DNA of 32,764 bases from Alphaproteobacteria bacterium (GTDB lineage Bacteria > Pseudomonadota > Alphaproteobacteria > JACAEB01). Each line of letters begins with the position of its first letter. The stretch's first letter is position 1. Shown in pieces: positions 1-32,764 of this stretch. The DNA is taken from positions 1-32,764 of the forward strand of contig JACAEB010000051.1 of assembly GCA_013389075.1 (NCBI GenBank), written 5' to 3'. The position numbers and the translations under genes are program-made. A model generated the notes under the pieces. That model searched no databases. It saw only the letters and a list, made by a program, of their open reading frames with translations, and was not told the DNA's origin.

Positions 1-801
1 GCCGGGGCTCTCGATGAGCGGCTTCAGCCGGTCGCGCACGGGCCGGCCGAGCCCTCGCGCGAGCTCGATCTCGGCCGCCATCAGCACGGCGGCGCGGGTG
101 CGCGGATCGGCGGGCCCGAGCCGGCTCATGCGCAGATCGGCGTCGGCGGCGGCAAGGCGCGCGGCCGCATCGCCCGCATGCCCGCCCTCGCGCAGATAGC
201 TCGCGAGGACGAGGAAGGCGTCGGCATCCGGAAGGCTCGTGGCGGTCAGGGGCCGCTCGACGGCGATGCCGGCGAAGAGCGGGGCGGCCGTGTCCACGAT
301 CATCGCGGCGGCGCGCGGGTCGAGCGATGGACCGCCCGGGCGGGCGGAGGGCAGATGGCGCGCCTCGCGCACCGCATCGATATGCGGCACGAGACGCGCA
401 GCGGCCGCTCCGGCCTCGCCCGCCTCGAGCAGGGCCCGGATGAGCTGATGTTCGGTCGCTCCGCGAATGGCGCTCTCGTCGGCATCGCCCGCCGACAGCC
501 GGTCGAGCACCGCCTGGTACCGGCGCGCGGCCTGATCGGGCCGGCCGGCCTCCTCATAGGCTTCCGCGAGCGCCACTTCGAGGCGTATCCGCGACGTGGC
601 GGTGCCCTCGCCGCCCCGGGCGAGGAGGGCGAGGGCGCGCTCGCCATGGCCGAGCGCCCGCTCGGGCGCCCCCATGGCGCGCAGATGCTCGAACCGGAGG
701 CGCGCCTGGGTCGCATCGACCTGAAGGACGAGGAAGACCGCGCCCGCGAACAGGACGGCGACGACGGAATAGACGCTTGCGAGCCCACGCACCCAGTTCA
801 C
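1..801 (-). CDS. Membrane-anchored helical-repeat (TPR-like) protein, 3' end truncated by window edge
   Basis: An open frame of 267 codons runs from a GTG at 801 down to base 1 with no stop, so the C-terminus lies outside the window. The GTG is preceded by a GGAGGAGGG ribosome site about 5 nt away. Residues 8-28 form one hydrophobic helix (VYSVVAVLFAGAVFLVLQV), suggesting an N-terminal membrane anchor. The rest is Ala/Arg/Glu-rich amphipathic helix with repeated A-x-A-Y-E-E-A-G-R-P-style segments, typical of TPR or tetratricopeptide-like solenoids. No catalytic motif is seen. Function is not recognised; a scaffold or assembly role is only a guess. The frame is the clear coding frame here: competing frames are Ser/Arg/Pro-rich shadows. 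Confidence 0.6.
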   Translation of the reverse strand, partial: MNWVRGLASVYSVVAVLFAGAVFLVLQVDATQARLRFEHLRAMGAPERALGHGERALALLARGGEGTATSRIRLEVALAEAYEEAGRPDQAARRYQAVLDRLSAGDADESAIRGATEHQLIRALLEAGEAGAAAARLVPHIDAVREARHLPSARPGGPSLDPRAAAMIVDTAAPLFAGIAVERPLTATSLPDADAFLVLASYLREGGHAGDAAARLAAADADLRMSRLGPADPRTRAAVLMAAEIELARGLGRPVRDRLKPLIESPG

Positions 802-901
802 GGGTCCCTCCTCCCCGACACTCCCCCTCTTCTGCGGCCGAGTGTAGCAGAGCCGGAGGCGGCGTGCAGGCGGTGGATGCCGGCGCGGATCGGAGGGCGG
901 C

Positions 902-988
902 TGGTGCGGGTGGTCGGAGTCGAACCGACACTCTGTTGCCAGAACCAGATTTTGAGTCTGGCGCGTCTACCGGTTCCGCCACACCCGC
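902..988 (-). tRNA. tRNA-Leu(CAA)
   Basis: The 87-nt minus-strand sequence folds as a class II tRNA. The acceptor stem is GCGGGTG paired with CACCCGC. The anticodon stem is CCAGA/TCTGG with loop CTCAAAA, which gives anticodon CAA (reads UUG). A long variable arm follows, then a T-arm with GGTTCGACTCC. Discriminator A and the CCA end are encoded. A TTGATT -35-like hexamer lies at 1026-1031, but the matching -10 (CAAAGA, 1003-1008) is poor. The leader is G-rich, as is common for stringently controlled stable RNAs. Confidence 0.96.
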
Positions 989-1121
989 AAGGGCCCGCCC
1001 CCTCTTTGGAAGCTCGCGCGCGCAAAATCAAGCGGGGCCGGCGAGGGAGCCTTAACGGCTCGATGCGAAGATGACCCGTCCGTCCGTAGACGCCATCCCC
1101 GCCCGATGCTAGAGGTATCCC

Positions 1122-1832
1122 ATGTCCGCTCCCCACGAGTCCGATCCGCCGCCGGGCGCTCGCCTTTCCGGCGAGGCCGCCGCGCATGCGGGCTTCGAGG
1201 CGTTCGGCGCGACCGATGCGGCGAGCGAGCATCCGGCCTCCACCTCGGCGGTCCTCGAGATGCTGTCGGCCTCCATCCGGGCGCGCGAGCTGACGCTCGA
1301 CGACCTGATGGCGGCGCTGTCCGACCGGGCCCTCGGCCTCCTCCTCCTCATCCTCGCTTTGCCCTGCGCCATCCCGTTCCTCTACGGGGTGCCGCAGATC
1401 GTGGCGATCCCCATGCTCTTCGTGGCGGCCCATGTCGTGCTGGGACGTCACCATCTCTGGCTGCCACCGAAACTCCGGGAACGCACGCTCTCGGCGGAGT
1501 CGTTCCGCACGGTCGTGCGGCGGGGTCTGCCCTGGATCCGGCGGCTCGAATTCTTCGCCCGGCCCCGCTTCGCGGTGCTGACGCACGGGACGGCCCAGAA
1601 GGTGGTGGGCGTCTTCCTCTTCGCCTTCTGCTGCGTGATCCTCGTGCCCCTGCCCGCGACGAACACCGTGCCCGGCATCGCCGTCGCGATCGTCGCCCTC
1701 GGCTTCATCGAGCGCGACGGCCTTCTCGTCGTCGCCGGCTCGTTGCTCGGCACCGCCTGGATCACGATGCTGCTCACGGTCGGCACCGTGGCGCTCCACG
1801 CTCTGGTGGATCTCCTCAAGGGCCTCGTCTAG
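1122..1832 (+). CDS. exoD: ExoD family exopolysaccharide synthesis protein
   Basis: A 236-residue protein. The first 50 residues are polar. From about residue 55 it matches the ExoD family: 'LMAALSDRALGLLLLILALPCAIPF', then 'VPLPATNTVPGIAVAIVALGFIERDG' and a C-terminal hydrophobic segment. It is an inner-membrane protein with roughly four hydrophobic stretches. Family members affect exopolysaccharide production and alkali tolerance in rhizobia, but the biochemical activity is unknown. AGAGG sits 6 nt before the ATG. It is followed 18 nt later by dsbB on the same strand, so the two are probably cotranscribed. Confidence 0.88.
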   Translation: MSAPHESDPPPGARLSGEAAAHAGFEAFGATDAASEHPASTSAVLEMLSASIRARELTLDDLMAALSDRALGLLLLILALPCAIPFLYGVPQIVAIPMLFVAAHVVLGRHHLWLPPKLRERTLSAESFRTVVRRGLPWIRRLEFFARPRFAVLTHGTAQKVVGVFLFAFCCVILVPLPATNTVPGIAVAIVALGFIERDGLLVVAGSLLGTAWITMLLTVGTVALHALVDLLKGLV

Positions 1833-1850
1833 AGAGGGGAAGCCTCGTCC

Positions 1851-2402
1851 ATGCTGAAGGTCGACCCCGTGCTTCTCGCAACGGCCCGCGCCTCGCACCG
1901 GTTCACGCAAGGTCTCGTGCTGTGGGGTCTTGCGCTGGCCTCCGCCGGGCTCCTCGCCGGGGCGTTCGCCTTCGAGCATATCGGGGGGCTTGCGCCCTGC
2001 CCCTTGTGCCTCCTCCAGCGCTGGGCGCATGCGGCCGCGCTCGTCCTCGCGCTCATCGGGGCGGCCGGCCCCGCCCTCGGCCTCGTCGGAGCGGACTGGC
2101 GGCCCGTCTGTCTCGTCACCTGCGCCTTCGCCCTTCTGGCCGGTGTCCTCTATGCCGGCACGCATGTCGGCGTCGAGGAAGGCTGGTGGTCGGCGCCCAC
2201 GGGCTGCGCCAGCGGCGGACCGCTCGGCGGACTGACGATCGAAAGCATCGCCACCGCCTTCGAGGGGCCCCGCGTCGTGCCCTGCGACGCCAAGCCCTGG
2301 ACCCTGTTCGGGATCTCCATGGCGGGCTACAATTTCCTCCTGTCGATGGGTCTTGCGGCCATCGCCCTCCTCGGGCTCACGCGGCCCGAGGGGAAGGCCT
2401 GA
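1851..2402 (+). CDS. dsbB: Disulfide bond formation protein B (DsbB family)
   Basis: A 183-residue inner-membrane protein with four hydrophobic helices (about 20-41, 58-80, 86-106, 150-176). The first periplasmic Cys pair is CPLC at 50-53, followed by the conserved LLQRW. The second is C119 and C145, in a loop ending 'PCDAKPWTLFGISMAGYN'. This is the DsbB arrangement, in which electrons from DsbA pass through two Cys pairs to ubiquinone. Two further cysteines (87, 91) lie in the third helix. It sits between exoD and coq7, and coq7 starts 46 nt downstream. Confidence 0.9.
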   Translation: MLKVDPVLLATARASHRFTQGLVLWGLALASAGLLAGAFAFEHIGGLAPCPLCLLQRWAHAAALVLALIGAAGPALGLVGADWRPVCLVTCAFALLAGVLYAGTHVGVEEGWWSAPTGCASGGPLGGLTIESIATAFEGPRVVPCDAKPWTLFGISMAGYNFLLSMGLAAIALLGLTRPEGKA

Positions 2403-2448
2403 CGGGCCCGGGCTCCGCCGCCGCAAGCCGCTGGTGAAGGAGGCCGCA

Positions 2449-3039
2449 ATGGCACCATCCCCCGATCCCGGCCGCCCGGCCTCCCGCAAGCCCCCCGCGC
2501 GCCCGGGCGAGACCGCCCCGCGCCAGCGCCGCGCCGCCATGCTCCGGGTCGATCATGCGGGAGAGCATGGCGCCGTCCGCATCTACGAGGGCCAGCTCGC
2601 CGTGCTCGGCCAAAGCCCGGCGACGGCACGCAGCGCGGCGCTCGTGCGCAAGATGGCCGCCCAGGAAGAGGCGCATCTTGCGACCTTCGACCGGCTGCTC
2701 GGCGAGGAGCGGGTGCGCCCCACCCTCCTCGCCCCCGTCTGGCATGTGGCGGGCTTCGCGCTCGGCGCGGCGACGGCGCTGATCGGCGAGAAGGCGGCCA
2801 TGGCCTGCACCGCGGCGGTCGAAGAGGCGATCGACGATCATTACGCGGCCCAATCGGCCGAACTCGGCGCCGAGGGCGGCGCGCTCAAGGACACCATCGA
2901 TCGTTTCCGTGCGGACGAAGCGGAGCATCGGCAGACGGCGCTCGCCGAGGGCGCCGAGCGGGCCCCGGCCTATCCGCTCATGAGCGCGCTCATCCGGGCG
3001 GGGTGCCGGGCCGCCATCCGCCTCTCCGAGCGCGTCTGA
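2449..3039 (+). CDS. coq7: 5-demethoxyubiquinol-5-hydroxylase (Coq7 family)
   Basis: A 196-residue di-iron carboxylate protein that hydroxylates demethoxyubiquinol in the penultimate step of ubiquinone synthesis. Iron-ligand motifs are visible: E39 in RVDHAGEHGA, an ExxH in QEEAHL, a Glu in VEEAIDDHY, and a final ExxH in DEAEHR. The frame opens further upstream (2353), but the ATG at 2449 has AAGGAGG about 8 nt before it and avoids a large overlap with dsbB, so I chose it. The N-terminal 30 residues are Pro/Arg-rich and outside the catalytic core. Its 3' end faces the uspA-like gene with an 8-nt gap. Confidence 0.92.
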   Translation: MAPSPDPGRPASRKPPARPGETAPRQRRAAMLRVDHAGEHGAVRIYEGQLAVLGQSPATARSAALVRKMAAQEEAHLATFDRLLGEERVRPTLLAPVWHVAGFALGAATALIGEKAAMACTAAVEEAIDDHYAAQSAELGAEGGALKDTIDRFRADEAEHRQTALAEGAERAPAYPLMSALIRAGCRAAIRLSERV

Positions 3040-3047
3040 GCCCGTCG

Positions 3048-3914
3048 TCAGTGGGCGATCAGCACCGGGATGGCCGCATTGGCGAGCACGTGCCGCGTCG
3101 CGCCGCCGAGGATGAACTCGCGCAGCCGGCTGTGCCCGTAGCCGCCCATGATGACGAGATCGGCATTGCGCCGTTCGGCTTCGGCAAGCAGCCGCTCGCC
3201 CACCGGCTCGCCGGACGGCGCGAGCCAATGGCTCTCCGCCGTGACGCCGTGAAGGGCGAGATAGGCGCGCACCGAGGCAAGGCGCGGCTCGGCCTCGGCC
3301 TTCTCGCCGATGGTGAGGCAGGTGACGGCGCGTGCCCCCGCGAGCACGGGCAGCCCCGCGCTCAAGGCATTGGCCGCTTCCGCCGACCCGTCCCAGGCGA
3401 TGCAGACGCGCGTGCCGATGCTGGCGCCCGCCTCCCGGGGGGCGAGCAGGATCGGCCGTCCGGCCGCCATCAGGCATTCCTCGAGCGCATCGGTCAGCGA
3501 GGGCTCGTCGCTGCACGTCCGTCCGAACACGACGAGATCGGCGAGGCGGGCGAGCTCGGAGACCGTCGGGACGAGGGCACCGATGCAGCGCTGGAAGCGG
3601 ACGCTCGGCAACCGGTCGGCGCGCGGCTCGTCGGTGGCGGCAAGGCCCGAGGAGCTCCGCGCCGCGTCGAAGGCCTCCCGCGCGCGGGCGGCGGCGCGGT
3701 CCGAGGCCTCCTGCGCGGCCGTGAGGTAATCGTCGATGACCGCCCCGGTGACGCCCTCGCCGAGATAGGGAAGCGTGGTTCGCGGATCGGGCGCGATGTG
3801 GACCACCTCGCAATGCGCCTTGACCTGGCCGGCGAGCCGGAAGGCCGTTTCGAGCGTCGCGCGGTCACGCACGTCGCCGATGAGAGGAACCAGGATCTTC
3901 TTGAGCCCAGCCAT
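3048..3914 (-). CDS. Universal stress protein, tandem UspA domains
   Basis: A 288-residue cytoplasmic protein. The first Usp domain starts 'MAGLKKILVPLIGDVRDRATLETAFRLAG'. The second begins near residue 150 ('RVCIAWDGSAEAANALSAGLPVLAG') and ends with a near-consensus ATP-binding G-x2-G-x9-G segment, GGYGHSRLREFILGGATR, then 'PVLIAH'. The usual Ser/Thr directly after the last Gly of the motif is Gly here. The upstream frame is open to 3962, but the ATG at 3914 has AAAGGAGG a few nt away and fits the family start. Family members bind ATP or other ligands under stress; the specific role is not visible. A candidate promoter lies at 4093-4121. Confidence 0.88.
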   Translation of the reverse strand: MAGLKKILVPLIGDVRDRATLETAFRLAGQVKAHCEVVHIAPDPRTTLPYLGEGVTGAVIDDYLTAAQEASDRAAARAREAFDAARSSSGLAATDEPRADRLPSVRFQRCIGALVPTVSELARLADLVVFGRTCSDEPSLTDALEECLMAAGRPILLAPREAGASIGTRVCIAWDGSAEAANALSAGLPVLAGARAVTCLTIGEKAEAEPRLASVRAYLALHGVTAESHWLAPSGEPVGERLLAEAERRNADLVIMGGYGHSRLREFILGGATRHVLANAAIPVLIAH

Positions 3915-4143
3915 GCCCGCCTCCTTTATCTGGCCGCCCGGACGGGGGACCCTACGGGCCACGCGGGCGGAAGTCTAGCCCGGCGCAGCCTCCACGCGTA
4001 GGGCCCGCCATCTTGTCCCCGCCCGCGGCGAGGAGCGTAGACTTGCCGCAAGGGAGCCCAGGGCGCCGCCCCCTCACCCCGCCCGGCGGGAAATTGTTCG
4101 GCCTAACCCACTGATCTGCAAGTAAAAAAGGAGACACCCCTCG
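3915..4143. other. Non-coding gap upstream of the universal stress gene
   Basis: The gap between the stress gene start and the Lon-like gene end is 336 bp (3915-4250). I see no convincing gene. Short frames here lack family resemblance or a well-spaced ribosome site. The part from about 4090 to 4130 is clearly richer in A/T than the rest of the window and carries the candidate promoter listed separately. The 4144-4191 part carries the terminator-like hairpins. Confidence 0.5.
4093..4121 (-). promoter_or_regulatory. Candidate sigma70 promoter for the universal stress gene
   Basis: On the minus strand, TTGCAG (4116-4121) and AACAAT (4093-4098) are separated by 17 nt in a locally A/T-rich stretch. 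This predicts a start near 4086 and a leader of about 170 nt before the stress gene. Each hexamer has only three to four consensus bases, so it is a weak call. Confidence 0.3.
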
Positions 4144-4191
4144 AAAAATGCGCGGCGAAGGCGCCCGCCCCCGGCGGCCCGCCCCGCCGGG
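4144..4191 (-). terminator. Rho-independent terminator-like hairpins after the Lon-like gene
   Basis: Reading the minus strand 60-107 nt past the stop at 4251, there is a perfect 8-bp stem CCCGGCGG / CCGCCGGG with a 6-nt loop (4191-4170). Next comes a smaller GGCG-CCTT-CGCC hairpin (core about 4164-4153) with a short bulged outer stem. It runs almost directly into TTTTT (4148-4144). The order stem then T-run fits intrinsic termination of the protease transcript. Confidence 0.5.
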
Positions 4192-4250
4192 TCAAGAGGT
4201 CGCAAGGGCGGTGCCTTCGGGCCGCTTGTCCGAAGGGGTGTGACGCGCCG

Positions 4251-6695
4251 TCAGAAGACGGACCAGGGGCTGCGTCTTGCCTTGGCGCCGCCCTGGGTGC
4301 GGGCGGCCTCGGCGAAGGCCGCAAGGCGCGCCTCCACCTTCGCGTTCAGCGTCCCCTTGGGGAAGCGGCCGCCCTTCGCCCGCTCGCCGGCCCGCATCCC
4401 CGTGAGGACCTCGAGCCCCTCCTCGACCGTGGCGATGGCATGGACCGAGAAGCGGCCCGCCCGCACGGCCTCGAGGATTTCCTCGCGCAGCATGAGGTGG
4501 CGGACATTCGCCACCGGCACGATGACGCCCTGCCGGCCGGTGAGCCCGCGCGCCTTGCAGATGTCGAAGAAGCCCTCGATCTTCTCGTTGACGCCGCCGA
4601 TCGCCTGGATCTCCCCGAACTGATTGACCGAACCGGTCACGGCCATGGACTGGGAGAGCGGCACATCGGCAAGGGCGGAGACGAGCGCGAAGAGTTCGGC
4701 CGCGGAGGCGCTGTCCCCATCGGTCTTGCCGTAGGACTGCTCGAAGGCGAGCGTCGCGGCAAATCCCGCAGGTCTGTCCACGGAATAATGCGCGAGGAGA
4801 TAGGAGGAGAGGATCATCACCCCCTTGGTGTGGCGCGGGCCGCCGAGCTGGGCCTGGCGCTCGATGTCGAGCACCTGCGCGCCGGGATTGGCACGGATGC
4901 GGGCGGTGATGCGGGCGGGCGCGCCGAAGCGCAGATTGGGCAGCGAATAGACGACGAGCCCATTCACCTGCCCCACCCTGGAGCCGTCCGTGTCGATGAG
5001 GCGCACCTCCTCGAGGATGCTGTCGTGCACCTGCTCGCGCAGGAGATCGGCCCGGCGGATGCGGGCGGCAATGGCGGTGCGGACATGTTCGGCCCGCACG
5101 ACGGAGGCCCCCGCGCTCGCCGCGCAATTCTCGGCCTCGCGGGCGAGATCGGCGATCTCGCCCGTCAGCAGCGAGAGCTTTTCCGCATCGTCCGCAAGGC
5201 GCGCGGCCTGCTCGATGAGACGGGCCGTGGCGCCCGCGTCGAAGGGGGCGAGCCCGTCCGCCCGCGCGACGCCGGCAAGCATGCGGGCGTAGAGCTTCTC
5301 GCTGTCGACCGTGCGCGGCATGTCGTCGGCGAAATCGGCCTGCACCTTGAAGAGCTGCGCGAAGTCGGGATCCTGCTGGCTGAGGCCGTAATAGAGCCAG
5401 GGCTCGCCGATGAGCACGAGCTTGACGTCGAGCGGGATGGCGTCGGGCTCGAGCGTCACCGTCGAGCCCATGGCGAGGAATTCGCTCTGGGTCTCGATGC
5501 GCAGCCGCCGGTCCTGGAGCGCGCGCTTGAGCGCGTCATAGGCGAGCGGATGGGACAAGAGCCGTTCGGCGTCGACGAGGAGCACGCCGCCATTGGCCGC
5601 ATGAAGGCTGCCGGGACGGATGAGGCCCACATCGGTGACCATCATGCCCATCTCGGCCCGGTGCTCGACCTTGCCCACGAGATTGGACAGGGCGGGATGG
5701 TCTTCCGTCAGCACCGGCGCGCCGCCGCGCGGATCGTTGCTGACGAGGACGTTGACGGCATAGCGGCTTTCGATGTCCGCCTGCAGATGATGCAGCCCCT
5801 CGGCGCCGCCCGCCTCGATCTCCTCCACGAAGTGGCCGAGATGATCGAGAATGTCCGCCGCCATGGCGTCGAGATGATCGACCACCGAGCCGGCCGAGCC
5901 ATAGGCCGTGCGCAAGGGCTTCATCACCTCGGTGACCACATGGTTCGCAAAGGCGCGGTTGAGGGCGCCGATGGTTTCTCCAAGCTCCCCCTCGAGCCGG
6001 GGCAGGAGATCGAGCACGTCCTGAACCGACCGCTCCGTCCGGCCGATCGCCCGCCGCGCCTCGGCCCGGTCGGGCTCGGGGAGGGCGTCGAGCTCCTCGG
6101 CCTCAAGCGGCCGCCCGTCGCGCACGATGGTGACGAAGAGGCCCTCCGCCGTCTGAAGGATGCGGGTGCCCCGCGACTCGGCCTCCGAGTGCAGCCGCGC
6201 GATCGCCTCGTCGGCCCGGGCGTGGACGCGCTCTTCCGCCTCGCGGCGCTGGCGCACATATTCCTCGCTCTCGAAGACGCCCCGCAGCATGGGCCCGAGA
6301 TTGCCGACCGCCTTCTCCATCCGCGCGGCGAAGGGCGGCCCCTCGCCGGCCGGCAGGCGCAGGGCGCGCGGCCGATGCACATCGGCGAAATTGTTCACAT
6401 AGATCCAGTCCGGCGGCGCCGGCAGGGCGCGGGCGGCCTCGGACAGCATGTCGCGGGCCGCCGCGTGCGGATTGGCGCCGGCCGGGGCGAGCACGAAGAT
6501 GTTGTAGCCGGCATGGCGCATGCCGAGGCCGAAGGAGAGGGCCTCGAGGGCCCGGTCCTGGCCGATCGGCCCCTGATGGGGCGTCAGCTCGCCCAGATGC
6601 GCAAAGCCCAGCGTGTCCGGCGCCACGCGCCGATACAGACGCTCGGCGCCAAGCGGTTTGACGCCGATCCGGTTCGCCCGCCCCAGTCCCTGCAT
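4251..6695 (-). CDS. Lon-like serine protease, AAA_32/LonC type, degenerate P-loop
   Basis: An 814-residue protein of the Lon-related family, with an N-terminal AAA_32-like region and a C-terminal S16 proteolytic domain. The Ser-Lys dyad is clear: S662 in KTDGDSAS and K705 in GGVNEKIEG. They are 43 residues apart, the same spacing as in E. coli Lon (S679/K722). The Walker B-like segment NGGVLLVDAERLL is present. Where family members carry a P-loop (GPPGTGRTT-like), residues 70-78 read APAGANPHA, without the Lys/Arg-Thr or the first Gly. Residues of about 130-250 are charged and helical. A G-rich ribosome site precedes the ATG. A TATAGT box (6746-6741) could be its -10, but no good -35 accompanies it. 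The role is presumably protein quality control. Confidence 0.87.
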   Translation of the reverse strand: MQGLGRANRIGVKPLGAERLYRRVAPDTLGFAHLGELTPHQGPIGQDRALEALSFGLGMRHAGYNIFVLAPAGANPHAAARDMLSEAARALPAPPDWIYVNNFADVHRPRALRLPAGEGPPFAARMEKAVGNLGPMLRGVFESEEYVRQRREAEERVHARADEAIARLHSEAESRGTRILQTAEGLFVTIVRDGRPLEAEELDALPEPDRAEARRAIGRTERSVQDVLDLLPRLEGELGETIGALNRAFANHVVTEVMKPLRTAYGSAGSVVDHLDAMAADILDHLGHFVEEIEAGGAEGLHHLQADIESRYAVNVLVSNDPRGGAPVLTEDHPALSNLVGKVEHRAEMGMMVTDVGLIRPGSLHAANGGVLLVDAERLLSHPLAYDALKRALQDRRLRIETQSEFLAMGSTVTLEPDAIPLDVKLVLIGEPWLYYGLSQQDPDFAQLFKVQADFADDMPRTVDSEKLYARMLAGVARADGLAPFDAGATARLIEQAARLADDAEKLSLLTGEIADLAREAENCAASAGASVVRAEHVRTAIAARIRRADLLREQVHDSILEEVRLIDTDGSRVGQVNGLVVYSLPNLRFGAPARITARIRANPGAQVLDIERQAQLGGPRHTKGVMILSSYLLAHYSVDRPAGFAATLAFEQSYGKTDGDSASAAELFALVSALADVPLSQSMAVTGSVNQFGEIQAIGGVNEKIEGFFDICKARGLTGRQGVIVPVANVRHLMLREEILEAVRAGRFSVHAIATVEEGLEVLTGMRAGERAKGGRFPKGTLNAKVEARLAAFAEAARTQGGAKARRSPWSVF

Positions 6696-6785
6696 CGCTG
6701 CACCCCTTCCAGCACGCCTTCGGCGCTCTTCTTCGGCGTCACTATATCAATGGCGGGCGGGCGCGGCGACCACGCCGGCCGCGCA

Positions 6786-6814
6786 TGGACGGCCCGGACC
6801 CTTCTCTGTAGTGT
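6786..6814 (+). promoter_or_regulatory. Candidate promoter for the HD-phosphatase-nadQ unit
   Basis: TGGACG (6786-6791) and TAGTGT (6809-6814) are spaced by 17 nt, upstream of the ATG at 6840, giving a leader of about 20 nt. The same TAGTGT -10 hexamer is used in the candidate ETF-QO promoter. The support is motif matching only. Confidence 0.35.
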
Positions 6815-6839
6815 GCGGCCGATTCTCCTGAGGACGCGG

Positions 6840-7514
6840 ATGCCAGATCCCATGAGCGCGAAAGCCGCCCCATCCACGCCCCGCGCCTGGCAGCGCATGC
6901 TGAGCGGGCGCCGCCTCGACCTGCTCGATCCCTCGCCCTTCGACATCGAGATCGAGGACATCGCCCACGGGCTCGCGCGCGTCGCGCGATGGAACGGCCA
7001 GACCCATGGCGCGTACGCCTTTTCGGTGGCGCAGCACGCCATCCTCGTCCACGACATCGCGGTGGCGCTGAAGCCCGGCCTGCCGGCCCGCTGGCGCCTT
7101 GCCGCGCTCCTGCACGATGCGCCGGAATATGTGATCGGCGACCTCATCAGCCCCTTCAAGGCGGCCGTCGGGATCGACTACAAGGCGCTCGAGCTGCGCC
7201 TTCTCTCCGCGATCCATCTGCGCTTCGGCCTGCCCGCGGAGCTTCCCTTGACGGTGAGCCGGCTCATCAAGGAGGCGGACCGGCATTCGGCCTTCTTCGA
7301 GGCGACCCAGATCGCCGGCTTCTCCCTCGGCGAGGCCACCGAGATCTTCGGCGCGCCGAAGGGCGTTCCGTACAAGGAGGTCCGGCCCCTGCCCGCCGCC
7401 GAGGCGCAGGCAGCCTTTCTCGATCTTCACGCCCTCCTCGCGCGGCAGATGGGCGGCGAGAGCCGCCCCGCGCCCGCCGCCCTCGCGCTGGGCACACGGC
7501 GGACGCTGCTATGA
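6840..7514 (+). CDS. HD-domain phosphohydrolase (YfbR/YfdR-like)
   Basis: A 224-residue cytoplasmic HD hydrolase. Metal ligands are recognisable as H66 (SVAQHAILV), H92-D93 (LLHDAPEYVIGDL) and D147 (IKEADRH). E96 corresponds to the acidic residue following HD in YfbR-type 5'-nucleotidases. The N-terminal 'WQRMLSGRRLDLLDPSP.DIEIEDIAHGLARVARWNGQT' block is characteristic of the alphaproteobacterial/prophage YfdR-like group. Family members remove phosphate from nucleoside monophosphates, but the substrate here is not known. The long open frame extends far upstream only because it is antisense to the protease gene; I placed the start at the first ATG after a GAGG site and candidate promoter. It overlaps the next gene by ATGA (7511-7514). 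Confidence 0.85.
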   Translation: MPDPMSAKAAPSTPRAWQRMLSGRRLDLLDPSPFDIEIEDIAHGLARVARWNGQTHGAYAFSVAQHAILVHDIAVALKPGLPARWRLAALLHDAPEYVIGDLISPFKAAVGIDYKALELRLLSAIHLRFGLPAELPLTVSRLIKEADRHSAFFEATQIAGFSLGEATEIFGAPKGVPYKEVRPLPAAEAQAAFLDLHALLARQMGGESRPAPAALALGTRRTLL

Positions 7515-8041
7515 CCCGGGTGATCGTCTCCTCGCTCGCGCTGATGCCGGAGGTGGCCCGCCTTCACCGGCCGTCCCACCTCGTCAGCCTCATCGATCCG
7601 GGTACGCCGGTTCTGCGCCCCGACTGCGTCACCGGGACCTGCCATCTCACCATCGAGATCCATGACATCACCGGCCCGCGCCCGGGGGCGACGCCGCCGG
7701 GGCTTGCCCATGTCGAGACGCTCGTGCGGTGGCTCGACCGCTGGCCGCGCGAGGACCCCATCCTCATCCACTGCTTTGCGGGGGTGAGCCGGTCCACCGC
7801 CGCCGCCCTCATCGCCCTCGCCCATCACGAGGGGCCGGGACGGGAAGCGGACGCCGCCCGCCGCCTGCGGCGGGCGAGCCGGACGGCCTCGCCCAATCGC
7901 CGCCTGATCGCGCTCGCCGACGACGTGCTCGGCCGGGACGGCCGGCTCATCGAGGCCGTCGAGGCCATGGGCGAGAGCGATTTCCTGGCGGAGGCGCGAC
8001 CCTTCCACGTCGATCTCGCGCGCGCGGAGGGTGAGGGGTGA
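7511..8041 (+). CDS. Cys-based tyrosine/dual-specificity phosphatase-like protein
   Basis: A 176-residue protein with the C-x5-R signature HCFAGVSRST (C88, R94) at the end of a beta strand (PILIHC). A plausible general acid, D52, lies in 'IEIHDIT'. The fold order (strand-HDI-helix-HCxxGxSRS-helix) fits the tyrosine phosphatase superfamily. Substrates in this superfamily range from phosphotyrosine to inositol phosphates and nucleotides, so the true substrate is open. The start ATG overlaps the stop of the HD gene (ATGA), and its stop overlaps the start of the regulator (GTGA), so the three are very likely translationally coupled. Confidence 0.85.
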   Translation: MTRVIVSSLALMPEVARLHRPSHLVSLIDPGTPVLRPDCVTGTCHLTIEIHDITGPRPGATPPGLAHVETLVRWLDRWPREDPILIHCFAGVSRSTAAALIALAHHEGPGREADAARRLRRASRTASPNRRLIALADDVLGRDGRLIEAVEAMGESDFLAEARPFHVDLARAEGEG

Positions 8042-9153
8042 CGCGGACGGCCGACCGCCCCGCCACCGGCGGACCGAGCCTTGGCGCCACCTCGCGGGCG
8101 GGCCACGACCAGACGGTCGTGATGGGGCTGAACGCCGCCATCGTCGCCGTCGCCGAGGAGACCCCGCTCGTCCTCACCGTCCGCCGGCCCGAGCTTCCGG
8201 TGACCGGTGCCGCCGGCGCCACCCCGGCGCTCGATGATCCGTCTGCGGAGCAAGGCAGCGTCGAGGGCCTGCCCTTCGGCCCGTTCGACCCGATCCTGCA
8301 CCGGACGCTCGAAATCGGCCTCAGGAGCTGGGTCGAGGAACAGACCGAGCTTCAGCTCGGCTATGTCGAGCAGCTCTACACCTTCGGTGACCGGGGCCGC
8401 TACGCCGTCACGGAGGGCGGCCCGCGGGTGGTCTCGGTCGGCTATCTCGCCCTCACGCGCGGACCCTCCGCCGACGGTGCTCCCGGGCGGCGCTGGTCGA
8501 GCTGGTATCACCATTTTCCGTGGGAGGACTGGCGCGCCGGCCGGCCCGCCCTCATCGATGCCGAGATCGTGCCGCTCCTGCAGGGCTGGACGCAGGCCAG
8601 CCGCACGTTCACCCAGCGCCGCCGCCGCTGGGAGCGCGCGCGCCTGTGTTTCGGCCTCGAGGATCTCGCCTGGGACGAGGAGAAGGTGCTCGAGCGCTAC
8701 GAGCTCCTCTACGAGGCGGGTCTCGTCGCCGAATCCGTCCGCGACCAGCGCCTGCGCCATGGCGGGCCCGAGGCAAGCGAGCTCTTCACAGCGCCGGAGC
8801 GCCCGCTCGGCGCGCCCATGCAGTTCGACCACAGACGCATTCTCGCGACCGCCATCGGCCGCCTGCGCGGCAAGCTCAAATACCGGCCCGTCGTCTTCGA
8901 GCTGATGGCCGAGACCTTTACCCTGCTCGAGCTGCAGCGGACCGCGGAAGCCATCGCGGGCGTGCGCGTGCACAAGCAGAACTTCCGCCGCATCGTGGAG
9001 CGCGAGGGTCTCGTCGAGGGCACGGGCGATGTCACCACGCGGACGGGCGGCCGCCCCGCCGAACTCTTCCGCTTCCGCCGCGAGGTCGTCTCCGAGCGCC
9101 CCGCGGCTGGCTTGCGCGTGAGCCCGGCGGGGCTCGGCCGGCGGCCGGGCTGA
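8038..9153 (+). CDS. nadQ: NadQ/NrtR-type NAD biosynthesis regulator (Nudix-like plus winged helix)
   Basis: A 371-residue protein directly upstream of nadABC. Residues of about 25-190 resemble a Nudix fold, with a degenerate Nudix box ([11 protein letters not shown] in place of REUxEExGU), so catalysis is unlikely. The C-terminal part, from about residue 265 ('[26 protein letters not shown]...[12 protein letters not shown]...[19 protein letters not shown]'), matches the NrtR-family winged helix. In alphaproteobacteria this type is called NadQ and is predicted to repress nad genes. The GTG at 8038 has GGAGG 7 nt upstream and overlaps the previous stop; an internal ATG at 8122 is the alternative. 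Two related inverted repeats before nadA are the likely targets. Confidence 0.82.
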
Positions 9154-9212
9154 GGCGCGGGGCCATGCGCTGAACGCGCGTCCTCCGTGCGCCCGTGTCG
9201 CCCCCCTTGCCA

Positions 9213-9240
9213 TTGACAGGCTAATGCTCATCTATAGCAT
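9213..9240 (+). promoter_or_regulatory. nadABC promoter
   Basis: A perfect TTGACA -35 (9213-9218) is followed after 16 nt by TAGCAT (9235-9240, four of six consensus bases). The region is A/T-rich compared with its surroundings. The -10 overlaps the first candidate operator, which fits repression by blocking polymerase. The predicted leader before the nadA ATG is about 85 nt and contains the second operator. Confidence 0.6.
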
Positions 9241-9243
9241 ATC
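9221..9243 (+). promoter_or_regulatory. Candidate NadQ operator 1 (overlaps the -10)
   Basis: A perfect 5-bp inverted repeat, ATGCT (9224-9228) and AGCAT (9236-9240), has a 7-nt spacer. The 23-nt block shares 14 of 23 positions with the block at 9278-9300, including the half-site core TnATRCTCA and the distal CATA. It lies in the spacer and -10 of the nadA promoter. Regulator assignment is inferred from adjacency. Confidence 0.5.
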
Positions 9244-9277
9244 GAAGACGGCCAAGGCCGAGACGCACACGACCCGA

Positions 9278-9304
9278 CTTATACTCAGTTTGTTCATAAC
9301 TGAG
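9278..9304 (+). promoter_or_regulatory. Candidate NadQ operator 2 (downstream of the start site)
   Basis: A perfect 7-bp inverted repeat, CTCAGTT (9284-9290) and AACTGAG (9298-9304), has a 7-nt spacer. An overlapping TTAT...ATAA pair lies at 9279-9282 and 9296-9299. The block starting at 9278 is the partner of operator 1, exactly 57 nt downstream. It falls in the nadA leader. Confidence 0.5.
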
Positions 9305-9331
9305 CGGCCCCGGGTGGAGATGGAGGTCCCG

Positions 9332-10408
9332 ATGATCGAGACGACCGCCGCCGACCGCACGCCCGCCCCCCTCGCCTATACGGACGAGGTCCGGAAGGCG
9401 ACCGATGCGCTCTATCCCCGCGTGGCCGGGGTCATTCCTGCCATCGAGTGGCCGTCCATCGCCCCGCTGATCAAGGCCATCAACGACCTCAAGGCCGAGC
9501 GCAACGCGGTGATCCTGGCGCACAACTACATGACGCCGGACATCTTCCACTGCGTCGCCGACTTCGTGGGCGACTCGCTTCAGCTCGCCATCGAGGCGGC
9601 CCGGTCGGATGCCGATGTCATCGTGCAGGCCGGCGTCCATTTCATGGCCGAGACCTCGAAGCTGATGAACCCGGACAAGACCGTGCTCATCCCCGACCTC
9701 CGGGCCGGCTGCTCGCTCGCCGCCTCGATCACGGGCCGCGACGTGCGGCTTCTGCGCGAGAGATATCCCGGCGTGCCGGTTGTGACCTATGTCAACACCT
9801 CGGCCGACGTGAAGGCCGAGAGCGACATCTGCTGCACATCGGCCAATGCGGTCGAGATCGTCGAGAGCCTCGGCGTGCCGCGCGTGCTGATGATCCCGGA
9901 CGAATATCTCGCCCGCAACGTGGCCAGGCAGACCGATGTCGAGATCATCGCCTGGAAGGGCCGCTGCGAGGTGCATGAGCGGTTTTCCGCCGCCGAGATC
10001 CGCGCTTACCGGGAGGCCAATCCCGGCGTCATCGTGCTCGCCCACCCCGAATGCCCGCCCGAGGTGATCGAGGAGGCCGATTTCGCCGGCTCCACCTCGG
10101 CGATGATCGGCTACGTCAAGGAGCGGACGCCCCGGCAGGTGGTGATGCTCACCGAATGCTCGATGAGCGACAATGTGGCGGCGGAGCTTCCGCAGACGGA
10201 GTTCATCCGCCCCTGCAATCTCTGCCCGCACATGAAGCGGATTACGCTCGCCAACATCTATGACTGCCTGCTGCGCATGGAGCACGAGGTGAGCGTCGAC
10301 CCCGCCATTGCCGACCGGGCGCGCGGGGCGGTGGAACGCATGATCGCCGCCTCGGCGAAGACGAAGGCGAAAGGCGGCCTCGCGCGGGCGCGCTCGGCGG
10401 CCGCATGA
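9332..10408 (+). CDS. nadA: Quinolinate synthase NadA
   Basis: A 358-residue [4Fe-4S] enzyme that condenses iminoaspartate with dihydroxyacetone phosphate to give quinolinate. Hallmarks are VILAHNYM, 'VGDSLQLA', '[10 protein letters not shown]', '[11 protein letters not shown]', '[20 protein letters not shown]', 'HPECPPEV' and '[10 protein letters not shown]'. The cluster cysteines are expected in the AGC, HPEC and CNLC segments. The frame is open to 9224, but that would cover the promoter; the ATG at 9332 has GGAGGT 4 nt upstream and is the better start. It is first in the nadABC operon. Confidence 0.95.
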
Positions 10409-10435
10409 CCGGCCGCATGAGGGTTGCGTGACGGC

Positions 10436-10457
10436 CCCGGGCGCGCGGGCGCCCGGG
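10436..10457 (+). other. Perfect GC hairpin between nadA and nadB
   Basis: The arms CCCGGGCGC (10436-10444) and GCGCCCGGG (10449-10457) form a perfect 9-bp stem with a 4-nt GCGG loop in the 78-nt gap between nadA and nadB. No T-run follows, so it is not a classical terminator. It could stabilise or process the mRNA. Confidence 0.55.
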
Positions 10458-10486
10458 CGGAACGGGTCAGCCAGGACAGGTGATCC

Positions 10487-12106
10487 ATGCAGGACAATGT
10501 CATCGACTCAGGGGACGTGCTCATCATCGGGGCGGGGCTCGCCGGCCTGTCGACGGCGCTCGCTCTCAAGGGTCCGCGCGCCACGATCGTCAGTGCCGCC
10601 CCCCTCCTGAGCGGCGCCTCCTCCGCCTGGGCGCAGGGCGGCATCGCCGCCGCGATCGGGCCGGACGATAGCCCGGACCAGCACCTCGCCGACACCATCG
10701 CCGCCGGCGCGGGGCTCGTCGAGCCGGCGGCCGCGCGCCTCCTCGCCGAGGCAGCCCCCGAACGCATCGGCGCGCTCGAGGCCCTCGGCGTGCGCTTCGA
10801 CCGGGCGCCCTCGGGCGCCTATCGGCTCAACCGGGAGGCCGCCCATTCCCGCGCCCGCGTCGCCCGCATCGACGGCGACCGCACAGGCGCCGGCCTGATG
10901 GAGGCGCTGGTCCGTACCGTCCGTGGCCGGAGCGACATCGCCTGCCTCGATGGCATCCTCATCCGCGATCTCGCCGTGAGCGAGGGCCGGGTCGTCGGCG
11001 CCTTCGGCGTGCGCGCCTCCGATGGCGGCGGGCTCGTCTATCTCAAGGCGCGCGCCGTGGTGCTCGCGACCGGAGGCGTGGGCGGGCTCTACGCCGTCAC
11101 CACCAATCCGCGCGAGGCGAGCGGCACGGGGCTCGGCCTCGCCGCGCGGGCGGGGGCCGTCGTCGCCGACCCCGAATTCGTCCAGTTCCACCCGACCGCG
11201 CTCGCCATCGGGGCGGACCCCGCCCCCCTCGCCACCGAGGCGCTGCGCGGAGAGGGCGCGATCCTCCTCAATGACGAGGGGGTCCGCTTCATGCCCTCCG
11301 TGCACCCGCAGGCCGAGCTCGCCCCGCGCGACATCGTCGCCCGTGCCATCCAGAGCGAGATCGGTGCCGGGCGCGCGGTCTTCCTCGATTGCCGGGACGC
11401 GATCGGCCCGGCCTTCGCCGAGCGCTTTCCGACCGTCCATGCTCTGTGTACGGCCCATGGCATCGATCCCGTTCGCATGCCGATACCCGTTGCCCCCGCC
11501 GCGCATTACCATATGGGCGGCGTCGCGACAGATCTTGACGCCCGCACAAGCGTTCAGGGCCTTTGGGCCGTGGGCGAATGCGCCTCGACGGGAGTGCATG
11601 GCGCAAACCGTCTTGCCTCGAACTCTCTCCTCGAATGTCTCGTCTTCGGCGACCGGGCCGGGGCCGACATCAGCGGCGAACTTAAGGGCGCAAGCCCCGC
11701 GCGCTTTCTGCCCGCCCCGCCTCCAGGCCCCCGCGCGCGCAGCAGCGATGCCGAGCCGATCCGCCCGCAGATCGAACGTCTGCGCCGCGTGATGACGCAG
11801 GGCGCGGGTGTCGTTCGCTCGGGGGCGAGCCTCACGCGCGTCGCCCGCGAGATCGCGGACATCGAGCGCCAGGCCGAGGCCAACCCCGTGCCGGTGCCGG
11901 CGATCGACGACATGCTGGCGGCCGCCAAGCTCATCGTCGCCGCCGCCCTCAGCCGCACCGAGAGCCGGGGCGCGCATGCGCGGACGGATTATCCGCAGAC
12001 GAACGAAACGGGCGTGCATTCGCGCCTCACCCTCGCCGAGGCCGAGGCCGTGCTGGCCGGGGCGCGGACAGGCGCGGCGCAGGCGAGCGGCACGGTGGCC
12101 GCATGA
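10487..12106 (+). CDS. nadB: L-aspartate oxidase NadB
   Basis: A 539-residue FAD enzyme that oxidises L-aspartate to iminoaspartate for NadA. Residues 9-33 hold the dinucleotide fold ([17 protein letters not shown]). Other family marks are [61 protein letters not shown], and [26 protein letters not shown]. The C-terminal helical domain carries [14 protein letters not shown]. The length fits the family. AGGACAGG precedes the ATG. It ends in an ATGA overlap with nadC (12103-12106). Confidence 0.95.
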
Positions 12107-12957
12107 GCGCAGCCCTCACGCCGCCGCCGCGCCTTCTCATCGAGCCGATGGTGCGCGCGGCGCTTCTCGAGGATTTCGGCCGGGCGGGCGATGTCACCTC
12201 CGATGCGGTGATCCCGGCCGGCGCGCGCGCGCGCCTCGCCTTCACCGCCCGCGAGGCGGGCCGGCTCGCCGGGCTCGATTTCGCCGCTCTCGCCTTCGAG
12301 CTCGTGGATCCGGCCATCCGGCTCGAGCGTCACATCGGGGACGGTGCCTCGCTCGCTCCGGGCGATGTCATCGCCCATGTGGATGGGCCGGCGCGCGGCC
12401 TCCTCGCGGGCGAGCGCGTCGCGCTCAATTTCCTCGGCCACCTGTCCGGCATCGCCAGCGCGACCGGCAGCATCGCAGCCGCAATCGCCCACACCAGGGC
12501 GCGTATCGTCTGCACACGGAAGACGACCCCTCTCCTCCGCATTGCCGAAAAATACGCCGTCAGGGCCGGAGGCGGCGTCAATCACCGCTTCGGCCTCGAT
12601 GACGGTATTCTCATCAAGGACAACCACATTGCCATCGCGGGCGGCGTCCGGCCCGCCCTTTCGCGCGCCCGCGCGGCGGCAGGCCACATGCTCCGCATCG
12701 AGATCGAGATCGACACGCTCGACCAGCTCGCCGAGGCTCTCGAGGCGGGCGCCGACGCCGTGCTGCTCGACAACATGGGTCCCGACCGGCTGCGCGAGGC
12801 CGTGGCGATGGTGAACGGGCGCGCCATCTGCGAGGCGTCGGGGCGCATCACCCGCGACAGCGCACCCGCCCTCGCGGAGACCGGCGTCGACCTTCTCTCC
12901 TCGGGTGCCATCACCCATTCGGCCCGCACGCTCGACATCGGTCTCGATGCCGAATAG
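12103..12957 (+). CDS. nadC: Nicotinate-nucleotide pyrophosphorylase (carboxylating) NadC
   Basis: A 284-residue enzyme that turns quinolinate and PRPP into nicotinate mononucleotide, the last step of this operon's branch. Conserved segments are '[18 protein letters not shown]', '[16 protein letters not shown]', '[26 protein letters not shown]', 'ILIKDNHI', '[10 protein letters not shown]', 'AVLLDNM', 'EASGRI' and 'LSSGAITHS'. The start is coupled to nadB by a 4-nt overlap. The stop faces ppdK across 21 nt. Confidence 0.95.
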
Positions 12958-12978
12958 ACGGGCCGCGAAGCCGTCCGA

Positions 12979-15639
12979 TCAGTCCTCCAGCCGGGCAGAC
13001 TGGGCCGCCGCGAGCCGGGCGATCGGTACACGGAAGGGCGAGCAGGAGACGTAGTCGAGACCCGTCCGCGCACAGAAGGCGATCGATTCGGGATCTCCGC
13101 CGTGCTCGCCGCAGATGCCGAGCTTGATGCCGGGCCGGCTCCCGCGCCCGCGTTCCGTAGCGATCTGAACGAGTTCGCCCACACCATCCGCATCGATCGT
13201 CACGAAGGGATCGACCGGCAGGAGGCCCTTCTCGACATAGTCGCCGAGGAAGCGGCCTGCATCGTCCCGGCTGATGCCGAAGGTTGTCTGGGTCAGGTCA
13301 TTCGTGCCGAAGGAGAAGAACTCCGCGCTCTGAGCGATTTCGCCGGCGCGCAAGGCAGCGCGCGGCAGCTCGATCATGGTACCGACGAGATAGGAGATGG
13401 TGCGCCCCTTCTCGATCATCACCGCCTTCGCCACCTTGTCCACGCGCTCCTTGAGGAAATCGAACTCGGCACGTGTCGCGATGAGCGGGATCATGATCTC
13501 CGGCGTCACCGGCTCGGCCGCGCCCTCGCCCGCGATCAGCGCAGCCTCGATGATGGCGCGGGTCTGCATCTCGTAGATTTCGGGATAGGAGATGCCGAGC
13601 CGGCAGCCCCTGTGGCCCAGCATGGGATTGAATTCCGCGAGCTCGGTCACCCGTCCGCGTACGGCATCGGGGCTCACGCCGAGATCTGCGGCAAGCTCGG
13701 CCACCTCCTCCTCGCCGCGCGGCAGGAATTCGTGCAGCGGCGGATCGAGAAGGCGGATGGTCACGGGCAGGCCGGCCATGATCTGGAAAAGCTGGACGAA
13801 ATCGTCCCGCTGCACGGGCAGGAGCCGCGCGAGCGCCTTCTGGCGGTCGGCGACCGTGTTGGCGAGGATCATCTCGCGGACGGCGAGGATCCGGCTCGCC
13901 TCGAAGAACATGTGCTCGGTGCGGCAAAGACCGATGCCTTCCGCCCCGAACTCGCGGGCCGTCCGGGCGTCCTCCGGCGTCTCGGCATTGGCACGCACCC
14001 TCAGCGTGCGGATCTTGTCGGCCCAGGTCATGAGCGTGGCGAAATCGCCCGACAGCTCGGGCTGGAGCGTCGGCACCTCGCCGCGCATGACCTGACCCGT
14101 GCCGCCGTCGATGGTGATGATCTCGCCTTTCGAGATCGTGATGCCCGATGCCGTGAACCGGCCCTGGGCATAATCGATGCGCAGCGTCCCCGCGCCCGAG
14201 ACGCATGGCCGGCCCATGCCGCGCGCGACGACCGCCGCGTGGCTCGTCATCCCGCCGCGTGCGGTGAGAATGCCCTCGGCGGCGTGCATGCCGTGAATGT
14301 CCTCGGGGCTCGTTTCGATCCGGACAAGGATCACCTTCCGCCCCTGCGCCTTCAGTGCCTCGGCCTCGTCCGCCTCGAACACGACCTCCCCGCTCGCAGC
14401 TCCAGGCGAGGCCGGCAGACCCGAAGCGATCACATCGCGCTCCGCATCCGGATCGAGCGTCGGGTGCAGGAGCTGATCGAGCGAGAGCGGGTCGACGCGG
14501 GCCACGGCCTCCGCTTGCGTGATCAGCCCCTCCTGCGCCATTTCGACGGCGATCCGGATGGCCGCGCGCGCGGTGCGCTTGCCCGTCCGTGTCTGGAGCA
14601 TGTAGAGCGTTCCGCTCTCGACCGTGAACTCGATGTCCTGCATGTCGCGGTAATGGGACTCGAGCCTGTCCTTGGCCTCCACGAGCCGGGCATAGACCCC
14701 GGGCATCACCTCCTCGAGCGAGGGCTGGCTCTCGCCCGCCCGTTCGCGGCCCGCCTTCGTTATGGCATTCGGCGTCCTGAGGCCGGCCACCACGTCCTCG
14801 CCCTGGGCATTGACGAGAAATTCTCCGTAGAAGGTCTTTTCGCCCGTGGACGGATCACGCGTGAAGGCGACGCCCGTGGCCGAGCTCGCCCCCATGTTCC
14901 CGAACACCATGGCCTGAACGTTCACCGCCGTTCCCCAGCTCTCGGGGATGCGGTGCAGGCGTCGATAGATGATGGCCCGCTGGTTCATCCAGGAACCGAA
15001 GACGGCGCCGATGGCGCCCCAGAGCTGGGCGTGGACATCCTGCGGGAAGGGCTCGCCGAGTTCGGCCTCCACCTTGGCCTTGTAGGCGGCGACGATCTTG
15101 CGCCAGTCCTCCGCATTCAGATCGGTGTCGAGCGAGAAGCCGTTCTCCTCCTTGTAGATCTCGAGGATCTCCTCGAAAACGTGATGGTCGAGATCGAGCA
15201 CGACGTTCGAATACATCTGGATGAAGCGGCGATAGGCGTCATAGGCAAAGCGCGCATCGCCCGCGACCCTCGCGAGCCCCTCGGCCGTTTCGTCGTTGAG
15301 CCCGAGATTGAGGACCGTGTCCATCATGCCGGGCATGGAGGCGCGCCCCCCGGAGCGGACCGAGACCAGCAGCGGGTTCGAGGGATCGCCGAAGCGCCGG
15401 CCGACGAGCCCGCCGACCGTGTCGAGCGCCGCGGTCACCTGCCCGGGAAGATCCTCCGGGAGCTGACGGCCGTTCGCATAATAATGCGTGCAGGCCTGCG
15501 TGGTGATGGTGAATCCCGGCGGCACGGGAAGGCCGAGATTGGACATCTCGGCGAGGTTGGCGCCCTTGCCGCCGAGAAGATCCTTCATCCCGGCGTTGCC
15601 TTCGGCCTTGCCGCCTCCGAACTCGTAGACCCACTTCAT
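12979..15639 (-). CDS. ppdK: Pyruvate, phosphate dikinase
   Basis: An 886-residue cytoplasmic enzyme that interconverts ATP, phosphate and pyruvate with AMP, pyrophosphate and PEP. The N-terminal nucleotide-binding part starts 'MKWVYEFGGGKAEGNAGMKDLLGGKGANLAEM'. The central phosphohistidine is H467 in GGMTSHAAVVARG, next to the threonine that regulatory kinases target in this family. The C-terminal PEP/pyruvate barrel has the acid/base C843 in GICGEHGGD. The frame is open to 15876, but the ATG at 15639 gives the family start. It follows glyS by 133 nt on the same strand, the gene order usual in alphaproteobacteria. Confidence 0.95.
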   Translation of the reverse strand: MKWVYEFGGGKAEGNAGMKDLLGGKGANLAEMSNLGLPVPPGFTITTQACTHYYANGRQLPEDLPGQVTAALDTVGGLVGRRFGDPSNPLLVSVRSGGRASMPGMMDTVLNLGLNDETAEGLARVAGDARFAYDAYRRFIQMYSNVVLDLDHHVFEEILEIYKEENGFSLDTDLNAEDWRKIVAAYKAKVEAELGEPFPQDVHAQLWGAIGAVFGSWMNQRAIIYRRLHRIPESWGTAVNVQAMVFGNMGASSATGVAFTRDPSTGEKTFYGEFLVNAQGEDVVAGLRTPNAITKAGRERAGESQPSLEEVMPGVYARLVEAKDRLESHYRDMQDIEFTVESGTLYMLQTRTGKRTARAAIRIAVEMAQEGLITQAEAVARVDPLSLDQLLHPTLDPDAERDVIASGLPASPGAASGEVVFEADEAEALKAQGRKVILVRIETSPEDIHGMHAAEGILTARGGMTSHAAVVARGMGRPCVSGAGTLRIDYAQGRFTASGITISKGEIITIDGGTGQVMRGEVPTLQPELSGDFATLMTWADKIRTLRVRANAETPEDARTAREFGAEGIGLCRTEHMFFEASRILAVREMILANTVADRQKALARLLPVQRDDFVQLFQIMAGLPVTIRLLDPPLHEFLPRGEEEVAELAADLGVSPDAVRGRVTELAEFNPMLGHRGCRLGISYPEIYEMQTRAIIEAALIAGEGAAEPVTPEIMIPLIATRAEFDFLKERVDKVAKAVMIEKGRTISYLVGTMIELPRAALRAGEIAQSAEFFSFGTNDLTQTTFGISRDDAGRFLGDYVEKGLLPVDPFVTIDADGVGELVQIATERGRGSRPGIKLGICGEHGGDPESIAFCARTGLDYVSCSPFRVPIARLAAAQSARLED

Positions 15640-15712
15640 CGCCTGCCGTCCTTCCCGCGCCGGATCGTTGCCCGGCCCTGTCTTCCGTTCAAGGCGCCCG
15701 ACCCCCACCCTG

Positions 15713-15735
15713 CCCTCCCCCGCTGAGGGGAAGGG
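15713..15735. repeat. Palindromic G/C-rich element between glyS and ppdK
   Basis: On the minus strand CCCTTCCCC (15735-15727) can pair with GGGGGAGGG (15721-15713), with one G-T pair and a 5-nt loop. It sits in a C-rich tract (about 15698-15750). This resembles the short REP-like palindromes often found between genes in high-GC alphaproteobacteria. Only one copy is visible in this window, so its repeat status is inferred. Confidence 0.4.
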
Positions 15736-15772
15736 GTCAGGAGAGGGCCCGTCTGGAAGGTGACCCGCACCG

Positions 15773-17869
15773 TCAGCCGCCCTCGAGCTTTGAGAAATCG
15801 GCAATGGCACCAAGGCTCTGCCGGATCTCGGCGAGAAGGCGCAGCCGGTTGGCGCGCAGGGCCGGATCCTCCGCATTCACCGTCACGGTATCGAAGAAGG
15901 CGTCGACCGGTGCCCGCAGCGCGGCGATGGCGGCCATGGCACCCTTGAAATCCTCCGCCGACAGAGCAGCTCTCACCTTCGGTTCGGCGGCGGTGATGGC
16001 CTCGGCCAGCGCGTGCTCGGCGGATTCGACGAGGCGGCCCCGCTCGGCGCCCGCGTCATAGGCCGTGCCGTCCTTCTTTTCCTCGATACGGAGAATATTC
16101 GCGGCGCGGCGATAGCCGGCCAGAAGGCTCTCCCCGTCCGCCGTCCCGAGAAAACGCTGGAGCGCCCGCGCCCGTTCCACGATGAGCACGAGATCGTCCT
16201 GCCCCGGAAGGGCGAAGACGGCATCGATCACATCGTGACGCAGGCCCTCCTCGCGGAGGTGGACTTTCAGACGGTCGGCGAAGAAGGCGAGCCATTCGGA
16301 GATTAATTCGGCGGGCCCCGTAATGTTCACTTTGAACCTGATCGGAGACTCAGGACTGACCAATTTGAATCCTTCGTCTCGAAGGCACATTCGGAGACCT
16401 AGCTCCAGAACAATCCGTATCACCCCCAGCGCCGCGCGCCGGAGCGCGTAAGGGTCGCGCGAGCCGGTGGGCTTCTCGCCGATAATCCAGAAGCCGACGA
16501 GCGTGTCGATCTTGTCGGCGAGCGCCACGGCGGCGGCGACCGGCTCCGTGGGCACGATGTCGTTCGGACCGAGCGGCGAATAGTGCTGACGGATCGCGCC
16601 GGCGATGCGCTCCGCCGCCGGATCGTCCCCCGCCTGCCGGCGATGATACTCCGCACCCATCACGCCCTGGAGCTCGGGAAATTCGTAGACCATGCCGGTG
16701 ACGAGATCGGCCTTGGCGAGGCGAGCCGCGCGCTCGGCCTCCTCCGGGTGGGCACCGGTGACGCGGGCGAGCGCGCGCGCGAGCGCCGCGATGCGGTCCA
16801 CCTTGTCGGCCACCGTGCCGAGCTTCTCGTGGAAGACGATCTCCTTCAGCTTTGGAAGCCGGTCTTCGAGCGGGATCTTGAGATCCTCGTCGAAGAAGAA
16901 CTTGGCGTCCGAGAGCCGGGCGCGGATGACGCGCTCGTTCCCGGCACGGATCTTTTTCCCGCCGTCTTCCGCCTCGAGATTGGCGAGCACCACGAAGGCG
17001 TTGGCGAGCGCGCCGGTCTTGGGGTCGCGGACCGAGAAATAGCGCTGATGGGTCTTCATCACGATGGTGGGCACTTCTGGCGGCAGCTCGAGAAAGGCGG
17101 AATCGAACCGCCCGAGCAGCGGCACCGGCCACTCGACGAGCCCGGCCACCTCGTCGAGAAGGCGCGCGTCCTCGATCAGCTCGAGTCCCTCGGCGGCAGC
17201 GGCCGCGCGGGCGCCCGCAAGGATGCGCGCCTTGCGGTCCTCCGCATCGAGACTGACATGCGCCGCCGCAAGACGGTCCGAATAATCGGCGAAGTCACGG
17301 ACGGCGAAGGGCGCGGGCGCGTGGACCCGGTGGCCGCGCGTCTGGGGTCCCGAGACGATGCCGCCGATCCCGAAGGGCACGACAGCGCCATCGAACAGGC
17401 AGAGCACGGACTGAAGCGGTCGCACCCAGCGGAACCGCCCCTCCCCCCAGCGCATGGATTTCGGCCAGGAGAGGCCGGCGATCAGCTCGGGCAGCAGCTC
17501 GGCGAGAAGCTCCGCCGTCGGACGGCCCTTGCGTTCGATGACGGCGAAGAGGACCTCGCCCTTGGGCGTCGATCGCCGCTCCACCTGATCGCGGGTGAGG
17601 CCCACCGAGGCGAGAAAGCCCTCGATCGCCTTGTCCGGCGCATCGGCGCGCGGGCCCTTGCGCTCCTCGCGCAGGTCGGGCTGGGCCGTGGCGAGACCCT
17701 CGATGACGAGCGTCAGCCGCCTCGGCCCGAAGAAGCTCCGTGCCCCCTCGTGCAGGAGGCCCCGCTCCGCCAGGGCGCCGACCACGGAGCGTTCCAGCGC
17801 CCGCGCGGCATCGGCCTGCATGCGGGCGGGGATCTCCTCGGAGAAGAGTTCGAGAAGAAGTTCGGCCAC
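15773..17869 (-). CDS. glyS: Glycine-tRNA ligase beta subunit
   Basis: A 698-residue beta subunit of the bacterial heterotetrameric glycyl-tRNA synthetase, needed with GlyQ to charge tRNA-Gly. It begins '[26 protein letters not shown]' (GTG start, 3 nt after the glyQ stop). It contains the conserved '[14 protein letters not shown]', '[12 protein letters not shown]', '[13 protein letters not shown]', '[18 protein letters not shown]' and '[15 protein letters not shown]' blocks, and a C-terminal anticodon-binding-like helical part. The stretch 16296-16424 departs sharply in base and codon use from the rest of the gene (see findings), but the frame stays open. Confidence 0.95.
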
Positions 17870-17872
17870 GGA

Positions 17873-18811
17873 TCAGCCCTCCGCCCGCCGACGGTCGCGG
17901 AACCCGACGATGCCGGCGCCCTCGCTCCGGCCCTGCGGGCTCTTCATCCAGGCCTCGGCGCAGGCTTTGGCGAGCGCCCGCACGCGTCCGATATAGGCCT
18001 GCCGCTCGGTGACGGAGATCACGCCGCGCGCGTCGAGAAGGTTGAAGGTGTGGCTCGCCTTGATGCACTGGTCATAGGCCGGCAGGGCGAGCCCCGCCGC
18101 CACCAGCGCCTCGCATTCGGCGACGTGTTCGCGGAAATGCCGGAACAGCATCTCGGTGTTGGCGTGCTCGAAATTGTAGGCGGAAAATTCGACCTCGGAC
18201 TGATGGAAGACGTCTCCATAGCTCACGCCGTCGCGGTTGAAGGCGAGGTCATAGCCATTGTCGACGCCCTGCACATACATGGCGAGGCGCTCGAGCCCAT
18301 AGGTGATCTCGCCCGAGACCGGATCGCAGTCGATGCCGCCGACCTGCTGGAAATAGGTGAACTGGGTCACCTCCATGCCGTCGCACCACACCTCCCAGCC
18401 GAGCCCCCAGGCGCCCAGGGTCGGGCTCTCCCAGTCGTCCTCGACGAAACGGATGTCGTGCAGCCGGCGGTCGATGCCGAGCGCGGCGAGGCTTTCGAGA
18501 TAGAGGTCCTGTATGTCGGGCGGCGAGGGCTTCAGGATCACCTGGAACTGGTAGTAGTGCTGGAACCGGTTGGGGTTCTCGCCATATCGCCCGTCGGTCG
18601 GCCGGCGCGAGGGCTGCACATAGGCGGCCTTCCAGGGCTTGGGTCCCAGCGCGCGCAGCGTCGTCGCCGGGTGAAAGGTGCCCGCGCCCATCTCGACGTC
18701 ATAGGGCTGGAGGATCACGCAGCCCTGGTCGGCCCAGTAGCGCTGGAGCGTCAGGATGAGGCCCTGGAAGGACTGATCTGGGCTTCTGGGGGAGCCGGAG
18801 CTGTCGGACAT
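17873..18811 (-). CDS. glyQ: Glycine-tRNA ligase alpha subunit
   Basis: A 312-residue catalytic alpha subunit. Family marks are '[29 protein letters not shown]', '[30 protein letters not shown]', '[35 protein letters not shown]', '[12 protein letters not shown]' and 'NYEHA-like' [11 protein letters not shown]. The ATG is the family start. It precedes glyS by 3 nt on the same strand, so the subunits are made together. Confidence 0.96.
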
Positions 18812-18898
18812 GGGCGTCGCGTTTTCCTATCGCCGGTCCCCCTGAGGCAAGGCGCCCGGCCCGAAGACGGCGGACCGTAGCCCTCGCCCATGGGAGGG

Positions 18899-19153
18899 TC
18901 AACTGCGCGCGCCAGCACCCCCCCGGCGACGATAGGGGCAGTCGCCGCGCTCGCACGGCGCCTCGGCGCTGGCCGCCCGGTAGGTGCCGCAGACGGGGCA
19001 CTCGGTCATGTCCTCGCCGAGCCCCTTCGTCCGGGCGCGCATGGCCTCGCGCCTCTCCGCCTCCACGCTGTCGCGCCGGCGCTGCCCCTGTCCGCGATGG
19101 AGAATGTAGGCGACCGCCGCCACCGCGATCAGAAAGAGTGCGAGCAGCTTCAT
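18899..19153 (-). CDS. Small membrane protein with C-terminal zinc-ribbon-like cysteines
   Basis: An 84-residue protein. Residues 1-18 form one hydrophobic helix (MKLLALFLIAVAAVAYIL), followed by an Arg/Glu-rich linker. The C-terminal segment MTECPVCGTYRA...CERGDCPYRRR has four cysteines arranged like a small zinc ribbon. GGGAGGGG lies about 6 nt before the ATG. It lies between the S49 peptidase gene and glyQ in the same orientation. It resembles short CPVCG-type membrane proteins of unknown function in proteobacteria (PP0621-like). Metal binding is inferred. Confidence 0.7.
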   Translation of the reverse strand: MKLLALFLIAVAAVAYILHRGQGQRRRDSVEAERREAMRARTKGLGEDMTECPVCGTYRAASAEAPCERGDCPYRRRGGAGARS

Positions 19154-19184
19154 CCCTGCCCCTCCCAAACGTGCATCCGGGGTC

Positions 19185-20039
19185 TCATAACCCGAAACGG
19201 GCCCAGAGCGCACGCAGCTCGAGCGCGGCGACGAGGTCGAAGCCGAACCCGCCCGCAGCGGGCTGCCGGCTCCCGCTCCCCCGCCAGAAGGGCAGCGCGA
19301 ACGGACCCCGCCGGCGTTCGACCGTGCGGAAGCGGACGGTGTCGCCGAAGCGCTTGCGCATCTCGGTCCTGAGATCGCCGATCCCGTCGACGAGACCCAG
19401 GCGGACCGCCTCGGCACCCACCCACACATTGCCGGTGAAGAGCCGGCTCTCGTCATCGGCGAGACGGCCTGCCCGGCGCGTCCGCACCAGATCCTTGAAG
19501 GTCTCGTGGACCGAGCGCTGGATGTCCTCGATGCGCGCCACGTCCTCGGCCCGCTCCGGCGAGAAGGGGTCGAGCATGGCCTTGCGCTCGCCGGCGGCGT
19601 GCACGCGCCGCTCGATGCCCAGCCTCTCGAGGAGGCCCGGAAAGCCGAAGGAGGCGGAGACCACGCCGATCGAACCGACGAGCGAGGCCTCGTTGACGAA
19701 GATCTCGTCCGCCGCCAGCGCCAGCATGTAGCCGCCCGAGGCCGCCACATCCTCGGCGAAGGCGATGACGGGGATGCCCTTCTCCTGCGCGAGCGCGACG
19801 ATGCGGCGGTGGAGCAGCAGCGACTGAACCGCCGAGCCGCCCGGCGAGTTGATGGTGAGCGCCACCGCCTTCGCCCCCTTGACCGAGAAGGCCGCCTCGA
19901 TGCGTCCGGCAAACGCGGCGAGCGTGAGGCCGGGCCGCAGGCCGGCCGCGCTTCCGATCGCGCCCTGGAGTGGCAGCACGACCACGAGGGGGCGCGGCGA
20001 TCGGCCGAAGGGCCACAGCCATCGGGGCAAGGCAGTCAT
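19185..20039 (-). CDS. S49 family (SppA/SohB-like) serine protease
   Basis: A 284-residue single-domain S49 peptidase. The nucleophile is S101 in DVAASGGYMLA and the general base K153 in AGERKAMLDPF, 52 residues apart as in Bacillus SppA (S147/K199). 'INSPGGSAVQS' and 'SLVGSIGVVSASF' complete the ClpP-like fold. No clear N-terminal membrane segment is seen, unlike E. coli SppA, so it may be peripheral or cytoplasmic. The chosen ATG is 16 nt after the methyltransferase stop. Family members degrade cleaved signal peptides. Confidence 0.88.
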   Translation of the reverse strand: MTALPRWLWPFGRSPRPLVVVLPLQGAIGSAAGLRPGLTLAAFAGRIEAAFSVKGAKAVALTINSPGGSAVQSLLLHRRIVALAQEKGIPVIAFAEDVAASGGYMLALAADEIFVNEASLVGSIGVVSASFGFPGLLERLGIERRVHAAGERKAMLDPFSPERAEDVARIEDIQRSVHETFKDLVRTRRAGRLADDESRLFTGNVWVGAEAVRLGLVDGIGDLRTEMRKRFGDTVRFRTVERRRGPFALPFWRGSGSRQPAAGGFGFDLVAALELRALWARFGL

Positions 20040-20055
20040 CGAGCAGCCTTTCTTC

Positions 20056-20847
20056 TCATTCGGCCCCGAGGTCGATGCCGGCCGCCTCGCGCAGCACAGC
20101 GTCGGCGGCCGGAGTGAAGGCGCCGGCCGCGTCATGGAGCGCAAGGCCTGCCGACAGCCGGAGCGGCGTGGCGGACCCCCGCCAGGCCTGAAGCAGCGCG
20201 GTCTTGGCCGGCCGACCATTGCCCGGCCAGAGGGGAAAGAGCACGAGCCCGCCCAGTTCCCCGGCAGCCCCGGGACCGGCCCCCATCGGCCGCATGAGGT
20301 CGGGAAGAGCCGCCGCCCGCGCGATGAGGGTGAGGGAGCCGCCCGGACGGACCGCCGCCGCCGCGAGACGGATCCAGGCCTCGAGACTGCCGCGCGGGGC
20401 GTGGCGGGCGGTGGCGCGGGCCGCATCGGCCGGGGCGCTCGCCGCCTCGCTCTGGAAGAAGGGAGGGTTCAGGAAAACATGGTCGAACCCGCCCGCGCCG
20501 AGCCCGGGCGGCGGAACGGCGACATCGCCCACGATCACCTCAAGCGTTCCCGAAACGGCGCCCGCCGACCGATTGCGGGAGAAATTGGCTTCGGCAAGCC
20601 TGCCCAGCACCGGCTCGATCTCGAGCCCGGTAATCGCAAGGCCCTCGACCCGCGCCGCAAGGGCGAGGCTCGCGACGCCGGCGCCGATGCCAAGCTCGAG
20701 GACCCGCTCGCCTGGCGCCGCCGGTACCGCGGCGGCGAGGAAGAGCGTGTCGCTGCCGGCGCGAAATCCCTTCTTGGGCTGGAGGGCGACGAGCCGCTTG
20801 CCCAGAAAGCCGTCGGCTGTCGTCTCGGTGTCAGGGCCCAGGTCCAA
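20056..20847 (-). CDS. TrmN6/YfiC-like N6-adenine methyltransferase
   Basis: A 263-residue SAM-dependent methyltransferase. Motif I is 'VLELGIGAGVASLALAAR', the acidic motif II residue is in 'ITGLEIEP', and the catalytic NPPF is in 'FDHVFLNPPFFQSE'. It matches the tRNA1(Val) adenine-37 N6 methyltransferase group; the actual target is not proved by sequence. The start is an unusual TTG at 20847, supported by AGGAG about 6 nt upstream and by the N-terminal 'LGKRLVALQPKKGFRAGSDTLFLAAAV' block. It overlaps the end of the DUF2007 gene by 17 nt. Confidence 0.85.
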   Translation of the reverse strand: MDLGPDTETTADGFLGKRLVALQPKKGFRAGSDTLFLAAAVPAAPGERVLELGIGAGVASLALAARVEGLAITGLEIEPVLGRLAEANFSRNRSAGAVSGTLEVIVGDVAVPPPGLGAGGFDHVFLNPPFFQSEAASAPADAARATARHAPRGSLEAWIRLAAAAVRPGGSLTLIARAAALPDLMRPMGAGPGAAGELGGLVLFPLWPGNGRPAKTALLQAWRGSATPLRLSAGLALHDAAGAFTPAADAVLREAAGIDLGAE

Positions 20848-21052
20848 GGTCCACTCCTGCCTCGCTTACGAGCCGGCGGGCCGCGTCGAAATCGTCTCGC
20901 CGGACCATCACGCGCCGGGGAATCGCTGAAATGCTGCCATCGAGGACGCTCATATGCACGTCCAGAACGAAAACCGGTATCCCGGCCTCCGTCAGCAGGG
21001 CCTCGAGAAACGAGACGAGCACCACGTCGTTGGTACGGAGCAACTCCTGCAT
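20831..21052 (-). CDS. DUF2007 domain protein
   Basis: A 73-residue protein, 'MQELLRTNDVVLVSFLEALLTEAGIPVFVLDVHMSVLDGS' through 'IPRRVMVRRDDFDAARRLVSEAG', the standard single DUF2007 domain (called a putative signal-transducing protein in databases; function unknown). The frame is open to a GTG at 21085, but the ATG at 21052 has GAGGGA a few nt upstream and matches the family start. It is the first gene of the minus-strand run towards glyQ and is divergent from ispB across 104 nt. Confidence 0.85.
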   Translation of the reverse strand: MQELLRTNDVVLVSFLEALLTEAGIPVFVLDVHMSVLDGSISAIPRRVMVRRDDFDAARRLVSEAGVDLGPGP

Positions 21053-21156
21053 CGGATCCCTCGACAGCCGGAACCGGCGCGACACCCGGCCCCCTTGATT
21101 CCCTTGGAGGTGGCGCCCACAGTGCCTGTCCCGCAGAACCGATCATAGAGGCCAGA

Positions 21157-22176
21157 GTGGGTGTCGTCGTCTCCTATCCGGGCGAGCGCGAAAGCGGCGC
21201 CAACGCGCTGGAACACCTGATCGCCCTGGTCGGCGATGACATGGCCAGTGTCAACACGGTGATTCTCGAGCGCATGGCGAGCCATGTGCCGATGATTCCC
21301 GAACTTGCGGGCTATCTCGTCAACTCGGGCGGCAAGCGGCTGCGACCCATGCTCACGCTCGCCTCGGCGCGGCTGTGCGGCTATGGGGGCGAACACCATG
21401 TCCGCCTCGCCGCCGCGGTGGAGTTCATCCACACCGCCACGCTGCTGCATGACGACGTGGTCGATGAAAGCGATCTCCGGCGCGGCAAGGCCACCGCCAA
21501 CAGGCTCTGGGGCAATCAGCCGAGCGTCCTCGTGGGCGACTTCCTCTTTTCACGCTCCTTCCAGCTGATGGTGGCGACGCAGAACCTGCGCGTCCTCGAC
21601 ATCCTCTCAAATGCCGCCGCCGTGATCGCGGAAGGCGAGGTGATGCAGCTCTCGACCGCCCAGAACATGGGAACGACGGAAGACACCTATCTCAAGGTCA
21701 TCGAGGCGAAGACCGCCGCGCTCTTTGCCGCCGCCTGCCAGGTCGGCGCCGTGATCGCCGGCCGCCCGGGCGAGGAAGAGGACGCCCTCTTCTCCTACGG
21801 GCGCAATCTCGGCATCGCCTTCCAGCTCGTCGACGACGCGCTCGACTATGCGGGCGCTCGCGACGCGCTCGGCAAGAACACGGGCGATGACTTCCGCGAG
21901 GGCAAGATCACGCTGCCGGTCGTGCTCGCCTATCGGCGCGGCAGCGAGTCGGAACGCGCCTTTTGGCGCCGGGTGATGGAAGAGCGCGTGCAGCACCCGG
22001 ACGATCTCGCCCATGCCGCCGATCTGATGCGCCGGCACAGAGCGATCGACGACACGATGGAGCGCGCCCGGCACTACGGCTCCATCGCCACCGACGCGCT
22101 CGCCATCTTCCCCGACGGCGTCTGGCGGAACGCGCTCGGCAGGCTGGTCGGCTTCTGCATCTCCCGCACGCACTAG
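21157..22176 (+). CDS. ispB: Long-chain polyprenyl diphosphate synthase (IspB/DdsA-like)
   Basis: A 339-residue trans-prenyltransferase. The two aspartate-rich motifs are 'LLHDDVVDESD' and 'LVDDALDYAG'. Also present are 'NSGGKRLRPMLTL', 'GDFLFSRSFQLM', 'KTAALFAAAC' and 'GKITLPVVLA'. It would build the ubiquinone tail (C50 in most alphaproteobacteria); chain length cannot be read from sequence with certainty. The start is taken as GTG 21157, with AGAGG 5 nt upstream. The upstream open frame is antisense to the genes opposite and is not coding. Confidence 0.9.
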   Translation: MGVVVSYPGERESGANALEHLIALVGDDMASVNTVILERMASHVPMIPELAGYLVNSGGKRLRPMLTLASARLCGYGGEHHVRLAAAVEFIHTATLLHDDVVDESDLRRGKATANRLWGNQPSVLVGDFLFSRSFQLMVATQNLRVLDILSNAAAVIAEGEVMQLSTAQNMGTTEDTYLKVIEAKTAALFAAACQVGAVIAGRPGEEEDALFSYGRNLGIAFQLVDDALDYAGARDALGKNTGDDFREGKITLPVVLAYRRGSESERAFWRRVMEERVQHPDDLAHAADLMRRHRAIDDTMERARHYGSIATDALAIFPDGVWRNALGRLVGFCISRTH

Positions 22177-22263
22177 GGCCGCGCAGGGTCCGCACGGCCC
22201 CCCGCGTTATAACGGGAGCGCCGGCTCCGCGTCCGGCCGCATGCGCTGACGGGGGAAATCGCC

Positions 22264-24204
22264 ATGAACCGACACCTGCCCTTCGACCCTGCCCTCACAC
22301 GACGGACCGCCCTCCTCGCCGGCTCGGCCGCCGGCATCTTCGCCGGAAGCGGCGCGGCTTTCGGGCAGATCAGTTTCGAGGACGGCCAGCCGGGGACGCT
22401 GCCCGGTTTCGCCGAGGATGTCCTTGCCCGGATGGCCCGGTGGGAGGCACATGGCTGGAAGCGGGGGCGGGTCGGCGACATGCGCTCGCGCATCACCCTC
22501 GTCTACCGCACCGATCCGGAGAAGACACGCGCGCTTCTGCCTCCGCCCTTCGAGGTGGACCCCGAGGCGCTCGTCTACTTCAACAGCCTCAACATCCTCG
22601 TGCCCCCGGGCTATGACACCGTGCTCGCTCCGGGACCGGACTATGGCGAGGTCGACCTGTCGGTGACCTGCTACTACAAGGGCCTGCGCTACCAGACCTC
22701 CCTGCCCTGGATCCTGACCCGCGATTTCGGCCGCTATGCCGGGCGCGAAGGCGCGATGCTCCGCAAGAAGGACGGCTTCATCCATCACGATTTCGAGGAT
22801 GGCGTCGCCACCAGCTACACGGTGCGCCAGGGCCGCAAGATGCTCGTCTTCGAAGGGCGATGGCTCGACGAGCCTGCCCACCCGCGCGCCTGGTACCGCG
22901 AGCGCGGCAATGGCGAGCTGCGGGTCGACATGCGCCTGCATGCCGACTGGACGAAAGGTCCGTTCTCCGATCTTCCCGTCGAGCTGTGGCGCCATTTCGG
23001 CTCTCCGGAGGGCGAGCCGACGCAGATGCCGCCCGACACGGGCGACCATGCGCGATTTCCACGCCGCCTCGATCTGAAGAACACGCGCTTCTCCCTGGGC
23101 GATGCAAGCCCGCTCGACCCCTATATCGACCTGCCCGTGCTCGAGATGATCGACGGATCGATCGGCGACAGCTCGCAGGTGGGCGTCGCCGGCTATGCCG
23201 TCCCCCGCGAACGCGGCACGGGACAGGAGCGGCGCGGCGCCGGCGGGGGGATGCGCGAGAAGATCGCCGAACTCGACCCGGCCGAGATGGCCCCCTTCGC
23301 CTTCTGGTGCAGAGCCTATGACCCCCCGATCTTCGACAACAAGGTGAAGGTCCCCGCCGGCTGGCCCGATCGGGGATCGGCGGTCGCCGCAAGTCCCGAG
23401 GCGCTGGAAGGCTGGAAGACACGCGCGGCGATGAGGCTGTCGGACGCTGATCTTCTTCTGGTCGATTTCGCCCTCGACCCGACCGTGTACGGACGGAGTC
23501 TGCCGCCGGGGACGAACCCCGCGCGCCCGGTGCTCCGGATGATCGGGGCCAATGTCCGGGTCAGCGATTTCGCGACCGTCCCCTTCACCGAGATCTGGCT
23601 GCTCACGCCGTGCGAGCTCGACGGGTCGGAGGTGTGGTACGCGCTTTCCCATATCGTGAGCCCGGACGGCGACGTTCTTCTGGGGCGCGAAACCTGGGGC
23701 TATCCGACCAAGCAGGCGGAGATCCTGACCATCGAACCGGGCGCTGACGCCATCTCGCTCCGTTTGCGGCGGCTGCATCGGGAGGTCGCCGCGGGGCGGA
23801 TCTCGCGAACGGCGGCCAGTCCGGCATCCCTTGACGAAAGCTTCACGGTCCTTGGTATCCAGAGCCTCGGCGTCTCGGACGCCGGCACGCGCAACGCGCG
23901 CTACGTCACCCAGCCCTGGACCGTCCGTATCCGGACCGCCGAGCGCCTGCCGCCCGCCGCCATTGAGCTCGGCTTTCCGCGCGAGGCGTCTCCGAGCCGG
24001 ATCGGGCGGAAGGATCCCTGGTTCGAGTTCGATGGCGCATCGGTCACGCAATCCCTGTTCGGAAGCGGCGAGATTGCGCGCCGTCCGGGGGCCTATGCGA
24101 GCGGACCTCTCGGCGCCGAGATCCGGGCGGCGAGCGCCGAGCGCAACGACGCGCCGGGCGGGGACGATCCGCACCCGTCCACCTTCCTCATTCGTTCCGA
24201 CTGA
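22264..24204 (+). CDS. Exported protein with two acetoacetate-decarboxylase-like domains
   Basis: A 646-residue protein. The N-terminus has a twin-arginine-like signal: R13-R14 in LTRRTALLAG, a hydrophobic core, and an AFG-Q cleavage-like site near residue 34. Two halves, about 65-295 and 370-610, both resemble the acetoacetate decarboxylase fold. The motif GRE-x5-KK is intact in the first (G160-K169), and reads GRE-x5-TK in the second (G474-K483, within ETWGYPTK). In acetoacetate decarboxylase the first Lys of the pair is the Schiff-base residue. Substrate and role are unknown. It begins 87 nt after ispB. Its end overlaps the opposite ispE end by 17 nt. Confidence 0.72.
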   Translation: MNRHLPFDPALTRRTALLAGSAAGIFAGSGAAFGQISFEDGQPGTLPGFAEDVLARMARWEAHGWKRGRVGDMRSRITLVYRTDPEKTRALLPPPFEVDPEALVYFNSLNILVPPGYDTVLAPGPDYGEVDLSVTCYYKGLRYQTSLPWILTRDFGRYAGREGAMLRKKDGFIHHDFEDGVATSYTVRQGRKMLVFEGRWLDEPAHPRAWYRERGNGELRVDMRLHADWTKGPFSDLPVELWRHFGSPEGEPTQMPPDTGDHARFPRRLDLKNTRFSLGDASPLDPYIDLPVLEMIDGSIGDSSQVGVAGYAVPRERGTGQERRGAGGGMREKIAELDPAEMAPFAFWCRAYDPPIFDNKVKVPAGWPDRGSAVAASPEALEGWKTRAAMRLSDADLLLVDFALDPTVYGRSLPPGTNPARPVLRMIGANVRVSDFATVPFTEIWLLTPCELDGSEVWYALSHIVSPDGDVLLGRETWGYPTKQAEILTIEPGADAISLRLRRLHREVAAGRISRTAASPASLDESFTVLGIQSLGVSDAGTRNARYVTQPWTVRIRTAERLPPAAIELGFPREASPSRIGRKDPWFEFDGASVTQSLFGSGEIARRPGAYASGPLGAEIRAASAERNDAPGGDDPHPSTFLIRSD

Positions 24205-25078
24205 GGCGCGTCGACGCCGCCCTGATCCACCAGTCCGGATGTGCCGCGGCGAGGGCCCGGGCGGCGGCCCTGGCCTCTTCTGCCGACCCGAAGAGGCCCA
24301 AGACGGTCGGGCCCGAACCCGACAGACGCGCGAGCCGGCATCCCGGCGCCGCCGCCACGCCGGCCAGTGCCGCATCGATGGGCGGACAAAGGCGTCGCGC
24401 CGGCCCCTCGAGATCGTTGCGCGTGGCCGCGAGCCATCCGAAGAAATCCGCAAGGGGACGATCCGGCGCGGGGCCCGAATACTCCGCGGGCGACAGAGCC
24501 TCGAAAACGGCGCGCGTGGACAGCGGTACGCCGGGATTGACGAGGAGGAGGTCGAGCGCCGGCACCTCGACCGGCTCGAGACGCTCGCCGATCCCCCGCA
24601 TCCGCGCCGGCGTGCCCGCAAGACAGACCGGCACATCCGCCCCGAGCCGCCCGGCGAGGGCCGCGAGCGCGGCCACGCCCGGATCGAAGTCCCACGCCTC
24701 GCAGAGGAGAGCGATCGCCGCCGCCGCATCGGCCGAGCCGCCGCCGAGCCCCGCCGCAACGGGCAGGATCTTTTCGAGCGTGATGTGTATCGGCGCGGGC
24801 GGGGCCTCGCGCATGGCCACATGGAGGGCGGCAAGACCGCCGGCCGCCCGCGCGACGCTGTTGTCCGTGGGCGGCGTATCGGCAAGCGCCCCGGCGAAAG
24901 GTCCGGTGAGGGCGAGGGCCGTCACCTCCCGCGCAGGCGTCACGCTCAGCCGGTCACCGATATCGGCGAAGACCACGAGACTGTCGAGCTCGTGATAACC
25001 GTCCGTCCGCCTGCCGAGCACATGAAGGAACAGATTGACCTTGGCGGGCGCGAGACGGGTCCGGATGGCGGACGTCAT
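24188..25078 (-). CDS. ispE: 4-diphosphocytidyl-2-C-methyl-D-erythritol kinase
   Basis: A 296-residue GHMP kinase of the MEP isoprenoid pathway. It starts 'MTSAIRTRLAPAKVNLFLHVLGRRTDGYHELDSLVVF', carrying the catalytic K-x-N segment. The ATP-binding loop is 'PVAAGLGGGSADAAAA', and the C-terminal 'RLSGSGPTVLGLF' completes the signature. The ATG overlaps the stop of the upstream TPR gene (ATGA, 25078-25075), so I chose it over an upstream open frame. The product feeds the isoprenoid used by the nearby polyprenyl synthase. Confidence 0.94.
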   Translation of the reverse strand: MTSAIRTRLAPAKVNLFLHVLGRRTDGYHELDSLVVFADIGDRLSVTPAREVTALALTGPFAGALADTPPTDNSVARAAGGLAALHVAMREAPPAPIHITLEKILPVAAGLGGGSADAAAAIALLCEAWDFDPGVAALAALAGRLGADVPVCLAGTPARMRGIGERLEPVEVPALDLLLVNPGVPLSTRAVFEALSPAEYSGPAPDRPLADFFGWLAATRNDLEGPARRLCPPIDAALAGVAAAPGCRLARLSGSGPTVLGLFGSAEEARAAARALAAAHPDWWIRAASTRLSRNE

Positions 25079-26877
25079 TGCGTTCCGCTCGAATAGTCCG
25101 CGTGCTCGTCGCCGACGAGGTCGAGCCCGAGCTCCAGCTTGCGACGGACCCGTGCCGCCAGCTCCGGCTCGGGGTCCATGTCGAGCACGTGGCTCCACTG
25201 GAAGCGGGCCTCGAGCTTGCGCCCCACGCGCCAGAACGCGTCCCCGAGATGATCGTTGATCGTGGGATCGCCCGGAGCCAGTTCCACGGCACGCTCGAGA
25301 TAGCGCACGGCCCTGTCGTAATTGCCGAGCCGGTAATGGGCCCAGCCGAGGCTGTCGACGATGTAACCGTCATCGGGCCTCAGCTCGACGGCCCGTTCGA
25401 TCATGGCGAGGGCGCGGTCGAGATGAAGCCCCTGATCCACCCATGAGTAGCCGAGATAGTTGAGGATCAGCGGGTCCTCGGGCCGCATCTCGAGCGCCGT
25501 GAGGAGACTTTCCTCCGCCTCGGGCCAGCGCTTGAGGCGCTCGAGCACCGTGCCGCGCGCATAATGCAGCGCCCAGAAATCCCCGTCCTGAGCATCGACC
25601 CGCGAAAGCGCCGCGTCATAGGCCGAAAGCGCCTCGCCATACCGCTCGCGGGCGCGCAGGATGTCCGCGATGGCGATGGGACCGCGATAGAAATCGGGAT
25701 TGCGGGCGGTCTTCTCGCGCAGGAGCTCGACGGCCTCGTCCGTGCGGTCGAGCCGGTCGAGATTGTAGGCGATCTGTACGGAGATGGTCTCGGCGAGGGG
25801 CGAGTCCCGCTCGATGCGGCGGTAGACCTCGACCGCCCTCTCCCATTGCTGCGCGTCCTCGAACCGGTCGCCGATGAGGGCGAGGGCCACGTCGAAATCG
25901 GGCCGCAGATAGACCGCGAGGTTGAGATAGATGAGCGGCAGCTCGACGCTCGCGATCGAGGGAAACACGCTCGCGATGCCGTAGAGCGCTTCCGCCGCGC
26001 CGGCACGCGGATCGGTCACGATCGGCGCCGGCGCCCGCCCCGCCTCGAGGTCGGCAATGGCGGCGAGAATGATCGGATTGTCCGGGGCGAGCTCGAGATA
26101 GTCGGTGTAGAGCTCGAAGGCCTCGTCCTCGCGGCCCTGCCGGGCGAGGAAGCTGCCATAGGCCTCGATCATGCGGAGCGAGCGGCCCTGGCCGAACAGG
26201 ATGGCTTCCTTGTAGGCCGCGTCCGCGTCTTCGGCATTGCCCGTCAGATCCGCAAGGAGGCCGCGATGGAAGCGCTCGAAGATGCGGACCGTCTGCAGAT
26301 CGCCGAGCGAGTCGAGTTCGGCGATGGCGGCCGCCTCGTCGCCGCGCCCCAGCTCCGCCCAGGCCCCGACAAGGGCCGCGGACAGACGTCCGAACGGCCC
26401 CTGCGCATCGAGATTGAGATTGGCGAGCGTGCGGCCGTAGTCGCGGCTCCGCAGCGCGTCCAGCGCGAGCACGAGCTGGGCATACGGATTGTCGGGATCT
26501 GCCTCGAGAATGGAGGGCGCGGCACGGACCGCCGAGGGCACCGATCCTTCGGCGAGGTCGAAGAGAAACTTCCGCTCGAGGAGGACCGGGCTGTCGGGTT
26601 CGATCGAGAGAGCCAGCCCGTAATAGCGGGCCGCATTCTCCGAATCGCGCGTGGCCGCCGCATAGCGCGCGGCGAGGTAGGAGCCGAGCAGTTGCGGCTG
26701 CTCCGACAGGCCCCGGCCCCAGACATCGTCCCGACCCCCGATCCAGCCATCGGCCCAGCCCCGCGGCGCGGAGAGCTGGGCGCAGGCGGCGAGGGCTCCC
26801 AGCATCGCCAGAGCGATGCCGGCGCGCCGGACCGCCCGGCCCTTCGGGGAAGCTCTGCGGAAAACCGGCTTGATCAC
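25075..26877 (-). CDS. TPR-repeat lipoprotein
   Basis: A 600-residue protein with a lipoprotein signal: basic start, hydrophobic core (AGIALAMLGALAAC) and lipobox LAAC, with Cys about residue 33. The mature part is a long series of tetratricopeptide repeats. The clearest are at the C-terminus, for example 'LILNYLGYSWVDQGLHLDRALAMIERAVELRPDDGYIVDSLGWAHYRLGNYDRAVRYLERAVELAPGDP' (repeat units given as family marks). It is probably anchored in a membrane facing the periplasm and scaffolds protein complexes; partners are unknown. The start is GTG at 26877, with an AAAGGG about 10 nt upstream (a loose fit). It is coupled to ispE by a 4-nt overlap. Confidence 0.85.
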   Translation of the reverse strand: MIKPVFRRASPKGRAVRRAGIALAMLGALAACAQLSAPRGWADGWIGGRDDVWGRGLSEQPQLLGSYLAARYAAATRDSENAARYYGLALSIEPDSPVLLERKFLFDLAEGSVPSAVRAAPSILEADPDNPYAQLVLALDALRSRDYGRTLANLNLDAQGPFGRLSAALVGAWAELGRGDEAAAIAELDSLGDLQTVRIFERFHRGLLADLTGNAEDADAAYKEAILFGQGRSLRMIEAYGSFLARQGREDEAFELYTDYLELAPDNPIILAAIADLEAGRAPAPIVTDPRAGAAEALYGIASVFPSIASVELPLIYLNLAVYLRPDFDVALALIGDRFEDAQQWERAVEVYRRIERDSPLAETISVQIAYNLDRLDRTDEAVELLREKTARNPDFYRGPIAIADILRARERYGEALSAYDAALSRVDAQDGDFWALHYARGTVLERLKRWPEAEESLLTALEMRPEDPLILNYLGYSWVDQGLHLDRALAMIERAVELRPDDGYIVDSLGWAHYRLGNYDRAVRYLERAVELAPGDPTINDHLGDAFWRVGRKLEARFQWSHVLDMDPEPELAARVRRKLELGLDLVGDEHADYSSGTQ

Positions 26878-27009
26878 CAGGGCGTGCCCTTTCCACCTGT
26901 CGCGGCGCGGAAGATTTCCCTTGACGGCCGCGCCCGCGGGGACCGGTGACGGCCTGCGAGGGGCCCGGAGAGGCGCGTGGAGCAGGCCGGCAAAGGGAGT
27001 GAGTGCCTC

Positions 27010-28686
27010 TCACATGTTCGGATAGTTGGGCCCGCCGCCGCCCTCGGGGACGACCCAGTTGATGTTCTGCTCCGGGTCCTTGATATCGCAGGTTTTGCAA
27101 TGCACGCAATTCTGCGCGTTGATCTGGAAGCGCGGCGTGCCGTCATTGCCGTGCACGACCTCGTAAACACCGGCCGGGCAATAGCGCTGCGCCGGCTCCG
27201 CATATCTCGGCAGATTGACCGCGATCGGGATCGACGGATCCTTCAGCTTGAGGTGGATCGGCTGATCCTCCTCGTGATTGGTGTTCGACAGGAACACGGA
27301 CGAGAGCTTGTCGAAGGTGATCTTGCCGTCCGGCTTGGGATAGGTCGGCTTCACGCACTGATCGGCCGGCTTGAGCGTCTGGTAGTCGGCCTTGCCGTGG
27401 GAGAGCGTGCCGAAGAGGCTGAAGCCGAACAGCGAGTTCGTCCACATGTCGAGCCCGCCGAGCCCCACCCCGAGCAGCGTGCCGTAGCGCGACCAGAGCG
27501 GCTTCACGTTCCGCACCTTGTGGAGGTCCGTGTAGATCCCGGAGGCCCGGAAGGCGCTCTCGAAGCCGCTCAGCTCGTCATGATGGCAGCCCGCGCCGAC
27601 GGCCCGGAAGATCTCCTCGGCGGCGAGCATGCCGGACTTGATCGCGTTGTGAGAGCCCTTGATGCGCGGCACGTTCACAAGGCCCGCCGAGCAGCCCACG
27701 AGAAGCCCTCCGGGGAAGGTCATCTTCGGAACGGACTGCAGCCCGCCCTCGGTGATCGCCCGGGCGCCATAGGAAAGCCGCCGCCCGCCCTCCAGCGTGG
27801 GCCGGATGGCGGGGTGGAGCTTCACCCTCTGGAACTCGTCGAAGGGCGAGATCCACGGGTTCGAGTAGTTGAGATGCACGACGAAGCCGACCGCGACCAG
27901 ATTGTCCTCGAGGTGATAGAGGAACGATCCGCCCCCGGTGCTGTTGTCGAGCGGCCAGCCCATGGTGTGCATCACGAGACCGGGCTTGTGCTTCGAGGGC
28001 TCGACCTCCCACAGCTCCTTGAGGCCGATGCCGAATTTCTGCGGCTCGCGCCCCTCCGAGAGGCCGAAGCGCGCGATCAGCTTCTTCGCGGTCGAGCCGC
28101 GCACGCCCTCGGCGATGACGGTGTATTTCGCATGGAGCTCCATGCCCGGCGTGAAGCTGTCCTTGGGCTGACCGTCGCGGCCGACGCCCATGTCGCCGAT
28201 GACCACACCCTTGACCGCGCCGTCATCGGTATAGACGCAATCGGCGACCGCGAAGCCGGGATAGATCTCGACGCCGAGCGCCTCGGCCTTGCCGGCGAGC
28301 CAGCGGCACAGATTGCCGAGACTGCCGGCATAGTTGCCGTGATTGTTCATCAGCCGGGGGAAGAGGATGTTCGGGAAGCGGATGGAGCCCTTTTCCGTCA
28401 GGTAGAGGAAGCGGTCGTCGGTCACCTGCGTCTTGAGCGGCGCATCGGCGCGCCAGTCGGGCAGGAGCGCATCGAGCCCGGACGGGTCGATGACCGCGCC
28501 CGACAGGATGTGCGCCCCGACCTCGGACCCCTTCTCGAGAACCGCGACCGAGAGCTCGCTGCCCGCGTCCGTCGCGAGCTGCTTGAGGCGAATCGCCGTG
28601 GCGAGGCCGGCAGGCCCACCGCCCACGATCACCACATCGTATTCCATGGATTCGCGCTCGACGGGTTCGGCCATTGGTTCTCCCAT
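27010..28686 (-). CDS. Electron transfer flavoprotein-ubiquinone oxidoreductase
   Basis: A 558-residue monotopic membrane flavoprotein that passes electrons from ETF, reduced by acyl-CoA and amino-acid dehydrogenases, to ubiquinone. The FAD fold is at residues 15-35 (YDVVIVGGGPAGLATAIRLK). The middle has 'GCSAGLVNVPRIKGSHNAIKSGMLAAE'. The C-terminal [4Fe-4S] ligands are in 'RYCPAGVYEV' and 'NCVHCKTCDIKDPEQNINW', and the protein ends GGGGPNYPNM as in the family. GAGGAGA lies 4 nt before the ATG at 28686. A promoter candidate is at 28761-28788. Confidence 0.95.
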   Translation of the reverse strand: MGEPMAEPVERESMEYDVVIVGGGPAGLATAIRLKQLATDAGSELSVAVLEKGSEVGAHILSGAVIDPSGLDALLPDWRADAPLKTQVTDDRFLYLTEKGSIRFPNILFPRLMNNHGNYAGSLGNLCRWLAGKAEALGVEIYPGFAVADCVYTDDGAVKGVVIGDMGVGRDGQPKDSFTPGMELHAKYTVIAEGVRGSTAKKLIARFGLSEGREPQKFGIGLKELWEVEPSKHKPGLVMHTMGWPLDNSTGGGSFLYHLEDNLVAVGFVVHLNYSNPWISPFDEFQRVKLHPAIRPTLEGGRRLSYGARAITEGGLQSVPKMTFPGGLLVGCSAGLVNVPRIKGSHNAIKSGMLAAEEIFRAVGAGCHHDELSGFESAFRASGIYTDLHKVRNVKPLWSRYGTLLGVGLGGLDMWTNSLFGFSLFGTLSHGKADYQTLKPADQCVKPTYPKPDGKITFDKLSSVFLSNTNHEEDQPIHLKLKDPSIPIAVNLPRYAEPAQRYCPAGVYEVVHGNDGTPRFQINAQNCVHCKTCDIKDPEQNINWVVPEGGGGPNYPNM

Positions 28687-28760
28687 GGGTCTCCTCGACT
28701 TCCGGACGGTTGCGGCGGCTCCCCTCCGCCCGGGCCCCGCGCGGGCCCTTGAAGGTGGTA

Positions 28761-28788
28761 ACACTATGATACGCAGTGGCAAGGTCAA
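28761..28788 (-). promoter_or_regulatory. Candidate promoter of ETF-QO
   Basis: On the minus strand, TTGACC (28788-28783) and TAGTGT (28766-28761) are spaced by 16 nt in an A/T-richer island of the divergent region. The predicted start is near 28754, about 68 nt before the ATG. Confidence 0.5.
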
Positions 28789-28864
28789 ACGCGCGGCCGG
28801 CCGGATCGGCCACCGGTGCAGGGCCCGCCCGCGCGCAACCTTTCAGGGAGCATAGCCCCGAGCG

Positions 28865-29710
28865 ATGGCCCTCACGCCTCCAAGCGACCCGCGTGTCCTG
28901 CGGGCCCTCCTCGCCTTCTACGAGGCGAGCGGCGTCGACGTGGCGCTTGGCGCTTCGCCCGGCGGACTGATGCAGGCGCCCGCGGCCGCCGCGCCGGCAC
29001 CCGTACCGGCCCCGGCGGGGAGGTCCCCCCTGGCGCCCCCTGCCCCGCCCATGGCGCCGCTTCCCCCGAGGGCGCGGCCCGACGCCCCCCCCGCACCGGC
29101 GGAGGCCTGGGCGGAGACGGCCTTGCGCGATGCCCGCGCGCTTGCGGACGGCGCCAGCAGCCTTGCCGCCTTGCGCGCGGCCATGGAGAGCTTCACCGGC
29201 TGTCCGCTCGCCGAGGGCAGCCGCCTCGTCTTCGCCGACGGCAATCCGGCCGCCCCGCTCATGCTGATCGGCGAGGCCCCCGGGGCGGAGGAAGACCGGC
29301 AGGGCCTGCCCTTCGTCGGGCGGTCGGGCCAGCTTCTCGACGCCATGCTCGCGGCCATCGGCCGTGACCGCACCAGCTCCTACATCACCAATGTCCTTCC
29401 CTGGCGCCCGCCGGCCAATCGCCCGCCCACCCTGTCGGAGCTCCTGGTCTGCCTGCCGTTTCTCGAGCGGCATCTCGCGCTCGTCGCGCCGCGCGCCGTG
29501 GTGCTTCTGGGCGGGGTAGCCGCCAAGCACCTTCTGGGCACCGAGGAGGGCATCACCCGCCTGCGCGGCCGCTGGTTCACCCTGTCCGCCGGCGGGCGCG
29601 AGGTCCCGGCGCTGCCGACCTTCCACCCGGCCTTCCTCCTGCGCCAGCCGGCCCTCAAGCGCCTTGCCTGGGCCGATCTCCTCGCCCTCGCCGCGAAGCT
29701 CGCGGACTGA
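28865..29710 (+). CDS. Uracil-DNA glycosylase, family 4-like
   Basis: A 281-residue protein. Residues of about 40-85 are an Ala/Pro-rich linker. The glycosylase core runs from about 105: '[38 protein letters not shown]', '[17 protein letters not shown]', '[14 protein letters not shown]'-like, and '[11 protein letters not shown]'. It would excise uracil from DNA. Classical family 4 enzymes have four Fe-S cysteines; here CxxC is reduced to one Cys (TGCPLAEG), and KCRPP reads LPWRPP. Only the Cys in '[11 protein letters not shown]' otherwise remains. The ATG at 28865 has AGGGAG some 14 nt upstream, a loose ribosome site. It is divergent from ETF-QO. Confidence 0.85.
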
Positions 29711-29762
29711 GCCGAAAAGGCCGATCGACCGCATATTGCGAAAATTCAATGTGGCATGTCGC

Positions 29763-29791
29763 TTGCCCGTTCACAGGGCCGAAGCTTTAAT
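29763..29791 (+). promoter_or_regulatory. Candidate promoter for the lytic transglycosylase gene
   Basis: TTGCCC (29763-29768) and TTTAAT (29786-29791, five of six -10 consensus bases) are spaced by exactly 17 nt. The expected start is about 29798, only about 11 nt before the ATG at 29809 but about 23 nt before a GTG at 29821. Confidence 0.45.
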
Positions 29792-29808
29792 GCCGCAAAA
29801 GGGTGGGG

Positions 29809-31764
29809 ATGGAGGTATCGGTGGTGGCGAGTACGGGGTCGCGGTCGCGCCCCGTCGACGGGCTCCGGAGACCGGGCGCGCCGACGGGCGGAGAAGGCCT
29901 TTGCGCAGGACCGAGCGGCCGCTGGCGCCGGCTGCGCCTGCCGCTCCTCCTTGGCCTTGCCGGCTTCGCACTCTGCCTGAGTCTCTCCCTGCCCGCCATC
30001 GCCAGCGGCTCCGAGCGGACGGCCTCCCTCAAGGACCCGTCGGGCCGCACCGCCGATCCCGCCGCCCGCCTCGAGCCCCGTGTCCTGAGCGCCGCGGACG
30101 TGGACCGCTACACCCGCATTTCGGCGCTGCAGGAACAGGGGCGCTGGCCCGAGGCCGACCGGCTCATCGCCCGGCTCGAGAACCCCGTGCTCATGGGACA
30201 TGTGCTGTTCCAGCGCTACATGCACCCGACCGCCTGGCGCTCGAGCTATGCCGAGCTGAAGGGCTGGCTCGACCTCTATGCCGATCACCCGGACGCCGAC
30301 CGCATCCATGCCCTCGCGCTCAAGCGGCGCCCCTCGGGCGCCCCTGCTCCCCGGGCGCCGGAGCGGACGGTCGTTCGCGGCGCCGCGCGCGAGCCGAGCG
30401 CCTTCGACGTCTACAATCCGCCCCGCAGCAGCGCCCAGCGGACCGCGGCGAATCGCATCCGCGCCGAAGTCTGGTCCCTCCTGCGCCGCGAGCGGCCGAC
30501 CCAGGCCCTCGGCTATCTCACGCGCGCCGACATTCGCAACCAGCTCACCGAGGTGGAGTTCGACACGCTGCGCCAGGCGATCGCCCAGTCCTACCTCGCC
30601 GAGCAGGTCGAGGACGAGGCCCTCACCCTTGCGGAGGCGGTGATCGCCCGCAGCGGCAAGGCCGTTCCCCTCGCCTACTGGACGGCGGGGCTCGCGGCAT
30701 GGCGGAAGGGGGATCTTCCGCGGGCGGAACGCCATTTCGAGGCCCTGGCGGAGGCGGGGCATGTGGAGGCGGACACGCGGGCGGCCGGCGCCTACTGGGC
30801 GGCGCGCGCGCGGCTGCGGATCGGCGAGCCCGAGGGCGTCCTGCCGCTCCTGCGCCTTGCCGCCGCCCGCCCCGACAGCTTCTACGGACTGCTGGCGGCC
30901 TATCAGCTCGGCCAGATGCCCGACCTGACGGAACTGCCGCCCGCGCCGGGTCCGACCGAGATCGCGGCCGCCCTCACCCTTCCCGGGGTTGCGCGCGCCG
31001 TCGCCCTGTCACAGCTCGGCCGGTACGACATCGCCGAGCTCGAGCTGCGCCGCGCCCACGGCCCTACCGCGCGCGAGCACGACGCCGCGCTTGCCGCCAT
31101 CGCCGCCGCGCTCGACCTGCCCGCGGCCCAGCTTCAGGTCGCCCGTGCCCTGCCGGGCTCGGAAGGGCTCGCCCATCTCTATCCGCTCCCGGATTATGCT
31201 CCGGCCGGCGGCTTCCGCCTCGACAAGGCGCTCGTCTATGCGTTCGTGCACAAGGAAAGCGAGTTCGTCGCCGATGCCGAGAGCCATGCCGGCGCGCTCG
31301 GCCTCATGCAGGTGATGCCGCGCACCGCTCTCCACATCACGGGCGATCGCTCCGTGCTCGACCGGTCGGGCAAGGCGCGGCTCCTTGAGCCCGATTACAA
31401 TCTCGCTCTCGGCCAGAGCTATCTGCGCGAGCTGATGGGACGGGTCGAGCCGGATGGCAATCTCTTCAAGATGGCCGTCGCCTACAATAGCGGGCCGAGC
31501 AATCTCAATCGCTGGACCGGAACGCTCGGGCCGCACGCCGAGGATCCGCTCCTCTTCATCGAGAGCATCCCCGCGCCCGAGACACGCAATTTCGTCGAAC
31601 GCGTGATGACCAATCTCTGGCTCTACCGTGCGCGGCTCGGGCAGAAGCCGGTGACGCTCTCGTCCGTAGCCGCCGGCGACTGGCCGGTCTACACCCCGCT
31701 CGACGGACTGTCCGTACCCCTCGCCGCGGCGCCAAGGTCCACCGGGTCCGATGACCGGCGCTGA
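29809..31764 (+). CDS. Soluble lytic murein transglycosylase (Slt family)
   Basis: A 651-residue exported cell-wall enzyme that cleaves the MurNAc-GlcNAc bond, leaving an anhydro end. The N-terminus has a hydrophobic signal-like segment (RLPLLLGLAGFALCLSLSLPAIA), then a long helical solenoid (about residues 90-440). The C-terminal SLT domain has catalytic E483 in VHKESEF, then 'SHAGALGLMQVMPRTA', 'YNLALGQSYLREL' and 'AVAYNSGPSNLNRW'. A start at ATG 29809 is preceded by AAAAGGG. GTG 29821, with GGAGGT just before it, is a real alternative. The 3' end overlaps moaB by 14 nt. Confidence 0.9.
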   Translation: MEVSVVASTGSRSRPVDGLRRPGAPTGGEGLCAGPSGRWRRLRLPLLLGLAGFALCLSLSLPAIASGSERTASLKDPSGRTADPAARLEPRVLSAADVDRYTRISALQEQGRWPEADRLIARLENPVLMGHVLFQRYMHPTAWRSSYAELKGWLDLYADHPDADRIHALALKRRPSGAPAPRAPERTVVRGAAREPSAFDVYNPPRSSAQRTAANRIRAEVWSLLRRERPTQALGYLTRADIRNQLTEVEFDTLRQAIAQSYLAEQVEDEALTLAEAVIARSGKAVPLAYWTAGLAAWRKGDLPRAERHFEALAEAGHVEADTRAAGAYWAARARLRIGEPEGVLPLLRLAAARPDSFYGLLAAYQLGQMPDLTELPPAPGPTEIAAALTLPGVARAVALSQLGRYDIAELELRRAHGPTAREHDAALAAIAAALDLPAAQLQVARALPGSEGLAHLYPLPDYAPAGGFRLDKALVYAFVHKESEFVADAESHAGALGLMQVMPRTALHITGDRSVLDRSGKARLLEPDYNLALGQSYLRELMGRVEPDGNLFKMAVAYNSGPSNLNRWTGTLGPHAEDPLLFIESIPAPETRNFVERVMTNLWLYRARLGQKPVTLSSVAAGDWPVYTPLDGLSVPLAAAPRSTGSDDRR

Positions 31765-32281
31765 ACACGGGGCCGCCTTCGAGCCGCTCGGCATCGCGGT
31801 TCTCACCATCTCCGATACCCGTACGCGGGCGGACGACCGTTCGGGCCAGCTTCTGGTCGAGCGCCTCGAAGGCGCGGGGCACCGGCTTGCGGCCCGGGAC
31901 ATCGTCCGAGACGACATCGCCGCGATCCGGGCGAAAGTGACGGCCTGGCTCGAGGACCCCGCCATCGAGGTGATCCTGACCACGGGCGGGACGGGCCTGA
32001 CGGGCCGCGATGTCACCATCGAGGCTCTCCGCCCGCTCTTCGAGAAGGAGATCGAGGGGTTTTCGGTCCTCTTCCATATGGTCAGTGTCCGGAGCGTCGG
32101 CACCTCGACCATCCAGTCGCGCGCCTGTGGCGGGCTCGCGCGCGGGACCTATGTGTTCTGCCTTCCGGGATCGACGGGCGCGGTGAAGGACGGCTGGGAC
32201 GAGATCCTCGTCCACCAGCTCGATTCGCGCCACCGGCCCTGCAATCTCGCCGAGATCCGCCCCCGGCTCGGCGAGCGGTGA
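31751..32281 (+). CDS. moaB: Molybdopterin adenylyltransferase-like protein MoaB
   Basis: A 176-residue protein of the MoaB/Mog fold, which acts in molybdenum cofactor synthesis by adenylating molybdopterin (or is inactive in some MoaB proteins). It begins 'LGIAVLTISDTRTRADDRSGQLL'. It has the TTGGTGLTGRDVTIEAL motif, 'EGFSVLFHMVSVRSVGTSTIQSRA' and 'FCLPGSTGAVKDGWDEIL'. The ATG lies inside the end of the transglycosylase gene (14-nt overlap). No other cofactor gene is nearby. Its stop is 2 nt from the opposite gene's end. Confidence 0.93.
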   Translation: MTGAEHGAAFEPLGIAVLTISDTRTRADDRSGQLLVERLEGAGHRLAARDIVRDDIAAIRAKVTAWLEDPAIEVILTTGGTGLTGRDVTIEALRPLFEKEIEGFSVLFHMVSVRSVGTSTIQSRACGGLARGTYVFCLPGSTGAVKDGWDEILVHQLDSRHRPCNLAEIRPRLGER

Positions 32282-32283
32282 TG

Positions 32284-32764
32284 TCAGCCGACGACGCCGA
32301 TCCGCCCGCCGCGGGCCGAAAAGCGCGTCCAGTCGTTCCCCTCGTCGAGATCGGCGAGCCGCTCGGTCAGCACGAGGACCGGCCAGCCGGGCGGCAGGCT
32401 CGCGCGGGAATCGGCGAGCGCATGCGGACCCGACCAGCGCACATGTTCGAGCGCCCCGGGCGGCAGGCTCCCTTGCGCGCCGCCCCGCACGCCCACGAGC
32501 CAGTAGCCGCCATCCTCGGCGGGCCCGAAGACCGTCCGTGCCCGGCGCAAGCCCGCCAGCGCGGCGGCGACATGGCGGGGGGCGAGCTCGGGCACGTCGG
32601 TGCCGACGACGAGGGCGGGTCCCCGCCGTCCCTGCACCGCAAGGGCGCGGGCCATGCGCGCGCCGAGATCGCCCTCGCCCTGGGCCACAAGGCCGGCGCC
32701 CACCCCGCGCGCGAGTGCCCGCAGGTCGGCCCGCCTCCGGGCGGCGTCGGGCGTCACCGCGCGC
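32284..32764 (-). CDS. DUF2064 / TIGR04282-type glycosyltransferase, 5' end outside window
   Basis: At least 160 codons of a GT-A-like protein. Visible family marks are 'QGEGDLGARMARAL', 'ALVVGTDVPELAPRHVAAAL', 'VFGPAEDGGYWLVGVRGG', 'HVRWSGPHALADSRASL' and 'LTERLADLDEGNDW'. The expected N-terminal nucleotide-binding segment (KAPxPGxVKTRL-like) is missing and the frame is still open at 32764, so the gene starts beyond the edge. The GTG at 32757 is internal. The family is annotated as arsenosugar-type glycosyltransferase, but this is not proved for members outside arsenic clusters. Confidence 0.82.
   Translation of the reverse strand, partial: RAVTPDAARRRADLRALARGVGAGLVAQGEGDLGARMARALAVQGRRGPALVVGTDVPELAPRHVAAALAGLRRARTVFGPAEDGGYWLVGVRGGAQGSLPPGALEHVRWSGPHALADSRASLPPGWPVLVLTERLADLDEGNDWTRFSARGGRIGVVG

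Follow-up and report, generated by a model that had tools for sequence, protein, structure and literature searches.

A gene in the 32,764-nucleotide stretch of alphaproteobacterial DNA analyzed here (contig JACAEB010000051.1, hereafter the window) encodes a 646-residue protein in which two acetoacetate decarboxylase (ADC)-like domains stand behind a twin-arginine (Tat)-like signal: the first domain carries a complete lysine pair, while the second lacks the Schiff-base lysine. This architecture and its motifs are solid; export, catalysis, the type of reaction, the substrate and the role of the second domain we infer. The reading that appears most likely, and which we hold with about even confidence, is that of an enzyme acting on carbonyl compounds in the periplasm through a Schiff base, joined to a conserved partner domain that forms none. 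To our knowledge ADC-fold enzymes are single-domain cytoplasmic proteins; the fused form with its export-type signal adds a new architecture to a superfamily already known.

Two ADC-like domains in one reading frame

The reading frame begins at the first in-frame ATG (Table 1). Its GC content and GC3 (0.84) match those of neighboring genes, and composition thus gives no sign of recent horizontal arrival. A spurious frame is ruled out, since the genome also encodes a diverged paralogue built in the same way. An antisense open frame of 892 aa (22207-24885, minus strand) covers the gene and overlaps ispE; we attribute it to high GC and do not count it as a gene.

Table 1. Coordinates of the features discussed (window positions unless a locus is given)
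Feature	Position	Strand	Basis or remark
Polyprenyl synthetase, upstream neighbor, outside the system	21133..22176	+	PF00348, E 1e-78
Two-domain export-tagged ADC-like gene, 646 aa	22264..24204	+	Open frame from ATG; full-length homology to paralogue P0002
Twin-arginine-type signal, residues 1-34, R13-R14	22264..22365	+	Tat-style pattern scan; possible cleavage after AFG
Domain 1, ADC fold, complete lysine pair	22369..23262	+	PF06314, E 8e-15; AlphaFold model; PDB matches
R74 (R29 of ADC by alignment)	22483..22485	+	Also conserved in paralogue domain 1
E129 (E76 of ADC by alignment)	22648..22650	+	Residue comparison
GREGAMLRKK, residues 160-169	22741..22770	+	K168/K169 align to K115/K116 of ADC; residue comparison
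Conserved linker, about residues 334-372	23263..23379	+	41% identity to paralogue, above either domain
Domain 2, ADC domain without Schiff-base lysine	23380..24093	+	PF06314, E 6e-15; profile-profile match
GRETWGYPTK, residues 474-483	23683..23712	+	T482 at K115 position; K483 = K116
IspE-type GHMP kinase, convergent downstream neighbor, outside the system	24188..25084	-	3′ ends overlap by 17 bases
PQQ-dependent dehydrogenase	L005:3157-5250		Directly upstream of paralogue; PF01011, E 6e-174
Paralogue P0002, contig C102	L005:5254-7140		Same genome, same plan, 35% identical to window protein
Unfused ADC pair L015	728-1453 and 1477-2202		One PKK, other PQK or PMK
Unfused ADC pair L009	419-1204 and 1174-1983		One PKK, other PQK or PMK
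Unfused ADC pair L022, convergent	1471-2202 and 2337-3068		One PKK, other PQK or PMK

A preceding sequence-only reading had described the protein as a duplication of ADC-like domains with identical motif spacing, one half carrying the catalytic lysines and the other divergent, and all of this stands. Two PF06314 (ADC) domains are present, at a level well beyond chance (combined 107 bits, E 1.1e-30); taken singly, the halves score 55.4 and 55.9 bits against a cut-off of 29.8 bits; the NCBIfam model for acetoacetate decarboxylase, NF002614, gives 30.6 bits, below its cut-off of 150 bits. GRE-x5-KK (G160-K169) in the first half recurs as GRE-x5-TK (G474-K483) in the second, with K168/K169 in the one and T482 at the Schiff-base position in the other.

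For the comparison of individual residues both halves were aligned with about 77 single-domain ADC proteins from other Pseudomonadota. We take R29 and E61 to be pocket residues of ADC and K116 to be its second lysine. At ADC positions 29, 61, 76, 115 and 116, domain 1 has R, N, E, K and K, and domain 2 has A, I, E, T and K; the residues opposite R29 and E61 vary with the alignment, whereas those of the motif do not. From the set R29/E61/E76, domain 1 therefore retains R29 and E76, and domain 2 E76 only. E76 has been described as a conserved binding-pocket residue (PMC4520260), and the same source gives K115 as the lysine that forms the Schiff base, citing work in which its substitution abolished activity.

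The predicted structure of the first half adopts the ADC fold, as the earlier reading had anticipated, and K168/K169 lie within its high-confidence part. The AlphaFold model was built from 47 aligned proteins, all of them ADC relatives, an input that favors the ADC fold. Values of pLDDT exceed 90 across much of the core and around K168/K169, and are low in the N-terminal lead, in an insertion at about residues 206-265 and at the end. All 24 matches to the PDB with E below 0.001 have the ADC fold, and comprise ADC, MppR, Swit_4259 and an aldolase-dehydratase only. A full-length model, built from two sequences only, reached a pLDDT of 31 and was discarded. For domain 2, profile matches point to an ADC-like fold: the PF06314 match spans profile positions 16-207 of 238, and the domain 2 alignment matches that of domain 1 profile-to-profile, with ADC rows shared by both sides so that the two are not fully independent.

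Schiff base formation by domain 1 is likely. Three features count against the favored reading: the N at the E61 position, the LRKK setting of the lysine pair, which is absent from the other ADCs compared, and the C-terminal half of the domain, which includes a low-confidence insertion and has no Pfam match. The usual GRExWGxPxK context is better kept in the second copy, where only the Schiff-base lysine is replaced.

A fusion older than the gene duplication, with two constrained pockets

The paralogue has the same layout: a Tat-like signal, KK in the first half and SK in the second. Its residues at the five ADC positions are R, N, E, K and K in domain 1 and D, L, E, S and K in domain 2, where the motif reads GRETFGYPSK. 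Both copies thus have KK in domain 1 and T or S at the K115 position of domain 2, meaning that the nucleophile is missing from domain 2 twice.

By BLAST and in a tree, domain 1 pairs with domain 1 and domain 2 with domain 2 (support 100/100 each). Since the halves fall into two separate, fully supported pairs, the fusion predates the gene duplication; recent internal duplication is ruled out, the halves being farther from each other than from their paralogue counterparts. Conservation is concentrated around the motifs: 13 of 18 residues are identical to the paralogue in the domain 1 block (residues 154-171; 72%) and 16 of 22 in the domain 2 block (residues 462-483; 73%), as against 33-34% for the domains, and only 5 of 545 and 2 of 541 segments score equally high or higher. 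This difference (∼73% versus ∼34%) indicates that both pockets are constrained, and that the pocket without the lysine is not decaying.

Such constraint raises the possibility that both halves are catalytic, domain 2 acting through K483 (the K116 position) or by a hydroxyl mechanism, with two successive steps in one protein. In its favor, the two copies agree in K483, E443 and the hydroxyl (T/S) at 482, and few blocks of the protein are as conserved as the domain 2 motif. Nevertheless we think this improbable: the R29 equivalent is lost from domain 2, and we know of no case in which K116 of ADC acts alone. The inactivation of ADC by K115 substitution, as cited in PMC4520260, also speaks against it.

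A dehydrogenase beside the paralogue

The sequence-only reading had noted the absence of an adjacent pathway partner. This holds for the window copy, which lies among genes for a polyprenyl synthetase, IspE, a TPR protein and ETF-QO and shares 17 bases with ispE where their 3′ ends overlap. The polyprenyl synthetase gene and ispE stand end to end, with no ADC gene between them, in two other alphaproteobacteria; the ADC gene therefore appears to be inserted at a conserved housekeeping site of which it is no part, and for the same reason a link to isoprenoid synthesis through these two genes was rejected.

The paralogue, by contrast, starts 3 bp after the stop codon of a gene for a PQQ-dependent dehydrogenase, a position that suggests a partner. 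The dehydrogenase, of periplasmic type, lacks a heme c motif and begins with a signal-like sequence. The source genome (84% complete) yielded no full pqqE; the gene might have escaped assembly, or PQQ might be taken up from outside. Also near the paralogue are genes for a sulfatase, a TetR regulator, a TonB receptor and an alpha/beta hydrolase. An M42 peptidase encoded at the same locus (L005:429-1556) scores above the cut-off of TIGR03106, a model from the NAGGN osmoprotectant system.

These contexts bear on whether the protein is an enzyme at all. It could be an exported non-enzyme in which both ADC folds serve ligand binding or structure and the KK pair is a leftover, a reading that we regard as clearly less probable than an enzyme yet worth weighing. 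The window copy has no partner, domain 2 has neither the Schiff-base lysine nor the R29 equivalent, and other ADC-like families, for example DUF2071, lack K115 (PMC4520260). A leftover pair would, however, sit oddly with equivalents of KK, R29 and E76 in domain 1 of both copies despite 35% overall identity, with a domain 1 motif block that is so well conserved between them, and with an oxidoreductase gene adjoining the paralogue.

A Tat-like signal in both copies

The Tat-like signal of the earlier reading was recovered by a pattern scan: TRRTAL at residues 12-17 is followed by an uncharged stretch of 24 residues, and TatC is encoded in the source genome. The paralogue is also positive, its stretch ending with an ARA-type cleavage site. 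Among single-domain ADC reading frames, some of which represent the same gene twice, 88 of 89 were negative; the single match is spurious, with low hydrophobicity and a position within the domain itself. Judged from these patterns, Tat export of the window protein is likely.

Known ADCs are cytoplasmic and the signal here is predicted by pattern, so that an ordinary cytoplasmic ADC-like enzyme with a fortuitous Tat-like N-terminus has to be considered. We give it the lowest probability of the readings weighed: an RR followed by an uncharged hydrophobic stretch occurs in two diverged copies and is not a feature of single-domain ADCs, the paralogue has its cleavage site, and the dehydrogenase beside it is of the periplasmic type.

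Proposed function

On the reading we favor, a fusion of two ADC-fold domains would be moved to the periplasm by Tat. Domain 1 would be the catalytic half: K168, its pKa lowered by the adjoining K169, may bind a carbonyl substrate as a Schiff base and so promote decarboxylation, aldol cleavage or condensation, or dehydration. Domain 2, having lost the Schiff-base lysine (T482) and kept a constrained pocket, would be a fixed partner of domain 1, contributing to assembly or binding a ligand. The probable substrate of the paralogue is a carbonyl compound produced by the PQQ dehydrogenase encoded with it; for the window copy, related chemistry on a different substrate is probable.

This account draws on the R29, E76, K115 and K116 equivalents kept in domain 1 of both copies, on the signals in both together with TatC and the closeness of the paralogue to the dehydrogenase gene, on the domain-by-domain pairing and the conserved motif blocks, on unfused pairs of KK and QK or MK domains elsewhere (see below), and on the match of the domain 1 model to ADC-fold enzymes, among them MppR, whose active-site lysine acts on keto acids (PMC10367076). 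It is weakened by the window copy having no adjacent partner and by pqqE not being found in full. A more specific version, in which an obligate fusion of catalytic and lysine-less ADC domains works in the periplasm through a Schiff-base lysine and in series with quinoprotein dehydrogenases, is tentative and on present evidence rather unlikely.

Domain 1 has in common with acetoacetate decarboxylase (PF06314; 3bh2, 3bgt) the fold, the GRE-x5-KK spacing and the equivalents of R29, E76, K115 and K116; the window protein differs in its two fused domains, its Tat-like signal, an identity of about 17%, the N for E61, the unusual LRKK and a second copy without K115. MppR and the aldolase-dehydratase of Streptomyces bingchenggensis (4jm3, 4zbt, 6eej) share the ADC fold and a Schiff-base lysine and rank near the top of the structural matches to domain 1, but are single-domain proteins with neither fusion nor export signal, and the biosynthetic context of MppR is known. 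Swit_4259 of Sphingomonas wittichii (5upb) has an ADC-like fold and is alphaproteobacterial, as here, but consists of a single domain (256 residues in the structure).

An exported fusion of a catalytic and a lysine-less pocket would bring Schiff-base lysine chemistry to the periplasm, and would make it possible to study cleanly what a conserved twin without catalytic function contributes to an active domain. Were the coupling to the dehydrogenase also true, reactions at carbon-carbon bonds would come after alcohol oxidation, outside the cytoplasm.

Distribution and unfused pairs

No other Pseudomonadota genome in a sample of more than 700 carries the export-tagged fusion of a KK and a lysine-less domain. 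Queries with both full-length proteins detected no further copy in overlapping samples of 385 Alphaproteobacteria, 399 Pseudomonadota and 274 Gammaproteobacteria, and in family searches only the source genome had two adjacent ADC matches in one intact frame. Viral contigs and plasmids yielded no full-length relative, peptide-pattern scans of genome contigs (with patterns either strict or weak) no relative, and the open-licence literature no paper on an exported or fused ADC. Because the source organism is the sole member of its order in the collection searched, close relatives may simply be missing.

In three other alphaproteobacterial genomes, a count that covers the fetched loci only (L015, L009 and L022), two unfused ADC genes are neighbors, one encoding a KK protein and the other a QK or MK protein. 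Like the fused protein they bring a lysine-complete and a lysine-less ADC together; unlike it they are separate genes without a signal and belong to the classical ADC clade. Their lysine-less members have Q or M at K115 and G or A at E76, and do not group with domain 2 in the tree, which indicates that their loss of the lysine was independent of that in domain 2. This suggests that complete and lysine-less ADC domains have been paired independently more than once, and that such pairing may be general in the superfamily. A further tandem ADC-like pair (L007, 320-1093 and 1147-1968; genome G027, contig C6) keeps the lysine pair in both members.
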